Below are positions 1-64,000 of a stretch of 64,000 bases of DNA, one piece after another. The notes beneath the pieces were generated by a model. It saw nothing but the letters and a program-made list of their open reading frames with translations. It was not told the DNA's origin and did no database searches. How positions within the stretch are numbered: position 1 is the stretch's first letter; each line of letters begins with the position of its first letter. Origin of the DNA: Vreelandella nigrificans (GTDB lineage Bacteria > Pseudomonadota > Gammaproteobacteria > Pseudomonadales > Halomonadaceae); NCBI RefSeq assembly GCF_002374315.1, contig NZ_NWUX01000004.1, positions 124,001 to 188,000 on the forward strand, given 5' to 3'. Position numbers and translations under genes: made by a program.

Positions 1-1270
1 AGTCGCGCTGCAACAGCGTTTTTAGCTGAGCAACGGAACCCGCATTGTGAATAGTCTCATTTTGGGCATCGCGGAACGTCGCGGAGAGTTGGCTATCCAG
101 CTGTGTGCGGTCAGTGATGAACACCAGCTTGTACTGCTGTAGTTCTGGGTCGCGACGCATCTTCACCGCTAGCATCACCATGGTAAGTGACTTACCAGAG
201 CCTTGGGTATGCCACACCACCCCCGATTTTTCCTTACGATCCCGGCCAGCTTTCAGCCGCTCAATCACCTTGTTAACCGCACGGTACTGCTGGTAGCGGG
301 CAATCTTCTTGATTAACCGCCCATCCACGGCTTCAAACAGGGTGAAGTTCTGCAGCACGTCGAGAAAGTTAGCGGGTGAGAAAAGCCCTGCCAGCAGGCG
401 CTCTTGAGCATTGATATCTGTGTGAGCCGGTTGGCCCGCTGCAATGCGCTGCGCTTCTAGCAGGTAAGCTGGGGAAGGCACATCGTTAACTTCATACGCA
501 GTGGAGGAAGGCTTAGGCGTGTTGGTGACCTGAGCGGAAGTGAGTAACTGATGAATATCTGCATCGCTAAACGGGTAGGCATCTTTCCAATCGCCGTAAT
601 GCTGAGCGCTGGAGCTAATCGTACCGACCCTGGCTTGATCGCGGCAGGTGGAGACCATCAGTTGGTTATACCAGAACAGCTTTTGGGCACCTTCGTCATC
701 TTCGGGGTAGCGCAGGTTGGCGTAGCGCCGTAACTGGTCAATACCTTGCGCCAGGGCGTCGGTAATATAGGGCGATTTGCACTCAATCACTGCCAACGGT
801 AGGCCGTTCACGAAGCAAACGATATCCGGGATGATGTTCTGATTGAGGCCTTCAATCTTGAATTGATTGGTGCAGAGAAAGTCGTTGTTGTCAGGCTGGT
901 CGAAGTCGATGATTTTGACCGTCTGCCCTTTTCGCCCCTTGCCCACGTCCTGCTCTACCGAGAGGTAGTTGACCAGATGCTGGTAAATCGAGTGGTTGTA
1001 CTCCATCAGGCCTGCGTGATGGGGATGAGTAATCTCCCGCAGAACCTTGCGGAGGTTTTCTTCACTGATCCAGGGGTTCAAGCGCCGCAATGCGGCTTCT
1101 AACTGTTTGACCAGCACGACATCACGATAGTAGCCGCGCTCACCGGTAGAAGGGGCACCGTTAATAGGCAGCACAGGGGATAAACTTGCCCCAGGAACAT
1201 AACGCCACCCCAGTTGCTGGAGTTGGGCAATGGCAGGCAGCTCGACCTTTTCGACTTCATCCTGAAACAA
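1..1270 (-). CDS. hsdR: Type I restriction enzyme R subunit, 5' part (runs off left edge)
   Basis: Reading the minus strand from 1270 gives about 423 uninterrupted codons that continue past base 1, so the C-terminal half is outside the window. The product is the translocating ATPase and endonuclease subunit of a type I restriction-modification enzyme. The nuclease core (VIECKSP, a PD-(D/E)xK type motif) is followed by the Walker A motif GSGKS of the SF2 helicase and by the VFITDRTQLD block. The start is a TTG at 1270: an in-frame stop lies six codons upstream and an AAAGGA ribosome site sits at the right distance. It is on the same strand as hsdM and hsdS but separated from them by the ietAS pair. 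The family assignment is firm; whether the subunit is intact cannot be judged. Confidence 0.93.
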   Translation of the reverse strand, partial: MFQDEVEKVELPAIAQLQQLGWRYVPGASLSPVLPINGAPSTGERGYYRDVVLVKQLEAALRRLNPWISEENLRKVLREITHPHHAGLMEYNHSIYQHLVNYLSVEQDVGKGRKGQTVKIIDFDQPDNNDFLCTNQFKIEGLNQNIIPDIVCFVNGLPLAVIECKSPYITDALAQGIDQLRRYANLRYPEDDEGAQKLFWYNQLMVSTCRDQARVGTISSSAQHYGDWKDAYPFSDADIHQLLTSAQVTNTPKPSSTAYEVNDVPSPAYLLEAQRIAAGQPAHTDINAQERLLAGLFSPANFLDVLQNFTLFEAVDGRLIKKIARYQQYRAVNKVIERLKAGRDRKEKSGVVWHTQGSGKSLTMVMLAVKMRRDPELQQYKLVFITDRTQLDSQLSATFRDAQNETIHNAGSVAQLKTLLQRD

Positions 1271-1458
1271 GGTAAGTATCCTTTGTCATACTTTTTGCTC
1301 AGCCTAGCATGCTACCGCCATCGGTTCAGCCGTTTAAGACCTAAGCAGCGGCGTCTCGACGCAAGTAGTTATGAAGTGCCTCAATGAACGCGTTATACTT
1401 TATTCAATCAAAAAGCCAGCCCAGCTTGGGCATTTTCCACAGACGCATCCGGTAATTT

Positions 1459-2445
1459 ATGGCGACGGCAGAGCAGATCAAAGCATTATTGAAGAGCCAC
1501 GCTGATCACGATGATCAGCGGTTCTACTCTATTGCCTTGCAAGTCGCTGCCAAAGAAGCCCGCAAGGGGCACCACAAGCTGGCCAGCGAAATCAAGGAAA
1601 CCATCGAGCGCTCGCAGAAAGCCTCGAAAAGCTTGACCGTTGCGCCTGCTAAACCGACCCCGCTGGCCCAGCACCCCAAAGGCGATTTGAAAGGGCTTTT
1701 GGAGCTGACGCACTCAACCGCTCGCAAAAACGAGTTGGTGCTGTCGAGTGAGGTAAGCGAGCGGCTGGATAAAGTGTTACTTGAGCAACGGCAAAAGAGC
1801 CGATTGGCTCAGTACGGCCTTTCTCCAAGGCGTAAGCTGTTATTTACCGGCTCGCCGGGCACGGGCAAAACCCTGTCGGCAGCGGTGCTGGCTTCAGAGC
1901 TTAAGCTACCGCTGTACACCATCGTTCTGGATAACCTGATCACTCGCTTTATGGGCGAGACCGCCGCTAAGCTGCGGTTGATTTTTGATCACATCAAGCA
2001 AACTAGAGCGGTGTACCTCTTTGACGAATTTGACGCGATCGGCACACAGCGGGGGGCGACAAACGATGTTGGCGAAATACGTCGCGTGTTGAACTCGTTC
2101 CTTATGTTCGTCGAACAGGACACCTCTGAAAGCATCATTTTGGCGGCGACCAATCACCCAGAATTGTTGGATAAAGCGCTTTACCGGCGTTTTGACGACA
2201 TCATTCAGTTTGAAAAACCAGGCCAGGCGCAAATCAAGCAGCTGGTCGAAAATCGCCTCTCAGCGTTTGAGACTGGGCATCTAAGCTGGGATGAAATCAC
2301 CCAGGGTGCCTGCGGGCTAAGCTCAGCGGACGTTACCCGAGCCTGTGAAGACGCTGCCAAAGAAGCGGTCTTGCACCATGATGCCAACATCACCACTGTA
2401 ATGATTACCAAGGCCGTGCAACGCCGACAAAACGGAAAACAATAA
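1459..2445 (+). CDS. ietA: AAA+ ATPase, IetA-like
   Basis: A 328-residue AAA+ ATPase. A helical N-terminal part (residues 1-125) precedes one ATPase module with Walker A GSPGTGKT (residues 131-138), Walker B YLFDEFDAIG (near 186-195), a sensor-1 AATNHPE segment and an arginine-finger region YRRFDD (near 241). It lies 9 bp upstream of a subtilisin-like protease gene on the same strand. This ATPase plus S8-protease pairing is the architecture of IetAS, described first as a plasmid incompatibility/toxin-antitoxin-like module of Agrobacterium and later as an anti-phage system. The ATPase is presumed to control the protease. The start ATG has only a weak ribosome site. Family membership by architecture is strong; defence activity is inferred. 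Confidence 0.85.
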   Translation: MATAEQIKALLKSHADHDDQRFYSIALQVAAKEARKGHHKLASEIKETIERSQKASKSLTVAPAKPTPLAQHPKGDLKGLLELTHSTARKNELVLSSEVSERLDKVLLEQRQKSRLAQYGLSPRRKLLFTGSPGTGKTLSAAVLASELKLPLYTIVLDNLITRFMGETAAKLRLIFDHIKQTRAVYLFDEFDAIGTQRGATNDVGEIRRVLNSFLMFVEQDTSESIILAATNHPELLDKALYRRFDDIIQFEKPGQAQIKQLVENRLSAFETGHLSWDEITQGACGLSSADVTRACEDAAKEAVLHHDANITTVMITKAVQRRQNGKQ

Positions 2446-2454
2446 GGGAACTTC

Positions 2455-4974
2455 ATGGCGGATCAGAAACCGCATCTACTGTTAAGCGGTATTGGCCGCA
2501 ACGAAGATTTTCAGTCCCGTAATCAAGTTAGAGGTGCCGGTGTCCCTCGTAGAGATCGGAATGCACACGGTATCGCTTTAAGGCAGCAATACTCCGATGC
2601 ACTTGCTAGGCATCAGGCTCGCCAGTCTAAGACATTGGCTCCCATTACTGACGAAACGGGTATTTACGTTGAAATCGTAGGGTTTTCGGATGTCGAGCTT
2701 CCACTTGATAAGCTCGATAATCGTGCTTTTAAGCTTCGGTCATGCCGTAAAGTGGATGGAAGGGAAGTAGCAACGGTGTTTATCCCTGACCCTCAGCGAG
2801 ACGCTTTTCAAAAAAAGGTTCATGAGTATCTCAATAAAGATAGAGCGAAGGGTAAACCTGCTAATCAAGCCCTTATCGACAGTATTGCAGAGGTTAAGCT
2901 GGCAGATTTACGCTCATTTTGGACAGATGACCTAGCGCTATTCCCCAAAGTGACTGATCAGCCCGTGTGGTGGGAACTGTGGCTGAAAAAACGAGCGACA
3001 GACCTATCTGCTAGCGAAGTGGCCGAGCAGCTTGCGGAGCGGCTTAACGCTGAGCTAAGCAACACCTCGCTTAGTTTCTTTGATAGTTTCGTTATTCTCA
3101 TCAAAGCATCCGTTGACCAGCTTGAATCAGCTCCTGAGCTAATCGCCAACCTTGAAGAGTTACGTCGCGCAAAGCAGACTCCGAATGCGTTCATTTCCAT
3201 GCCTGCCAAAGAGCAGCATGAGTGGGCCGATGAGTTAGCAGACCGGATACGGCTAGACGAAAGCACCACAACCGCTATTACGGTGCTGGATACAGGGGTC
3301 AATTTCCATCATCCACTACTAAGTCAGGTGACTACTCAGCAATTGGCACAAGCGTGGGAGTCCAGCTGGCCTCTTTATGATGACTACCAGCCTACCTCCC
3401 CCCTTGCACCTTATAACGATCACGGTTCCAGACAAGCAGGGCTAGCAGCGCTAGGTGAGCTAGATGAATCGTTACTTGCTACCCACGAGATTTGGCTTGC
3501 TTACCGAGTTGAGTCTGGCCGCATACTGCCACCCGCTGGGAATAACGATCCTGAACTTTACGGCGCTATTACTGTAGGCACCGCAGCGAAGCTTGAAATT
3601 GATAACCCGGAATTTTCCCGCGTTTATTCTCTGGCTGTTACCTCGCCTGCTGACTCCATAAGCGGGCAGCCTTCGTCTTGGTCTGCCGAAATTGATCAGT
3701 TTGCCTTCGGTCTGGAGGACGATTTACAACGGCTGTTTGTGATTTCTGCTGGTAACAACCAGTCGCTATACGCGACGGTGGATGTCTGGGAGCAGTTATA
3801 TCTCGCAGAAATTGAAGACCCGGCACAAGCATGGAACGCCTTAACCGTCGGTGCCTACACAGAAAAAACAACCAATGACGATCCTGATTTTACAGGTTGG
3901 TCGCCCTTTGCCAAACCTGGGGATGTTGCCCCCGCAAGCCGGTCATCCGTGAATTGGGGCTGGCAAAAGCAAGCGCCTTATAAACCTGATGTGGTGGCTG
4001 AAGGCGGTAACCGGTTGTTATCGCCTGACGGCACGGAAGTGTCCGATGCTGACGTGGTATCGCTATTAACCACCTCCGGCAGAACCAGCGGGCAGTTATT
4101 TGAAACCACCAAAGATACCAGCGCTGCTTGTGCGCTGGTTTCCAGGCAGGCCGCGCTGCTGATGGCTGAATATCCTGACTACTGGCCAGAAACAATACGC
4201 GGGTTGATTGTTCATTCGGCAGAATGGACACCCAGGATGTGGGAGCGCTTTGGTTTGCTTCAAAAAGACCAGGCGCCTTCTAATGCTGCTAAGACAATGC
4301 TGCGATGCGTTGGTCATGGTGTACCTAGCTTAGAGCGTGCAAGGTATAGCGCCAATCATGCCCTGACGTTGATTGTTCAGGATACCCTGCAGCCCTTCAC
4401 CAAACCGAGGGCCAAGGCTTCTGGCGACCCTAAACTGAACGAAATGCAGCTCTACCAGTTGCCCTGGCCCGTTGAGGAGTTACGCAAACTGCCGCCAGAG
4501 ATGAATATTAAATTACGAGTGACGCTTTCGTACTTTATTGAGCCGAATCCTGGCCGTAGAGGCTACCGTCAGCGCTACAGCTATCAATCCCACGGGCTGC
4601 GTTTCAAAGTGATCAATCCCGGACAACCCTTGAGAAATTTCCAAGCAGCTATCAACAAGGTTGCCAACGATACAGTTGAAGATTATCAAGGCGTAGAGGG
4701 AGACAAAAGCGGTTGGCTATTTGGTACCAATCTAAAAACTTACGGTTCACTTCACTCCGATACATGGACAGGTTCAGCAGCGGATCTTACCGATATGCAC
4801 ACGCTGGCGGTGTATCCCGTGGGCGGCTGGTGGAAGTACCGGGCAGGAGAAGAGCGCTGGCAAAACCGTGTTCGTTTTAGTCTGATTGTCAGCATTGACG
4901 TGCCGGATAGCGAGGTGGATATCTACTCAGAGGTCGAGAACTTGATTCAAACCAGCGTGCAGGTGGAGACCTAA
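2455..4974 (+). CDS. ietS: Subtilisin-like (S8) serine protease, IetS-like
   Basis: An 839-residue cytoplasmic-type S8 peptidase without a signal peptide. The catalytic triad can be placed: Asp279 in VLDTGV, His323 in NDHGS, Ser556 in DTSAA, with the oxyanion Asn434 in SAGNN. The residue before TSAA is Asp instead of the Gly usual in subtilases. The first about 270 residues form an N-terminal region with no motif I recognise, and about 240 residues follow the protease domain. The gene follows ietA by 9 bp with an AAGGGA ribosome site, so the two are co-transcribed. It ends 50 bp from the convergent hsdS. In IetAS the protease is the presumed effector; the target here is unknown. Confidence 0.87.
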   Translation: MADQKPHLLLSGIGRNEDFQSRNQVRGAGVPRRDRNAHGIALRQQYSDALARHQARQSKTLAPITDETGIYVEIVGFSDVELPLDKLDNRAFKLRSCRKVDGREVATVFIPDPQRDAFQKKVHEYLNKDRAKGKPANQALIDSIAEVKLADLRSFWTDDLALFPKVTDQPVWWELWLKKRATDLSASEVAEQLAERLNAELSNTSLSFFDSFVILIKASVDQLESAPELIANLEELRRAKQTPNAFISMPAKEQHEWADELADRIRLDESTTTAITVLDTGVNFHHPLLSQVTTQQLAQAWESSWPLYDDYQPTSPLAPYNDHGSRQAGLAALGELDESLLATHEIWLAYRVESGRILPPAGNNDPELYGAITVGTAAKLEIDNPEFSRVYSLAVTSPADSISGQPSSWSAEIDQFAFGLEDDLQRLFVISAGNNQSLYATVDVWEQLYLAEIEDPAQAWNALTVGAYTEKTTNDDPDFTGWSPFAKPGDVAPASRSSVNWGWQKQAPYKPDVVAEGGNRLLSPDGTEVSDADVVSLLTTSGRTSGQLFETTKDTSAACALVSRQAALLMAEYPDYWPETIRGLIVHSAEWTPRMWERFGLLQKDQAPSNAAKTMLRCVGHGVPSLERARYSANHALTLIVQDTLQPFTKPRAKASGDPKLNEMQLYQLPWPVEELRKLPPEMNIKLRVTLSYFIEPNPGRRGYRQRYSYQSHGLRFKVINPGQPLRNFQAAINKVANDTVEDYQGVEGDKSGWLFGTNLKTYGSLHSDTWTGSAADLTDMHTLAVYPVGGWWKYRAGEERWQNRVRFSLIVSIDVPDSEVDIYSEVENLIQTSVQVET

Positions 4975-4979
4975 GAAAG

Positions 4980-5007
4980 CGGCATCGATACGCACTGTAT
5001 GATGCCG
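4980..5007. terminator. Possible bidirectional terminator between ietS and hsdS
   Basis: A hairpin with a 7-bp stem (CGGCATC/GATGCCG), a one-base bulge and a further 4-bp stem (ATAC/GTAT) around a 5-base loop lies exactly between the convergent ends of ietS and hsdS. T-rich tracts on either side are short and interrupted, so termination strength is uncertain. Confidence 0.5.
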
Positions 5008-5024
5008 TTACTTCAAGGGTGGGC

Positions 5025-6314
5025 TTAGACGTCGGCTAGCTCGCAGGTATCGACCTGAACACGGACTTTACCGGTTAGCAGGTCTTGCATGAGGGCTTTT
5101 TTGAACGATTGAATAGCGTTGATCTTATTGATAGTTTTTGTGATACGAGCCTCAACTGAGTCTAGAGCATTAGCTATGTTTTTTTGCTCAGATATGTCCG
5201 GTACCGATATTGCGATACGACCCAAAGACTCACCGCTGATGCCTGCTCTTGTAGTGAATTTGCTGTTATCCATCATTTGCTTACGAACAGCATTGCTTTG
5301 GAATATATATTTCAAAAAATGAGGATGGAATAAATTATTCTTTTGACGGCCACGTATAACGAAGCCATTGAAAACTACATCGTCTCTTTCACCTAGATAT
5401 ACATTAGTAAAGCCAATTTCGTCAGGTGTTTCAGAGGTTCTCGTGAAAAACACATCTCCAAAATGAACCCTGAACCTTGAGAGCTCCTTTTCATTCATTT
5501 CGACGAGCGCGCTAAGATCTGAATCCAGAATTCCTCCACCTACATAAACATTCTTGTAGCTGATAATTGGTACGCCATGACCAAAAGCATCCTTGTCTTT
5601 ATTCACACCATTTTTAAGATCAAACACGTCCCCCAATAGATAGCTTTCCCAGCCAACAGGGATCTTACCCACAGGCGAATCCTTAAACTCAGTATGCGGA
5701 ACGCCGCCCGATCCAATGCCCTTGGTCAGAAGCTCCTGCATCATGCCGGTTTTCAGGTCTTTCAGCTTGTCGATCTGGGCGCGCGTTTTTTCAATCACCT
5801 CGTCGACAGATGACAGGATGGCAGCGATTTTTTTCTGTTCGGGGAGTGGGGGAAGCGGAACAGAAATAGCTTCAAGTTGGTTTCCACTGATATTAAGTTG
5901 GGCAGCTCCGGCTGCCAAGCCTGTAATTTCGCGCCTCACCGTTTCTGATAGATAGCAATAAGATGTAAAAAGTGGGTCGGTATTTGGCTTGTTTCGCAAG
6001 CATCCAACACGTTGATTTAAGTAACAAAGGCCATCTTGTTTTTTTACCCAGGCATAGTTGTCAAGGCTGCCAGACATGCCGAATAAAAAGTCACCCACGC
6101 GAAGCCTAAACTGCTCTAAGCCCCTCACTACACTATCGTGAACATATTTAGCATCAGACAGATCAACGCGGCCTAGCTTTAGATTGCTCATTCTAATAGC
6201 AGCAGCATAGCCCACATCTGAAAAATCAGAGCTTTTGAATGCATATCCATTTTGAACTTTTGCTAAGTCTCCAAACTTTCCCTGCTTCCAACCTTCAGGA
6301 ACTTGATCACTCAT
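5025..6314 (-). CDS. hsdS: Type I restriction-modification specificity subunit
   Basis: A 429-residue HsdS, the DNA target recognition subunit shared by methylase and restriction complexes. It shows the usual duplicated layout: target recognition domain 1 (from about residue 5, [12 protein letters not shown]), a conserved helical spacer with [12 protein letters not shown], target recognition domain 2 ([13 protein letters not shown]), and a second helical repeat ([17 protein letters not shown]...[12 protein letters not shown]). The start codon overlaps the end of hsdM by 8 bases (TATGAGTGA), which implies translational coupling. Both recognition domains appear full length, so a bipartite target is expected, but the site cannot be read from sequence alone. 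Confidence 0.95.
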
Positions 6315-8049
6315 ACCCCAGCTCCTTCAGATAATCCTTCATTACTCTTTCCGCCTCGTCGACTTCGGCATCTAGCTCGTGCAGCGAGACCTTGTACTTG
6401 TCCCACCAGCGTTCTAGCTGGCTGATAATAGCGGCGCTGTTATCGGCATCGGGGGCTTCTTGCTGGACGATGTCACGCAGTTGCTCTTTGCTGTCGATGG
6501 CAGGTTTGAAGTCGTAGTAGGCTTCATCACGCCGATCAAACACGCAGCTAATATTAAACTCCATCAGGATTTCTTCGCGGATATACTCGCTTTCCACTTC
6601 CCGCACGGGGATGCCGCCGTGAAGGGTGGCACGCACATCAAATATTTCCGGTGGTGGGCTGGTATCGGCGTAGCGGCGGATGTTCAGGTTGTAGTCGTTC
6701 TCAGCAATCTCCGCTAGTGTTACGACTTTTGAGTAGCGCTTGACCTCGGCGTAATCGTCAAAGGTGGCAACGATCTTCTCAATATCCTGCTGACGCAGCT
6801 TGTTTTGGTTCTTACCTTCTTCATATTCCAGCTCGCTGTTGATAAATAGCACCCTGCCGTTGCGTTCGGCTGGTTTCTGCTTGTTGATGATCAGCAGGCT
6901 AGCAGGAATGCCGGTGCCATAGAACAGCGCCGGTGGCAGGCCAATTACGGCTTCTAGCAGGTCGTCTTGCAGAATGCCCTGACGGATAGCTTTTTCACTG
7001 GCACCCCGGAACAGCACGCCATGGGGCATTACCACGCCCATCATGCCCTCGGCATTCAGGCTGGCGATCATGTGTTGCACAAAAGCCAGGTCGCCGGAAT
7101 CTTTCGGCGGCGTGCCGTAGGGGTAGCGGCCATAGGGGTCGTTATCGGCTTCTTCCTTGCCCCACTTCTTCAAGCTGAACGGCGGATTGGCCAATACCCG
7201 GTCAAAGGTCATCAGCTCACCCCCTTGGGTGTGCTGCGGGTCGCCGAGCGTGTCGCCCTTGCGAATATCGGCGCTGTAAACACCGTGCAAGAACATGTTC
7301 ATCTTGCAGATGGCCCAGGTGTTCAGGTTCATCTCCTGGCCAAACAGCGACAAGTTAGCCGGGTTCTCGCCATTGGTGGCTAGGTGATTACGGGTTTGTA
7401 CCAGCATACCGCCCGACCCCGCCGTTGGGTCGTAAATGCGCATGCCCGCATGGGGCTTGAGCAGCGATACCAGTAGCTGCACCACTTCAGAAGGCGTGTA
7501 GAACTCGCCGCCTTTTTTACCGGCGCTGTCGGCGAACATCTTAATCAGGTATTCATAGGCCGTGCCCAGCAGGTCAGGCCGCTCGAAATCCTGGTTGCGT
7601 AACCTGTAGCGGCTGAAATGGCTGAGCAGATCCCGCAGCTTTTTATCAGAGAGCTTGTTCTTGATATTGAAGTCGATCGACACCAGCACGCCTTCCAGCG
7701 TGGCGTTGTGCTCTTCAATGGCTTCGGTAGCCTTGTTCAGCCCCGCGCCAATGTCGTGCTTCAGGTCTTTGATGGCACCCCAGCGCGCAACGGGCGGGAT
7801 GTAGAAGGTTTTGTCGTACTCGTCTTCATCATCGGCCAGCTCTCGTGCCTGGGCTTCGCTTTTGCCTTTGCTGAGGTAATACGCAACCACCGACTCTTGG
7901 GCTTCCTCGAAGGCATCCGACAGACGCTTCAAGAACATCATGCCGAAGATGTAATCTTTGTACTCGGATGCATCCATATTGCCGCGCAGGATATCGGCGG
8001 CTTCCCATAAGAAGGATTCCAGCTGTTGCAGCGTAACGGTGTGGCTCAT
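6307..8049 (-). CDS. hsdM: Type I restriction-modification DNA adenine methyltransferase subunit
   Basis: A 580-residue HsdM, the N6-adenine methyltransferase subunit. The N-terminal HsdM domain ([20 protein letters not shown]) is followed by the AdoMet-binding motif [10 protein letters not shown] (near residue 205) and the catalytic motif NPPF (near residue 288). The open frame extends upstream to 8217, but those residues are not HsdM-like and the extension abuts the previous gene. The ATG at 8049 is preceded by a GGA-containing ribosome site and gives the family N-terminus. An in-frame ATG at 8061 is a less likely alternative. It is the first gene of hsdM-hsdS, and hsdR lies beyond the inserted ietAS pair. 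Confidence 0.94.
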
Positions 8050-8217
8050 TGAGGATTCCATGTATGGCAGTAACCGTGGGCATGGCGGATACATCGCCCC
8101 CACAAAAGAGTGAGCCGAGTTTAGCGGTGTGGGGGCATGGGGGCAAAGCCATACTCGGTTAGCCATGTCCATGGGTGTTGATGGGCCTAGCGAGCTGGGG
8201 ATGATGTACAGCGTCAC

Positions 8218-8877
8218 TTAGTTGCGGCTAGTGCCAAACGTCCGCATCCCTAGCCCATACTGTTTTGTATCAGCTTTGCAAAGGTAAGAGGCGCGATAGA
8301 ACGCTTCCTGAAAGCTATTCGCATCATCTCGGCTTATCCAATAGTACGGATTATCAGGTACGTGAACCCATGGCTCTTGTGGATTCCACGTGACCCCCAA
8401 CGCGCTGTACCACGCGCGTGACACGCGACTGATAAGGTTCTCGTTTTGAGAGCATGCCTTACCTGGCATGTGATAGACGTCACGATTAAACAGGAGAAAG
8501 AAGTGGTAGTGCGGCTTACCGTTACTGCCGACTTCCCGGCTCCAAACGTATCGCACCTTGGTATCTGGTACCCAGCCATTCTGACGCTTCCGTTCTCGGT
8601 CGTGTTTAATAATAGCCTTAATGGAGGCGGTGAACCTTGCGATAAGGCCTTTATGATCCTCTAACGTCATTCTGCCGCTTATCTCCGTAGGGATGACAGG
8701 ATCAATCCGGACGGCTAACACTCGCGGGTAGTCATTCAGGGCTTTATGCATTGTGTCGTAAAGGGCCTGCAGGTACTCACTTGCCATTGGCAGGTAGTCC
8801 TCTTGAATGCGTAGCCCTTTAAAGACAGGGTTATAGGTGAAGTGCAGGTTAGCGTTTGAGTAACGTGGCAGTAGCAT
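8218..8877 (-). CDS. Inovirus Gp2-like (YagK/YfjJ-type) replication protein
   Basis: A 219-residue protein resembling the inovirus Gp2 / YagK-YfjJ C-terminal domain family found in cryptic phage elements and satellites. The diagnostic segments are YVWSREVGSNGKPHYHFFLL, with an HxH pair reminiscent of HUH replication proteins, and YRASYLCKADTK near the C terminus. Members are thought to act in rolling-circle-like element replication, but biochemical proof is scarce. An AAGGAG ribosome site lies 6 bp before the start and overlaps the stop of a 17-codon leader ORF, so translation may be coupled. It lies directly upstream of hsdM on the same strand, so read-through transcription into the restriction genes is possible. 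Confidence 0.8.
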   Translation of the reverse strand: MLLPRYSNANLHFTYNPVFKGLRIQEDYLPMASEYLQALYDTMHKALNDYPRVLAVRIDPVIPTEISGRMTLEDHKGLIARFTASIKAIIKHDRERKRQNGWVPDTKVRYVWSREVGSNGKPHYHFFLLFNRDVYHMPGKACSQNENLISRVSRAWYSALGVTWNPQEPWVHVPDNPYYWISRDDANSFQEAFYRASYLCKADTKQYGLGMRTFGTSRN

Positions 8878-8887
8878 TTTAATCTCC

Positions 8888-8941
8888 TTAATAGGAATGA
8901 TTGCCCATGGCTTCTGAGGAATGGGCGTTTATGACAGGCAT
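8888..8941 (-). CDS. 17-residue leader peptide ahead of the Gp2-like gene
   Basis: A short ORF encoding MPVINAHSSEAMGNHSY begins with ATG at 8941, six bases after a near-perfect GGAGGA ribosome site. Its TAA stop merges with the AAGGAG ribosome site of the Gp2-like gene 10 bases before that gene's ATG. The ribosome site and the stop/ribosome-site overlap suggest real translation coupled to the downstream gene. No homology is recognised and the peptide may only be a regulatory leader. Confidence 0.5.
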   Translation of the reverse strand: MPVINAHSSEAMGNHSY

Positions 8942-9190
8942 GACGAATCCTCCAGCGGTTACTGGATTCAATACGGTGGTGGTATAACGGCCACTAGCCT
9001 TTCGGCGGCTACTTAGGTACGGGGCTTGAGGCCCCTCCCCTTACCCTTTGATTATATTAATAATAATTAAACAAGGGTCGAAAAGGCTGGGTTAATGATC
9101 GTCAAGCTAGCTGTCGTGCGGGTCGAGCTGGAGGTAGGTGGTAGGCAATCAGCTCTTCAATTAAATTAGATAAATCTAAACAGATAAACA
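8942..9190. other. Structured non-coding region between Gp2-like gene and AlpA-like gene
   Basis: No gene was found here. The minus strand would be the leader of the Gp2 transcript. It contains a GGGGC/GCCCC hairpin with a 5-base loop (9021-9035) and a TAGCC/GGCTA hairpin (about 8994-9012). An AT-rich stretch lies at about 9049-9072. An inverted repeat TTAGAT-AA-ATCTAA lies at 9166-9179, just after the AlpA stop. None of the hairpins is followed by a U tract, so they are not obvious terminators. A replication origin or a regulatory RNA leader is possible but unproven. Confidence 0.4.
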
Positions 9191-9388
9191 TTAAGCGACC
9201 ACTTCGTCCCTACGCTTAATGCTGTCGTTAATCCAAGCCTCAATCTCACTTTCAACCCAGGCAACCGCCCGTGTTCCCAGTTTAATAGACGGGGGAAACT
9301 GCCCAAGGCTGATGTACTTGTAGATCGTCGATCTAGCCAGGCCTGTGCGTTCCATGACGTCTTTGATGCGGATCAGTTTCATGCTCAT
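9191..9388 (-). CDS. AlpA-type phage/element transcriptional regulator
   Basis: A 65-residue AlpA-family protein with a MerR-like winged helix-turn-helix: RIKDVMERTGLARSTIYKYI followed by FPPSIKLGTRAVAWVESEIE. AlpA of cryptic prophage CP4-57 activates its element's integrase gene, and relatives are typical small regulators of P4-like satellites and genomic islands. The start ATG has an AGGAG ribosome site 6 bp upstream; a second ATG two codons later is also possible. With the Gp2-like gene downstream on the same strand, it marks this stretch as an integrated element. No integrase lies in the window. Confidence 0.88.
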   Translation of the reverse strand: MSMKLIRIKDVMERTGLARSTIYKYISLGQFPPSIKLGTRAVAWVESEIEAWINDSIKRRDEVVA

Positions 9389-9534
9389 GACGAACTCCTA
9401 TTATTCGTTCATGAGATTAGGGAGCTGGGTATTTTTAATTGGAGAGTGGCTTTGGCGACTTGTGGTTATGAGTCGGTAGGCTCTTGAGCGTCTGACGCTG
9501 TTGGATCATTTGGCTCATTATTGATGGCTGAAAG

Positions 9535-11079
9535 TCAATCCTGATGATGCGTTTGCCAATAGGTGTTGAGATCCTTGGCGACATATCTACGGAATATAAT
9601 GGTCGTTGGCTCTTTATCGGTATCTTCAAAGCTCAGGCCATAACTACGTAGCTGAAAACCTGGTAGCGTCGGGCCGTCAGGTGCATTGAAAAAAGCAGGA
9701 ACGAGCATGAAGGTCATTGCTTCGGCCTTTTCGTATTCATTAAGTTTGAAGGCACTTTGGAGCTGTTTGGCTAGGTGATGTGACAGGGCATAGAAAAGTA
9801 GCGCTAATGGTGGGTAAGAGGTTTTTTCTGTGATTGGTTCTACTTCGGGAGACCTATGAAGCTTTTGATCGACCAAGGCCTTTGTATAGTCGCTGTCTTT
9901 TTCAGAAGCTGATTCTGTTTCCTGCTCAAGATCCGCTTCGATTTCATACTCAAGCGCTATGCCTAGACGCCGAACAGTCGACACTATGACGTCATGGCAT
10001 GGTTGGTCAGGCCCGCAAAAACCTTCTTTTAATTTATTCCAGTAGGAAGTTAGCAGATGACAAGCATCGATATGAACGCTGGTAAGTAACCAGTTTGCAT
10101 CCTCTGCATCGTAGCGTTTAAGCAGCTCTTCAATGCCATCATCTAGATAATCCGTGCTTGGCAGAAGTGCTTGAGCATTGTGGAGAATTTTTACTAGATC
10201 GTTGTATTTATGTTTTTCCTTAGTGCCGACTGACAAAGTACTTTTAGAATCCGTGATGGCACCGTACTCCTTCAAAAATGCCTCGATTTGCAAGTTACAC
10301 ACCCCTACAGTCATCGCCGCATCTACAACTCCTCCCACTAGCTCCGTTCGCTTCGCGTTCTTTGTTGAAGGAGGCGACATGATGGTGAGCGGAGCTCTTT
10401 TGAAAGTCCCGAGTGATGGGTGCGCCAGATCAAGCAAATAGATGGATGTCTTACGAGCATTAGCCTGGGGTGAATACCGCCCCGGTTGATGATGAGCAAT
10501 GATCCCTAAATCGAACAGCTTCTCCAGTTGCCTATCAATGCGAGAACGTGACATCCCGGTTAGAAGGCGCATTTTGGATATCCCAAGACTGGTTATGACA
10601 CCAGGCGTGTCAGCATGAGCTAGCAACACCATGAGTAGCCATCGGTTAGGTAAGGTCAATCTAGAGCGACGTCGACGCCCATCTCTTATCAAATCCTTTG
10701 TTCTATTTTCAGCAGACAGTAGGGTCGTTTTTGTGAGTGTGGCCATTTCTTCAGCGTGGTGCGCAGAAGGCGAAGGGCTCTTCTGCAGTGCCTTCACAAG
10801 CTTTGTTGATAAGCGATAACGCGACTTTGGCCTTCCTGGCCCTTTGGTCGGTATGCGCTCAATTTCAAGGAGCTGTTCTTGCCTTTCTCCGTGCTTGTCG
10901 ATAAGTACATTCCAAGCTCGGCGGCCTTGTGCATACGTTAGGCCTAGGCGAGTAAAGAGGGTTTGCAACGGGCAGTCGATGCTCTTTTCAAGACCAATAA
11001 CTGATGCCCACTGCATCAGTAGCCAACGCGCTTCAGGCGTTAATCGAGCATCCTTGTAGGTCAGTATTGCTGCATTCAT
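9535..11079 (-). CDS. Unknown protein with winged-helix-like segments
   Basis: A 514-residue protein I do not recognise. Residues about 10-75 and 135-215 both look like helix-turn-helix or winged-helix domains; the second contains LTLPNRWLLMVLLAHAD, SKMRLLTGMSRSRIDRQLEKL and a wing IIAHHQPGRYSP. The rest is mixed helical with an acidic stretch near residues 375-395. There is no signal peptide or membrane segment. Its start codon sits in the loop of a perfect 9-bp inverted repeat, which suggests autoregulation at the DNA or RNA level. It is divergent from the 248-residue gene and lies upstream of alpA on the same strand. It could be an element replication or regulatory protein. Confidence 0.6.
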   Translation of the reverse strand: MNAAILTYKDARLTPEARWLLMQWASVIGLEKSIDCPLQTLFTRLGLTYAQGRRAWNVLIDKHGERQEQLLEIERIPTKGPGRPKSRYRLSTKLVKALQKSPSPSAHHAEEMATLTKTTLLSAENRTKDLIRDGRRRRSRLTLPNRWLLMVLLAHADTPGVITSLGISKMRLLTGMSRSRIDRQLEKLFDLGIIAHHQPGRYSPQANARKTSIYLLDLAHPSLGTFKRAPLTIMSPPSTKNAKRTELVGGVVDAAMTVGVCNLQIEAFLKEYGAITDSKSTLSVGTKEKHKYNDLVKILHNAQALLPSTDYLDDGIEELLKRYDAEDANWLLTSVHIDACHLLTSYWNKLKEGFCGPDQPCHDVIVSTVRRLGIALEYEIEADLEQETESASEKDSDYTKALVDQKLHRSPEVEPITEKTSYPPLALLFYALSHHLAKQLQSAFKLNEYEKAEAMTFMLVPAFFNAPDGPTLPGFQLRSYGLSFEDTDKEPTTIIFRRYVAKDLNTYWQTHHQD

Positions 11080-11089
11080 AGCAGCAATA
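11065..11089. promoter_or_regulatory. Inverted repeat spanning the start codon of the 514-residue gene
   Basis: TATTGCTGC and GCAGCAATA form a perfect 9-bp inverted repeat separated by seven bases. The ATG of the minus-strand gene (11077-11079) is in that spacer. The repeat could be an operator bound by the gene's own wHTH product, or an mRNA hairpin that hides the start. No clear ribosome site precedes the ATG. Confidence 0.5.
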
Positions 11090-11233
11090 TACGCTATTTT
11101 ATAGAAAATAAAAATCCGATATCACGGACTAAATAATCAATTATTTATTACAATGTAATATAGATTTTAATTTGGCGATGAAGCATGGTTTTTATAGATT
11201 TTTTGCTTTCACTTTGCTCTATAGGTTTTACTG

Positions 11234-11980
11234 ATGAAACGACCGTTTGAATGGGTTGATGTAATGAATCCCGAGCAATTTAATTGGATTGCGAATTACT
11301 TAACGCGCAAAACAATAGTTGATTTGCTGCCTTACAAGCTTGGAAAAAACCTTCAACAATTTGGCCCTCAGGCAACGATTAGCATATTGAGCAGCTTTCC
11401 AGAAACTACCGTTTATCGAGAGCTGAGCCACCGTATGCAAACTGCTTGGAATGTGCGTAAGCATCGCAAAAAGCATGGCAATCCCGTATCAATTCAGATG
11501 TCCAAAGAGACTCAAAGGCAGTTGAAGGCCTTGGCTAAAAAGAGCGGTCAATCTCAGGTAGAGACGCTTAGCCAAGTCATCAGCAATGCAGTACATGAGC
11601 AAGAGAAAGAAACGGAAAAATATAAAAAAGAAAAAGAATCATTTTCGTTTAAGCTGGAAGAGCAAAAGAAGAAGGCTCATCAGAACAGGTATGTTTTAAG
11701 TGAAGCTGTTAAGGCCTTACAAAAAGCCCTGTCTGAAGAAATAGATCACCGCTGCAGATATGAAGCGCTAGTAGGTAAATTGGACAACGCAGTGATAGAA
11801 AGCGACGCTATAGAGGCTTACTGCGTTTCAGTAACAAAGCGCGTTGCGGAAGTTGAGCTGGAGCTTGGCATACTGAAAATAATGCGTGCGAGAGTAGGAC
11901 CTTCTCTAAATGAACGGATGCAAGAATTTATTCGTTTCCATGAGGGGAGGCATTTTGAGGATGGAAGTGGCCATAGTTAG
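11234..11980 (+). CDS. Unknown coiled-coil protein with possible ribbon-helix-helix domain
   Basis: A 248-residue hydrophilic protein of unknown function. The first about 80 residues contain WIANYLTRK and a helical region rich in aromatic residues. Residues about 85-120 (VSIQMSKETQRQLKALAKKS) resemble a ribbon-helix-helix DNA-binding unit. A lysine/glutamate-rich coiled coil follows at roughly 120-165 and a second helical segment at about 190-225. The gene is AT-rich compared with the core genes to its right, which suggests recent transfer. It is divergent from the 514-residue gene across about 150 bp of very AT-rich DNA that presumably carries both promoters. A partition or DNA-organising role would fit but is only a guess. 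Confidence 0.6.
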   Translation: MKRPFEWVDVMNPEQFNWIANYLTRKTIVDLLPYKLGKNLQQFGPQATISILSSFPETTVYRELSHRMQTAWNVRKHRKKHGNPVSIQMSKETQRQLKALAKKSGQSQVETLSQVISNAVHEQEKETEKYKKEKESFSFKLEEQKKKAHQNRYVLSEAVKALQKALSEEIDHRCRYEALVGKLDNAVIESDAIEAYCVSVTKRVAEVELELGILKIMRARVGPSLNERMQEFIRFHEGRHFEDGSGHS

Positions 11981-12051
11981 TGATGTGATGCAGAACAAAA
12001 GGGCGGAAGCTGCAATCGATACTTTCAGTATGGCTTTCGTTTTGGGTCTTC

Positions 12052-12083
12052 CCCAACGCTAGTTGGGTAGTGTATTGGGTAGT
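12052..12083. repeat. Short hairpin and duplicated TTGGGTAGT motif at the island's right side
   Basis: A CCCAAC/GTTGGG hairpin (12052-12067) overlaps the first of two direct copies of TTGGGTAGT (12063-12071 and 12075-12083). Closely spaced direct repeats of this kind can be recombinase arm-binding sites or part of an attachment site. They lie where the AT-rich element genes give way to ordinary metabolic genes. The assignment is tentative. Confidence 0.3.
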
Positions 12084-12237
12084 AATTACATGTTTTATGT
12101 GTAAATTATATTTTAATACATTGATTGTTAATGTTTTTTTACTTTTATTCTATTTTAAGATTCAGAATATTGAGTGAAGCGGTTGAGTAACGTAGCCATA
12201 ACAGAATGCAGTGCGGCTTGTTAACACCTTTCTCCAA

Positions 12238-12726
12238 CTAACTCCCTGACAGCCCCAACAACTCTCCAACCGGCAAGTGGCTTGTCGCCTTCATTTCTCG
12301 CAGGGAGATATTGGAGCGGATGCTCGATACCCCTGGCAACTGGCGTAGCACCTTCTCTACAAAGCGGCTGTAATCATCGAGGTCACGGGCGATCACCTGC
12401 AAGAGAAAGTCCGCCTCGCCGGTGGTGTTATGGCAGCTTAGTACGCGGGAGCTGGCCTGAATAATGCGTTCAAACTCCGCAGTGGCCGCCTCGCTGTGCT
12501 GGGTGCAGGTGATCTGCACAAACGCCAGCACGTTGCCGCCTAGCTGCCGGCGGTTCAGCGTGGCTTGGTAGCCTTCGATCACGCCCAATTCCTCCAGGCG
12601 TTTATGGCGGCGCCAGCAGGTGGCTTCGCTCATTTCCAGCCGCTCGGACAGCTTGGCGTTGGATAGCCGACCATCGGCTTGAAGGCTATCGACTATTTGG
12701 GCGTCTACTTTATCCAGTTGGCTCAT
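12238..12726 (-). CDS. Lrp/AsnC family transcriptional regulator
   Basis: A 162-residue Lrp/AsnC regulator. The N-terminal helix-turn-helix (DAQIVDSLQADGRLSNAKLSE, EMSEATCWRRHKRLEELGVI) is followed by the RAM/AsnC effector-binding domain (GNVLAFVQI, GEADFLLQVIARDLDDYSRF). The open frame extends 16 codons further, but the ATG at 12726 gives the family N-terminus (MSQLDKVDAQI). It is divergent from the alcohol dehydrogenase gene at 12862 with about 135 bp between starts, so it probably regulates that gene and itself. The ligand is unknown. Confidence 0.92.
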   Translation of the reverse strand: MSQLDKVDAQIVDSLQADGRLSNAKLSERLEMSEATCWRRHKRLEELGVIEGYQATLNRRQLGGNVLAFVQITCTQHSEAATAEFERIIQASSRVLSCHNTTGEADFLLQVIARDLDDYSRFVEKVLRQLPGVSSIRSNISLREMKATSHLPVGELLGLSGS

Positions 12727-12861
12727 TTGAAACACTCTTTCATGTTGATGCGTTTGATGAAAAGAGTGCTTCAAAATCAGCCTGTATGTCCATTTATCAG
12801 AAAAGTAATTTCAGGCGCGGTTGGTTATATTAAATCAATTAAAAGTGCCTAGGAGTTACTC

Positions 12862-13902
12862 ATGAAAGCCGTTGTTTTTGAGCAATTTTCCGCCCCACCA
12901 AAAATTCAGCAGTTGCCTGATCCGACGCCAGAATCCCATGGAGTGGTAGTGAAGGTGATGGCCAATGGGGTGTGCCGCAGCGACTGGCATGGCTGGGTGG
13001 GGCATGATACCGATATTCAACTTCCCCATGTGCCGGGGCATGAGCTATCCGGTGTGGTCGAAGCGGTGGGCAAAGACGTACAAAAATGGCGTATTGGCGA
13101 CCGCGTCACGGTGCCGTTTGTGGGTGGCTGTGGCACTTGCCCTGAGTGCCACTCCGGTAACCATCAGGTGTGTGATAGCCAGTTCCAGCCCGGTTTCACC
13201 CACTGGGGCTCTTTTGCCGAGTATGTGGGGATTCACTACGCCGATGTGAACTTGGTGGCACTGCCCGAAACACTCGACTTTGCCACCGCGGCTAGTCTGG
13301 GCTGTCGGTTTGTCACTTCGTTTCGGGCGGTGGTCGATCAGGGCCAAACATCCGCGGGGCAGTGGGTGGCCATCCACGGCTGCGGTGGTGTGGGCCTCTC
13401 CGCCGTGATGATTGCCAATGCTATCGGCGCTAACGTTGTGGCTATCGATATTTCGGAAGAAGCGCTTAATCTGGCCCGTCAATTGGGCGCCGTTGCCACC
13501 GTGAATGCCGCCAAGGTCGCCAATGTGGTAGAAGCGGTTACGGAAATAACCCGGGGAGGCGCTCACGTATCTTTGGATGCGTTAGGGCACCCGACGACCT
13601 GCTTTAACTCCATCAGCAATCTGCGTAAACGTGGCAAGCATATTCAGGTTGGGCTGATGTTGGCCGAAAACAGCACACCGGCCATTCCCATGAATAAAGT
13701 CATTGCCCACGAGCTTGAAATACTGGGAAGTCACGGCATGCAGGCCCACCGTTATGACGCCATGCTGGCGATGATCCAGTCTGGCAAGCTGGCGCCTGAA
13801 AAGCTTATCGGCAAGCGGATCACTTTGGAGCAGTCGATTGATGCGCTGATGAATATGGATAAGTTTGAAGGAGCTGGTGTAACGGTGGTCACGAAGTTCT
13901 GA
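12862..13902 (+). CDS. Zinc-dependent alcohol dehydrogenase family protein
   Basis: A 346-residue medium-chain dehydrogenase/reductase of the zinc type. Visible are the catalytic-zinc cysteine in [11 protein letters not shown] (Cys38), GHELSGVV, the four structural-zinc cysteines in [15 protein letters not shown], and the NAD(P)-binding Rossmann turn GCGGVGLSA. It should oxidise an alcohol or reduce an aldehyde with NAD(P); the substrate is not evident. A divergent Lrp-type gene is the likely regulator. The start has a GGAG ribosome site. Confidence 0.9.
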
Positions 13903-14015
13903 GGAAACCGCTGAGATGTTAGATAACAATTTCCTTCAATGAAACGAGGCAAATTATTCGCTCCTCATCCGCTGCTGTAGGTTTTACGCTGGTTGGTATT
14001 GTTAAGGAGTAAGTA

Positions 14016-14891
14016 ATGCCATCAGATACTAACCAAACAGCGCGCCACGTGATCGCTCAACATCCGGCCAAGCGCGATGATATCGGCGATTTAACCACCC
14101 GGCGGCCGCTGCCGGGGCCAGGGCTGGATCAGCTCGATCCGTTTCTATTTCTTAACCATCACGGCCCGCAAAACTATCCAGCCAATAACCGTGGGCTGCC
14201 GTTTGGCCCGCATCCGCACCGGGGGTTTGAAACGGTCACCTTTATTTTGGAAGGCTCGCTGGCTCACGCCGATAGCGCCAGCCATCAAAGCGTGATCAAT
14301 GCAGGCGGCGTGCAGTGGATGACGGCGGGCAGCGGCATCGTGCATGCGGAAATTTCGCCGCCGGAGTTTCTGCGCGAGGGCGGGCCGCTGGAAATCTTGC
14401 AGCTGTGGGTCAATTTGCCATCACGGCTAAAAATGAGCGAGCCGAGCTATGTGGGCTTGCAGCAAGAGGATATCCCCACCGCTACGCTTGCTAGCGGCGG
14501 TACGCTCAACCTGATTGCCGGGGAGTGGCAAGGGCAAGCAGGCCCTATTGAATCGCTGACCGGCGTATTTATGTCTACTCTCGCGCTACCTGCGGGCGCG
14601 CATGAGCAGTTCCCTGTTGCCCCTGGTCGGCAGGTGTTTCTCTACGTGGTGAGTGGTGACGTAACGGTGGGTGGCGAGCCTGTCAAAGCGCATCATTTGA
14701 TCGAAGTGGATCTCGATGGCGACAGCCTCGACATCGACGCCAGCAGCGACGCGCGCCTGCTGTTTGGTCACGGCGAGGTGATCGATGAGCCGGTCTATTC
14801 CCACGGTCCCTTCGTGATGACTACCCGCGAAGAGATTGTCCAGGCGGTGGAGGATTATCAGAACGGCAAATTTGGTGGACTAGAGGCTTAA
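14016..14891 (+). CDS. Pirin family protein
   Basis: A 291-residue bicupin of the pirin family. Pirin signatures are the N-terminal LDPFLFLNHHGP, the metal-binding GPHPHRGFETVTFILEGSLAH, and TAGSGIVHAE. Some bacterial pirins have quercetin dioxygenase activity, others bind enzymes of central metabolism; nothing here decides between these. It is a single gene about 110 bp after the alcohol dehydrogenase, with a ribosome site AAGGAG. The length is typical for the family. Confidence 0.92.
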   Translation: MPSDTNQTARHVIAQHPAKRDDIGDLTTRRPLPGPGLDQLDPFLFLNHHGPQNYPANNRGLPFGPHPHRGFETVTFILEGSLAHADSASHQSVINAGGVQWMTAGSGIVHAEISPPEFLREGGPLEILQLWVNLPSRLKMSEPSYVGLQQEDIPTATLASGGTLNLIAGEWQGQAGPIESLTGVFMSTLALPAGAHEQFPVAPGRQVFLYVVSGDVTVGGEPVKAHHLIEVDLDGDSLDIDASSDARLLFGHGEVIDEPVYSHGPFVMTTREEIVQAVEDYQNGKFGGLEA

Positions 14892-15092
14892 TGACTTTAT
14901 CAGGTGATAAAGCGATACAACTTTGGTCTATCAGATACACCTGCCAATGATTTTTAAAACCTTTATTTTATTGCTGATCAAAGACATAAAGGCAGATGCA
15001 GTAATGTGATGAGCACATAGCAAATTTGCAATAGCCAAGCGTAGTCACTTCTCCCTACCGTGATGCCACCAATAAAATCACGGGAAGTGAAA

Positions 15093-16490
15093 ATGATTGC
15101 GTTCCTCCTTGCCATCACGGTAACCGCCTCTGCCGGCACCTTGATTATCAAGAAATACCAACCACAGACAGTGCTATTGCTGGCGGGGCTGGCGCTGTTT
15201 GCGCTTACGGCCGTTTTTTTCCCGGCTCAGTCAGTGCTGTTCAAAGATGTCGAATCTAGTGGATGGGCAGGCTTCGATATTTTCGAGTTTGTGCATCAGA
15301 TCATGTCCTATCGCTTGGCAGGATTGGGATTGATCATCATGGCAGCCGGTGGGTTTGCCAAGTATATGGATCACATCGGCGCTACTCAGGCGATGGTTAA
15401 TATCGGTACTCGGCCCTTACTGAGAATGCAGGCACCCTATGTGGTGCTTGCGTTAGGCTATGCAGTGGGTCAGGTACTTAACATTTTTATACCCAGTGCG
15501 GCTGGGTTAGCCATGCTGCTGCTGGTTACGCTCTACCCAACCTTGGTCAGATTGGGGGTTAGTAAAGCTGCGGCGGCGGCGATGATTGGTACAACGTCAG
15601 TACTTGATCTAGGACCCGCGTCGGGCACTGCCAATCTGGCGGCTTATACCGCGAATATGGACGTGGCGATCTATTTTGCTCAGTATCAGATCCCCGCTGC
15701 ATTATTCATTGTCCCTGTGATCTGCATCCTTACTTACTTCAGTGCTAAGTACTTCGACCGTCGTAGCGGGCATACTCCCGAGCAAGATTCGACCTTTGGA
15801 ACGGTGAGCGAAGCGCAAGGAAGTGATTCAAAAACGAACATTCCTGCCTTTTATGCCCTATTACCCATTCTGCCTCTCAGCATGATTTTGATCTTCAGCA
15901 AACTGCTGATTCATCAAATTGAGCTGGGCGTGGTGACGGCGATGATCATCGGCGCGGTATTGGGGCTGTTCTGCGAGATGATTCGTAAACGACACGAACT
16001 CCAGGCGGTATTTAAAGGCTTTATGACCTTCTTCCAAGGCATGGGGCAAATGTTTACCTCCATCATCTCATTGATTATTTGCGCGGAGTTTTTCGCGGCA
16101 GGGCTGACGACGATCGGTGCCATCGACTTCATGATTGGCTCTGCTCAGAGCGTTGGTTTCGGGCTGTTCGGTATGACCCTGATTACCTGTTTACTCGTAG
16201 CGGTAACAACCATTCTGACCGGTTCAGGCAATGCCGCGTTCTTCTCCTTTGCCGGTCTTGCTCCTGGTGTTACGGCATCGTCGATTGCCGGGCCTGTCGC
16301 GATTCTACTGCCGTTGCAATTTACTGCAGGGCTGGCGCGTGCCTTGTCACCCGTCTCAGGTGTGATTATTGCGGTCAGCGAAGCGGCTGGTTGCTCCCCT
16401 ATCGATATCGTCAAGCGAACGGCCATTCCATTGATTGGTGGTCTTATCATGCTGTTCGCCTATACCGCACTGTTTATTGGACTTGAGTAA
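15093..16490 (+). CDS. DcuC-like C4-dicarboxylate carrier
   Basis: A 465-residue inner-membrane carrier with about 12 hydrophobic segments, resembling the DcuC family of C4-dicarboxylate (fumarate/succinate) exchangers or exporters. Characteristic parts are the N-terminal FLLAITVTASAGTLIIKKY, GQVLNIFIPSAAGLAMLLLV and the C-terminal TGSGNAAFFSFAG and LQFTAGLARALSPVSGVI. The start at 15093 is chosen because GGAAG precedes it at the right distance; an upstream ATG at 15060 lacks a ribosome site. The lyase gene follows 3 bp after the stop, so the two are one operon. Its substrate is probably a C4-dicarboxylate or a derivative of one. Confidence 0.82.
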   Translation: MIAFLLAITVTASAGTLIIKKYQPQTVLLLAGLALFALTAVFFPAQSVLFKDVESSGWAGFDIFEFVHQIMSYRLAGLGLIIMAAGGFAKYMDHIGATQAMVNIGTRPLLRMQAPYVVLALGYAVGQVLNIFIPSAAGLAMLLLVTLYPTLVRLGVSKAAAAAMIGTTSVLDLGPASGTANLAAYTANMDVAIYFAQYQIPAALFIVPVICILTYFSAKYFDRRSGHTPEQDSTFGTVSEAQGSDSKTNIPAFYALLPILPLSMILIFSKLLIHQIELGVVTAMIIGAVLGLFCEMIRKRHELQAVFKGFMTFFQGMGQMFTSIISLIICAEFFAAGLTTIGAIDFMIGSAQSVGFGLFGMTLITCLLVAVTTILTGSGNAAFFSFAGLAPGVTASSIAGPVAILLPLQFTAGLARALSPVSGVIIAVSEAAGCSPIDIVKRTAIPLIGGLIMLFAYTALFIGLE

Positions 16491-16493
16491 TTC

Positions 16494-17882
16494 ATGATGC
16501 CGACAAAGGAAACATTCACAGTGTGTGAAACACTGCCTGATTCTGCTGAGTCACTGTTCTCACGCGAAGCAACCTGGCAGTCGTGGCTTGAAGTGGAGAG
16601 TGCCCTGGCGCTCACTCAAGCTGGGCTGGGGATGATCCCTCAACAAGCTGCCGATGAGATCGCCCGCCGTGCCACGTTGGAACAGATGGACGTAAATGCA
16701 TTGGCGGCGGATATCGAACGCACCATGTCGCCGGTGATGTCTCTGGTTAGGGCGCTGGCAGAGCGGTGTGATGGTGATGCTGGCGGCTATGTGCATCTTG
16801 GCGCAACCACCCAAAACATCATTCTGACCGGCAAAGTGATGCAATTAAAGCGAGCCCATCGTTGGCTTAAGGGACGGCTGGCCAACCAGTTAGCGCTACT
16901 GGCTAGGTTGGCTGAAAAAGGGGCTGATTGGCCCTGTGTGGCGAGAACCAATCGCCGCCATGCGCTTCCCATCACGTTTGGTTACAAGGTCGCAGGCTGG
17001 ATTGAGGAGCTGGAGCGTAACGTCCAGCGGCTTGAATGGGTTGAAGAGCGTGCCTTTATGCTGACTTTCGGTGGGGCTAGCGGTGCAATGCATAGCTATG
17101 GCGCCCAGGGGCAGCCGCTGGCACAAGCATTGGCCGATCGCCTTACATTGGGTGTTTCTCGGGTGCATTCACGCGCGGCGGTTGATGGATTGGTCGAGTA
17201 TATCGGGGTGTTGGCACTCTTCGCCGCAGGATGCGAACGATTGGGGCAAGAGGTCTATTCCTTAATGGCCAACGAGTTTGAAGAGATCTCTGAAGACCAG
17301 GATGACGGTGTCGTGGGCAGCAGCACTATGCCACATAAGTTCAATCCCAAATATGCCGTCAAACTGCTTGCCCAAGCGGGGGAGCTAAGAAGTTTGGTAG
17401 CGCCAGCGCTGGAAGCCGCGCTTCCTTCCCATGAAGGGGATGCCGCCTGCAACTTCCGCCTCTATAAGCTTCTGGATACGGCGGGCGTCCTGGCTTATCA
17501 GTTGGCGGTCAGCCAGCAAACCTTGCTTGAACGACTGGTGCCCAACCCGGCCCGTATGCAGGAAATATTAATGGCCAATGCTGCGCCGTTGATGTCGGAG
17601 CTGGTGATGCTGGAGCTGGCCAAGACCATCGGACGTCAACGGGCGCACGATCTCGTCCATGAGGCGGTCACCTCTAGTCGAGAAGCCGGTGCCTCCTTCG
17701 CCATTACCCTGTTCAAGCATGAAATTGTGCGAACCCATTATGGTGAGCTGCAGGCATTAGAGGCTGCACTCAACCCGCTTCACTACACCGGCCAAAGCCG
17801 TCAGGTCGCCCTTGAAATGGCGGCGTCGGCGCAGGCCAGTGCCAAGCGCTTGAGGAGCGCATTCAACGAGGAAGTCGCATGA
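16494..17882 (+). CDS. Aspartase/fumarase superfamily lyase (adenylosuccinate lyase-like)
   Basis: A 462-residue member of the superfamily whose enzymes split or join fumarate-type adducts (adenylosuccinate lyase, carboxymuconate cycloisomerase, argininosuccinate lyase). The mobile catalytic-loop signature GSSTMPHKFNP (about residues 276-286) and the GATTQNI and RTNRRHALPITFG regions are clear. The family consensus GATSQD is replaced by GATTQN, so this is not a standard PurB or PcaB. It lies between a C4-dicarboxylate carrier gene and a secreted hydrolase gene whose start overlaps its stop by four bases (ATGA). A role in releasing fumarate from an imported compound is the simplest inference; the substrate is unknown. 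Confidence 0.85.
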   Translation: MMPTKETFTVCETLPDSAESLFSREATWQSWLEVESALALTQAGLGMIPQQAADEIARRATLEQMDVNALAADIERTMSPVMSLVRALAERCDGDAGGYVHLGATTQNIILTGKVMQLKRAHRWLKGRLANQLALLARLAEKGADWPCVARTNRRHALPITFGYKVAGWIEELERNVQRLEWVEERAFMLTFGGASGAMHSYGAQGQPLAQALADRLTLGVSRVHSRAAVDGLVEYIGVLALFAAGCERLGQEVYSLMANEFEEISEDQDDGVVGSSTMPHKFNPKYAVKLLAQAGELRSLVAPALEAALPSHEGDAACNFRLYKLLDTAGVLAYQLAVSQQTLLERLVPNPARMQEILMANAAPLMSELVMLELAKTIGRQRAHDLVHEAVTSSREAGASFAITLFKHEIVRTHYGELQALEAALNPLHYTGQSRQVALEMAASAQASAKRLRSAFNEEVA

Positions 17883-18883
17883 CAACGATAACAATAGCTA
17901 CAAGCCCAGCGAGAGTGAAAAGCACGGTGGGAGTAAAGAAACCGGTGAGGGCAAAAAAATGGCCAACACGGCTGCTGTTGACCAGCAGCATAATGTTGGC
18001 AACGAGCGCTATGGCAGGAGAGGTGCTTTCCACGGGAAGTGGCGTGTCCACCTTTACGCTTCCGGATACCCAGCGTCAAATCGATGTTTACCACTATGCG
18101 CCCGAGGGTGCTGATGCTCAAACCCCTATCGTGTTTGTGCTGACCGGGCTACGTCGCAATGCCGATGAGTACCGTGATGCCTGGATTGAGGCGGCGGATC
18201 AGTACAATTTCAATATCGTAGTGCCGCGGTTTTCCCCTGAAGACTACCCCGGTGTGGCGGGCTATAACCTCGGCAATCTGACGACGGCGGAAGGAGAAGT
18301 AAACCCGACCGAGGAGTGGTCATATAGCGTCATTGATACCCTGTACAGCGACCTTCAGGAGAGTGGGCAGACCGAGCGAGATAGTTACTATCTGTTTGGC
18401 CATAGTGCGGGTTGTCAGTTTGTTCATCGGATGATGACGTTTATGCCTGACAGCCAAGCGCAGGCAACGATTTGCTCGGCCGCGGGCTGGTGGACGCTGC
18501 CTGATACTGACAATGAGTGGCCTTATGGGCTTGCTAATGCGCCGACGGAGGTTAGCCATGATGAGCAACAGGCGCTATTTGAAAAAAATCTGCTGGTGAC
18601 TGTCGGTGATAAGGATACGGACCCCTGGCACCAATATCTGCGCCGAAACTATCAAGCCATGGCGCAGGGGAATCATCGAGTTGAGCGTGCCTGGGTTTAT
18701 TACAAAACCGCCGAGCAGAAAGCTAATCGCTTCGGGCTGGACTTTAATTGGGCTTTCCAAACGGTGCCGGACACAGGGCATGACAACGCTAAAGTGGCCT
18801 CGTTCGCTGCAGCGCAGTTTGATGCATTTGAGCGCACGGGAGCCTTTGATGTCACGACACCTGATACGGCTCCTGATAGCTGA
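17879..18883 (+). CDS. Secreted alpha/beta hydrolase
   Basis: A 334-residue serine hydrolase. A basic N-terminus followed by a hydrophobic stretch ending in AMAGEVLS looks like a signal peptide cleaved near residue 47, so it is probably periplasmic or secreted. The nucleophile elbow is GHSAG (Ser about residue 180) and the catalytic histidine probably lies in DTGHDNA; the FVLTGLRRNADEYRD segment resembles polyhydroxybutyrate depolymerase-like esterases. The four-base overlap with the lyase gene shows it belongs to that operon. It may hydrolyse an ester before uptake. No substrate can be assigned. Confidence 0.82.
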   Translation: MTTITIATSPARVKSTVGVKKPVRAKKWPTRLLLTSSIMLATSAMAGEVLSTGSGVSTFTLPDTQRQIDVYHYAPEGADAQTPIVFVLTGLRRNADEYRDAWIEAADQYNFNIVVPRFSPEDYPGVAGYNLGNLTTAEGEVNPTEEWSYSVIDTLYSDLQESGQTERDSYYLFGHSAGCQFVHRMMTFMPDSQAQATICSAAGWWTLPDTDNEWPYGLANAPTEVSHDEQQALFEKNLLVTVGDKDTDPWHQYLRRNYQAMAQGNHRVERAWVYYKTAEQKANRFGLDFNWAFQTVPDTGHDNAKVASFAAAQFDAFERTGAFDVTTPDTAPDS

Positions 18884-18929
18884 CGCTCTCTAACCATGGG
18901 TTAGCTGAAACCCTCTAAATAAGCCAGGT

Positions 18930-18959
18930 CAGCAGGGCACGCTTCCAGCCGTCCTGCTG
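18930..18959 (+). other. Stem-loop between hydrolase and porin genes
   Basis: CAGCAGG and CCTGCTG form a 7-bp stem around a 16-base loop. There is no U tract after it, so it is more likely an mRNA processing or stabilising structure than an intrinsic terminator. Confidence 0.3.
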
Positions 18960-19013
18960 GCTTGCCGAACATTGCTAACACTCCCACAAAACAAATGATA
19001 ACGAGGAGTCTTT

Positions 19014-20279
19014 ATGACGATACCACTCAGGTTGTCGGCCATCGGTCTGCCCGCTTTTCTGCTTTCTAGCTTGGTACACGCTAGCTTTATCGAAGAGATG
19101 TCATCTTCGCTGGAGTTCAAAAACTACTATATCCACCGTGATTATCCGCAAAGTAGTGGACAAACTGAACGGGCGGAGTGGGCCCAAGGCTTTTTGCTGA
19201 GGCTGGACTCAGGTTTTACCGAGGGGCCTATTGGGTTTGGTGTGGATACGCTGGGTATGTACGGGCTCAAGCTGGATTCCAGCCCATCCCGTTCCAATAC
19301 AGGCTTGCTGCCCCGTGAAGATGAGGCTGCGCCAGGGGCGCCAAATTATGCCCGGCGTGCTGAGGACGATTACGCCAAGTTTGGGATTTCCGCCAAGATG
19401 AGAGTCGCCGAAAGTGAGTTACGTTATGGCGATTTAGAACCGGCGCTGCCCACGCTGAGGCCCAATACCAGCCGTCTTTTCCCTCAGACGTTTCGTGGTT
19501 TTCAGATTACTTCTAATGATATTGACGATCTGGAGTTGACCGCGGGCTTGCTCTCGCGCACTAGACAGCGTGATGCAACCCATTATGAGGATCTCAGTAT
19601 CAACCGTAAGGGCGGCGCCTACACAGCGGCAGACAGCCAGCGGTTTCGGTTCGTGGGCGGCAATTACCGGGTTACCAACCGTACGCGGTTGGGTTATCAA
19701 TTCGCTCAATTGGAGGATATCTACCAGCAGCACTATCTGGGCGTGAGTCACTCGCTGGACCTTGGCGAGGGCCGCCTGGGGATGGACCTTCGTTACTTCT
19801 CGTCTGACGAGGCGGGAGCGGCCAGCGCCGGAGAGGTGGACAACCGGGCAGCCAGCAGCCGACTACGCTATCGCCTGAATGGCCATACCTGGAGCGGTGG
19901 CTATCAAGAGCAGTTTGGCAGTACGCCTTTCGCCTATGTTAATGGAACAACGGTTTATCTATTCTCCCAAATGCAGTTCAGTAACTTCACTGAGACCGGG
20001 CAGCGCGTATGGCATGCCCGTTACGATTACGATTTTACTGATATCGGGGTGCCTGGGCTTACCTTTACCGCCCGCTATGCAACAGGGGATAACGCCACGG
20101 TGGCAGGATTCGATGGCGAAGGGCGTGAGTGGGAGCGGGACCTTGATGTGGAGTACATACTGCAGAGCGGCCCCCTTAAGGGAATGTCCTTACGCTGGCG
20201 TAACGCCGTCCGTCGTGCCAACTTTTCCAGCGATATTGATGAGAACCGGTTGATGGTCGGTTACGTTCTGCCGTTGTAA
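19014..20279 (+). CDS. OprD-family outer-membrane porin
   Basis: A 421-residue outer-membrane beta-barrel of the OprD family. A signal peptide (FLLSSLVHASF, cleavage near residue 23) is followed by repeated amphipathic strands and a family-like ending DENRLMVGYVLPL. Family segments such as LELKNYYIHRDY-like, EGPIGFGVDTLGMYGLKLD and YGDLEPALPTLRPN are visible. OprD porins admit small, often carboxylated, solutes. It follows the lyase/hydrolase operon by 130 bp with a GAGGAG ribosome site, and presumably provides outer-membrane entry for the same substrate. Confidence 0.9.
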   Translation: MTIPLRLSAIGLPAFLLSSLVHASFIEEMSSSLEFKNYYIHRDYPQSSGQTERAEWAQGFLLRLDSGFTEGPIGFGVDTLGMYGLKLDSSPSRSNTGLLPREDEAAPGAPNYARRAEDDYAKFGISAKMRVAESELRYGDLEPALPTLRPNTSRLFPQTFRGFQITSNDIDDLELTAGLLSRTRQRDATHYEDLSINRKGGAYTAADSQRFRFVGGNYRVTNRTRLGYQFAQLEDIYQQHYLGVSHSLDLGEGRLGMDLRYFSSDEAGAASAGEVDNRAASSRLRYRLNGHTWSGGYQEQFGSTPFAYVNGTTVYLFSQMQFSNFTETGQRVWHARYDYDFTDIGVPGLTFTARYATGDNATVAGFDGEGREWERDLDVEYILQSGPLKGMSLRWRNAVRRANFSSDIDENRLMVGYVLPL

Positions 20280-20300
20280 TCTGCTTGCTAGGGGGAATGG

Positions 20301-21251
20301 TTAAACAGAGTGCTCTGGCGGGGGCAGAACGCTGATGTTGTCAGCGAATTCACGCTCCCCTTCACACTTCTCCGCTAGGTCTTGGCGCAGCGCTTCAATG
20401 AAGCGCTGCGCGATTGGGCGTTGCCCGGCGGGGGGCAAAATACAGGCATAGGTGAGCCCACTCGCTGGAGATAGCGGGCGCATAACCGTCTTGCCATTCA
20501 AACTGGAACCGCAGCACGCCCTATCCAGTAAGCCCAGGCCAAAGCCCGCTTCCACAAAGCTTGGCACCAGTTGTGTTGAACCGACCTCCAGCGCGATACG
20601 GGGCCTCTGGCCAATGGTCTCGAACAGGCGGTCCAGACGTTGTCGCCAGATTTGTTTCGGCCTGAGAGTAACGAAGGGCATTTCCGCCAATGCCTCTATG
20701 GGGATGTTTTCCTGCTTGGCCAACGGGTGGTCGAAGGGCAAGAGAACCTGGGTGCGTGCCTTGAGGATGGGAGTGACCGATAAATCAACAATCGCATTTT
20801 CAACCGGTAACGAGAGTAGACCGAGGTTGTAGCGACGGGAGCCGACGAGACGTTCGACATCGAATCGGCTACCAATATCGATCTTGCAGTTAAGTTCTTG
20901 GCAAGATGCCCGCAACCGCGCAATGACAGATGGCAAAAGGGTGGCGCCCAGAGGAGCTGAGGTAATAATGCGGAGCGCCTCCACACTACGTTGCCGGATG
21001 TCACTGGCAATAGAGGGAATTTCCTCAATGCCATTGAGAATATGCTCTGCTTCTCGGTAGAAGCGTTCCCCCTCCTGCGTTAATGACAGCTTCTGATGAT
21101 TGCGTATAAAGAGAGTGAGCTTTAGTTCTCCCTCCAGTGTGGATATCAGACGGCTGGCAGCTGGCTGGCTCAGGTTGACTGATTGAGCGGCGGCAGAAAG
21201 GGAACCATGTAATACCGTTAGCCTAAACAGGCGTAATGCTTTTAAATTCAT
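20301..21251 (-). CDS. LysR-type transcriptional regulator
   Basis: A 316-residue LysR regulator: N-terminal winged helix-turn-helix (LKALRLFRLTVLHGSLSAAAQ, SQPAASRLISTLE) and a C-terminal periplasmic-binding-like effector domain. It converges on the porin gene, with 21 bp between stops. It is the likely regulator of the dcuC-lyase-hydrolase-oprD cluster, by position only. Its C terminus is slightly long (ending near SVLPPPEHSV). Confidence 0.92.
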   Translation of the reverse strand: MNLKALRLFRLTVLHGSLSAAAQSVNLSQPAASRLISTLEGELKLTLFIRNHQKLSLTQEGERFYREAEHILNGIEEIPSIASDIRQRSVEALRIITSAPLGATLLPSVIARLRASCQELNCKIDIGSRFDVERLVGSRRYNLGLLSLPVENAIVDLSVTPILKARTQVLLPFDHPLAKQENIPIEALAEMPFVTLRPKQIWRQRLDRLFETIGQRPRIALEVGSTQLVPSFVEAGFGLGLLDRACCGSSLNGKTVMRPLSPASGLTYACILPPAGQRPIAQRFIEALRQDLAEKCEGEREFADNISVLPPPEHSV

Positions 21252-21313
21252 AACACCATTATTCTTATTGAAGTAAGCATATTGAGGCAGCGATTATAGC
21301 GGTTTTCTTTCTT

Positions 21314-21940
21314 TCATAACGGCTCTCCACGATAGTAGTGCCAAAGAAACAGCGAACCCACGCTACGCCAGGGCGCCCAGTGTTCTACCAACTGACGTGC
21401 CTGCTTAGGCGTGGGTTTGTCGTCCATGCCTTTTAAGCGGCCAAGCGCCACCCGCAGGGCGAGGTCATCGGCGGGAAAGATATCCGGGCGTTGCAGCGAG
21501 AACATCAGGTAGATCTCGGCGCTCCAGCGGCCAAAGCCACGTAGCTCAGTAATGGCGGCAATGGCTTCGTCATCGCTTAGCTGCTCAAGCCCATCGGCGC
21601 TGAAGGTGCCTGCGAGCTCCGCTTCTGCCAGCCCCTTGGCGTACTCAATCTTGCGCCAGGAGAGCCCCGCATCGCGCAGCGCTTGGCCTTCTACCTCCAT
21701 CACTGCCTTAGCATGTAATTCAGGCAGTAGTGTATTTACACGGCCCAGAATGGCGCGGGCTGCTTCGGTGGAGATCTGCTGACTAACGATGGTGGAGAGG
21801 AGTGTCGCAAAACCTTTATCGCGCTCGCGGGGTGGTGGCGCGCCTACAAGGGGCAGAGCGCGGGCGATATCTGGGTCGGCCTTAGCGAGTGCCGCCATGG
21901 CCTGTTTGATGGTGTTAATCGGCTGGTCGTCAGGTGTCAC
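21314..21940 (-). CDS. DNA-3-methyladenine glycosylase (HhH-GPD, AlkA-like)
   Basis: A 208-residue base-excision glycosylase with the helix-hairpin-helix-GPD fold: LSTIVSQQIST, the hairpin LRGFGRWSAEIYLMFSL and the catalytic aspartate in FPADDLALR. It would remove alkylated purines from DNA. It is shorter than E. coli AlkA (282) because it lacks the N-terminal domain, as do many bacterial homologues. It is divergent from the hipA locus with about 135 bp between starts. Confidence 0.9.
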   Translation of the reverse strand: MTPDDQPINTIKQAMAALAKADPDIARALPLVGAPPPRERDKGFATLLSTIVSQQISTEAARAILGRVNTLLPELHAKAVMEVEGQALRDAGLSWRKIEYAKGLAEAELAGTFSADGLEQLSDDEAIAAITELRGFGRWSAEIYLMFSLQRPDIFPADDLALRVALGRLKGMDDKPTPKQARQLVEHWAPWRSVGSLFLWHYYRGEPL

Positions 21941-22000
21941 TGCGGGCCCCCGTTATTAAATGAGAATATAATTGCTCAAAAACTAGTTGTTAGTTATTTT

Positions 22001-22063
22001 TTGAGTATTAAAATGCACATTACGATGCCTTTGACTACACTATTGAGCATTAAACTGCTCAAT
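22001..22063. promoter_or_regulatory. Two operator-like inverted repeats ahead of hipA
   Basis: The proximal site at 22042-22063 is a perfect 8-bp inverted repeat (ATTGAGCA, six bases, TGCTCAAT). A degenerate copy at 22001-22019 (TTGAGTATTAAAATGCACA) starts 42 bp upstream, four helical turns, so both face the same side of the DNA. A further half-site TGCTCAA lies at 21973-21979. HipB-type antitoxins bind such repeats cooperatively to repress their own operon, so these are the expected targets of the downstream HipB-like protein. The proximal site ends 15 bases before the chosen hipA start. Confidence 0.65.
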
Positions 22064-22077
22064 TGAGGTGGCCCGCG

Positions 22078-23421
22078 TTGCTAACCGTTCAAGCCTTCCA
22101 TCATGGTCAGTGGCACGATGCCGCTGAGTTGGTGATTGAACATCCAGAGCTAGGCCGTAAGGGGCCTGCTCGATTAGGCTATATCACCGATTATGCCCTT
22201 GAATGGCTGGATCGAGATGATGAGCATGCTTGCAGCCTGCGTTTGCCGATTGAGTTAATGAATACCCATCAATCGCCACATTGGTTCGCTTTTTTAGACG
22301 ATATCATGCCTTCTGGAGCAAGCCGCCGTCACTGGATCATGCAGTTGGGTATCTCGGCGCTTACCGAGGCTGAACAAGATTACCCTCTATTAGCTAAAGG
22401 TACGATTGCACCAGTCGGTAATTTGCGCATTAAAGAGGCGCTTCCCGAGCGCCCTGCAGGCAGTACGCTAGAACAGCAGCGCTTTTCTTTACGTGACGTC
22501 GTTGATCGAGATAGTGATTTTCTTGCCTATGCGCAGCAGATGGGAGCCGCGGGCGGTGGTGCAACGGGGGCCGGCGGAGAAGCACCTAAGCTATTGCTAC
22601 GTTGTACGCCAGACGATCAGGTCTGGATCGATACCTATCAAGATGATGTGACGAATACCGACCAACACTATCTGGTGAAATTTCCTCGCGGCCAGCGCAC
22701 CGAGCTTGATAACAACATCCTCCGCGCGGAGTACTATTTCTATCATGAGCTGGCGTCAATAGGCGTAGCGACCATTGCCACGCAAGGAATGCGGTTAATC
22801 GAAGGTGAGCGCTATCCATCGCTGTGGTTGCCCCGCTTTGATGTTGATTACCCCGCAGGGAAGCAAACGCTGTATGGGTTGGAGTCGGTTTATTCCGCGA
22901 TGGAGCGTCAGCCGGGAAGCTTCTTAAACCATTTTGCCGTGATTGAGTCACTGGTTGGCCTGTTGAGCCAGCCATACCGCTCTCGCGAGTCGGGAGGTCA
23001 TTTTGATACGGCGCGTTTCGTGAGCGAGTGGGTGAAACGTGATCTACTTAATGTTGCTTTTGCCAACAGCGATAACCATGGTCGCAATACGGCACTGTTG
23101 AAAACGCCTCAGGGAATCTGGTTGGCGCCAGTCTACGACTTTGCGCCCATGAAGGCTGACCCAGAAGGCATTATTCGCACCACCACTTGGGGCGCGCCAT
23201 TTGAAGAGGGCCCTGAATTCAATTGGGTAGCCATTGCGAAGAACTTGAATGCCTATGTGCCCCCCGAGCAATTGATGGCAGAGCTAAAAGCGCTGGGGAG
23301 TCAGCTAATCGGGCTAAAAGAACGACTTGCTGTGCGGGGAGTGCCGGAAGCGTTGCTAGCATCGAATGCGGTGGGGCTGAATTATCTGGACGCTAAGCTG
23401 AGCCGCTGGGGGCTAGTATGA
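22078..23421 (+). CDS. hipA: HipA-family serine/threonine kinase toxin
   Basis: A 447-residue HipA-family kinase, the toxin of a type II toxin-antitoxin system. Visible are the N-terminal subdomain (LTVQAFHHGQWHDAAELVI), the glycine-rich loop GGATGAGGEAPK (near residue 160), and the catalytic/magnesium segment NSDNHGRNTALL with YDFAPM (near residue 330). E. coli HipA is inactivated by autophosphorylation of Ser150 in its loop; here that loop has Gly/Ala/Thr and no Ser. I place the start at TTG 22078 because GAGGTGG lies 8 bases upstream; a TTG at 22063 would add five residues. Toxin precedes antitoxin, the reverse of E. coli hipBA. Confidence 0.87.
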   Translation: MLTVQAFHHGQWHDAAELVIEHPELGRKGPARLGYITDYALEWLDRDDEHACSLRLPIELMNTHQSPHWFAFLDDIMPSGASRRHWIMQLGISALTEAEQDYPLLAKGTIAPVGNLRIKEALPERPAGSTLEQQRFSLRDVVDRDSDFLAYAQQMGAAGGGATGAGGEAPKLLLRCTPDDQVWIDTYQDDVTNTDQHYLVKFPRGQRTELDNNILRAEYYFYHELASIGVATIATQGMRLIEGERYPSLWLPRFDVDYPAGKQTLYGLESVYSAMERQPGSFLNHFAVIESLVGLLSQPYRSRESGGHFDTARFVSEWVKRDLLNVAFANSDNHGRNTALLKTPQGIWLAPVYDFAPMKADPEGIIRTTTWGAPFEEGPEFNWVAIAKNLNAYVPPEQLMAELKALGSQLIGLKERLAVRGVPEALLASNAVGLNYLDAKLSRWGLV

Positions 23422-23454
23422 AACGCAAAGAACTTTTATGAAACGCAAAGAACT
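23417..23454 (+). repeat. Tandem duplication of the hipB start region (creates a 7-codon ORF)
   Basis: The 18-base unit TATGAAACGCAAAGAACT occurs twice with an offset of 20 bases. The first copy's ATG (23418) overlaps the hipA stop and opens a frame MKRKELL that ends in a TGA overlapping the ATG (23438) of the second copy. Because 20 is not a multiple of three, only the second copy leads into hipB. Each junction is an ATGA-type overlap, so ribosomes could re-initiate twice. Confidence 0.75.
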
Positions 23455-23767
23455 CTCTAGCATTGAGCGTGAGGCATTACTTATGGCGCTATTGTCCCAG
23501 CTGCTGCGGGAAGAGATCAGCTCAGGGCAGGTGCTGCGTAAACTACGCCGCGAAGTATTGGGAATGTCGCAAACACAATATGCCGAGCTGGTGGGCATTA
23601 GTCGTCGCTCACTGTCTGATCTTGAAGCCGATAAAGCAAGTCCTACATTGGCACTGCTTAACCAAGTATTCCGCCCTTTAGGGCTGCAAACAGGATTGGT
23701 GCCGCGTAACCGCGAACTGCGTAAGCGCTTACTGTCCATCGAGCAGTGTCCGTCTGAGTCTTTTTAA
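23438..23767 (+). CDS. hipB: HipB-like helix-turn-helix antitoxin
   Basis: A 109-residue Xre-type DNA-binding protein. The helix-turn-helix is LRREVLGMSQTQYAELVGIS with RRSLSDLEADKASPTLALLN. As the partner of the adjacent HipA-like kinase it should neutralise the toxin and repress the operon through the inverted repeats upstream. It starts 16 bp after the hipA stop. Its first codons are a duplicated copy of the sequence just upstream, so the apparent leader MKRKELL may tune antitoxin translation. Confidence 0.83.
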   Translation: MKRKELSSIEREALLMALLSQLLREEISSGQVLRKLRREVLGMSQTQYAELVGISRRSLSDLEADKASPTLALLNQVFRPLGLQTGLVPRNRELRKRLLSIEQCPSESF

Positions 23768-23937
23768 GGGTAGCTCATCACCAAAGAGCCGTACCGGCTA
23801 GCTCGTAAACCTCCTTTGCACGCTAACTTTTTTATGCGCGATGTATTTATACTTTCGTCTAGTCCTGCGATTATCCCCCTCTATCTAAGACCGTTTTGAT
23901 GAGCTGGCGCTTTGCAGAAGCGCTTGGGGAGAGAGGT

Positions 23938-25137
23938 ATGCAGGAGACGTCACTAGGCCAAGCGCGTAACCCGCGTTTGGCCGAATTCGTATTAGCGCTA
24001 GGTGGCTTTGGTATTGGCACTAGTGAATTTGTCATCATGGGCTTGATGAATCGCGTGGCGGAGGATTTATCCGTGACCGTTCCTCAGGTGGGCTACGCGA
24101 TTAGTAGCTATGCCTTGGGGGTGGTGGTAGGCGCGCCGCTGATTTCTGCTTTGGCGGCGAGGGTGCCGAAACGAGCATTGCTAATTGCGTTGATGCTAGT
24201 GTTTGCCGTAGGCAATATTGCCAGCGCCATGGCGCCAGGGTTTTGGTCGTTTGTCGGCTTGCGTTTTCTAGCAGGATTACCCCATGGCGCTTACTTTGGT
24301 GTGGCGGCGCTGGTAGCTGCTGGGGCGGTGCCTATTGACCAGCGAGCGCGGGCTATTGCTAGAGTAATGATGGGCTTAACCGTGGCTATTTTGATCGGTG
24401 CACCGTTAGGTACCTGGGCCGGAAACCTGTTTGGCTGGCAAATTGCCTTCGCTGCGGTAGGCGCAATTGCACTGTTGACGGCGTTGTTGATCCGCCTGTG
24501 GGTACCGCTGCAGCCGTTTGATGCGCTAGCAAGCCCGTTACGCGAGCTTTCTGCTCTGGTGAAGCAGCGGGTATTGGTAACCGTAGCCATTGCCTGTATC
24601 GGTTGTGGCGGCATGTTCTCGATCTTTAGCTACGTGATGCCTACGCTGACTCAGCAGGCGGGAATGAGTGAGGCACTGGGGCCACTGGTGCTGGTCATCT
24701 TTGGCCTTGGCTCGATAGCCGGTAATTTGGTTGGCGGGCGTGCGGCAGATAAAAACCTGATGCGAACCATCCCCTTAACATTAGTGTGGTGCGCTGTTAT
24801 CCAGGGGCTGTTCTATTTTGCCGCTAACAATGTTTGGACAGGACTTTTATTCGTTGGTCTAGTGGGGTCTAGCATGGCCCTGGCCCCTGCTCTACAAACC
24901 CGCTTGATGGACGTGGCGGGCGATGCTCAAACCATGGCCGCTTCGCTTAATCACGCGGCTTTTAATGGGGCTAATGCGCTGGGGGCATGGCTCGCTGGGT
25001 TGGCAATTAGTGCAGGCTTTAGTTGGTCGAGTACTGGGTTAGTAGGCACCGGGCTGGCACTGTGTGGGTTGGTGATTTTTGCCTGGGGACGATGGCTTGA
25101 AAAGCGAACATATGCAGTAGCACACTCCTTTAAGTGA
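23938..25137 (+). CDS. MFS transporter, DHA1 (AraJ/YdhP-like) family
   Basis: A 399-residue major facilitator with 12 hydrophobic segments. Family marks are the N-terminal ALGGFGIGTSEFVIMGLMN, RFLAGLPHGAYFGVAALVA, and the loop NLVGGRAADKNLMRT. Relatives export arabinose, nucleosides or drugs such as chloramphenicol; no substrate can be given. The start ATG at 23938 follows GGGGAGAGAGGT closely, better than the upstream in-frame ATG at 23896. It is probably transcribed alone. Confidence 0.88.
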   Translation: MQETSLGQARNPRLAEFVLALGGFGIGTSEFVIMGLMNRVAEDLSVTVPQVGYAISSYALGVVVGAPLISALAARVPKRALLIALMLVFAVGNIASAMAPGFWSFVGLRFLAGLPHGAYFGVAALVAAGAVPIDQRARAIARVMMGLTVAILIGAPLGTWAGNLFGWQIAFAAVGAIALLTALLIRLWVPLQPFDALASPLRELSALVKQRVLVTVAIACIGCGGMFSIFSYVMPTLTQQAGMSEALGPLVLVIFGLGSIAGNLVGGRAADKNLMRTIPLTLVWCAVIQGLFYFAANNVWTGLLFVGLVGSSMALAPALQTRLMDVAGDAQTMAASLNHAAFNGANALGAWLAGLAISAGFSWSSTGLVGTGLALCGLVIFAWGRWLEKRTYAVAHSFK

Positions 25138-25231
25138 GCTATTTCTAACACAAGGCCTAGAGGATTAAAGGTGGCGAAAGGCGTGTATTCTGCCTAGGTT
25201 GTAAGTGTGCTACCCATAAGGAGGTGACCCT

Positions 25232-25474
25232 ATGCATACTCAAATAATGAAGACGCCACGCGTCTTAATCCTGAGTGCTATTGCTGCACTAACGCTAGCC
25301 TTGGCAGGCTGTGGCACGACCACTGGCGAGCGTACTGCTAGTGGTGCTGGCATTGGCGCGGCGGTAGGCGCAGGCGCTGCGGCGGCGACGGGCGGTAGCG
25401 TAACCAAAGGCGCTGTGATTGGTGGTGGCGTAGGTGCTGCTACCGGTGCCGCTACGGATATCCGCCTGGATTAA
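25232..25474 (+). CDS. Glycine-zipper lipoprotein
   Basis: An 80-residue lipoprotein: a hydrophobic signal ending in the lipobox LAGC (Cys about residue 27), then a glycine-zipper region (GAGIGAAVGAGAAAATGG, VIGGGVGAATGAATD). Such small YMGG/OmpA-like zipper lipoproteins sit in the outer membrane; their roles are mostly unknown. A strong AAGGAGGTGA ribosome site precedes the ATG. It converges on the extensin-like gene. Confidence 0.85.
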   Translation: MHTQIMKTPRVLILSAIAALTLALAGCGTTTGERTASGAGIGAAVGAGAAAATGGSVTKGAVIGGGVGAATGAATDIRLD

Positions 25475-25486
25475 CGATTAGGCGCC

Positions 25487-26182
25487 TTATCGGCAAAGCC
25501 TAAAGCCGCGCATGCCTAAATGGAAGTGGTCAGCATGCGCGGCGTTATAGTCTGGCCCTAACACATTGCCAAATACATCGCAGGCGCCATCTCTGGCCGC
25601 CCGTAGGAACTCTCCCGTTGCTCCGTCATTATCCCAGTGGTTGAGAAGTGTAATTTGCTGGCCATTCTCGAATCTAAACCCCGCTACATCCAATGCTTCA
25701 GCGGTAGCGTGCTCGCTTCGGCGACCGGACTCACGGCCATATACGTTGCGGCAGGCGAAGCTACCCAGATGATCTACCTGGGCGACACGGCTGCCCATAA
25801 TCTCTTCAGCGGCGGGTTGCAGGGAGTGGCGTTCATACATCACCCAGGCCAATGCCAGTGGGCAAGTGGCGACAAAACTTTGATTGAAGCGAACACTGCT
25901 GGACTGCATACGTACTACGTTACTGAGTGGGCAGCTTGCAGTGGGTACGTAATCTGCCAAAGGGGTGTAACTAAGCTCGCTCTCTGGCACTGTGTTCAGC
26001 GCTGCCAAACAGGCCTCACGATTATCGTTCAAGCGTTTGAGCTTAAGCTGGGTAACGGGGGTGATAGGATCGTCAACATAAAGCGGTGCCCAGGGAGCCC
26101 AGTGGCGGGGAATTTCAATGATGCCCTGTTGTAATGCCACGCCTACGGCAATAAAGCATAAAATGATAAGCGCTCTACGCAT
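25487..26182 (-). CDS. Extensin-like C-terminal domain protein
   Basis: A 231-residue protein with one N-terminal hydrophobic segment (ALIILCFIAVGVALQQG) and an extensin-like C-terminal domain: YTPLADY...CPLSNVVRM, CPLALAWVMYERHSLQPAA, RSEHATAEALDVAGF, DYNAAHADHFHLGM. The HATAEALD and HADHFHLG motifs resemble metal sites of peptidoglycan amidase-like (VanY/MepA-type) folds, so a cell-wall role is plausible; no activity is established. It is periplasmic or membrane anchored and transcribed alone. Confidence 0.85.
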   Translation of the reverse strand: MRRALIILCFIAVGVALQQGIIEIPRHWAPWAPLYVDDPITPVTQLKLKRLNDNREACLAALNTVPESELSYTPLADYVPTASCPLSNVVRMQSSSVRFNQSFVATCPLALAWVMYERHSLQPAAEEIMGSRVAQVDHLGSFACRNVYGRESGRRSEHATAEALDVAGFRFENGQQITLLNHWDNDGATGEFLRAARDGACDVFGNVLGPDYNAAHADHFHLGMRGFRLCR

Positions 26183-26390
26183 GCTGATCTCCTTATCGCT
26201 CTGCGTGAAACCCTACAGCCCACGCCATGGGTGTGCGATACTGCGCACCATTCTAACGCCTGCGCTAAACTTGGCGATTGTTGTCAGCTGGTTTATTTTT
26301 GCCCGCTAAGTTGTTATTAGCGTGCTCTATTAACGTTGCGTTTATTTAACTTTTCGCTTTCGCTAATTTTTTCGCTAACTTTTTCGTTAA

Positions 26391-27038
<648 letters not shown>

Positions 27039-27065
27039 TCTATCAGGTCATATTGCCACTTTTTT

Positions 27066-27105
27066 CGCTGGGTCGGCGGCGTTGTTCAACAACGTCGGCC
27101 CAGCG
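27066..27105 (+). other. Long imperfect hairpin in the gmk-rpoZ spacer
   Basis: CGCTGGG and CCCAGCG, with further pairing (GTTG/CAAC) inside, make a long GC-rich stem-loop 21 bases before the rpoZ start, preceded by a T run. There is no T tract after it, so on the plus strand it is not a terminator. It may be an mRNA processing or stability element setting rpoZ expression relative to gmk. Confidence 0.45.
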
Positions 27106-27126
27106 TCGTCATTACAGGAAGACCCC

Positions 27127-27384
27127 ATGGCTCGCGTAACCGTCGAAGATTGTCTGGAAAATGTTGAAAATCGCTTCAAGCTGGTGATGATTTCCACCCA
27201 GCGCGCGCGCCAGCTGGCTCGCGGTTCCCGTGATGCGCAACTACCCTGGGAAAACGATAAGCCCACTGTTATGGCTCTGCGCGAAATCGCTGCGGGCCTA
27301 GTTGATCACACGGTGCTGGATGAGCCGGTTGAAGCCCCCGTGCGTACGCGCCCCGCGATGGCGCCTACTCATATCGACGACTAA
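27127..27384 (+). CDS. rpoZ: RNA polymerase omega subunit
   Basis: An 85-residue omega subunit, which assists RNA polymerase assembly and, in gammaproteobacteria, forms part of a ppGpp site. It begins [20 protein letters not shown] and contains RARQLARGS and [16 protein letters not shown], all diagnostic. The ATG at 27127 is chosen over a longer in-frame start because AGGAAG lies just before it. Together with spoT 28 bp downstream it links ppGpp synthesis and its target, as is usual. Confidence 0.97.
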
Positions 27385-27412
27385 GGTTAAGAACCGATTA
27401 GGGGCGCGGTAA

Positions 27413-29548
27413 ATGTTCACCATTGATGACCTTGCCGATCGACTCGGCGGCTATTTACCACCGGACGAGATCCAGCAGGTCAAGCGCGCCTTCTACTACG
27501 CTGAGCAGGCCCATGATGGTCAGCGCCGCCGCTCAGGCGAGCCTTACGTTACCCATCCGCTGGCAGTCGCCAATATTCTCGCGAACATGCATATGGATCA
27601 TCAAAGCCTGATGGCGGCCATGCTGCATGATGTGATTGAAGACACCGGCGTCTCGAAAAATGCCTTGGCTGCACAGTTTGGCAAGCCGGTAGCTGAGCTG
27701 GTGGATGGGGTCTCCAAACTGACCCAAATCACCTTTGAAGATAAAGCCGTCGCTCAGGCGGAAAACTTTCAAAAAATGGTGTTAGCGATGTCGCGGGATA
27801 TCCGTGTCATCATTGTTAAGCTGGCTGACCGGCTGCATAACATGCGTACGCTGGGTGCGCTAAGGCCCGACAAGAAGCGCCGTATTGCCCGCGAAACACT
27901 AGAAATTTACGCCCGCATTGCTGGGCGGTTGGGTATCAATACTATTCGTATTGAACTAGAAGACCTCTCTTTCCAAGCTATTCACCCCATGCGTGCTGAG
28001 CGTATTAAGCGTGCCGTGGCCAGTGCACGTGGCAATCGCCGTAGTGCCATGCGGGAAATCCAGTCGTCACTTCAACAGAGTTTGGACGACGAGGCGTTGA
28101 AAGGGACGGTGGTAGGCCGCCAGAAGCATCTATTATCGATATACAAAAAGATGCGTGATCAGCGCAAGCCGTTCGCAGAAATCATGGATGTATTCGGTTT
28201 TCGGATCATCACCGAGGACGTTGCCAGTTGCTACCGTATCCTGGGCGTAGTGCATAACCTGTATAAACCGGTGCCTGGGCGGTTTAAAGATTACATCGCA
28301 ATACCTAAGGCAAATGGCTATCAGAGCCTGCACACTACGCTATTTGGCCAGCGGGGCATGCCCATCGAGGTGCAGATACGCACCCGCGAAATGGAAGCCA
28401 TGGCCAATAATGGTATTGCCGCCCACTGGCTTTATAAAGCAGGGCAAACGGATCACCCCATTGCTGAGGGAAGCCATGCCCGCGCCCGCGCCTGGGTAAA
28501 AGGGTTGCTGGAGATGCAGCGCCACGCAGGGGATTCGCTGGAATTTATTGAGCACGTTAAAAACGACCTGTTCCCCGATGATATCTACGTGTTCACGCCC
28601 AAAGGCGACATCATGGAGTTGCCCCAGGGGGCTACGGTGATCGACTTTGCCTACAGCGTGCATACCGATATTGGCAACAACTGTATAGCCTGTCGTATCG
28701 ACCGCCACTTGGCACCGCTTTCCACCCGCCTTGAAAGCGGCCAAACCCTGGAAATTATCACCGCTCCAGGAGCACGGCCTAATCTAGCGTGGCTGAACTT
28801 TGTGACCACTGCCAAGGCACGTTCGGCTATTCGGCATGCACTTAAGCACCAGCAGCAAGCCGAAGCGATTATGTTGGGCCGCCGACTGTTGAATAAGGCG
28901 CTGACACCCTTTGAAACTAGCTTGGAAGAGCTGGACGAGAGCGTGTTTGGTCAAGCCTTTCGCGAGCTGGACGTTACCTCTCTGGATGCGTTGTTGGAGT
29001 CGCTTGGGCTAGGCAATCGGATGGCGCACGTGGTTGCTCGCCGCTTAGTCGATGTGGCGCATGGTGGCGACCAACGAGATCAGGTGATCACAGAAGGTAA
29101 CGATAAAGCTGTGGTGATTAGCGGTAGTGAAGGCATGGTGATTAATTTTGCCCGCTGTTGCCACCCGCTGCCCGGAGATCCTGTAGTCGGCCACCTTTCT
29201 GTAGGTAAAGGGCTGGTGGTGCACCGTAGTGAGTGTAGAAACCTCACTGACTTGAAAAACGACCCTGAAAAGTTGTTTGCCCTTGAGTGGTCTGAGAGTA
29301 TCGACGACGATTTCCCCGTTGCGCTACGCATTGAAATCGAAAGCCGCCGTGGGCTGGTTGCTGAACTGGCTGGGTTGGTTACCGATGCCGACGCTAATAT
29401 TGAGCGTATCGGTATCGAAGAGCGCGACGCCCGACTCTCTACGGTTAATTTAACGCTATCGGTCAAAGGGCGTGTTCACCTTGCCCGTATTATTAAGCGA
29501 ATCCGCAATTTACCTAACGTTGGCAAAATCACTCGAATGGCGAATTAA
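27413..29548 (+). CDS. spoT: Bifunctional (p)ppGpp synthetase/hydrolase SpoT
   Basis: A 711-residue RelA/SpoT homologue. Domain order: HD hydrolase (THPLAVANILA, LHDVIEDTG, residues about 45-85), synthetase domain (GFRIITEDVASCYRILGVVH, RFKDYIAIPKANGYQSLHTT), TGS (YVFTPKGDIMELPQGATVIDF), helical/zinc region with CCHPLPGDPV, and C-terminal ACT (RRGLVAELAGLVTDADANIE). The RFKD in the synthetase is the RxKD form typical of bifunctional enzymes rather than the ExDD of RelA. It makes and degrades ppGpp in response to starvation. It is the third gene of the gmk operon. Confidence 0.97.
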   Translation: MFTIDDLADRLGGYLPPDEIQQVKRAFYYAEQAHDGQRRRSGEPYVTHPLAVANILANMHMDHQSLMAAMLHDVIEDTGVSKNALAAQFGKPVAELVDGVSKLTQITFEDKAVAQAENFQKMVLAMSRDIRVIIVKLADRLHNMRTLGALRPDKKRRIARETLEIYARIAGRLGINTIRIELEDLSFQAIHPMRAERIKRAVASARGNRRSAMREIQSSLQQSLDDEALKGTVVGRQKHLLSIYKKMRDQRKPFAEIMDVFGFRIITEDVASCYRILGVVHNLYKPVPGRFKDYIAIPKANGYQSLHTTLFGQRGMPIEVQIRTREMEAMANNGIAAHWLYKAGQTDHPIAEGSHARARAWVKGLLEMQRHAGDSLEFIEHVKNDLFPDDIYVFTPKGDIMELPQGATVIDFAYSVHTDIGNNCIACRIDRHLAPLSTRLESGQTLEIITAPGARPNLAWLNFVTTAKARSAIRHALKHQQQAEAIMLGRRLLNKALTPFETSLEELDESVFGQAFRELDVTSLDALLESLGLGNRMAHVVARRLVDVAHGGDQRDQVITEGNDKAVVISGSEGMVINFARCCHPLPGDPVVGHLSVGKGLVVHRSECRNLTDLKNDPEKLFALEWSESIDDDFPVALRIEIESRRGLVAELAGLVTDADANIERIGIEERDARLSTVNLTLSVKGRVHLARIIKRIRNLPNVGKITRMAN

Positions 29549-29639
29549 TAGCCTTTAACAGTGTCTGCTGGCTAACGGCTGGCTGCATTGTCTATGGGCA
29601 AAAATAATCACTATTGAACCATTAAGGAGTACGAGCACT

Positions 29640-30029
29640 ATGAGCAATAAAGCTGTTATCAATACCGATAAAGCTCCTGCCGCCATTGGCCCCTATTCCC
29701 AAGCGATTAAGGCTGGTAATACTGTTTATCTGTCGGGCCAGATTCCGTTGAACCCAGAGACTATGGAAATGGTCTCTGAGGACTTTGAAACTCAGGCTCG
29801 CCAAGTATTTATCAACTTGCAAGCAGTGTGTGAAGAAGCCGCTGGTTCACTTGGCGATATTGTTAAGCTCAACCTCTACTTGGTTGATTTAGATAACTTT
29901 GCGATTGTTAATAAGGTGATGGAGGAGTTCTTCTCTCAGCCGTTCCCTGCCCGCGCAGCCGTGGGTGTAAAGGCGTTGCCCAAGGGCAGCCAGGTAGAAG
30001 CTGACGCTGTGATGGTGATTGGCGACTAA
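29640..30029 (+). CDS. ridA: RidA family enamine/imine deaminase
   Basis: A 129-residue RidA (YjgF) protein that hydrolyses reactive 2-aminoacrylate-type enamines released by PLP enzymes. Family marks: [25 protein letters not shown], and the active-site arginine region [23 protein letters not shown]. It lies 91 bp after spoT in the same order as in Pseudomonas, with an AAGGAG ribosome site. Confidence 0.96.
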
Positions 30030-30079
30030 ATATTTTTAGGTGTGCTGGTGCGCTCGCCTATGCTTGGCCCTTGCTCGCG

Positions 30080-30721
30080 TCAAATCCAGCCCAGCTCGAT
30101 GCCGCGTAGCACCGCACGCACCCGGTCGCGTACGCCCAGCTTGGAAAGAATGCTCGAAACCTGATTCTTCATTGTTCCCTCGGCAGTACCCAGGGCCAGC
30201 GCCACCTCGCGGTTGTTGAGCCCACTGGCCAGCAGGCGCAGGATCTCGGTTTCTCGCACGGTCAGCTGGCAAGGCGGATCGAGGCAGTCGAATTCGGACA
30301 CCGCCTGGCGGACGCCGGCCAGCACCCGTTCGGTAATCGAGGGACGGATGGCCGTGCCTCCCGCGGCGACATGCCGGATATCATCGGCCAGCTGTTCCAG
30401 CGAGATATCCTTGAGCAGAAAGCCGCGAGCCCCGGCACGGATGCCGGCAAGCAGCGCCTCGTCATCGTCGAAGGTGGTCAACAGGATGGTCGCCGGCAAC
30501 CGCTTCTCCGCGCTCAAACGGGTCAGAACCTCAATGCCGCTCATGACGGGCATACGTACGTCCAGCAGCATCACATCGGGTTCTCTGGCGGCAACCAGCG
30601 CCATGGCTTCCTCTCCACTCGCTGCCTCGCCGACCATTTCGATATCGTGCGTGAGTCCCAGTAGCCCGGCGATGCCACTGCGCACCAGATGCTGATCGTC
30701 GACCAGAAGAACTCGAATCAT
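30080..30721 (-). CDS. NarL/LuxR-family response regulator
   Basis: A 213-residue two-component regulator. The receiver domain has the acidic pair DD at residues 8-9, phospho-acceptor Asp54 in MLLDVRMP and Lys in LLKDIS. A LuxR-type helix-turn-helix (LTVRETEILRLLASGLNNREVA, GTAEGTMKNQVSSILSKLGV) ends the protein. Its ATG overlaps the kinase stop by four bases (ATGA), so kinase and regulator are a translationally coupled pair. The target genes are unknown; the neighbouring outer-membrane genes are candidates. Confidence 0.94.
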   Translation of the reverse strand: MIRVLLVDDQHLVRSGIAGLLGLTHDIEMVGEAASGEEAMALVAAREPDVMLLDVRMPVMSGIEVLTRLSAEKRLPATILLTTFDDDEALLAGIRAGARGFLLKDISLEQLADDIRHVAAGGTAIRPSITERVLAGVRQAVSEFDCLDPPCQLTVRETEILRLLASGLNNREVALALGTAEGTMKNQVSSILSKLGVRDRVRAVLRGIELGWI

Positions 30722-32031
30722 GCTTTTCCCCCCACCATAGGCAGCCGCAATCCAACCTGACAGCCTGCACCCAGCCGCGCTTCGATCGCCAGACTGCCGC
30801 CGACCTCCTCGGCCCTTTCACGCATCCCCGTGAGCCCATTGCCGGGCATGATCCTGGCGGCGCCACGGCCGTCATCGACGATGCAGACGTTAATATCGCC
30901 GGCCTTGCACGCCACGCTGATCTCGATCTTGTGTGCATTGGCATGGCGTAGGGCATTGGAAAGCGCCTCCTGCACACTGCGGAAGATTACATGTGCCAGG
31001 GCCGGATCGTGCACTTTGCAGCGGGGATCGTAGCGCAATTTGATGCAGGGCTCGGGTATCCCAGAGCAAAGCGTCTGCAAGCTGCGAGAGAGGTCGATCG
31101 GCACAGCAAGGCGCTCGCGCTCGATCGTTCTCCTTACTTCCTGATAGAGCTCCTTGGCGATGTCTCGCGCGGTGTGCACCGAGGTCATCATGCCCTCTGG
31201 CTGGCGCATGGCAAGTTCCAGATGCAGGTTCAATGCCGCCAAGTGATGGCCGAGCCCGTCGTGCATGTCGCGGGAGATGCGCAGACGTTCGCTGGCGCGC
31301 GCGCTATCCGCCAGTAGCTGACGAGTGGCTGTGAGTTCGGCGTGGGCCTTGGCCAGCCGGTAACGTTGGCGGCGTTCGGACATGGCCATGTAACCCAGGC
31401 AGAAGGCGAATAACTGCCAGAAGAAAAACATCAGGAGTGCCATTCCCAGCAGGCTCACCAGGCTGATGACCGGCAACTCCATACCGGCCAGCTCGGCCGC
31501 TATGAGAACAGCCTCCATCGGGTCCGCCGTTATCAGGATCACACCCCACAATAGTGCCTTGAGCAGAGCTTGGGCCAGTAACCAGGCAAATGCCAGAGAC
31601 AAGGGGTAGAGGAAGGGGAGCTGAGCGGCCACGATCAACAGCAGCTCCTCATTGAACATCAGACCGATGCCGATCTGGGCGGCCAGCACCCAGCGCGTTC
31701 TGCTCTGGCGGTAGGCATGTGGTGCCGTCGCTAGACAGAACGCCGCGACGAAGATGACGAAGCCGGTCAGAACCAACGCTTCGCTGAAAATTAGTGTCGC
31801 CACCGTGTCACCGAACCATTGGCGCACCAAGGTCTCTCCACTTAGCGTGAGGATCAGCTCGTTTTCCGTGGATAGTGCTTCCTGTACACGGTCCAAGACA
31901 TAGATCGCCACACAGGCGATTAGGCAAATGGCGCGAAACAATCCGGTCGGAGAAGCGAAGAAGCGTACGAAGGCATGCCACCCCGCGAGGATTCCATGGC
32001 GCCAGTCCGATATCGATGATACGGCACTCAT
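30718..32031 (-). CDS. NarL-type sensor histidine kinase
   Basis: A 437-residue membrane kinase. About six or seven hydrophobic segments in the first 240 residues form an integral sensor, followed by a HisKA_3 dimerisation domain with the phospho-accepting histidine in SRDMHDGLGHHLAAL and an ATPase domain (VQEALSNALRHANA, VDDGRG, GNGLTGMRERAEEVGGSL). This is the DesK/NarX-like class that pairs with LuxR-type regulators. I use the ATG at 32031, which has AGGAG upstream; the frame stays open to 32250 but that part overlaps a truncated neighbour. The signal is unknown; the sensor resembles no named receptor. Confidence 0.9.
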   Translation of the reverse strand: MSAVSSISDWRHGILAGWHAFVRFFASPTGLFRAICLIACVAIYVLDRVQEALSTENELILTLSGETLVRQWFGDTVATLIFSEALVLTGFVIFVAAFCLATAPHAYRQSRTRWVLAAQIGIGLMFNEELLLIVAAQLPFLYPLSLAFAWLLAQALLKALLWGVILITADPMEAVLIAAELAGMELPVISLVSLLGMALLMFFFWQLFAFCLGYMAMSERRQRYRLAKAHAELTATRQLLADSARASERLRISRDMHDGLGHHLAALNLHLELAMRQPEGMMTSVHTARDIAKELYQEVRRTIERERLAVPIDLSRSLQTLCSGIPEPCIKLRYDPRCKVHDPALAHVIFRSVQEALSNALRHANAHKIEISVACKAGDINVCIVDDGRGAARIMPGNGLTGMRERAEEVGGSLAIEARLGAGCQVGLRLPMVGGKA

Positions 32032-32079
32032 CCGACAGTTCTCCTGGTCTACTGGCTTGCCTCTACCTCCCTGTGAGGC

Positions 32080-32604
32080 ACTGCGTCTAGGAATAAACGC
32101 TGGGACCACTGAGTTTAAAACGGACCGCACCCTGGAGGGGAACGAGTACGAACTCAAGCACAAGCAGCGCACTGCTATCGAGGCGCTGGTCGACTGGTAT
32201 CCCATGATGGGCAGCGGTTTTCGTGTGAGCGGTGGCTTGCTGTTCGCCAACCCCGAAACACGCCTTGAGGGCAGGCGCGACAGCCAGGGTGGCTATACCA
32301 TCAATGGCACGCGATACTCCTCAGTGGAAGTGGGCGACCTACGAGGCAAGGTGGAACACAATTGGGTCGCGCCCTACCTCGGGCTGGGCTGGAGTCGTCC
32401 TCGGCCTCGCGGCCGGGCTGACGCTTTACCAGCGACTTGGGCGTCGCCTACTATGGCAGCGGCAGCCCTACGCTGGAGGCCTCGCGGAGCGGCAGTAATA
32501 GCGATTTACGCGCCGATCTGCGTGCCGAGAGCGATCGGCTTTCGCTGGAGAAGCAGGACGAGTTCGGCCTGAGTGTGTCGATCGGTGCCGCCTATACCTT
32601 CTGA
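32080..32604 (+). pseudogene. Truncated, frameshifted outer-membrane beta-barrel protein gene
   Basis: Three pieces of one protein can be read. LGINAGTTEFKTDRTLEGN through WYPMMGSGFRVSGG and YTINGTRYSSVEVGDLRG to APYLGLGW is in one frame. After a minus-one shift near 32390, a second frame carries SSSASRPG, an in-frame TGA at 32419 where TGG (Trp) is expected, then RFTSDLGVAYYGSG and SIGAAYTF with the true stop at 32602. The pattern matches the C-terminal part of a common gammaproteobacterial outer-membrane barrel family. The signal peptide and first strands are missing because the divergent kinase gene begins immediately upstream. With one truncation, one frameshift and one nonsense codon, it is a dead gene. 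Confidence 0.8.
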
Positions 32605-32649
32605 CGCAGGCAAAATGTCGTGGCTGACACCTTGGCAGGGAATAATCAT

Positions 32650-33165
32650 ATGCAACGAATTTCGCTTCGACGCCTGGCCGCTGCGCTGCTGCCGGGTATT
32701 ATTCTGTTGAGCGCCCCAGTGATGAGCCAAGCCGACGGCTACATTATGCTGGGTGCTACCAGCAAGGGCGCTCCGGCCATGAGCCTGGGGCTGGATCGCA
32801 CCTTCGACCTTGCTCGCTGGCATCCGCAGCTGACGTTAAGGCTTGGCAGTGGGGTATTGCTACTGCTGGGTGATGATGGCGACGATAACGCCGCCTGGAC
32901 GCTGACCCCGGCCCTACGCTGGAGTTTCGCCGGTGAACGCGGGGTGTTCGCCGAGGCTGGCATCGGTGCTGCGCTGTTCCTCAACACCCGCCATGAGGAG
33001 CGCCATCTCTCCACCGCTTTCCAGTTCGAAGACCGCCTCGCCTTCGGCATGGCACTGGGCAGAGGCGAACTCTCGGCCAGCCTGATCCACTACTCTAACG
33101 CGGGGATCAAACGGCCGAACAACGGCTTCGAGATCCTATCACTCGGCTACCGCCACTCTTTCTAA
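32650..33165 (+). CDS. PagL-family lipid A deacylase (acyloxyacyl hydrolase)
   Basis: A 171-residue outer-membrane protein with a signal peptide (residues about 1-28, ending SQADG) and the PagL signature IHYSNAGIKRPNNGFEIL. His147 and Ser149 form the catalytic pair and Glu161 the third residue; the protein ends in Phe as barrel proteins do. PagL removes the 3-O acyl chain of lipid A, changing its immune and permeability properties. The ATG at 32650 has AGGGA upstream. It follows a decayed barrel gene and a two-component system. Confidence 0.87.
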   Translation: MQRISLRRLAAALLPGIILLSAPVMSQADGYIMLGATSKGAPAMSLGLDRTFDLARWHPQLTLRLGSGVLLLLGDDGDDNAAWTLTPALRWSFAGERGVFAEAGIGAALFLNTRHEERHLSTAFQFEDRLAFGMALGRGELSASLIHYSNAGIKRPNNGFEILSLGYRHSF

Positions 33166-33203
33166 CAGCGTAGCGCTGGGCGCTTAACGCCTAGCGTCAT
33201 CGC

Positions 33204-34082
33204 CTATGCCTGGGTGGGCAGAAAGCCGCCCTCCTTGAGTACCTGGGCATAGCCCTCTTTATAGCTTGGATAGCGGAATTCATAACCGGTTTCACGAATA
33301 CGGCTGTTATCGCAGCGTTTGCTGGTTCGGCGGCGCAGTGGTGACTGCATGGTCTCGGTAGATTCTACTTTCAGCTGCTTGGCTAACCATGCCATCACGT
33401 TGTGCATCGTAACTGGCTCGCAGTCGCTGCCCAGGTAGAGCTCGGCAAGGGGATTGCCGTTCTCTTGGTAGCGAATTAAGTGCGCCAGAATACCGGTGCA
33501 GTCGTCGCGGTGAATGCGGTTGGAGTAGATCACTGGTGTAACGGCAGCTATGCGGCCTTCTGCCGCTTGATGTATCAAACGGTCACGGCCAGGACCGTAA
33601 ATACCGGAAAAGCGGACCACGGTACCCGGTAGCGAGTGGTTAAGCAGCGCCTGTTCTGCTTCGCACATCAGGTTGCCTGAAAAGCTAGTCGACTCAGTGG
33701 GGCTTGCTTCGTTGACCACTTCACCTTCTTGCTGACCGTATACGCTGGTTGATGAGACGAAGAAAATACGCCGTGGCGGTGTTTTATGCTGCTCTAACAC
33801 GCCCAGTACGCGCTTCATGCCTTCGGGGTAAGCGCTTTGATAGGCGCTCTCCTCAAAGCGGTCGGCACTAACGGTGTAAACAACGTAGTCCGCTTGAGGC
33901 AGTGCCGAGGCGCTGGCTCCTTCGAGGTCGTTGAGATCAAGCGCTAGCGGTTCAATACCGCTACCCTGTAAGGCATCAGCTTGGCGGCGCATACCGATGA
34001 CGCGATGCCCCTCGCTGAGTAGTTCGCGACCTAAGGTAATACCGATGTCACCGCAGCCGATAATCAGTACAGTTAGCTTCAC
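33204..34082 (-). CDS. NAD(P)-dependent epimerase/dehydratase-like SDR (YeeZ-like)
   Basis: A 292-residue extended short-chain dehydrogenase. The Rossmann motif is IIGCGDIGITLG (residues about 7-18); FVSSTSVYGQQEGEVVNE holds the active-site Ser/Tyr region, followed by VVRFSGIYGPGRDRL. It resembles E. coli YeeZ, whose reaction is unknown. It is divergent from oxyR. A sugar-nucleotide epimerase role cannot be assumed because the typical YxxxK is not clear. Confidence 0.85.
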   Translation of the reverse strand: MKLTVLIIGCGDIGITLGRELLSEGHRVIGMRRQADALQGSGIEPLALDLNDLEGASASALPQADYVVYTVSADRFEESAYQSAYPEGMKRVLGVLEQHKTPPRRIFFVSSTSVYGQQEGEVVNEASPTESTSFSGNLMCEAEQALLNHSLPGTVVRFSGIYGPGRDRLIHQAAEGRIAAVTPVIYSNRIHRDDCTGILAHLIRYQENGNPLAELYLGSDCEPVTMHNVMAWLAKQLKVESTETMQSPLRRRTSKRCDNSRIRETGYEFRYPSYKEGYAQVLKEGGFLPTQA

Positions 34083-34234
34083 CTTGCGTACTCCCTTGAT
34101 AAATATTCCCTATCAGATACAAAGTCCCTATGAGATGTGGCATCGTCAATAGGGCTTGTTTGTCCTTTCCATCCCGTTAAGCGTCACTATTATTAGTCAC
34201 AAGCTGCTACGAGAGGATGCCAACCGGCACCGTT

Positions 34235-35164
34235 ATGACTTTAACAGAACTTCGCTACATCGTAACCCTCGCTCAAGAGCGCCATTTTGGGCGGGCCGCA
34301 GAGCGCTGCCATGTTTCTCAACCAACGCTATCTGTGGCGGTGAAAAAACTTGAAGAGGAGCTTGATACACCGCTCTTCGAACGCTCTAAATCAACCGTTC
34401 AGGTCACCCCATTAGGGGAAAAAATAGTTGCCCAGGCACAGCGGGTGCTTGAGCAAAGCAGCCTGATTTATGAAATGGCTAGCGCTGGAAAAGACCAGTT
34501 GGCTAACCCGCTGCGCATAGGCGCCATCTACACCATAGGGCCTTATCTGTTTCCCCATTTGGTCCCAGCACTGGCCAATGCTGCGCCGCAAATGCCGCTA
34601 TATATCGAAGAGGGCATGACCGGGGCTTTGCGCGCCAAGCTGCGCAGTGGTGAACTGGATGTGATAATTGTTGCACTACCGTTTACTGAAACAGATGTGG
34701 TTACTAAGCCCATTTATGATGAACATTTTGAAGTGCTGATTCCTGCCAGCCATCGTTGGGTAGAGCGAGACGCTATACACAAAGAAGACCTGCTGGAAGA
34801 ACGACTATTGCTGCTGGGGGAAGGGCACTGTTTCCGCGACCAGATTTTAGAGGCCTGTCCAGCGATTACCCAGAAGCTCAACAGCCCTAACAATACCCTG
34901 ATTGCTGAAGGTGGCTCGCTAGAAACCATTCGCCATATGGTGGCCTCAAAGCTGGGAATTACGGTACTGCCACAGTCCGCGCTGGGTACCGACCAGTATG
35001 AAAACGCTATGCTAGTTAGCCGTCCTTTTGTCGACCCTGCACCATCGCGCACGGTAGCTATTGCGTGGCGGGCAAGCTTTCCCCGTCCTAAAGCCATTGA
35101 TGCGCTCACCAAGGCCATTAGCCAGTGCAGGCAGCCGACACACACGACAAACGTGGCCTCATGA
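34235..35164 (+). CDS. oxyR: Hydrogen peroxide-sensing regulator OxyR
   Basis: A 309-residue LysR-type regulator identified as OxyR by the redox pair GHCFRDQILEAC. With the start at 34235 these are Cys199 and Cys208, exactly the numbering of E. coli OxyR, which supports that start over the ATG at 34217. The N-terminal helix-turn-helix is TLAQERHFGRAAERC with SQPTLSVAVKKLE. Peroxide oxidation forms the disulfide and activates catalase, peroxidase and related genes. The stop overlaps the recG start by four bases, and oxyR-recG is a conserved arrangement in Pseudomonas-like genomes. Confidence 0.96.
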   Translation: MTLTELRYIVTLAQERHFGRAAERCHVSQPTLSVAVKKLEEELDTPLFERSKSTVQVTPLGEKIVAQAQRVLEQSSLIYEMASAGKDQLANPLRIGAIYTIGPYLFPHLVPALANAAPQMPLYIEEGMTGALRAKLRSGELDVIIVALPFTETDVVTKPIYDEHFEVLIPASHRWVERDAIHKEDLLEERLLLLGEGHCFRDQILEACPAITQKLNSPNNTLIAEGGSLETIRHMVASKLGITVLPQSALGTDQYENAMLVSRPFVDPAPSRTVAIAWRASFPRPKAIDALTKAISQCRQPTHTTNVAS

Positions 35165-37239
35165 GCGATCTCTCTTCACCAGTTACCGCGCTAAAAGGAG
35201 TGGGCGAAGCGCTAGCAGTTAAGTTGGCTCGGCTGGGCATTGAACGCATCAGCGACCTAGTGTTTCACCTGCCGCTGCGTTATCAAGACCGCACGCGGCT
35301 AACGCCTATCGGTTTACTAAGGGCGGGCCATGAGGCTGTGGTGGAGGGTGAAGTGACCGCCAGTGACGTTGTAAAAGGGCGCAGGCGCAGTCTACTGATA
35401 CGCCTACGCGATGGCAGTGGCATTTTAAGCCTGCGCTTTTTCCATTTTTCCCCTGCTCAGCAGCAACAGCTACGCCCTGGAGTAACGGTACGCGCCTTTG
35501 GCGAAGCGCGAGCAGGAGCAACAGGGTTGGAAATTTATCACCCGGAGTATCGGCTAAGTGGCGGTAGCGAAACCCCGGTGGAGGAGTACTACACGCCGAT
35601 TTACCCCACTACCGAAGGATTGCATCAAACCCGCCTGCGCGCACTTACCCAGCAGGCGCTGGGCATTTTAGCGCAAACACCGGAAGTGCTACCGGATGTT
35701 ATACCCGACACGCTGCGTCAGCGGTTTGGCCTTCCAGGCCTGCATGCTAGCTTGCAGCTATTGCACCAGCCGCCGCCGGAGGCCGATTTAGAGCAGCTTG
35801 CTCATGGCCACCACCCTGCGACGCGTAGGCTTGCCTTGGAAGAGTTGCTAGCCCACCAACTTAGCCTGCGGGAGGTGCGCCTGCGCATTCAGGCGGATGG
35901 TGCGCCAGAGCTGCCGTCCGGGCGCAACCTGCAAACCCGCTTCTTAGCTCAGTTGCCGTTTGCCCTCACCGGCGCTCAGCGGCGGGTGCTGGAAGAAATT
36001 GCTCTCGACCTTGCTCGCCCGGCACCCATGCTGCGACTAGTACAAGGGGATGTAGGCTCTGGGAAGACGGTGGTGGCTGCCATGGCAGCACTATCGGCGC
36101 TGGCAGGCAACTGCCAGGCGGCGATGATGGCACCAACGGAGATCCTTGCCGAGCAGCACTACCGGGCTTTTAAGGCGTGGTTTGAACCGTTGGGTATTGA
36201 GGTAGCGTGGTTGGCGGGTAAGCTCAAAGGTAAAGCCCGATTAGATACCAAAGCGGCGATTGCTGATGGCCGTGCACGCATGGTGGTGGGCACCCATGCG
36301 TTGTTCCAGGCCGATGTGCACTTTCAGTGTCTGGGGTTGGCGATCATTGATGAACAGCATCGCTTTGGCGTGCACCAACGCTTGGCGCTGCGGGAAAAGG
36401 GTGAAGCTGGCGGACTAACACCGCATCAGTTGATCATGACCGCCACCCCCATCCCTCGTACCCTGGCGATGAGTGCCTACGCCGATTTAGATGTTTCGGT
36501 AATTGATGAGCTACCGCCGGGGCGCACGCCGGTTAAAACGGTGGTGGTTTCGGATGAGCGCCGCCCCGAGGTGGTTGAGCGCATTCGCAATGCGTGTAGC
36601 GATGGTCGCCAAGCTTACTGGGTGTGCACGCTGATTGAAGAGTCGGAGGCACTACAGTGTCAGGCTGCGGAAGTGACACGCGATGAGTTGACCCAAGCAC
36701 TGCCCGAGTTGGCGGTAGGATTAGTGCATGGACGGATGAAATCGAGTGAGAAAGCTGAGGTGATGACCGCCTTTAAGGCAGGTGAGTTAGACCTGCTGGT
36801 AGCCACCACGGTGATCGAAGTGGGTGTGGACGTGCCTAACGCCAGCCTGATGATTATCGAAAACCCTGAGCGTCTGGGGCTTTCTCAGCTTCATCAGCTA
36901 CGCGGTCGCGTGGGGCGTGGTAGCACGGAAAGCTTCTGTGTACTGCTTTATCATCCTCCGTTGTCGAAGAGTTCCCGCCAGCGCTTAGCGGTTATGCGCG
37001 AAACCACCGATGGTTTCAGAATCGCTGAGAAAGACTTGGAGATTCGTGGCCCCGGTGAAGTGCTTGGCACCCGCCAAACCGGCCTGGCGCAGATGAAAAT
37101 TGCTGACCTAGAGCGCGATGCTGACTTGCTAGAGCGAGTGACCGCCTTGGCTCAAGCACTGCAGGGCGATACCGATGTCACCACCGTGCTAGTGCGCCGT
37201 TGGCTTGGTGAAGCAGCTGGCCGCTACGGGCAGGTGTAG
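35161..37239 (+). CDS. recG: ATP-dependent DNA helicase RecG
   Basis: A 692-residue RecG, the branch-migration helicase that remodels stalled forks and Holliday junctions. An N-terminal wedge domain (TALKGVGEALAVKLARLGI, then the OB fold) precedes the SF2 motor with Walker A GDVGSGKT, the DEQH box IIDEQHRFGVHQR, MTATPIPRT, and QLRGRVGRG. Length matches E. coli RecG (693). The start ATG at 35161 overlaps oxyR's TGA, so the two are translationally coupled. Confidence 0.97.
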   Translation: MSDLSSPVTALKGVGEALAVKLARLGIERISDLVFHLPLRYQDRTRLTPIGLLRAGHEAVVEGEVTASDVVKGRRRSLLIRLRDGSGILSLRFFHFSPAQQQQLRPGVTVRAFGEARAGATGLEIYHPEYRLSGGSETPVEEYYTPIYPTTEGLHQTRLRALTQQALGILAQTPEVLPDVIPDTLRQRFGLPGLHASLQLLHQPPPEADLEQLAHGHHPATRRLALEELLAHQLSLREVRLRIQADGAPELPSGRNLQTRFLAQLPFALTGAQRRVLEEIALDLARPAPMLRLVQGDVGSGKTVVAAMAALSALAGNCQAAMMAPTEILAEQHYRAFKAWFEPLGIEVAWLAGKLKGKARLDTKAAIADGRARMVVGTHALFQADVHFQCLGLAIIDEQHRFGVHQRLALREKGEAGGLTPHQLIMTATPIPRTLAMSAYADLDVSVIDELPPGRTPVKTVVVSDERRPEVVERIRNACSDGRQAYWVCTLIEESEALQCQAAEVTRDELTQALPELAVGLVHGRMKSSEKAEVMTAFKAGELDLLVATTVIEVGVDVPNASLMIIENPERLGLSQLHQLRGRVGRGSTESFCVLLYHPPLSKSSRQRLAVMRETTDGFRIAEKDLEIRGPGEVLGTRQTGLAQMKIADLERDADLLERVTALAQALQGDTDVTTVLVRRWLGEAAGRYGQV

Positions 37240-37249
37240 CGGCGTTTTG

Positions 37250-39457
37250 CTATGTGGTGCTGGGGGTTGTTGGCGCAGCCCCTGTTGGTGAGCGGGCTAA
37301 GCGGCTGGCAGCATCGCCCAGTGGGCCGAGCTGTCCGGCAATCAGGCGTAGTTGACTTTGGATCGGTCGATAAAGCGTGACGGCATTTTCATCGGAGGTT
37401 GTGTGCTGTTCTTCCATTTGCGCTAGCAATTCATTGGCAGGGGCAGCTAACGAGGTGATGGGCAGGCGTTTATCCAGCTGTTCTGCTAGCTGCTCCAAAA
37501 GGGCGCTGATGCGCTTGGCAAGTGGTACTAGGGCGGCATCCTCCTCTTCTTCTGTCAGCCTGTGCCGATGCGCCCCCAGGGCCGATAAATGACTGAGTAG
37601 CGTATTGGAAAGTACTAAAAAGCGTAGACCATTATCAGCATCCTGCTTTCGGTAGTGGCCAGGCTCATGGAGCATATTGGTTAGTAGCGTTGACAGCGCT
37701 GCATCGGCGTTATGAGCGTTGCGGCGGGCCAGACGGTAGGTCAAGTCGTCCTGTTTGCCCTCTTCGTACTGGTGAACAATTTCGTCTAAATAACGGCGTT
37801 GGTTAGTCAGCACTTTGGCAGCTTCCCGGTAGAGCCTGCGCCCCTGCCAGTCGGGAAGTATAAAAAATACCGCCAGCCCTGCGATTAGCGAACCAATCAA
37901 TGTATCAAACAGACGTGGCCAGATCAGATCAAAGCCGTCACCAACTTGGTTAAAGCTGCACAGCACCAATAGGGTGATCGACGCAGTGGCGATCACGTAG
38001 TGTTTCTCGCGGTTAGCAAAAAACGAAACGCCCGCCGCTACCGCAATCATGCTTTGCACCAGTGGCTGAGGGAACAGGCTAATCGACACCCAGCCTGCTG
38101 TTAGCCCCAGCACTGTGCCCACTATCCGCTGGGAGAGAAAACGCCGTGTGGTGGCGAAGTTTGGGCGACAGACAAACAGTGTGGTGAGCAAAATCCAGAA
38201 ACCTTGCTCTGGGTCGAGCCACTGCAGCAACCCATAGCCTGCCACCAGCGCGGTGGTTAGGCGTACTGCATGGCGAAAAGTCGGTGATCCCAGGGTGAAA
38301 TTCAGCCGTACGCGTCTCCAGGCTTCCAGGAGACTAGAGGGCGAGCGGTCGAAGAGAGTACTGTCCCGGCGTGCGTCATTGCTATCTGGATTGTGGGCGC
38401 TGGCTATCTGCTCTTCTAATGTTGAGAGGTTGTTTGCCAAGGCGTTGAGTGGCTGCATCAATGGCCGCCACTCGGGTTTGCCACGTTCGCTTAGGTTATC
38501 GATAGAGGCGCGCAGGTCAGCAAGTGCTTGCTCACTTAGCTGGTGATCGAACGGGCGGTTGAGCAGTAGCGATTTTGCCAGTTGTCGGCAGGCGCGGCCT
38601 TGCTGGTCGAGCAGTCGCTGGCAGCGAAACAGTACGTCGTGGTGAAAAAACGCTTCAGTAAGTGCGCTGTAGGGATAGTGGGTTGAGCTTGCCCGCTCGT
38701 GGATATCCTGGGCGATAAAGTAGATTCGCAGGTAACGATTAAGTTTACGACTGCCACGCTGACCTTCCAAACGGCGGAAAATCATCTCCTTAGCCTGGTT
38801 AAGAGCATCGACCACAAGGCCGTTCTGGCGCGCCAGCGCTAACCGGCGAGCCTCAACATCTACTCCGCGTACCGGTTCAAACAGGGCCGATTTAAGAATC
38901 AAAAACTCACCCAGGGTCTTATAGACCCGCGCCATGCTTTGCTTCACCGGCTGGCGGGAGAACAGCGTGCACCAGATGACGGAAATTACCCCATACCAAG
39001 CTGCCCCGGCCAGTAAGAGTAGCTGGCGGGCTGCTACATCCTCATCTACGCCGCCATGCTGCTCGATATTGATCATCGAGTAGATCGATAAAATCAATGT
39101 GCCTGAGGCAATAGTGGCGTAACGCTGCCCAATGGCGCCGAGCATAATCAAAGTGAAGGTAGAGAGCGCCAACCCAAGAGCAAATAACCACGGCCAGGGG
39201 AATAGCCACTGCACTACAAACGACGCTGAGGTAAAACATACCAGTGTTACTGCAAGGGCTTGTAAACGCCCCTGCCAACTGTCATCGGTTTCTGAAAGTG
39301 CGCAGGCAATAATGCCCAGGAATAGCGGGATCACCAGCGCGACATCACCCGCAGCACCACTAAATAGCAGCGCTCCGCTAAAGGCGATAAACACCCGCAG
39401 GCTATAGGCAAATTTATCCAGTGTCCAAAGACGCCGTAGCGGCAACGAAATAGGCAT
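37250..39457 (-). CDS. YccS-like FUSC-family membrane protein
   Basis: A 735-residue inner-membrane protein with two clusters of hydrophobic segments (residues about 15-160 and 390-530), each followed by a long helical soluble region, the layout of YccS/YhfK FUSC proteins. Family stretches include WILLTTLFVCRPNFATTRRFL with QRIVGTVLGLTAGW. Related proteins (AaeB) efflux aromatic acids, but no substrate is established for YccS. It converges on recG, with 10 bp between the stops. Confidence 0.88.
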   Translation of the reverse strand: MPISLPLRRLWTLDKFAYSLRVFIAFSGALLFSGAAGDVALVIPLFLGIIACALSETDDSWQGRLQALAVTLVCFTSASFVVQWLFPWPWLFALGLALSTFTLIMLGAIGQRYATIASGTLILSIYSMINIEQHGGVDEDVAARQLLLLAGAAWYGVISVIWCTLFSRQPVKQSMARVYKTLGEFLILKSALFEPVRGVDVEARRLALARQNGLVVDALNQAKEMIFRRLEGQRGSRKLNRYLRIYFIAQDIHERASSTHYPYSALTEAFFHHDVLFRCQRLLDQQGRACRQLAKSLLLNRPFDHQLSEQALADLRASIDNLSERGKPEWRPLMQPLNALANNLSTLEEQIASAHNPDSNDARRDSTLFDRSPSSLLEAWRRVRLNFTLGSPTFRHAVRLTTALVAGYGLLQWLDPEQGFWILLTTLFVCRPNFATTRRFLSQRIVGTVLGLTAGWVSISLFPQPLVQSMIAVAAGVSFFANREKHYVIATASITLLVLCSFNQVGDGFDLIWPRLFDTLIGSLIAGLAVFFILPDWQGRRLYREAAKVLTNQRRYLDEIVHQYEEGKQDDLTYRLARRNAHNADAALSTLLTNMLHEPGHYRKQDADNGLRFLVLSNTLLSHLSALGAHRHRLTEEEEDAALVPLAKRISALLEQLAEQLDKRLPITSLAAPANELLAQMEEQHTTSDENAVTLYRPIQSQLRLIAGQLGPLGDAASRLARSPTGAAPTTPSTT

Positions 39458-39550
39458 AGGGGCTTCTTATAGGCAGTTGTTAGACTTTGGTATAATGAGG
39501 TAGTGTAGAGGGTGATGGTGCCCTATGTCGCTACCTACCCTTTCAACGCT

Positions 39551-39606
39551 TGGTAACTGGTAACTGGTAACTGGTAACTGGTAACTGGTAACTGGTAACT
39601 GGTAAC
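39551..39606. repeat. Eight tandem copies of a 7-bp unit (TGGTAAC)
   Basis: TGGTAAC is repeated eight times without a mismatch in the 280-bp divergent intergenic region between the YccS-like gene and the DUF3100 gene. Perfect heptamer repeats in promoter regions change copy number by slipped replication and can switch expression. The tract lies about 94 bp upstream of the YccS-like start and 133 bp upstream of the DUF3100 start. Confidence 0.95.
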
Positions 39607-39738
39607 TTCAACTGCGCTGCACTTACTGCTTCTAGCTATCAGGTTTGGTGTTCTAAAAAATAGCGCACTAAAGGCCTATGATTGAAACAGTAACCTTTCG
39701 ATACTCGGAATGACTCTAAAAAAAACAGGATCATTCCA

Positions 39739-40557
39739 ATGGATCTAAAACTGCTGCTGGACTGGCGTCTTCACCTCATGGTGATTGTGACGTCAATGTT
39801 TTCCGAATGGATAGGCATTGTACGTATTCCCCTCGGACCAGGAACTCTGCTTTTACTCCCCCTGCTCTACGCCTTTGTGATAGGCGTGCTGTTTAATCCC
39901 CACCTTTTCTCGGGAATGGGAAAAATCATTCCTAAACCTGTCAGCCATGCGGCTGGCCCAATTATTTTAATCGCCATTTTGCCGTTTATCGCCAAATTTG
40001 GCTCGACCATTGGCCCTGCTATTGAGCAGATCATTGCTGCAGGCCCTGCGCTTATTCTCCAGGAGTTAGGCAACCTTGGCACCATGCTGTTGGCACTGCC
40101 CTTTGCGGTACTGGTGCTTAAGATGGGGCGTGAGGCAGTGGGGGCTACCTACTCGATTGCGCGGGAGCCAAATATTGCCATTATTTCAGATCGTTATGGA
40201 TTAAGAAGCCCTGAAGGTATCGGCATTATGGGCGTCTACGTAGTGGGGACCATGTTTGGCACCCTCTACTTTGCGTTGATGGCCGGGTATATCGCGTCGC
40301 TGGATATTCTTGATATTCGTGCGCTGGCGATGGCCTGTGGCGTGGGTAGCGGCAGCATGGTGGCCGCGTGCTCGGCAGCTCTAGCTGAAGCGGTACCCGG
40401 ATCAAGAGATGAGCTGCTTGCATTCGCTGGGGCGAGCAACCTGCTGACTTATGCAACAGGTTTGTATATTTCGCTATTTATCGCGCTGCCGATTACAGAA
40501 TGGCTCTATAAGCGCTTAAAAGGTAACGCACCGAAGGAAGTTCGCCATGAAAGCTAA
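39739..40557 (+). CDS. DUF3100 family membrane protein, probable transporter
   Basis: A 272-residue integral membrane protein with seven or eight hydrophobic segments, matching the DUF3100 family: SMFSEWIGIVRIPLGPGTLLL, ARPNIAII-like REPNIAIISDRYG, and SGSMVAACSAALAEAVP. No function is established for the family. Its stop overlaps the start of the next small membrane protein gene by 11 bases, and an amidohydrolase gene follows, so the pair probably forms a two-part importer for that pathway's substrate. Confidence 0.8.
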   Translation: MDLKLLLDWRLHLMVIVTSMFSEWIGIVRIPLGPGTLLLLPLLYAFVIGVLFNPHLFSGMGKIIPKPVSHAAGPIILIAILPFIAKFGSTIGPAIEQIIAAGPALILQELGNLGTMLLALPFAVLVLKMGREAVGATYSIAREPNIAIISDRYGLRSPEGIGIMGVYVVGTMFGTLYFALMAGYIASLDILDIRALAMACGVGSGSMVAACSAALAEAVPGSRDELLAFAGASNLLTYATGLYISLFIALPITEWLYKRLKGNAPKEVRHES

Positions 40558-41041
40558 TGACACCACAGCCAATCAGTTTGATGCTGAAGCGCTAAAAGAG
40601 TTGCGCCCGGAAAACCAGCTAGGCAAAACCGCTTTGGTGTTGGCAGCGGTGTGTGTGGCGGCGTGGTTTAGCAATATCGTCAATGGCGCGCCACTGCTAG
40701 ATGCACTGCCCGGTATGCTGATTCTATATGTAATGGTGATTATTGGGCTGGTTATCGGGCGCGTGTGCCCCTTTTATCTGCCCAGCGTCGCCTGGGTTTC
40801 GCTGGTCAGTATTATTGCTACCCTCCCTGTTTTTCCTGGTAGCGACTGGATTATTGCACGGTTAGCGGAAGTTAATTTTCTGGCTGTGGTTACCCCAGTA
40901 CTGGCTTATGCGGGATTAGCACTTACCGGGCGTGAGTTTGCCATGTTTAAGCAAACTGGCTGGAAGCTGGTGCTTGTGGCGCTACTCGTCTTTACCGGCA
41001 CTTTCATAGGCTCAGCGTTTGTTGCCCACCTCATACTTTAA
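40547..41041 (+). CDS. Small integral membrane protein, partner of DUF3100 protein
   Basis: A 164-residue protein with a hydrophilic N-terminus (about 30 residues) and five hydrophobic segments, including IGLVIGRVCPFYLPSVAWVSL and a closing LVLVALLVFTGTFIGSAF. I do not recognise a named family. The 11-base overlap with the DUF3100 gene indicates a fixed stoichiometry, so the two are probably subunits of one transporter. Confidence 0.75.
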   Translation: MKANDTTANQFDAEALKELRPENQLGKTALVLAAVCVAAWFSNIVNGAPLLDALPGMLILYVMVIIGLVIGRVCPFYLPSVAWVSLVSIIATLPVFPGSDWIIARLAEVNFLAVVTPVLAYAGLALTGREFAMFKQTGWKLVLVALLVFTGTFIGSAFVAHLIL

Positions 41042-41051
41042 GGATAAATCT

Positions 41052-42209
41052 ATGACGGCATCTATCTGCTTACCGGAAATAGCGCAGTTGGAGGCGTGGC
41101 GACACGACTTCCACCAGCACCCTGAGACGGCGTTTGAAGAACATCGGACTAGTGCGCGTATTGCCTCGTTGCTGACCGAGTGGGGCTTCGAGGTGACAAC
41201 TGGGATTGCAGGCACTGGCGTAGTAGCGGCGCTTGATGGTCGGCTTGGGGGAGGTAGAACCATAGGGCTGCGTGCGGATATTGATGCACTGGATATCCGT
41301 GAAGAAGGCGGTGTGCCATACGCTTCTAAAACACCAGGAAAGATGCATGCCTGTGGCCACGATGGCCACACCACTATGTTGCTGGGGGCTGCCTGGGCGC
41401 TTAAGCAGCAGCCGGACTTCAAAGGAAGGGTGGTGTTTATCTTCCAGCCTGCGGAAGAGAATGAAGGTGGTGGTCGCGCGATGGTGGAAGATGGCTTATT
41501 TAAGCGCTTTCCCATGGATGCTGTATATGGTTTGCATAACTGGCCAGGCTTGGCCGTTGGCGAGGCGGCGGTACACGACACTGCCGTGATGGCAGCCTTT
41601 GATATTTTTACGCTGACGCTAACCGGTAAAGGCTGCCACGCCGCGATGCCCCATCTTGGAATAGATACGGTATTAGCCAGCTGCCAGTTGGTGAGCCAAT
41701 TGCAGGGCTTAATAAGCCGTGAAACGCCACCGGATAAATCGGCGGTACTGAGCGTAACCAGCATTCACGGCGGCGATACCTTTAACGTTATTCCTGAGCA
41801 GGTAGAACTACGCGGTACGCTGCGCTGTTTTGATATGGCCCTTAAAGAGCACTTGGAAGCGCGCTTCAAGCAGGCGATTACCAGCTTAGCCGAGTTTCAC
41901 GGCTTAACTGTTGAACTGGATTACCAGCGCTGCTACCCCGCTACCATCAATACCCCTGAGCACGCTCAGCAGTGTGCCACGGTGTTGGGAAACTTACTTG
42001 GTAGCGACAAAGTACTGCGTAACCCACCACCGAGTATGGCTTCTGAGGATTTCTCATTTCTGCTAGCCGAGTGCCCGGGCGCCTATATCTGGATGGGCAA
42101 TGGTGAGGAGTCCGCTTCGCTGCATAATCCACACTATGACTTTAACGATGCACTGCTGCCGTTAGGTGCCCGCTACTGGGTGGAGTTGGTGAACACGCTA
42201 CTCGTTTAA
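41052..42209 (+). CDS. M20 family amidohydrolase (hippurate hydrolase-like)
   Basis: A 385-residue metal-dependent amidohydrolase of peptidase family M20. Di-metal site motifs: MHACGHDGHTTMLLGAA, FQPAEENEGGGRAMVEDG, LHNWPG, and near the end PSMASEDFSFLL. Relatives remove the acyl group from N-acyl amino acids such as hippurate or IAA-amino acids. The ATG at 41052 has AAGGA at the right spacing; the open frame starts earlier but overlaps the membrane-protein gene. It belongs to the DUF3100 operon, and so probably acts on the transported compound. Confidence 0.9.
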   Translation: MTASICLPEIAQLEAWRHDFHQHPETAFEEHRTSARIASLLTEWGFEVTTGIAGTGVVAALDGRLGGGRTIGLRADIDALDIREEGGVPYASKTPGKMHACGHDGHTTMLLGAAWALKQQPDFKGRVVFIFQPAEENEGGGRAMVEDGLFKRFPMDAVYGLHNWPGLAVGEAAVHDTAVMAAFDIFTLTLTGKGCHAAMPHLGIDTVLASCQLVSQLQGLISRETPPDKSAVLSVTSIHGGDTFNVIPEQVELRGTLRCFDMALKEHLEARFKQAITSLAEFHGLTVELDYQRCYPATINTPEHAQQCATVLGNLLGSDKVLRNPPPSMASEDFSFLLAECPGAYIWMGNGEESASLHNPHYDFNDALLPLGARYWVELVNTLLV

Positions 42210-42237
42210 GCCACACGCTACTTTTTAAACTTACCGC

Positions 42238-42294
42238 TAGACGCTCTTCTTTATGCCCTTATGGTCGATGCCCTGATGGGTAGGGGAGCGTCTA
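42238..42294 (+). other. Stem-loop between amidohydrolase and dehydrogenase genes
   Basis: TAGACGCTC and GAGCGTCTA form a perfect 9-bp stem enclosing 39 bases that could fold further. It is in the middle of an otherwise same-direction operon and has no U tract after it. An mRNA processing or differential-stability element is the best guess. Confidence 0.4.
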
Positions 42295-42356
42295 CGCCAA
42301 ACAAAGCATTTCAATCAAAGCGCCCCGTGTAAAGAGCGCTTTCAAGGAGCCTTATC

Positions 42357-43247
42357 GTGTCGTTAACAATTACCGTAATAGGCCTTGGTCAGATGGGCGG
42401 CAATATGGCGCTGACCCTTAAGGCAGCAGGTTTTGATGTGACCGGTAGTGATGTGTTTGAGCAAGCGCGGGCACGATTAGCGGCACAAGGGGTAGCCGTT
42501 GTAGCCCCCGATAAACTGCCGCAAAGCGATGTTTACCTGCTCTCACTCCCCACTTCCGCCCATGTGCGTGAGGTGATTGAGCAATCACCGGGCTTACTTA
42601 ATCTGGCTCCGAAGGGCAGCGTGATTGTTGATACCTCCACCAGTGACCCTGCCGTCAGCCGGGAACTAGCCAAAAAGGTCGCGGCGGCTGGATTGCTCTG
42701 GCTGGATGCCCCGGTCAGTGGAGGCCCTAAAGGGGCGGCCAATGGCACGTTAGGGATGTTGCTAGGTGGTGAAGACACCACAATTGAGTGGGTAGCGCCG
42801 ATGCTGGAGGCGATGTCTGCTAAATGTACCCATGTGGGCGGACCGGGTAGCGGCCATGTGGTCAAGCTTGCCAATAACTACCTATGTGCTGCGCATTTGT
42901 TAACGACAGCAGAAGCGGTAGCTATGGCGGTCAAGGCAGGTGTTGCCCCCGAGGCGTGCTTGGCGGGCATTAATAGCGGCTCTGGCCGCAGTGCGGTAAG
43001 CGAGGTGAATTTTCCTGAGTGGGTGCTAAGTGAGCGCTTTGACTCAGGCTTTACCACCGGTTTAATGCGTAAGGATTTACGCTTGGCGCGGGAGGCTGCC
43101 CAGCAGCTTGGGATACCCCTGGGCCTGCTGCAGACGGTTGTTGATATGTGGCATTCCGATGCTGAACAGCTTGGTGATAGTGACGACTTTAACCATATCG
43201 CTACGCCGATCTTGGCGCGCGCCACCCAAGGAGGGGCTTCAGCATGA
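42357..43247 (+). CDS. NAD(P)-dependent 3-hydroxyacid dehydrogenase family protein
   Basis: A 296-residue beta-hydroxyacid dehydrogenase of the 3-hydroxyisobutyrate dehydrogenase family: Rossmann motif GLGQMGGNMA, DAPVSGGPKGAANGTLGMLL, and the catalytic lysine in VKLANNYL. It starts at GTG with AAGGAG seven bases upstream. The stop overlaps the aldehyde dehydrogenase start (ATGA), so the pair acts together, probably oxidising a hydroxy acid and an aldehyde in succession. The substrate is unknown. Confidence 0.9.
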   Translation: MSLTITVIGLGQMGGNMALTLKAAGFDVTGSDVFEQARARLAAQGVAVVAPDKLPQSDVYLLSLPTSAHVREVIEQSPGLLNLAPKGSVIVDTSTSDPAVSRELAKKVAAAGLLWLDAPVSGGPKGAANGTLGMLLGGEDTTIEWVAPMLEAMSAKCTHVGGPGSGHVVKLANNYLCAAHLLTTAEAVAMAVKAGVAPEACLAGINSGSGRSAVSEVNFPEWVLSERFDSGFTTGLMRKDLRLAREAAQQLGIPLGLLQTVVDMWHSDAEQLGDSDDFNHIATPILARATQGGASA

Positions 43248-44794
43248 CCATGCTTAATCAACATGCCAGTGAACAGTTAGCCACGCTTCTAGCACGCTTT
43301 GGGCTGGCTGCGGCCACACCGTTTAGTAATTGGATTGACGGCTATTTACAGGAAGGAGAAGGCGAAGAGATCACCCTTATCAATCCTGCCACCGGTGAGA
43401 TGCTGATACGTTATCGTGATGCAGGTCAGGCCCTTGTTGAGCGTGCCGCACACGCTGCTAAGCGTGGTCAGCATCAATGGATGGCCCTTACTGCCAGTGA
43501 GCGAGGGCGGCGTATGAATGCTGCGCTATCCGGCCTACAGGGCCACGAGGAAGCCTTGGCTCAGTTGGAAAGTATTGTCGCGGGGAAACCAATACGTGAT
43601 TGCCGTGCAGAAGTTGGCAAGGTTCGCGAGATGTTTGAGTACTACGCAGGTTGGTGCGACAAGCAGCACGGGGAAGTGATTCCAGTGCCTACTTCGCACC
43701 TTAACTATGTGCGCCATATGCCCTACGGCGTAGTGGGGCAAATCACCCCTTGGAATGCGCCAATGTTTACCTGCGCCTGGCAGTTGGCTCCCGCCATTGC
43801 CGCTGGTAATGGTGTAGTACTGAAGCCCTCCGAGCTAACCCCTTTTTCATCGGTGGTGATTGCTAAATTGCTCGAAAGTGGGGGGCTGCCCCAGGGGCTG
43901 ATCAATATCGTCAATGGCCTCGGTAAAACAACCGGCACCGCGCTGACCGATCACCCGGCCATCGCTAAGTTAGTGTTTGTGGGATCACCCGAAAGTGGTC
44001 GCATGATAGCCCAGGCGGGAGCAAGGCGGCTGGTACCCAGCGTGCTTGAGCTGGGCGGTAAATCGGCCAATATTGTGTTTTCGGATGCTAAGTTAGAAGA
44101 CGCTGTGGCAGGTGCTCAGGCGGCTATCTTTGCCGCAGCAGGCCAGAGCTGTGTGGCGGGGTCACGGCTGCTTGTTGAGCACTCGGTATTTGAGGTGGTA
44201 ACCACTCGCTTGGCCCGCGCTGCAGAGCAGATTCAAGTTGGGCTGCCCAGTGACGAAGCCACGCGAATGGGGCCACTGCAGAACCGCCGCCAATTTGAGC
44301 ACGTAACACGTATGATTGAGGCGGCAGTAGCCGCTGGGGCTCGAGTGTTAACCGGTGGAAAGCGCCCTGCTGGCTTGCCTGATGAAGCCCAGGGCTACTT
44401 TATCGAGCCTACTGTGTTGGTAGATGTGACGCCGGAGATGGATATCGCCCAACAGGAAGTGTTCGGCCCGGTAGTCGTTGCCATGGCATTCAATGATGAA
44501 GCGCATGCCATACGGCTAGCCAATGAGACCCGGTTTGGCTTGGCCGGTGCAGTGTGGAGCCAGGATGTGGCGCGGGCGCATCGCGTCGCCGGGCAACTGC
44601 GTGCTGGTACGGTGTGGATCAATAGCTACAAAGCAATTAGCGTTATGTCGCCGTTTGGCGGCTTTGGCGATAGCGGCTTTGGACGCTCCAGTGGGTTAGA
44701 TGGTCTACGTGAGTACACCGTGCCACAAAGTGTGTGGGTAGAGACCGCACCAGAAGCGAGCGTTGCCTTTGGCTATGGCAGTGGCGTTGGTTGA
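43244..44794 (+). CDS. Aldehyde dehydrogenase family protein
   Basis: A 516-residue NAD(P)-dependent aldehyde dehydrogenase. Motifs: TPWNAPMFTCAWQLAPAIAAG, catalytic glutamate in LELGGKSA, catalytic cysteine in AAGQSCVAGSRLL, and EVFGPVV. An AGGAGG ribosome site lies within the end of the preceding gene. Its last 22 bases overlap the 3' end of the convergent LysR gene. It oxidises an aldehyde to the acid in the pathway served by the DUF3100/M20/dehydrogenase genes. Confidence 0.93.
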   Translation: MTMLNQHASEQLATLLARFGLAAATPFSNWIDGYLQEGEGEEITLINPATGEMLIRYRDAGQALVERAAHAAKRGQHQWMALTASERGRRMNAALSGLQGHEEALAQLESIVAGKPIRDCRAEVGKVREMFEYYAGWCDKQHGEVIPVPTSHLNYVRHMPYGVVGQITPWNAPMFTCAWQLAPAIAAGNGVVLKPSELTPFSSVVIAKLLESGGLPQGLINIVNGLGKTTGTALTDHPAIAKLVFVGSPESGRMIAQAGARRLVPSVLELGGKSANIVFSDAKLEDAVAGAQAAIFAAAGQSCVAGSRLLVEHSVFEVVTTRLARAAEQIQVGLPSDEATRMGPLQNRRQFEHVTRMIEAAVAAGARVLTGGKRPAGLPDEAQGYFIEPTVLVDVTPEMDIAQQEVFGPVVVAMAFNDEAHAIRLANETRFGLAGAVWSQDVARAHRVAGQLRAGTVWINSYKAISVMSPFGGFGDSGFGRSSGLDGLREYTVPQSVWVETAPEASVAFGYGSGVG

Positions 44795-45711
44795 TCCAAC
44801 GCAGGATCGCGAAAGGCCTGCATCCAGCGCTGTAAATGGCGCAGCAGTAGGATGCTGGCCTTAGGCTGCTGACGACCTACTCGGGTAACCATATGCGCGT
44901 GTGAACGCTGAAAAAGTGGATCGTCTACCGGACGAGCGACCAAAGTGCCTGCTTCCAGGTCATGGGCTACGGCAAAGGCAGGCAACAAGGTAACCCCCAT
45001 ACCGCTACGTACATATTGCGCCAGAATCACCATGGAGTTCGTATTCATCGCCATCCGTGGTGCAATACGGGCCTGTTGAAAGGCTTGATCGACCATTTGG
45101 CGTACACCGTGGCTGGTATCCCACATAGCCATGGGCTCCGCACTTAGCTGAGTTAGCGACAGTGGTGATGTTTGGTTAGCAAGGGGATGATCGGGAGATA
45201 AAATGGCCATAAGTGGCTGAGGGCTAGACGCCCAAAAACGCAGCTGGGGGTGGGTGCGCTCATGAAACATCAAGCCAATATGGCTCTGGTCCTCGACAAC
45301 GGCTTCGATAATACCTGAGGTACCTGCGATATGAATATCCAGCTGAATACCTGCATAGCGCTGGGTGAACTCGTGCAGAGGCGAGGCAACTAAATCGCTT
45401 ACAAACCCCTCTCCGACGGTTAGCGAAATCGTGCCGGTTTCTAACCGCTGGTAGGCCTCCAGCGAAGTAATAAAACTCTCATCCAGCGCGCCACGCCGTT
45501 CGCAATACTCCAGCAGCATTTCACCGACAGGTGTGGGGCGAATTCCGCCGCGCTGGCGCTCCATCAACGTTGCCCCTAACGCCTCTTCCAGCAAGGTGAT
45601 TTGCCGGCTTACCGCAGAAGGGGCAATGTCTAGACGCGCCGCTGCGCGGCGCACCGAGCCAGACTCTAGCGTAACGCGGAAGTACACCAACCGCTGATGA
45701 GGTATGTCCAT
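44773..45711 (-). CDS. LysR-type transcriptional regulator
   Basis: A 312-residue LysR regulator with a helix-turn-helix (RRAAARLDIAPSAVSRQITLLE) and an effector domain (GFVSDLVASPLHEF, GVTLLPAFAVAHDLEAG). It converges on and slightly overlaps the aldehyde dehydrogenase gene, so it is the probable regulator of that cluster. The effector is unknown. Confidence 0.92.
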   Translation of the reverse strand: MDIPHQRLVYFRVTLESGSVRRAAARLDIAPSAVSRQITLLEEALGATLMERQRGGIRPTPVGEMLLEYCERRGALDESFITSLEAYQRLETGTISLTVGEGFVSDLVASPLHEFTQRYAGIQLDIHIAGTSGIIEAVVEDQSHIGLMFHERTHPQLRFWASSPQPLMAILSPDHPLANQTSPLSLTQLSAEPMAMWDTSHGVRQMVDQAFQQARIAPRMAMNTNSMVILAQYVRSGMGVTLLPAFAVAHDLEAGTLVARPVDDPLFQRSHAHMVTRVGRQQPKASILLLRHLQRWMQAFRDPALDQPTPLP

Positions 45712-45758
45712 CGCTGCCGCTGTACCTCACGCGTTATAAGGTCATTAACCAAGGATGT

Positions 45759-45791
45759 AAGCTACAAATGTTTTAACAGCTTTTGTAGCTT
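45759..45791. repeat. 10-bp inverted repeat across the 3' end of the SCP2-like gene
   Basis: AAGCTACAAA and TTTGTAGCTT face each other over 13 bases and span the stop codon at 45762-45764 of the minus-strand gene. No U tract follows on the minus strand, so it is a weak terminator at best. Confidence 0.35.
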
Positions 45792-46118
45792 GTTCATATC
45801 AGCGGAATCACCCACTAAACGCACTTCACCGTTCACCATGCCGTCCAAGAATGCCTGCTGGGTTGGTTTCTTGAGTATGCGTAGCGCACTATCTTGATCG
45901 CGAAAGCGCAACTCAAGGTCAAGATCAACAGGTAAGCCTTTGCCGGTAATCACGCTTTGGGGTGTCATCCGGTAGTAGCGGGCAATGCTTAAGTCTTCCG
46001 TGGCAATTCCCCAGTCTAGGCCGCGCATGCGTTCCAACTGCTCCCGAAAGCGCGGCTTGCGGCGCAGGGCATGCTTGAGCATAAAGCTCAGCAGCCACAA
46101 CGTCAGCTTGAGTTTCAT
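45762..46118 (-). CDS. Small SCP2-like domain protein
   Basis: A 118-residue protein. The C-terminal half (DLELRFRDQDSALRILKKPTQ, GMVNGEVRLVGDSADM) resembles the SCP2 sterol-carrier fold, in which a hydrophobic pocket binds lipids. The N-terminus is a short amphipathic or hydrophobic helix (LTLWLLSFMLKHALRRK) that may touch the membrane. Its ATG overlaps the hupB stop by one base (TAATG), so it is coupled to hupB. Function is unknown. Confidence 0.7.
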   Translation of the reverse strand: MKLKLTLWLLSFMLKHALRRKPRFREQLERMRGLDWGIATEDLSIARYYRMTPQSVITGKGLPVDLDLELRFRDQDSALRILKKPTQQAFLDGMVNGEVRLVGDSADMNKLQKLLKHL

Positions 46119-46390
46119 TAGGAAACGGCGTCCTTAAGCGCTTTACCTGGCTTGAACGCAACGTTCTTGCTGGCCGGAATTTGTAACGGCTCGCCGGTTT
46201 GTGGGTTTTTACCGGTGCGTGCGGCACGTGCGCGAACAGTAAAGGTACCAAAACCGATCAGTGAAACATCTTCACCTTTAGCGACACTGTTAGTGATCTC
46301 GTCCAGAATGACGTTGAGGACTTGGCCAGCTTTGTCTTTGGAAAGGTCGGCACCTTCAGCAATAGCAGCGGCGAGTTCAGGTTTGCGCAT
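46118..46390 (-). CDS. hupB: HU family DNA-binding protein
   Basis: A 90-residue histone-like HU protein, a nucleoid-bending dimer. It begins MRKPELAAAIAEGADLSKDKA and carries the conserved GFGTFTVRARAARTGKNPQTG and IPASKNVAFKPGKALKDAV. The ATG at 46390 has GGAGA upstream; the longer open frame to 46435 is not needed. It is coupled to the SCP2-like gene downstream. Its upstream region has a series of 15-bp repeats. Confidence 0.96.
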   Translation of the reverse strand: MRKPELAAAIAEGADLSKDKAGQVLNVILDEITNSVAKGEDVSLIGFGTFTVRARAARTGKNPQTGEPLQIPASKNVAFKPGKALKDAVS

Positions 46391-46446
46391 AGAAAAAATC
46401 TCCGTAGTGACAGAATCAAGCGTAAAGCTCGTCATGTTGTTAAAAC

Positions 46447-46490
46447 AGTATTGTTAACACAAGTATTGTTGAAACAGTGGTATTGAAACA
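46447..46490. repeat. Three imperfect 15-bp direct repeats upstream of hupB
   Basis: AGTATTGTTAACACA (46447-46461), AGTATTGTTGAAACA (46462-46476) and GTGGTATTGAAACA (46477-46490) lie head to tail 57-100 bp before the hupB start; a related GTTGTTAAAACA precedes them. They could be regulator-binding repeats in the hupB promoter or simple microduplications. Confidence 0.5.
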
Positions 46491-46540
46491 CATTATCCGA
46501 CTGGTCCAGCTTTCTAGACTAGTCGCGAATGCAGCGAAAA

Positions 46541-47734
46541 TCAGCCTAGCAGCGCAGGGACTACTCTGGAAAGCTCCACTTTCCTTCTCACGCAGCTGCC
46601 TGTCAACGCAAAACCAATCAAACGTCCGTATTTATCTTCTGCGAGGGCGGTCATTTCATTGCCTTGCCCTTCAATTTTCCACTGTTCAGGTGTACTTAAA
46701 GGTGGGTAGGCAACCACGGGCAGTAGCGGTGTTTTAACGATGATCGGCCAAGCGCCAAACTGCACGTGGGTGGGAGTGCCGCTTAGTGTGGCCGTGAGTG
46801 CTTTAATACTGGCCTGCAGCGGCTGCACGTACATGGCATTAATGCCCTCAACACAAGCCGCATCGCCTAGTGCGTAAACGTTAGAGTGGGAGGTGCGCAG
46901 CAAGCGGTCGACCTGGATACCGTGACGGCTAACACTAAGCCCGGCTGCGCGGGCAAGTTGGGTACGAGGGGTAAGGCCGGTGGCCAGTAGTACGATATCA
47001 GCGATGCAGTGTTCACTGTTATCTAAGCTCAGGGTTAAGGCGTTGTCTGAACCCAGTGACAAACTCTCCAACGTAGCTCCTAGCCTAAGTTGGATGCCCG
47101 CTGCCTGAAAAGCATTGCCGAGAGCATCGCCAAGCGGCTCCGGTAGCAGGCGTGGCAATAGCGTATTTTCTGGTGCGATCAGAGTGACTTGATGTCCCCC
47201 AGCGTGCAGATCATTAGCAAACTCGCAGCCCACAAGCCCTGCGCCAATAATGGCAACACGGGCAGGCTTGGGGCTAAGAGCTGCATGTAAGCGACGGTAG
47301 TCGTCTAGGTTGTTTACCGCGAAGCAGCGCTCAGCAAGCTGGCTTGGTACGCTAAACGGGGCATACGGTGCGGCACCGGTAGCTAGCACTAGGTTGTCAT
47401 AGCGTAACCTAAGGTCATTACTAAGCAGCAGAGTTTGGTTATCCACATCCAGTTGCACCACTTGGGTGTGGGTAAATAGCGTTGCATTGAGTTCTTCTGC
47501 CATCTCGGCGGCACTGCGCTGGGCCAGCGTCTCGGGGGGAAGGCGTTTAGCAAAACCGGTCGAGAGCAGTGGTTTGCTGTAGTCGTCGCCACTATCAGCA
47601 CTGATCAGCGCCATCGTACGGGTATCACCCTGGCGGCGTAGGGTGCGGGCAAGCCCAACTCCCGCCATGCCAGTACCAATAATGGCCAGCGCTGCATGGG
47701 AAGTATCGGTGTGTCGTTGGGTAGATGCGGGCAT
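46541..47734 (-). CDS. FAD-dependent pyridine nucleotide-disulfide oxidoreductase (rubredoxin reductase-like)
   Basis: A 397-residue FAD enzyme of the rubredoxin/ferredoxin reductase type: first dinucleotide fold IIGTGMAGVGLARTLRR, LVLATGAAPYAP, second (NAD) fold IIGAGLVGCEFANDL, and the FAD segment NVYALGDAACVEG. In Pseudomonas, a rubredoxin-NAD reductase occupies this position between hupB and ubiC, next to rubredoxin genes; here no rubredoxin gene is present. The start MPASTQRH at 47734 is tentative because no good ribosome site precedes it; an ATG at 47779 is in frame. Divergent from ubiC. Confidence 0.85.
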   Translation of the reverse strand: MPASTQRHTDTSHAALAIIGTGMAGVGLARTLRRQGDTRTMALISADSGDDYSKPLLSTGFAKRLPPETLAQRSAAEMAEELNATLFTHTQVVQLDVDNQTLLLSNDLRLRYDNLVLATGAAPYAPFSVPSQLAERCFAVNNLDDYRRLHAALSPKPARVAIIGAGLVGCEFANDLHAGGHQVTLIAPENTLLPRLLPEPLGDALGNAFQAAGIQLRLGATLESLSLGSDNALTLSLDNSEHCIADIVLLATGLTPRTQLARAAGLSVSRHGIQVDRLLRTSHSNVYALGDAACVEGINAMYVQPLQASIKALTATLSGTPTHVQFGAWPIIVKTPLLPVVAYPPLSTPEQWKIEGQGNEMTALAEDKYGRLIGFALTGSCVRRKVELSRVVPALLG

Positions 47735-47821
47735 GCAGTAACCAAAAGTCGGTGGAACAAAAGCCTGTGAGGGCACCATGTTACACTAGCGCTCACTTTT
47801 TTGACTGCCTTGGAGAACCCG

Positions 47822-48388
47822 GTGACGGTCACTACTTTTCGGCATGCCCATCCTTTTCCACATTGGCTACCGGTTAATGCGCTGCGCCCTGCCATGAGTG
47901 CGCCCTGGTGGCAGTGGGTGGCCTCTACCGACTCGTTAACCGCTCGGTTGACCGCTGCAGCGGGCAGTAAGCCGTTTAGGGTACGTTTATTACGCCAGAT
48001 GATAGGCTTGCCACTACGGGATGAGGCGCAGGCGCTAGGCATTGAGCCGCGCCGCAATGCGTGGATACGGGAAGTAGCACTTTGTGTGGACGATACACCT
48101 TGGGTAGTGGCACGCTCGGTAGCACCACTAACTCAGCTCCTGGGTAAAGGCTTAGAGGGGCTTGGCGAGCGCTCCTTGGGTAGTTGGCTGTTTCGTCAGC
48201 CTGATTTAGTACGTGGCCCGCTGTACGCAACGAGGCATTGGCCTAGCTTTGCCTACCATCTGTGCACGCCAGCCGATACAGGGGTGTGGGGACGGCGCTC
48301 GGTATTCCAGCACAGCGGCCTTTCGTTGCTGGTACAGGAATGTTTTTTATCTACTATGGCGGATGAACTTAGCTTGCCTTCGCGCTAG
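47822..48388 (+). CDS. ubiC: Chorismate pyruvate-lyase
   Basis: A 188-residue UbiC, which converts chorismate to 4-hydroxybenzoate and pyruvate, the first committed step of ubiquinone synthesis. Family residues: LLRQMIGLPLRDEA, REVALCVDDTPWVVARSV, and GLGERSLGSWLF. The start is the GTG at 47822, which has GGAGA six bases upstream; an earlier TTG lacks a ribosome site. ubiA follows 33 bp downstream. Confidence 0.93.
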   Translation: MTVTTFRHAHPFPHWLPVNALRPAMSAPWWQWVASTDSLTARLTAAAGSKPFRVRLLRQMIGLPLRDEAQALGIEPRRNAWIREVALCVDDTPWVVARSVAPLTQLLGKGLEGLGERSLGSWLFRQPDLVRGPLYATRHWPSFAYHLCTPADTGVWGRRSVFQHSGLSLLVQECFLSTMADELSLPSR

Positions 48389-48421
48389 GCTATGATCAGC
48401 ATCTTTTTTCGAGAGGTAAGC

Positions 48422-49312
48422 ATGGATCGTTCTCTGTTGCGGCCAACGGGATGGGCTCGGGTGGCTGATTTCCTACAGCTAATGCGCCTAGACCGGCCAA
48501 TTGGCACTTGGCTCCTGATGTGGCCCACTCTATGGGCGCTGTGGATCGCGGCAGAGGGCGTGCCTGGACGAAATGTACTGTTGATTTTTATTGCCGGCGT
48601 TTATGTGATGCGTGCGGCTGGCTGTGTGGTGAACGATTACGCAGACCGTCACTTTGACGGCCATGTGAAGCGTACTAAGCATCGCCCCTTAGCCACTGGA
48701 CGCATCAGTGAAACCGAGGCGCAGTTGCTATTCGTTGCGTTAGTGGCAGCTGCATTTATTTTGGTGCTGCTTACCAACTGGTTTACGGTGTTGCTCTCTA
48801 TTGGTGGGGTTGTACTGGCGTTTATCTATCCCTTTATGAAGCGTTACACCCACTTCCCCCAGGTAGTGCTAGGTGCTGCTTTCTCTTGGGCGATACCGAT
48901 GGCGTTTGGCGCGGTGCTGGGGAGTGTGCCGCTTGAAGCATGGTTACTGTTCTTTGCCAATCTGCTGTGGACAGTGGCCTATGATACCCAGTACGCCATG
49001 GTCGACCGCGATGATGATTTAAAAATCGGTATTAAATCAACAGCTGTGCTATTTGGTAACGCTGATCGCTTGATCATCGGCCTACTGCAACTTGTCACCT
49101 TGGTGTTGTTGGCCTGGGTAGGGTTACGCGTGGGATTGGGGGGATTTTTTTGGTTGGGGCTAGTCGCCATGGCGGCAACATTTGCCTATCAGCAGCGGCT
49201 GATTTTGCACCGCGAGCGTGATCAGTGCTTCCAGGCATTTCTGAATAATTATTGGTCAGGCCTGCTGGTTTTTGCCGGTATTGCGCTTAGTTGGTGGCCT
49301 ATAGCTGGTTAA
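48422..49312 (+). CDS. ubiA: 4-hydroxybenzoate octaprenyltransferase
   Basis: A 296-residue membrane prenyltransferase with about eight hydrophobic segments. The two aspartate-rich motifs are [20 protein letters not shown] (first, residues about 70-90) and [16 protein letters not shown] (second). It attaches the polyprenyl tail to 4-hydroxybenzoate made by UbiC. The ATG at 48422 has AGAGG before it; the frame is open 10 codons further upstream. It forms an operon with ubiC. Confidence 0.96.
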
Positions 49313-49321
49313 TTTCGCTGA

Positions 49322-49339
49322 GTGTCATAGAATTGTCAT
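49322..49339. promoter_or_regulatory. PHO box upstream of phoB
   Basis: GTGTCATAGAATTGTCAT matches the PhoB-binding consensus of two TGTCAT half-sites 11 bp apart. It lies 82 bp before the phoB start, so phoBR is autoregulated by phosphate starvation. Confidence 0.87.
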
Positions 49340-49420
49340 CAAGTCATGGTGTTATCGTCACTGACATGTCATTGAACTATTTTTTGAACTAGTTTTCATT
49401 GCACACCGTGAGGCCCTGGA

Positions 49421-50110
49421 ATGACCGCCAAGACCGTTTTGATTGTCGATGATGAGGCGCCAATTCGCGAAATGATCGCGGTGGCGCTGGAAATGGCTGA
49501 CTATCGCGTGCTTGAAGCGGATAACGCCCAGGATGCCCATGCGATAGTCGTTGATCACCAGCCAGATCTGTTACTGTTGGACTGGATGATGCCCGGCACT
49601 AGCGGTATTGAGCTGGCAAGGCGCCTAAAGCGCGAAGAGGCAACGGCTGAAATACCGATTATTATGCTCACGGCGAAAGGCGAAGAGGATAATAAGATCC
49701 AAGGCCTTGAGGCGGGCGCCGACGACTACATCACTAAGCCCTTTTCGCCCCGCGAGTTGGTCGCACGATTAAAAGCAGTTCTGCGGCGCACCACGCCTCG
49801 CGGCGTAGAAGACCCCATTGAGATTAATGGTTTGCTACTTGACCCAGTGAGCCACCGGGTGAGTGCCCATGGCAAAGCGCTGGAAATGGGTCCCACTGAG
49901 TATCGCTTGTTGCAGTTCTTTATGACCCACCAGGAGCGGGCTTATACCCGTAGCCAGCTGCTAGATCAGGTATGGGGTGGCAATGTGTATGTTGAAGAGC
50001 GTACCGTTGATGTCCATATCCGTCGTTTGCGTAAAGCGTTAGGCGAAGTTCACCAAAACCTTATCCAAACGGTGCGAGGCACTGGGTACCGCTTCTCCGC
50101 TCGGGTGTAA
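49421..50110 (+). CDS. phoB: Phosphate regulon response regulator PhoB
   Basis: A 229-residue OmpR/PhoB-type regulator. The receiver domain has the acidic pocket DDE (residues 10-12), phospho-acceptor Asp54 in LLLDWMMPG and Lys in [14 protein letters not shown]. The winged-helix output domain contains [14 protein letters not shown] and [12 protein letters not shown]. Phosphorylated by PhoR, it activates PHO box promoters. Its TAA overlaps the phoR ATG by one base. A PHO box lies upstream. Confidence 0.97.
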
Positions 50111-51420
50111 TGGTGCGCCTGTGGAGCCGTGAGCTGTGGCGTATTGCCTGGTTGGCTACCTTAGGGGTGCTGCTGGGCTGGCTACTGGACGCGCCCGGAC
50201 TTGGGTTAGCCGCAGGGCTTGCTGCGTGCTTGTTTTATCATCTACGCCAGTTGCTGGCGCTATTCCAATGGCTAACGCTGCACCCCCAGGATGAGCCTCC
50301 TTCTGCACGAGGCATGTGGGGTGAGCTACTTGACCGACTCTATCGTTATCAAAAAAGCCAGCGTATTACCCAAAGCCGCTTGCGGGCTACTCTGGCACGT
50401 ATTCAAGAGTCATCGGAAGCCATGCGTGATAGCGTGGTTATGCTAGACCGCCACGGCGATCTTGAATGGTGGAACAGTGCGGCTACAGAGATGTTGGGCT
50501 TACAAACGGCCCATGATCGTGGGCAGCATATTACCAACTTGCTGCGTGATCCGCGTTTTATCAGTTATTTCAATGCCTGTGAGTATGGTGAACCGCTGAC
50601 GCTTACCTCACCGATAGATGAGAGCCGCATTCTGCAGTATCAAATCACTCTGTACGGAGATGATGAGCGCTTGCTGATGGCTCGGGATATTACCCGTTTA
50701 CACCGCCTTGAGCAGATGCGGCGGGACTTTGTAGCGAATGTTTCCCATGAGCTGCGTACACCTCTAACGGTACTTTCTGGCTATTTAGAAACCTATAGCG
50801 ACTTAAGCGATCAGTTGCCTCCACGGTTAGGCCGAGGAATCGGCCAGATGCAGGAGCAAGCTACACGGATGCAAAATCTAGTGAATGATCTGCTGCTGCT
50901 ATCGCGGCTGGAAATTGATCAAGGTGGGAAAGACCACCAGCCACTCGATATTAAATCCTTGCTTGAGAGTATTCGTCGGGATGCTTTAGCGCTATCTGGT
51001 CAGCAACATAACAATCAGACGCATAATGTACAGGTGATCATTGAGACTGAAGCGCAATTAATAGGTAGCGAGCCGGAAATACGCAGTGCAGTTTCAAATC
51101 TTGTCTTTAATGCGGTTCGTTACACTCCGGTGGGCAGTCAAATAACCCTTCGCTGGACCACTATGGAGAACGGCAGCGCTTATATAGAAGTGGTAGATAA
51201 TGGTGAAGGCGTTGATCCTGTGCATATTCCACGGTTAACTGAGCGCTTTTATCGAGTAGATAAAGGGCGCAGTACCGCTACTGGGGGCACAGGCTTAGGT
51301 TTGGCCATTGTCAAACATGTGCTGCTGCGCCACGATGCTCAGTTGCATATAACATCCCGTCCAGGTGAAGGCGCACAGTTCCGCTGTGTGTTCCCCGCCA
51401 CTCAAGTCATCCACCAGTGA
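50110..51420 (+). CDS. phoR: Phosphate regulon sensor histidine kinase PhoR
   Basis: A 436-residue kinase. Two N-terminal hydrophobic segments lie in the first about 55 residues without a sizeable periplasmic domain. A PAS-like domain (LDRHGDLEWWNSAATEMLGL) follows, then HisKA with the phospho-histidine in FVANVSHELRTPL and an ATPase domain (NAVRYTP, VDNGEGVD, GGTGLGLAIVKHV). It senses phosphate through the Pst transporter and PhoU, whose genes lie just downstream on the other strand. Confidence 0.96.
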   Translation: MVRLWSRELWRIAWLATLGVLLGWLLDAPGLGLAAGLAACLFYHLRQLLALFQWLTLHPQDEPPSARGMWGELLDRLYRYQKSQRITQSRLRATLARIQESSEAMRDSVVMLDRHGDLEWWNSAATEMLGLQTAHDRGQHITNLLRDPRFISYFNACEYGEPLTLTSPIDESRILQYQITLYGDDERLLMARDITRLHRLEQMRRDFVANVSHELRTPLTVLSGYLETYSDLSDQLPPRLGRGIGQMQEQATRMQNLVNDLLLLSRLEIDQGGKDHQPLDIKSLLESIRRDALALSGQQHNNQTHNVQVIIETEAQLIGSEPEIRSAVSNLVFNAVRYTPVGSQITLRWTTMENGSAYIEVVDNGEGVDPVHIPRLTERFYRVDKGRSTATGGTGLGLAIVKHVLLRHDAQLHITSRPGEGAQFRCVFPATQVIHQ

Positions 51421-51808
51421 CCACAGCTTAAGCGCGCTCTTTTCGGCTGCTTCTTTTTAGTGCTCTTTGTGTATCCACTTCTTAAGGTGAATGGTTTTTG
51501 AGGTGTTTAGCTTTTATAAAAGATAACCCTTGTATAGGTGTGCCTAACTGCCAGCCAGACATGGTTAAGCCTTACTCATGTGTCATTTTTAACCATGCTA
51601 GAAGCTTCTAGCGCACTCAGCGTGGCTCTTTATAAACGTTTTTTTATTTTTTAAGTTATTGATTTTAATTGTTTTATTTTTTAATTTTAAAGGGTGGCAT
51701 GGTAGGTGCAGTTATATAGGTAAGGAAGATAACCGCTGGAACTGGTAAGCCTATATGGCACTCTTCCTTAAATTTAGCGGTATTAAACAGCGCTCGAGGA
51801 GATGGAAT
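51421..51808. other. AT-rich intergenic region with a 16-bp palindrome
   Basis: No gene is evident in these 388 bp. CATGGTTAA (51560-51568) and TTAACCATG (51589-51597) form a 9-bp inverted repeat. Right beside it GCTAGAAGCTTCTAGC (51597-51612) is a perfect 16-bp palindrome. The stretch 51640-51700 is extremely AT-rich. The region is upstream of the small acidic protein gene and probably holds its promoter and operator sites. Confidence 0.5.
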
Positions 51809-52129
51809 ATGATATCCAAGGAACTACTCAAGAAAGCTGGCATCTTAGGTGTGTCTTTTGGCTTGATGGCTAGCCCATTAGCTTTCGCTGACACTACTGA
51901 ACATTCATCAATTGATCAAAATCAGGATATAACGGCTGACGAGCAGCCAATGGAAACAAATTCACACGGTAACGATAACGCGGATGAGCGTAACTACGAT
52001 GCCGAGGACCTGACAACTGACCACGGTACTAGAGGTACCGATGTTATTGATGACCCTGATTCAACGAACACGAGTGGCGATGCTGAATATACGCCTGAAG
52101 ATGTTATGGAAGAGAATGACGGGTCTTAA
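51809..52129 (+). CDS. Small acidic secreted protein of unknown function
   Basis: A 106-residue protein. A signal peptide (KKAGILGVSFGLMASPLAFA, cleavage after AFA near residue 28) precedes about 75 residues that are rich in Asp, Glu, Asn and Thr and nearly free of hydrophobic residues. It is thus probably a disordered, highly acidic periplasmic or extracellular protein. A GAGGAG ribosome site lies 8 bp before the ATG at 51809. No family is recognised. Acidic surface composition is common in exported proteins of halophiles, and metal or cation binding is possible. Confidence 0.7.
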   Translation: MISKELLKKAGILGVSFGLMASPLAFADTTEHSSIDQNQDITADEQPMETNSHGNDNADERNYDAEDLTTDHGTRGTDVIDDPDSTNTSGDAEYTPEDVMEENDGS

Positions 52130-52204
52130 TTATTGTCGGTTTTATGTGAAATAAGGTTTTTCGATTAGTGAATAACCGCATTTGTTAAATAGTGTTAAAT
52201 TATG

Positions 52205-52441
52205 GTGAGTAACTTTACAGAGTAGCAAATAACTCTTACGCTTAGGAGTGAGCAATATAAGGGGCAAGGATGCCCGCTGCACGGATGCTTACCGATTCAA
52301 AGGATGAATCAAGCGACGTACAATGCGTTAGTCAGGGTTAATTCCATGGTTGGAGTCCCGCAAAAGGAGAGGAAGCTAACGCTAGGTACCGTCCAATGTA
52401 AGAGTTAACCAGACCTCGCTTAGGCGAGGTCTAGTTTTTTC
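52205..52441 (+). ncRNA. Probable CsrB/RsmZ-type regulatory RNA
   Basis: A non-coding stretch with at least seven GGA motifs in about 130 bases, several of them in hairpin loops, ending in a strong intrinsic terminator. Clear examples: GGGCA-AGGA-TGCCC (52262-52275), GATTCA-AAGGA-TGAATC (52294-52310), CTTAC-GCTTAGGA-GTGAG (52235-52252) and a short GCA-CGGA-TGC (52279-52288). Further AAGGA/GAGGA motifs occur at about 52362-52373. This is the design of RNAs (CsrB, RsmX/Y/Z) that titrate the translational regulator CsrA/RsmA, whose target is ANGGA in a loop. The 5' end is not resolved; no obvious GacA site was found. It lies between the acidic protein gene and cysZ. Confidence 0.75.
52411..52441 (+). 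terminator. Intrinsic terminator of the Csr/Rsm-type RNA
   Basis: AGACCTCGC-TTAG-GCGAGGTCT gives a perfect 9-bp stem with a four-base loop, followed after AG by at least six T. It is a textbook rho-independent terminator with no upstream gene other than the RNA and the acidic protein. Confidence 0.93.
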
Positions 52442-52479
52442 TAATGGATGGTTTTCTGATGGATTATTGAACGGATTGC

Positions 52480-53208
52480 TTACTTGGTAATAATTCCACG
52501 GTAATGGTTATCCCACATAAAAACGGCTCCAGCGACTGCCCCTGGTATTAAGAATAAATTTGCCAGCGGAATCCAGGTTACTATTGTGACTAACCCCCCA
52601 TAAGTCAAACTTTGCCACCAGCGCCGAGACAATCGTCCGCGCATGTCCTGAAAAGTTATTTTGTTGTTATCCATTGGGTAATCCAAGTAAGTAATGGCCA
52701 TTATCCAGGCAGAAAACAGCGCCCATAGCACTGGCGCAAATAGATTAAGTCCTGGTATCCAACTAATGATGAACAGCACCGCTGCGCGTGGCAGGATATA
52801 GCCTAGTTTTACCAGTTCGCGCCCCACGGCATCGATGGCGGTTTTAGCCAGCCCGCGGTCGTCTAAAGGTTCACGGCCTGTCGCTTGGCGCTCTACTTGG
52901 GCAGCCAGAAAGCCATAGAATGGTGCGGCAATCAGGTGGGTTATCAGGGTAAAGGTAAAAAACACTACCAGCAGTAGGCTAACAAAGAATAGCGGCCAAA
53001 TTAGCCAGGATAGCCACTCAAGCCAGCTGGGTACCATTGCCATAGCGCTGTCTAACCAGCCAGAAAAACGGTTAACTACGATGCCTAGCATGCTGGTATA
53101 AACGACAAGATTGACCAGAATCGGCAGGAAAACATAACGCCGCAGGCCCTTTTGATATACCAGCCGAGTTCCTCGACTTAGCGCGGTAAATGCATCCAAA
53201 GTACTCAC
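52480..53208 (-). CDS. cysZ: Sulfate transporter CysZ-like protein
   Basis: A 242-residue integral membrane protein of the CysZ/EI24 family: GTRLVYQKGLRRYVFLPIL, LITHLIAAPFYGFLAAQVER, LGYILPRAAVLFIISWIPGLN, and AWIMAITYLDYPMDNN with a closing IPLANLFLIPGAVAGAVFMW. In E. coli CysZ imports sulfate for cysteine synthesis. It is preceded by the phoU terminator and appears to be transcribed alone. Confidence 0.9.
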   Translation of the reverse strand: MSTLDAFTALSRGTRLVYQKGLRRYVFLPILVNLVVYTSMLGIVVNRFSGWLDSAMAMVPSWLEWLSWLIWPLFFVSLLLVVFFTFTLITHLIAAPFYGFLAAQVERQATGREPLDDRGLAKTAIDAVGRELVKLGYILPRAAVLFIISWIPGLNLFAPVLWALFSAWIMAITYLDYPMDNNKITFQDMRGRLSRRWWQSLTYGGLVTIVTWIPLANLFLIPGAVAGAVFMWDNHYRGIITK

Positions 53209-53216
53209 TCCTTATC

Positions 53217-53244
53217 AAAACGCCCAGACAGAGCATCTGGGCGT
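53217..53244 (-). terminator. Intrinsic terminator downstream of phoU
   Basis: On the minus strand ACGCCCAGA and TCTGGGCGT make a 9-bp stem with a seven-base loop, followed by TTTT. It ends the pst-phoU transcript 26 bases after the phoU stop and just before cysZ. Confidence 0.83.
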
Positions 53245-53269
53245 ATTGCAGGAGGCATTTGGCGTTAGG

Positions 53270-53995
53270 TCAAGACTTTTTAAGCACCTTCTGATCTAAA
53301 CTATCGAGGTCGGTATGGCGAATATCCAATCCTTTGACAAGATAAACCACGTACTCCGCGAGGTTATTGGCATGGTCACCCACCCGCTCCAGGGCGCGCA
53401 GCACCCACATAATGCTGAGCACGGAGCTAATCGAGCGGGAATCTTCCATCATAAAGGTCATTAGAGAGCGCATGGCACTGCCGTACTCGTCGTCCACGAG
53501 TTCGTCTTCGCGGACTACCTGCATGGCTAATTCGGTATCAAAACGGGCAAACGCAGTTAGCGCATCGCGCAGCATCTTACGTACATGTTCGCTGATGTGT
53601 CGCACTTCCACCAAGCCACGGGTATTACCGTTGTTTTCACTTAACAGCATCGCGTTGCGGGCAATTTTGCTAGCTTCATCGCCGATACGCTCAAGGTCAG
53701 AGGTAGCGCGAATTACCGCCAGCACCAGGCGAAGATCAGAAGCTGCTGGCTGACGGCGCGCCAGTACGCGGGTGCACTCGTCATCTATCTGGAGTTGCAG
53801 GTCGTTTACTTGGCGGTCGTTATCACGTACTTTTTCAGCGAGATGACTATCGCCTTCTAGCAATGAATACACCGCATCCTGAACTTGTTTTTCCACCAAA
53901 CCGCCCATGGCCATCAGGTGGGTTTTTAATTCTTCCAGTTCCTGGTTGAACTGGCGAGAAATATGCTGGCTGTGGGTATCGCTCGTAATATCCAT
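53270..53995 (-). CDS. phoU: Phosphate transport regulator PhoU
   Basis: A 241-residue PhoU made of two three-helix bundles: the first repeat begins FNQELEELKTHLMAMGGLVE, the second HISEHVRKMLRDALTAF, with the metal-binding segment ERVGDHANNLAEYVVYLVKG. It couples the Pst transporter to PhoR so that the Pho regulon is off when phosphate is plentiful. It is the last gene of pstC-pstA-pstB-phoU, 30 bp after pstB. Confidence 0.97.
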   Translation of the reverse strand: MDITSDTHSQHISRQFNQELEELKTHLMAMGGLVEKQVQDAVYSLLEGDSHLAEKVRDNDRQVNDLQLQIDDECTRVLARRQPAASDLRLVLAVIRATSDLERIGDEASKIARNAMLLSENNGNTRGLVEVRHISEHVRKMLRDALTAFARFDTELAMQVVREDELVDDEYGSAMRSLMTFMMEDSRSISSVLSIMWVLRALERVGDHANNLAEYVVYLVKGLDIRHTDLDSLDQKVLKKS

Positions 53996-54025
53996 TGAGC
54001 ACTCCTGACGTGATGTCTCTGGGGC

Positions 54026-54841
54026 CTAGGTCATGCGGCCGGTGATGTAATTTTCAGTACGCTGTAAACGCGGGTTAGTGAATACTTGGTCGGTTAAACC
54101 GAACTCAACGAGTTCGCCGTTCTGCAGAAAAGCCGTGTAATCGGAAACCCGCGCTGCCTGTTGCATATTATGGGTCACCAGCACCAACGTAAGCTGCGAT
54201 TTAAGATTGCGGATTAGCTCCTCTATCTTGAGTGTTGATATAGGATCGAGCGCCGAGGCGGGCTCATCTAGCAGCAGTACGTCGGGTTGTACGGCCAGCG
54301 TGCGGGCAATCACTAAACGCTGCTGCTGCCCGCCGGAAAGCTGCCATGCTGAGCGATGTAGCCGGTCTTTAACTTCATCCCACAGCGCGGCTGAGGTGAG
54401 CGCCCACTCAATAATGTCGTCTCGCTTGCGCTTGGGTAAGCGGCGCTGTAATCGCAGCCCAAAGGCGACATTTTCATAAATTGACATCGGAAATGGATTG
54501 GGGGTTTGAAACACCATACCCACACGCCGCCTCAACTCTGTTACGTTCATCTGGGGTGCATGAATGTCTTGCCCTTCAAGCGCTATATATCCACGGTGGG
54601 AAACAGATTCGTTAAGATCATGCAGCCGGTTAATCGCCCTGAGCAGTGTGGATTTGCCACAGCCAGACGGGCCGATAAAAGCGGTAACGCGATGGCGCGG
54701 TACGTCTAGCGTCAAGTCTCGCAATGCAGGTTTCCCCGCATAAGCGAGGTGAAACTGATTGATACTCAGGCAGCACTGCTCGGGAGCAAAGGTGATCACC
54801 GGAGTTTGTGATGACTGGGCTGACGTTAGGGGCGCTAGCAT
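54026..54841 (-). CDS. pstB: Phosphate ABC transporter ATP-binding protein PstB
   Basis: A 271-residue ATPase: Walker [11 protein letters not shown]-loop [15 protein letters not shown], signature LSGGQQQR, Walker [15 protein letters not shown]-loop VTHNMQQA. It powers high-affinity phosphate uptake with PstA and PstC. The start codon overlaps the pstA end by seven bases. The N-terminal about 25 residues are longer than usual and could be shorter in reality. Confidence 0.96.
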
Positions 54842-56253
54842 TCGTTTCCTCGTTGACGCCTTAGATAATGACGCAGAAATATGGCAGTTAGATTAAGCAC
54901 CAGAACAATCAGCACTAACAGTAACGCTGTGGCGTAAACCAGTGGGATGGCGGCCTGAACATCTTCCCCATGAAACGCCGTATCAAATAAATGATAGCCG
55001 AGGTGCATAAACTTGCGTTCAAGGTGTAAATAAGGGAATTCACCATCTAACGGCATTTGCGGTGCCAGTTTGGCGACCCCGACTAACATGAGTGGTGCTA
55101 CTTCTCCTGCCGCACGGGCAACGGCTAATATCACTCCGGTGAGCATCGCGGGGGTAGCCATGGGTAGCACCACCCGGGTCAGCATCTCTAGACGTGTAGC
55201 TCCTAGCGCTACGGCACCTTCGCGTTGGGCATCGGGGATGCGTGCCAAGCCCTCTTCAGTTGCCACAATCACCACTGGCAGCGTTAATAGCGCAAGGGTT
55301 AGCGACGCCCATAAAAGCCCGCCCGTGCCGAAGGTTGGTGAGGGCAGCTCATCGCTAAAGAACCAGTTATCGATAGACCCGCCAATGCCGTAGACGAATA
55401 CCCCAAGGCCGAACACCCCGTAAACTATTGATGGCACCCCTGCCAAGTTGCGCACGCCAATACGCACTAAGTGGGTGAGCCGATTTTGGTGGGCGATTTC
55501 ATTAAGATAAATTGCCGCTAGTACGCCAAACGGTGTAACGATCACCGACATTAGAATGACCATCAGCACGGTGCCAAAAATAGCAGGCCAAACACCGCCG
55601 CCAGTATTGGCTGCCCGTGGTCCTTCACTGAGAAAACGCCAAACGTTTTGCCCCCAGGCAGTGACTTTTTGCCCCCAAGACATGGCATTGGGAGCTTGGA
55701 AATGGCTGACGTTGGAGAGCGGTTGGCGCAGAGCATGGCCATCAGCGGTGATAAGCAGCAGATCACTACTGCCTTGCTGGCTCGCTGGCTGTGCGAGTGC
55801 GGTGGTAATGTAGTCCCAGGCTGCCTGCCCAGTTAGACGCTGGCCATCGCTTTCCACGGCGACTAGGCGGCCAATAAAGTCGCCCCACGGGGTGCGCTCT
55901 AGGCGAATAAGGTCGTTAGGGGTCGTTTGTGCTGAGATGTCATCTACGGCTATCCAGCGCCAGTTGGCGCCGTTGATATCACGGTTACCGGTGAAGTAGA
56001 GCCTCTCCATGCCCGCGTTTAGCGGCAGCGGTGTTTCTCGTACCGGCTGGCCGATGACGATGTCACCTGAGGTAAGTGTGACCTCCTCCAGGGTAGCCGG
56101 CCAGAAGTGCCCTAAACCGCGGGTTGCCAGCAGGGTGAGAAGCGCTGCTAGCATCAGTAGTGAAAGCGCTACACAGGCAGCACATAGCCACGGCCAGAGC
56201 CCATCGTTTAGCCAGTTAACACGCCGTTTGCTCTGCTCGGATAGTGGCTTCAT
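54835..56253 (-). CDS. pstA: Phosphate ABC transporter permease PstA
   Basis: A 472-residue permease, longer than the about 300-residue E. coli PstA because of a periplasmic insertion (about residues 50-200) between the first membrane segment and the permease domain, as in Pseudomonas-type PstA. The permease core has the EAA-type loop [20 protein letters not shown]. It overlaps pstC by four bases (ATGA) and pstB by seven. Confidence 0.94.
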
Positions 56254-57368
56254 GGTCTGCCCCCCAGACGGTGATAGCGACGGCGTAGGCGCTGACGCAC
56301 CACTTCTGCGAGGGTATTAACTAAGAAGGTGAAAAGGAATAACGAAAGGGCTGCCAAAATCAGTAGATGGTAAGTAAGCCCGCCGGGTGAAGCCTCGGGT
56401 AGCTCAATGGCGATAGCGGCGGAAAGCGAGCGCAGCCCCTCAAATGGACTGGCGCTAAACAGCGCAGTGTTGCCGCTGGCCATCAGTACAATCATGGTTT
56501 CACCCACGGCACGGCCTGCGCCAATCATGACCGCTGAAAAAATACCGGGGCCAGCCGTGGGCAGTGCCACTTTCCAAAGCGCCTGCCAACGACTGGCACC
56601 TAGCGCTTGTGCCCCCTCCATTAAGGTCGGTGGAATATCCGCGAGAGCATCTTCCGCCAGGGCATAGATACTCGGGATGACCGCAAACCCCATGGCAATT
56701 CCGACGATTAGCGCATTTCGTGTGGCGTAATCCATACCATATTGCTGGTCGAGCAAACGTCGCAGATCGCCTCCCAGCAGGTGGTGCTCCAGCCACGGTG
56801 CTAACCATAGGGCGACTGCAACCATACACACCAGCCATGGAATTAGCCAAAGCCCTGCCCATGAGTGCGGCAGACGCCGGCGTAGCCGAGCAGCAGCAAG
56901 GTGCCATAAAGCCCCCGCTAAAATAGCACTGAAGGGTAACCAGACAATAAGTAGGAGAGTGCTGGCTAAGTGACGCTCTACCCAGGGCGCCAGTACTAAG
57001 CCGGCAATAAAGCCCACAACGACGCCAGGCACCGCTTCCATAAGCTCCAGCGCAGGTTTGAGTCGACTACGTAAACGTGCCGACATAAACAGCGCTGAGT
57101 AGATTGCTGCGCCTAGCGCGATAGGGGTTGCAAACAGCATGGCGGCAATGGCGGCTTTTAAGGTGCCCCAGGCAAGCGGTGACAGCTTGCTAAGCGCGAA
57201 AGTGTCGCCTAGTGCTAAAAGTGGTAGCGTTTCCCAGGCGAGAAAAACCCCAATGGCGAGAATCGCCAATAGCACCCCAATGCCCCCAGCGGTAATTAGC
57301 CCGGTGGCAATACGGTCCTGAAGCTGGCGCAGTGGCAGATAAACACGGGGTAGCCGAGGGGAAGTCAT
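56250..57368 (-). CDS. pstC: Phosphate ABC transporter permease PstC
   Basis: A 372-residue permease with six or more membrane segments and the conserved permease loop EDALADIPPTLMEGAQALGA. FVLAWETLP-like N-terminal stretches and KPALELMEAVPGVVVGFIAG are typical of PstC. A PHO box lies 78 bp upstream, so pstCAB-phoU has its own starvation promoter separate from pstS. Confidence 0.94.
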   Translation of the reverse strand: MTSPRLPRVYLPLRQLQDRIATGLITAGGIGVLLAILAIGVFLAWETLPLLALGDTFALSKLSPLAWGTLKAAIAAMLFATPIALGAAIYSALFMSARLRSRLKPALELMEAVPGVVVGFIAGLVLAPWVERHLASTLLLIVWLPFSAILAGALWHLAAARLRRRLPHSWAGLWLIPWLVCMVAVALWLAPWLEHHLLGGDLRRLLDQQYGMDYATRNALIVGIAMGFAVIPSIYALAEDALADIPPTLMEGAQALGASRWQALWKVALPTAGPGIFSAVMIGAGRAVGETMIVLMASGNTALFSASPFEGLRSLSAAIAIELPEASPGGLTYHLLILAALSLFLFTFLVNTLAEVVRQRLRRRYHRLGGRP

Positions 57369-57445
57369 GTCGACATCATAGAGAAGCAGGTGCCATCGCT
57401 AAAATTAACATGCATGGTGAAGTCTCCTTACCCTAAAACATTTTT

Positions 57446-57463
57446 ATGACAGTTAAGTGACAG
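57446..57463 (-). promoter_or_regulatory. PHO box between pstS and pstC
   Basis: The minus strand reads CTGTCACTTAACTGTCAT, two near-perfect TGTCA(T/C) half-sites 11 bp apart. It starts just 4 bases beyond the pstS stop and 78 bp before the pstC start, and so should drive pstCAB-phoU. Confidence 0.87.
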
Positions 57464-57466
57464 CGG

Positions 57467-58432
57467 TTACCACGGTTGCTGGGCATTCGGATCGCTAGGT
57501 GGCAGTGGCACGAAGCCTGATGCGCGGATAATTTGCTGGCCTTCCGCGGACGTAATCAACTCAATAAATGCCTGCTCTGCGGCGGGTAACGACTCCCCCG
57601 GTGGCAGATTAACGTAGAGATAGAGATCTCGGGATAAAGGATACTCGCCGCGCTGAATCGATGACTCAGTAGGCGCTACATCACGGCCTTGTTGGTCGGT
57701 TAGGCGCAGTGCTTTTACCATTGGAGATAGGTGGTTATAGCCTGCATAGCCTATTGCATTAGGAGATTCTCCCACTGCGGCGACTACGGCGGAAGAGCCA
57801 GGATGCTCGCTGATATCCACACGAAACTGACCGCTGCACAGCGCCTGCTGCTGAAATAACCCATGGGTGCCCGACGCCAAGTTACGCCCATGTAGCGCAA
57901 TTTGGCCGTAGGGCCATAGCTGGGCCTCAAGCAATTCCTCCCAGCGCCTAATAGCGTGGTCTGCGCCACAGGTAAGGCCGGTTGAGAAGATCGCATCGAC
58001 CTGTTGGCGGGTTAACGCTTCAAGCGGGTTATGGCGATGCACGACGACGACCAGGGCATCCCGCGCCACGCGAAGCTCAAGGGGAGGGTAGCCATAACGG
58101 TCGACAAACTGTTGGTGCTCACTGTCGGACATTGGGCGTGACATAGGGCCTAGGCGTGTGGTGCCCGCTATTAACGCTGTGGGAGCGCTGGCTGAGCCAC
58201 CAGCTTGAAACTGCAAGCTAATTTCCGGGTGGCGAGCAGTGAGCGCTTCGCCCCAGCGCAATACCAGCCCTGCCATGGTGTCGGATCCAACGGCACCCAG
58301 TGTGCCGCTCGGAAGGGAGGGAGCTGTGGTGGTAGGCTGCCCCCATGCTAGCTGTGCGACCATGAATAGCGTGCCCAGCAGCGCTAGGCGCAGGGGATAT
58401 TTCTTCCTTAGCCATAAACCGTTACCCTTCAA
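57467..58432 (-). CDS. pstS: Phosphate ABC transporter substrate-binding protein PstS
   Basis: A 321-residue PstS-family binding protein with a signal peptide ending AQLAWGQ (near residue 31). Phosphate-binding segments GAVGSDTMAGL, FQAGGSASA and NLASGTHGLFQ are in order. It starts at TTG 58432 with AGAGGA upstream; no closer ATG fits. Separated from pstC by a PHO box. It captures phosphate in the periplasm for PstCAB. Confidence 0.91.
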   Translation of the reverse strand: MKGNGLWLRKKYPLRLALLGTLFMVAQLAWGQPTTTAPSLPSGTLGAVGSDTMAGLVLRWGEALTARHPEISLQFQAGGSASAPTALIAGTTRLGPMSRPMSDSEHQQFVDRYGYPPLELRVARDALVVVVHRHNPLEALTRQQVDAIFSTGLTCGADHAIRRWEELLEAQLWPYGQIALHGRNLASGTHGLFQQQALCSGQFRVDISEHPGSSAVVAAVGESPNAIGYAGYNHLSPMVKALRLTDQQGRDVAPTESSIQRGEYPLSRDLYLYVNLPPGESLPAAEQAFIELITSAEGQQIIRASGFVPLPPSDPNAQQPW

Positions 58433-58472
58433 ACGTCTTTCCTCTTGTGATTAACTAAAGCCACTCTATTGC

Positions 58473-58490
58473 GATGCAGCAACATCACAA
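58473..58490 (-). promoter_or_regulatory. Weak PHO box candidate upstream of pstS
   Basis: The minus strand reads TTGTGATGTTGCTGCATC, two degenerate half-sites with the correct 11-bp spacing, 41 bp before the pstS start. Several consensus positions are changed, so PhoB binding would be weak. Confidence 0.35.
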
Positions 58491-58516
58491 CAATAAACCC
58501 ACAAAGCGACCACCTT

Positions 58517-58930
58517 ATGACACCGTTGGATTCTGATTTGGACGATGTACCTGCTCCACAGGGGCAGCTCACCTTAAAACTACTGGCTTCTCGACAAGAT
58601 ACCAATCTCTATGGCGATATTCCTGGTGGCTGGCTAGTCAATCAGATGGATCAGGCTGCTGAGCTTGCCGCAGGCCGAGAGGCTGGTGGGCGAACGGCTA
58701 CCGTTGCCATTGAAGCGATGGATTTTTTAAGCCCCGTGCGTGTGGGCTCTATGGTGAGTGTTTATACCCAAGTGCAGGAAATTGGCCACAGCTCGATTAA
58801 AATTGATGTCGAGGTATGGGTACGCCCGCCCCAGGGGCGCCACGAAGAAGAGCGTCAGAAAGTCACCGAGGCGCGCTTTGTGATGGTGGCACTCGACGAG
58901 AACGGCCGTATTCGCGCAGTGCATAGTTAA
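58517..58930 (+). CDS. Acyl-CoA thioesterase (YciA-like hotdog)
   Basis: A 137-residue hotdog-fold thioesterase: LYGDIPGGWLVNQMDQAAELAA, ATVAIEAMDFLSPVRVGS, YTQVQEIGHSSIKIDVEVWV. The asparagine/aspartate pattern of the acyl-CoA thioesterase YciA family is recognisable, with the change GDIPGGW where YciA has GDIFGGW. It hydrolyses acyl-CoAs. The ATG at 58517 is chosen because the family N-terminus starts there; the ribosome site is weak. Divergent from pstS. Confidence 0.88.
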   Translation: MTPLDSDLDDVPAPQGQLTLKLLASRQDTNLYGDIPGGWLVNQMDQAAELAAGREAGGRTATVAIEAMDFLSPVRVGSMVSVYTQVQEIGHSSIKIDVEVWVRPPQGRHEEERQKVTEARFVMVALDENGRIRAVHS

Positions 58931-58943
58931 CAGCAGCAGCGCT

Positions 58944-58968
58944 AAAAAAGGGCGCCGAAGCGCCCTTT
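58944..58968 (-). terminator. Terminator between thioesterase and TRAP binding protein genes
   Basis: AAAGGGCGC and GCGCCCTTT form a 9-bp stem with a four-base loop. On the minus strand the stem ends in a run of six T, so it ends the dctP transcript. The other direction has only three T, so it may serve the thioesterase gene more weakly. Confidence 0.85.
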
Positions 58969-58987
58969 GTCAATGAGAGCAATACGA

Positions 58988-60076
58988 TTAACCGGTTAGG
59001 TCAGCACGGCTTTTCAAATAAGCGTATTCGCCCACATCGCTAAACGGTCGAAGTACTTGCTGGAAGGCTGCATAGGACTCCCATACCCGTCGAGATTCTT
59101 CATCGCCGTCTACCTGACGCTGAATGACCTCTTGAGATGACTCATAGAGCGCTTCCATAACATCTTCTGGGAAAGTGCGCAGCTGGACGCCGTGCTCATC
59201 TACCAGTGTTTCCAGCGCTTGAGCGTTGCGATAGGCAAACTCGCTGATCATGGCGAGGTTAGAGGCGCGAGCAGCTTCGCGGATAACGTCCTGGAGGTCT
59301 TCCGGCAGCGCATTCCAGGCATCCAGATTGACGGTGCCTTCTAGTACTGCAGTAGGCTCATTCCACACCGAGGTGTAGTAGTAGTCGGCTACTTGGTGCA
59401 GGCCAAACGCCATATCGTTGTAGGGGCCTACCCAGTCAGCAGCGTCAAGCACGCCGGTCTGTAGTGAGGTGAAGATTTCTGAGCCAGGCATGTTAACGGT
59501 GGTAACCCCAATGCCGTTCATGGCTTCGCCCGCGAGTCCTGGTAGGCGCAGGCGTAGACCTTGCATGTCGGCCAAAGAGTTAATCTCTTTTTTGAACCAA
59601 CCGGCCATTTGAGCGCCGGTGTTGCCAACTGGGAAAGGCTTCAGGTTATGGTTGGCGTAGATTTCGTCCCACAGCTCTTGGCCACCTCCGTGGTATAACC
59701 AGGCGTTCATTTCGGTGGTATTCATACCGAAAGGTACCGCCGTAAAGAACTGCGACGCGGCCACTTTACCGCGCCAGTAATAAGAGGCGGAGTGGCCCAT
59801 TTCAGCGGTGCCAGCGGCCACCGCATCAAACACCTCCATGGCAGGTACCAGCTCGCCTGCGCCGTGTACACGGATTCGCATACGGCCATTCGAGAGCTGC
59901 TCTACCCGGCGGGCGAAGTCATTCGCGCCGGTGCCTAGAGCAGGAAAGTTTTTCGGCCAGGAGGTGACCATATCCCAAGTATAAGTTTCGTTAGCGCTGG
60001 CGGTGGAAACAAATGGGGCGGCAGCGACACCGGCGGCACCTAGGCCGACGGTTTTGAGAAAGTTACGGCGTTGCAT
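58988..60076 (-). CDS. TRAP transporter substrate-binding protein (DctP family)
   Basis: A 362-residue periplasmic binding protein. The N-terminus MQRRNFLKTVGLGAAGVAAA is a twin-arginine (Tat) signal, so it is exported folded. Family segments DMVTSWPKNFP, MEVFDAVAAGTAEMGHSASY, and RLPGLAGEAMNGIGVTTVNMP resemble alpha-keto acid or lactate binders such as TakP. No DctQ/DctM membrane genes are adjacent, so it either works with a system elsewhere or is a sensor. A strong terminator follows. Confidence 0.92.
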   Translation of the reverse strand: MQRRNFLKTVGLGAAGVAAAPFVSTASANETYTWDMVTSWPKNFPALGTGANDFARRVEQLSNGRMRIRVHGAGELVPAMEVFDAVAAGTAEMGHSASYYWRGKVAASQFFTAVPFGMNTTEMNAWLYHGGGQELWDEIYANHNLKPFPVGNTGAQMAGWFKKEINSLADMQGLRLRLPGLAGEAMNGIGVTTVNMPGSEIFTSLQTGVLDAADWVGPYNDMAFGLHQVADYYYTSVWNEPTAVLEGTVNLDAWNALPEDLQDVIREAARASNLAMISEFAYRNAQALETLVDEHGVQLRTFPEDVMEALYESSQEVIQRQVDGDEESRRVWESYAAFQQVLRPFSDVGEYAYLKSRADLTG

Positions 60077-60207
60077 GGCGAGCAGAACTCCGGAAATTAT
60101 AGGGTATTTTTGTTAGCGCGCAGGTACGCGCGGTGTCCGTTAGCCAGTATGCGCTAAGCAGGTTTTAATCGGCAAGCCATTGAACTCAACGCCATGTAGC
60201 TAGCGGC

Positions 60208-62406
60208 TTACAGAGGCGTTAGCTTAGCAAACCCCAGTACCAACCATTTAACGCCATCACCCTCAAAGCTGACCTGCACTCGTGCGCGGGCTCCTTCGCC
60301 TTCTGCATTGAGAATAACCCCTTCACCAAACACTGGATGTGCCACCTGCTGGCCCACGTGTAGGGCGGGTAGGTCACCGTCACTCTCAATCCGCTGCTGG
60401 GCAAAACTAGACCGTGTAGCAGTAACGGGGCGAGAAATATGTCCTCGTAAGCGGACTTCTTCCAGTAAGTGAGGCGGTAGCTCGCGCAAAAATCGTGATG
60501 GGCGGGGAAATACCTCTTTGCCATGCAGGCGGCGGGTTTCGGCATGGGTCAGGTAGAGTTTCTGCATGGCGCGGGTAACGCCCACATAGCAGAGGCGCCG
60601 CTCCTCTTCGAGCCTGCCAGGTTCTTCAAGGGACATCTTATGGGGAAACAGTCCTTCTTCAACGCCGGCAATAAATACCACTGGGAATTCCAGACCTTTT
60701 GCTGAGTGCAGCGTCATTAGCTGAACGCTGTCTTCGAATTCCTCGGCTTCATGGTCGCCTGCGTTTAGTGCGGCTTCGGATAGAAATGCTTCCAGTGCAG
60801 CCATGCCTTCACCCGCTTCCGGGGTTTCAAAAGCGTCGCCGTGGGTGAAAGCACGGGCGGCGGTGACCAGCTCTTCCAGGTTTTCCACCCGTGCCTGACC
60901 TTTCTCGCCGCGCTCGCTTTTGTGGTGCTCAATCAGTCCGGTGTGTACGGTCACATGGTCGATAATTTCGTGCAGGGGCAGCCCTGAAGCATCGTTATCT
61001 AGTTGTTCGATCAGGTTGGCAAAAGCTTGCACCGCATTGGCAGCTCGGCCCTTTAAGGTACCGTCATTAATTGCGTCGTGTAACGCCTGCCAGAGTGGCA
61101 CGCCCTGCTCTCGGGCGCGATGGCGAACAATTTCTACGGTGCGGGTGCCGATCCCTCGAGTGGGTACGTTAATTACCCGCTCCAGAGAGGCATCGTCATC
61201 CCGATTGAGCAGCAGACGCAAATAGGCCAGGGCATTTTTAATCTCTAGACGCTCGTAGAAGCGGTGGCCACCATAAATACGATAGGGCATGCCCTGGCGA
61301 ATCAGTGTCTCTTCAAGTAGCCGAGACTGGGCGTTCGAGCGGTAGAGAATAGCAATATCGCGCCGATTAAAGCCTTCGTTGACCTTCTCTTTGATGGTGT
61401 CGACGATATAGCGGGCTTCTTCCAAATCGTTGAACCCGGCGTAGATCGAAATTGGCTCGCCTTCGATACCATCGGTCCAGAGATTTTTGCCCATCCGTTC
61501 ACTGTTGTGGCTGATCAGCGTGTTAGCAGCTTCCAGAATCGCACTGGTGGAACGATAGTTCTGTTCCAGGCGTACCGTGTGGGTGTGTGGGAACTCCTGC
61601 TCAAAGCGGCTGATATTTTCCACTTTGGCGCCGCGCCAGCCGTAGATCGACTGGTCGTCATCACCCACCGCGGTCATTGGAGTCTGCATTCCCGTCAGCA
61701 GCTTTAGCCAAGCGTATTGCAGCGTATTGGTATCCTGAAACTCATCCACCAGTACGTGACCAAAACGCTCCTGATAGTGCTTTAACAGCGCTGGGTTATC
61801 GCGCAGTAGCTCTAGGCTTCTCAGTAGCAGCTCACCAAAGTCGACAAGACCACCCCGCTCACAGGTTAGTTGGTAGCGCTCGTAAAGCTCGACCATTTGG
61901 CCCATATAGGCATCGCCGTCCACATTAACTTGGTGTGGGCGCAGTCCTTCCTCTTTACAACCGGAAATAAAATGCTGCACCTGACGCGGCGGATAGCGCT
62001 CGTCATCAATTGAGTAATCTTTCAACAGCCGTTTCACCAGACGCAGCTGGTCATCAGAGTCGATAATTTGGAAGTGTTGGGGTAGCCGTGCATCTTGCCA
62101 ATGCGTACGTAACAGGCGGTGGGCGATGGAGTGAAAGGTGCCAACCCATACGTGGCGCATGGAAATGCCGAGTAGCGCTTCTAGGCGTGTACGCATCTCT
62201 TTAGCGGCTTTATTGGTAAAGGTAACTGCCAGCAGCGCGTAAGGAGAGAGCCTTTCGGCCTGCATTAGCCAAGCGATGCGATGAACCAGCACGCGGGTTT
62301 TACCCGACCCCGCGCCAGCCAGCACGAGTAAATTACCCTGAGGAGCGCTAACTGCCTCGCGCTGGGCGGGGTTGAGCTGATCTAGAATCGCCGTGACGTC
62401 GTCCAT
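60208..62406 (-). CDS. uvrD: DNA helicase II UvrD
   Basis: A 732-residue superfamily 1 helicase acting in mismatch and nucleotide-excision repair. Motifs: Q motif LNPAQREAV, Walker A AGAGSGKT, VTFTNKAAKEM, Walker B DEFQDTNTLQY, GDDDQSIYGWRGA, QNYRST, and TLHSAKGLEFPVVFI. Length matches E. coli UvrD (720). The start MDDVTAIL at 62406 follows the family; an in-frame ATG at 62454 would add 16 residues and neither has a good ribosome site. Confidence 0.94.
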   Translation of the reverse strand: MDDVTAILDQLNPAQREAVSAPQGNLLVLAGAGSGKTRVLVHRIAWLMQAERLSPYALLAVTFTNKAAKEMRTRLEALLGISMRHVWVGTFHSIAHRLLRTHWQDARLPQHFQIIDSDDQLRLVKRLLKDYSIDDERYPPRQVQHFISGCKEEGLRPHQVNVDGDAYMGQMVELYERYQLTCERGGLVDFGELLLRSLELLRDNPALLKHYQERFGHVLVDEFQDTNTLQYAWLKLLTGMQTPMTAVGDDDQSIYGWRGAKVENISRFEQEFPHTHTVRLEQNYRSTSAILEAANTLISHNSERMGKNLWTDGIEGEPISIYAGFNDLEEARYIVDTIKEKVNEGFNRRDIAILYRSNAQSRLLEETLIRQGMPYRIYGGHRFYERLEIKNALAYLRLLLNRDDDASLERVINVPTRGIGTRTVEIVRHRAREQGVPLWQALHDAINDGTLKGRAANAVQAFANLIEQLDNDASGLPLHEIIDHVTVHTGLIEHHKSERGEKGQARVENLEELVTAARAFTHGDAFETPEAGEGMAALEAFLSEAALNAGDHEAEEFEDSVQLMTLHSAKGLEFPVVFIAGVEEGLFPHKMSLEEPGRLEEERRLCYVGVTRAMQKLYLTHAETRRLHGKEVFPRPSRFLRELPPHLLEEVRLRGHISRPVTATRSSFAQQRIESDGDLPALHVGQQVAHPVFGEGVILNAEGEGARARVQVSFEGDGVKWLVLGFAKLTPL

Positions 62407-62483
62407 ATAAGCCGCTGCCGGTTCGAAAATGGGCAACCAGTTTAGCACAGCCAAGGAACTGGCTGTGTGTACAGGACAGGCGT

Positions 62484-63338
62484 TTAACCCTCTTCGGGAT
62501 AGCGCAGGGTATTTAGGCTCTTTTTAACGGCTTTAAGCTGCTCAGCGAGTTTTGGCCCACGGGTCTTGGCAACGCCTACTGCTAATACATCGATAAGTAC
62601 TAAGTGAGCGATACGAGAACTTAGAGGCGTATAGATCTCGGTATCTTCGTGAACGTCGATATACAGCGGCAGGCTTACTTCGCTGGCCAGGGGTGAGTCG
62701 CTGGGGCAGAGGCCAATCACTGTTGCGCCCGCATCGCGTGCCAAGCGAACGCTGGCGACCAGTGCTTTGGTGCGTCCTGTTTGGGAGATCGCCACCACCA
62801 CATCGCCCTCTTTTAGCGTGACCGCCGACATATTCTGCATGTGCGGGTCGGCATAGGCGGAGGTGGAAATTTGAAGACGGAAGAATTTGTGCTGGGCATC
62901 GAAGGCAACGGCACCAGAGGCGCCAAAGCCATAAAACTCAACGCGGTTAGCCATGGCCAGCGCGTTCACCGCTCTGCCTAAGGCTTCGTTGTCGAGCCGG
63001 TCACGTACCGATAGCAATGTGCCGACAGTGGAGTCGAAGATACTGTGGGAAAACTCCGCCACTGAGTCGCTGTCGTTCATGGAGAACTGGGCGAATTGGC
63101 TGCCACTGGCCAGCATTTGAGCAAGCTGCAGTTTGAAGTCCTGGAAGCCATTACAGCCGAGTGCACGGCAAAAGCGTACCACTGTGGGTTCGCTAACTTT
63201 GGCCTCCGTCGCAAGATCTACAATTCGCATATGGATAACGTCGTCAGGATTGCGCAGCACAAACCGCGCAACCTTTTGTTCGGAGCGACGGAAGTGCTCC
63301 ATGCGGCGTCTCATTTCATCGAACAGGGCGCGGCTCAC
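62484..63338 (-). CDS. hexR: RpiR-family regulator HexR
   Basis: A 284-residue RpiR-type repressor: helix-turn-helix DLATEAKVSEPTVVRFCRALG and an SIS sugar-phosphate-binding domain (YGFGASGAVAFDAQHKFFRL, VVVAISQTGRTKAL). In Pseudomonas and Halomonas relatives HexR senses KDPG and controls the Entner-Doudoroff and central carbon genes. The GTG at 63338 has AAGGAG upstream and gives the family length of 285. The open frame to 63392 is not used. Confidence 0.88.
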   Translation of the reverse strand: MSRALFDEMRRRMEHFRRSEQKVARFVLRNPDDVIHMRIVDLATEAKVSEPTVVRFCRALGCNGFQDFKLQLAQMLASGSQFAQFSMNDSDSVAEFSHSIFDSTVGTLLSVRDRLDNEALGRAVNALAMANRVEFYGFGASGAVAFDAQHKFFRLQISTSAYADPHMQNMSAVTLKEGDVVVAISQTGRTKALVASVRLARDAGATVIGLCPSDSPLASEVSLPLYIDVHEDTEIYTPLSSRIAHLVLIDVLAVGVAKTRGPKLAEQLKAVKKSLNTLRYPEEG

Positions 63339-63679
63339 GTTCAGCTCCTTGGATATCCAGCAAACAGGGGTCAACAGTACGACAAAATACACCTGTTTTA
63401 AACGATCGTTTTTAGTTGCTATTTGTCACTAGGTACGGCACTTGCGCTAACACGGCTGATGACAGTATGCCTGAGTCATCAGCCAGGGCTAGTAACACGT
63501 TAGTAAAAACAGCGCTTAACCTATGGACGTTTAGATGGCGTTAAGACATTTCTGTAAGATTCGTCATCATTTTGTCAAGTAGGTTATAGTAAGAAGTGAA
63601 GTGCCGCACTGCATCATTTAAAAACAGTCGTCACGGATGCAGGTGGACATAGGCATATTCACCTGGAGGAACGTCGATT
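63339..63679. other. Divergent intergenic region of hexR
   Basis: No gene is seen. It contains a perfect 12-bp palindrome AAACGATCGTTT (63400-63411) 62 bp before the hexR start, an AT-moderate stretch, and the ribosome site GGAGGA of the next gene at about 63666-63671. A canonical HexR operator (TGTARTTAAATTACA-like) was not found. Confidence 0.4.
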
Positions 63680-63892
63680 ATGAGAAATGTCGAACGAATC
63701 ACCTCGGTAAAAAACGAACTGCTCGACATCTTTATGAGCATGGAGGTTGATGAGCATGCCCAGCGACGGCGCAGCTCCGCTCAGCGCAGCCTAAGGGCGC
63801 GTAGAGGAATAGAGCTACACCGGGAGTTTCAGAAGTTATCGCGGGATATCTCCCCCTTGCCAGAAGATGAGCAAGAGAGCGAATTACACTAG
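63680..63892 (+). CDS. Small basic/acidic hypothetical protein
   Basis: A 70-residue hydrophilic protein with a basic middle (QRRRSSAQRSLRARRGIELH) and an acidic tail. It has no signal peptide or membrane segment. The ATG has a strong GGAGGA ribosome site, which supports translation. I do not recognise a family with confidence; it resembles the small RRxIE-containing proteins found in pseudomonads. It is divergent from hexR. Confidence 0.6.
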   Translation: MRNVERITSVKNELLDIFMSMEVDEHAQRRRSSAQRSLRARRGIELHREFQKLSRDISPLPEDEQESELH

Positions 63893-64000
63893 CAGAACGG
63901 GGTTAATGGCATTAGTAACTGCGCCACTGACTGATTAGTAGCGCAGCCACCTTTGCCAATTCAGCCTAAGCCCGCCTGGCTAACCACTGTTAGCCAGGGC

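Follow-up and report, generated by a model that had tools for sequence, protein, structure and literature searches.

The CsrA-family proteins are described as binding ANGGAN loops, the repeats of CsrB read CAGGA(U/A/C)G, and the CsrA site obtained by SELEX is RUACARGGAUGU, as given in the accessible part of PMC7652899. RsmW of Pseudomonas aeruginosa contains seven GGAs, of which three are located in outer loops, binds RsmA in vitro and is not activated by GacA, according to the accessible sections of its description (PMC4950607). For the Gac/Csr cascade of Halomonas anticariensis, the sRNA was given as unknown in a table of a 2020 paper, as far as the accessible part of that paper goes (PMC7366521). 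Among the matches listed for the open-access literature, no title concerned an RNA antagonist of CsrA from Halomonas, Vreelandella or Chromohalobacter. Bacteria of the Halomonas/Vreelandella type are of interest for the production of bioplastics and ectoine.

In the window, by which we mean the whole 64-kb stretch of DNA analyzed, positions 52230-52440 of the forward strand correspond to a structured, terminated and apparently non-coding small RNA of Vreelandella (formerly Halomonas), here referred to as the phoR-cysZ RNA. This is its probable extent, with 52205-52229 as upstream sequence; both ends are predictions from conservation, fold and terminator, and the 5' end in particular is an estimate. 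The 237-base stretch 52205-52441 reads as described in a previous sequence-only reading of this DNA, and the neighbors named there (phoBR, an acidic secreted protein, cysZ) were recovered in the gene order phoB, phoR, an ORF that encodes a small acidic secreted protein (51809..52129, forward strand), the RNA, cysZ (52480-53208, reverse strand) and phoU. The link to carbon and phosphate control suggested by that reading has position only as its basis. Its statement that the RNA overlaps no ORF agrees with the ORF list, which contains no entry of at least 60 aa, forward or reverse, in the interval from the acidic-protein ORF to cysZ. The acidic-protein ORF itself was without a Pfam family at E-values up to 1. 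The acidic proteins of the different genomes form a family of short proteins whose N termini resemble signal peptides (e.g., MMSKELLKKAGILGVSFGLMASPLAFA), and their genes are often duplicated along with the RNA.

The predicted RNA opens with the 5' half of a closing stem, TAACTCTTAC (52230..52239), which pairs with the 3' half, GTAAGAGTTA (52398..52407), to give a 10-bp perfect inverted repeat. Within this stem, all on the forward strand, are the hairpins HP1 (GCUU-AGGAGU-GAGC, 52240..52253), a possible CsrA site that forms in relatives and is otherwise partly paired in the window, HP2 (GGGCA-AGGA-UGCCC, 52262..52275), which contains the CsrA-site-like sequence CAAGGAUG, HP3 (GCA-CGGA-UGC, 52279..52288) and HP4 (GAUUC-AAAGGA-UGAAUC, 52294..52310). 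They are followed by a core domain (52315..52393), delimited by covariation, and our covariance model R1 matches 52278-52394 with a score of 115.7 bits. The core consists of an outer helix (52315-52321/52386-52393), an inner helix (52325-52333/52372-52382) and a GGG/CCC helix with a CCA-NGGU-UGG hairpin (52335-52359), all identified by covariation, and of a purine-rich bulge, GCAAAAGGAGAGGAAG (52360..52375), the ends of which overlap the inner helix. This bulge, written GCAAAAGGANAGGAAG, holds two GGAs that are unpaired in the fold. An intrinsic terminator (52411..52440) was identified both by the terminator scan and in the sequence; as the sequence-only reading had claimed, a stem, here of 9 bp (52411-52432), precedes AG and the T-run TTTTTT (AGTTTTTT).

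The fold energy of 52205-52441 was -81.5 kcal/mol, as compared to -60.5 +/- 4.6 kcal/mol for 200 shuffles, none of which was as good (z -4.56). Seven GGA triplets start at positions 52245, 52268, 52283, 52302, 52352, 52366 and 52371, so that the RNA has the multiple GGAs of the Csr/Rsm class, six of them mostly unpaired and two in hairpin loops. In the minimum-energy fold of the window copy, only the triplets at 52268 and 52302 are in hairpin loops; the one at 52352 is paired and the one at 52245 partly so, the two at 52366 and 52371 belong to the bulge and are unpaired, and 52283 is unpaired outside any hairpin in this fold and inside a hairpin in some relatives. The previous claim of repeated GGAs, three or four of them in hairpin loops, thus holds for the repetition and not for the loops, of which there were two among seven in this fold; the GGGCA-AGGA-TGCCC hairpin singled out there was located at 52262-52275 (HP2). 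The comparison with shuffled sequences that the same reading had set as a check was marginal for the triplet itself, with 7 GGAs as compared to 4.2 +/- 1.5 in dinucleotide shuffles and 127 of 2000 shuffles reaching 7, and the longer motifs ANGGATG and CANGGATG were far above chance. The motif ANGGA was found 4 times (1.2 in dinucleotide shuffles; 50/2000 reach 4), ANGGATG 3 times (0.04; 0/2000 reach 3) and CANGGATG twice (0.01; 0/2000 reach 2). Taken by itself, the number of GGAs is weak evidence; it is the ANGGATG-type motifs that exceed the shuffles by far. We also scored 205-nt segments from both strands of the 64 kb (n=2552), of which 3 had at least 6 unpaired GGAs and 28 had at least 2 GGAs in hairpin loops; both features were combined in 2 of the 2552 segments, one overlapping the phoR-cysZ RNA and the other at 57600 on the forward strand.

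We compared the RNA across 79 copies, which are distinct 200-nt sequences from which L069, treated below, and copies too near the end of a locus had been removed. The number of GGAs per copy was 6.82 on average (range 5 to 10), as compared to 4.70 in shuffles, and the mean unpaired probability was 0.60 at the 539 GGA sites, 0.22 at other GG triplets and 0.37 at GGAs in shuffled sequences. Part of the loci were retrieved by a pattern that demanded the core and the two GGAs of the bulge, so the retention of these parts results partly from how copies were selected. The motif CCANGG(U/C)UGG, present in 79/79 copies, belonged to that pattern; GGANNGGAA of the purine bulge was invariant in 40/40 copies of a set that came from blastn. 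With CCANGGUUGG and GGG..CCC, the core is the best conserved part of the RNA and is more even than the peripheral GGA hairpins; part of it is lost in one copy at locus L023. Among the hairpins, a pattern search recovered the GGA of HP4 in 79/79 copies and that of HP3 in 77/79. The HP4 loop takes the forms TTCANGGA (70 copies), TTCANNGGA (8) and CTCAGGGA (1), and the maintenance of the triplet while its register moves is the best sign that selection acts on GGA itself. In HP2, as judged by eye, the stem varies among relatives and the loop is kept. A closing stem common to all copies was rejected: the duplex beat 190 of 200 shuffles in just 21/79 copies, with a median rank of 34 of 200, and is therefore at best lineage-dependent.

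Tandem copies are separated by 0.3-1.2 kb in the loci inspected (e.g., 1448-1660 and 2384-2596 in L014) and by 2.1 kb in genome G196. The two tandem copy types differ at HP1 and HP2, which are variable, and in their upstream blocks. By eye, one type has a GGA-free hairpin instead, with a minimum of 5 GGAs, and the other has a ACAGGAUGU loop on top of changing stems.

Covariation was assessed in 43 of the 51 copies that remained once sequences of more than 90% identity were removed, with shuffles that ignore the relatedness of the sequences. In these 43 distinct sequences, 90.5% of the cells of a 33-pair structure were paired, as compared to 24-44% when the structure was slid. Changes on both sides were observed for 18/33 pairs (10.9 in shuffles; 0/500 reach 18) and in 85 cells (32 in shuffles; 0/500 reach 85), and there were 40 further pair types as compared to 35.7, a number reached in 14/500 shuffles. 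The covarying helices are HP3, HP4, the outer and inner core helices, GGG/CCC and CCA-NGGU-UGG. In HP4, 97% of the cells are paired and 3/6 pairs changed on both sides; in HP3, which is the least certain helix of the conserved structure, 79% of the cells are paired and 3/4 pairs changed on both sides. As to the conservation and covariance that the sequence-only reading had proposed as a check on the hairpins, 18/33 pairs of the whole structure changed on both sides and 69/82 genomes of the genus match R1; we regard conservation as the decisive evidence.

By blastn, the RNA was found in 30/58 genomes, all of them among the 37 genomes of the genus of the window. The core pattern was present in 22/151 genomes of the family, in 1/24 genera, and over genome contigs it gave 49 stretches, of which 48 were in Halomonas, Vreelandella or Halovibrio. 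The 49th, in a Candidatus Gracilibacteria MAG (L069), lacks the T-run of a terminator and has surroundings unlike those of the RNA; it was therefore taken as a chance match and rejected. Viral contigs gave no hit. Stricter filters applied whenever R1 was run on more than 40 genomes, and R1 E-values are rough. R1 was built from members of the genus, so its matches there are partly by construction; it matched 69/82 genus genomes, 21 of these 69 carrying two copies, the maximum per genome, and a match was absent from 13/82 under the stricter filters of that search. In wider samples, R1 matched 44/201 genomes of the family (1/24 genera) and 2/369 genomes of the class (1/271 genera), without a match in any other genus sampled. 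The possibility that other genera have a counterpart at the corresponding locus was considered and rejected: cysZ was matched in 57/61 genomes and gave 30 loci, of which 25 were outside the genus. Of these 25 loci, 14 also contained phoR, with a phoR-cysZ gap of 42-278 nt for 13 of them and of 675 nt for the remaining one; for the other 11, phoR was not seen in the flank examined. The RNA family is genus-restricted, found so far only in Vreelandella (formerly Halomonas) among the genera sampled.

Another RNA of the same genome has features of RsmZ. It is located between eno and fdxA (282246-282640 of contig C22 in genome G000; loci L145 and L147), is GGA-rich and has a strong terminator. In Pseudomonas, too, rsmZ adjoins fdxA. 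A GacA box with 1 mismatch is present upstream, at 282246, next to a degenerate second copy with 3 mismatches. The RNA has 10 GGAs in a 205-nt stretch, with CAAGGATG- and CAGGATG-type sites, and matched no Csr-type family in Rfam. By blastn it was found in 34/37 genomes of the genus, including 6 of the 7 that lack a blastn match to the phoR-cysZ RNA. Both RNAs are GGA-rich and terminated, but the rsmZ-like RNA differs in having a GacA box, a weaker fold (z -1.6) and no match to R1. A scan of the genome for GacA boxes with at most 1 mismatch gave 15 sites, of which 9 were looked at, as compared to 9 sites for a reversed-pattern control, and single sites are therefore weak on their own. One perfect palindrome (L139, 70357 of contig C9) is located between divergent hcp and tssB genes (Pfam T6SS_HCP and T6SS_VipA), where it could provide direct GacA control of the type VI secretion system. 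Two others, at 217 of contig C8 (L138) and 82185 of contig C13 (L140), are each located 5' of an ORF start at a contig end, and the two starts are nearly identical; these ORFs presumably resemble VgrG.

NCBIfam model NF007018, which we take to be the UvrY/GacA model, has one match over the cut-off in the genome. CsrA, with a match over the cut-off, is encoded by one gene, and its 62-aa sequence differs at 2 positions from a Halomonas hydrothermalis sequence printed in PMC12889724. With CsrA encoded in the genome, an intergenic position, an intrinsic terminator and no ORF of at least 60 aa, the phoR-cysZ RNA shares traits of the Csr/Rsm class, and CAAGGAUG in HP2 agrees with both the CAGGA(U/A/C)G repeats of CsrB and the SELEX site RUACARGGAUGU, as these are given in the accessible part of PMC7652899. 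Since the CsrA docking motif is presented repeatedly, the RNA probably soaks up CsrA. From these sequence features we infer its transcription, CsrA binding, titration and input signal, and we consider it likely that it is a terminated sRNA of Vreelandella, either stand-alone or derived from an mRNA 3' end, that binds and titrates CsrA as a second antagonist beside the rsmZ-like RNA. The loops of HP1-HP4 would offer ANGGA-type sites and the bulge of the covarying core two more; CsrA dimers would bridge GGA sites and so be withdrawn from mRNAs, and the RNA would be under an input different from that of the rsmZ-like RNA with its GacA box. The earlier suggestion of a sponge RNA is in keeping with a conserved RNA, with GGA sites selected in loops and bulge and with a single CsrA gene; its assignment to the CsrB/RsmZ family is not supported.

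That assignment, by which the RNA would be an ordinary family member, an rsmZ orthologue driven by GacA, is hardly tenable and already contradicted. No Rfam family matched in the window at gathering score, and PrrB_RsmZ and CsrB gave none in the whole genome at E-values up to 10, which says little because these models also miss the rsmZ-like RNA of the same genome. In favor, RsmY matched with 17.0 bits (cut-off 57; E 0.049 for the stretch), with the surest alignment at the terminator, and with 12.7 bits in one relative, but none was listed in a second relative and we gave this sub-threshold match little weight. The GacA box, TGTAAG-N6-CTTACA, is absent at the RNA, the nearest sites in the window with at most 3 mismatches being at 46288 and 60195, and within about 325 nt upstream of the 79 copies the best match was no better than in shuffles. 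Furthermore, an rsmZ-like RNA with such a box is present elsewhere, between eno and fdxA, and is missed by R1; because of it, the phoR-cysZ RNA is an additional and probably GacA-independent RNA. Quite unlikely, too, is a cis element, in which the RNA would be the 3'-terminal part of the mRNA for the acidic protein (or for phoBR), and its structure and CsrA sites would act on that mRNA and not in trans. The acidic-protein gene is directly 5' of the RNA in 61/79 copies (phoR in 10/79, other genes in 8/79), and in the interval that separates the acidic ORF from the RNA, the scan detected neither a terminator nor a promoter-like site. Yet, the 10 copies that follow phoR do so at 175-303 nt with the acidic gene absent, and a 3'-end origin is compatible with a role in trans, as in RsmW according to the accessible part of PMC4950607. 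A TAACA..TTTRCA sequence upstream of 24/79 copies (e.g., L005, L009 and L014), as compared to 0.0 in mononucleotide shuffles, also hints at control of the RNA's own. The other copy type has a TTAGATATC-like sequence upstream of the RNA, and both sequences are possible regulator sites. A sigma-70 promoter was considered and rejected, as the best score per copy was not above shuffles (7.70 versus 7.79); in the window, none was detected at 52130-52230 and the scan flagged one inside the RNA, at 52296-52324. The scans are compatible with either an own promoter or an mRNA 3' end.

The core bears on two further explanations. A structured sRNA with a main partner other than CsrA, in which the core would bind another protein or a ligand or base-pair with mRNAs, and the GGAs would be structural or part of that site, is rather unlikely. 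The more even conservation of the core than of the peripheral GGA hairpins, and the 79/79 copies with a CCANGG(U/C)UGG motif that was also in the retrieval pattern, are as expected from it, but not the GGA of HP4, which is kept while its neighbors and register change, nor the preference of GGAs for unpaired positions and the match of the loops to the CsrA site. Against a plain sponge, the best conserved core is not built of GGA sites, and a sponge would not need such a core. An unlikely extension would be a bifunctional sponge, in which the core (CCA-NGGU-UGG hairpin, GGG/CCC and two-GGA bulge) would be a domain of its own for sensing a second protein or a ligand; the core would then gate CsrA capture or RNA turnover, and the genus would gain access to the Csr network independently of GacA.

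Titration of CsrA being the preferred reading, the RNA family is real and genus-restricted, has a probable CsrA-antagonist function as judged from its motifs, and was unmatched in the Rfam searches run; Csr-type RNAs of this genome escape the Rfam models that we tried. For a cascade in which the sRNA of a relative was given as unknown, one related genome offers two candidates, one rsmZ-like and preceded by a GacA box, the other genus-specific and lacking such a box. If confirmed, this would show a lineage adding a CsrA antagonist under new control. With CsrB/CsrC and RsmY/RsmZ/RsmX, the phoR-cysZ RNA has in common the repeated GGAs in hairpin loops or single strands, the intrinsic terminator and the lack of an ORF of at least 60 aa. 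It differs from them by the lack of an Rfam match at cut-off and of a GacA box and by its conserved non-GGA core, and its 7 GGAs compare to 22 in CsrB, as stated in the accessible part of PMC7652899. The closest functional analogue, as judged from its description, would be RsmW of P. aeruginosa: as far as the accessible part of PMC4950607 goes, both RNAs have 7 GGAs with several in loops, both directly follow a small gene from which no terminator separates them, and RsmW is not GacA-activated just as the phoR-cysZ RNA is without a GacA box, the latter being distinguished by its covarying, genus-wide core.
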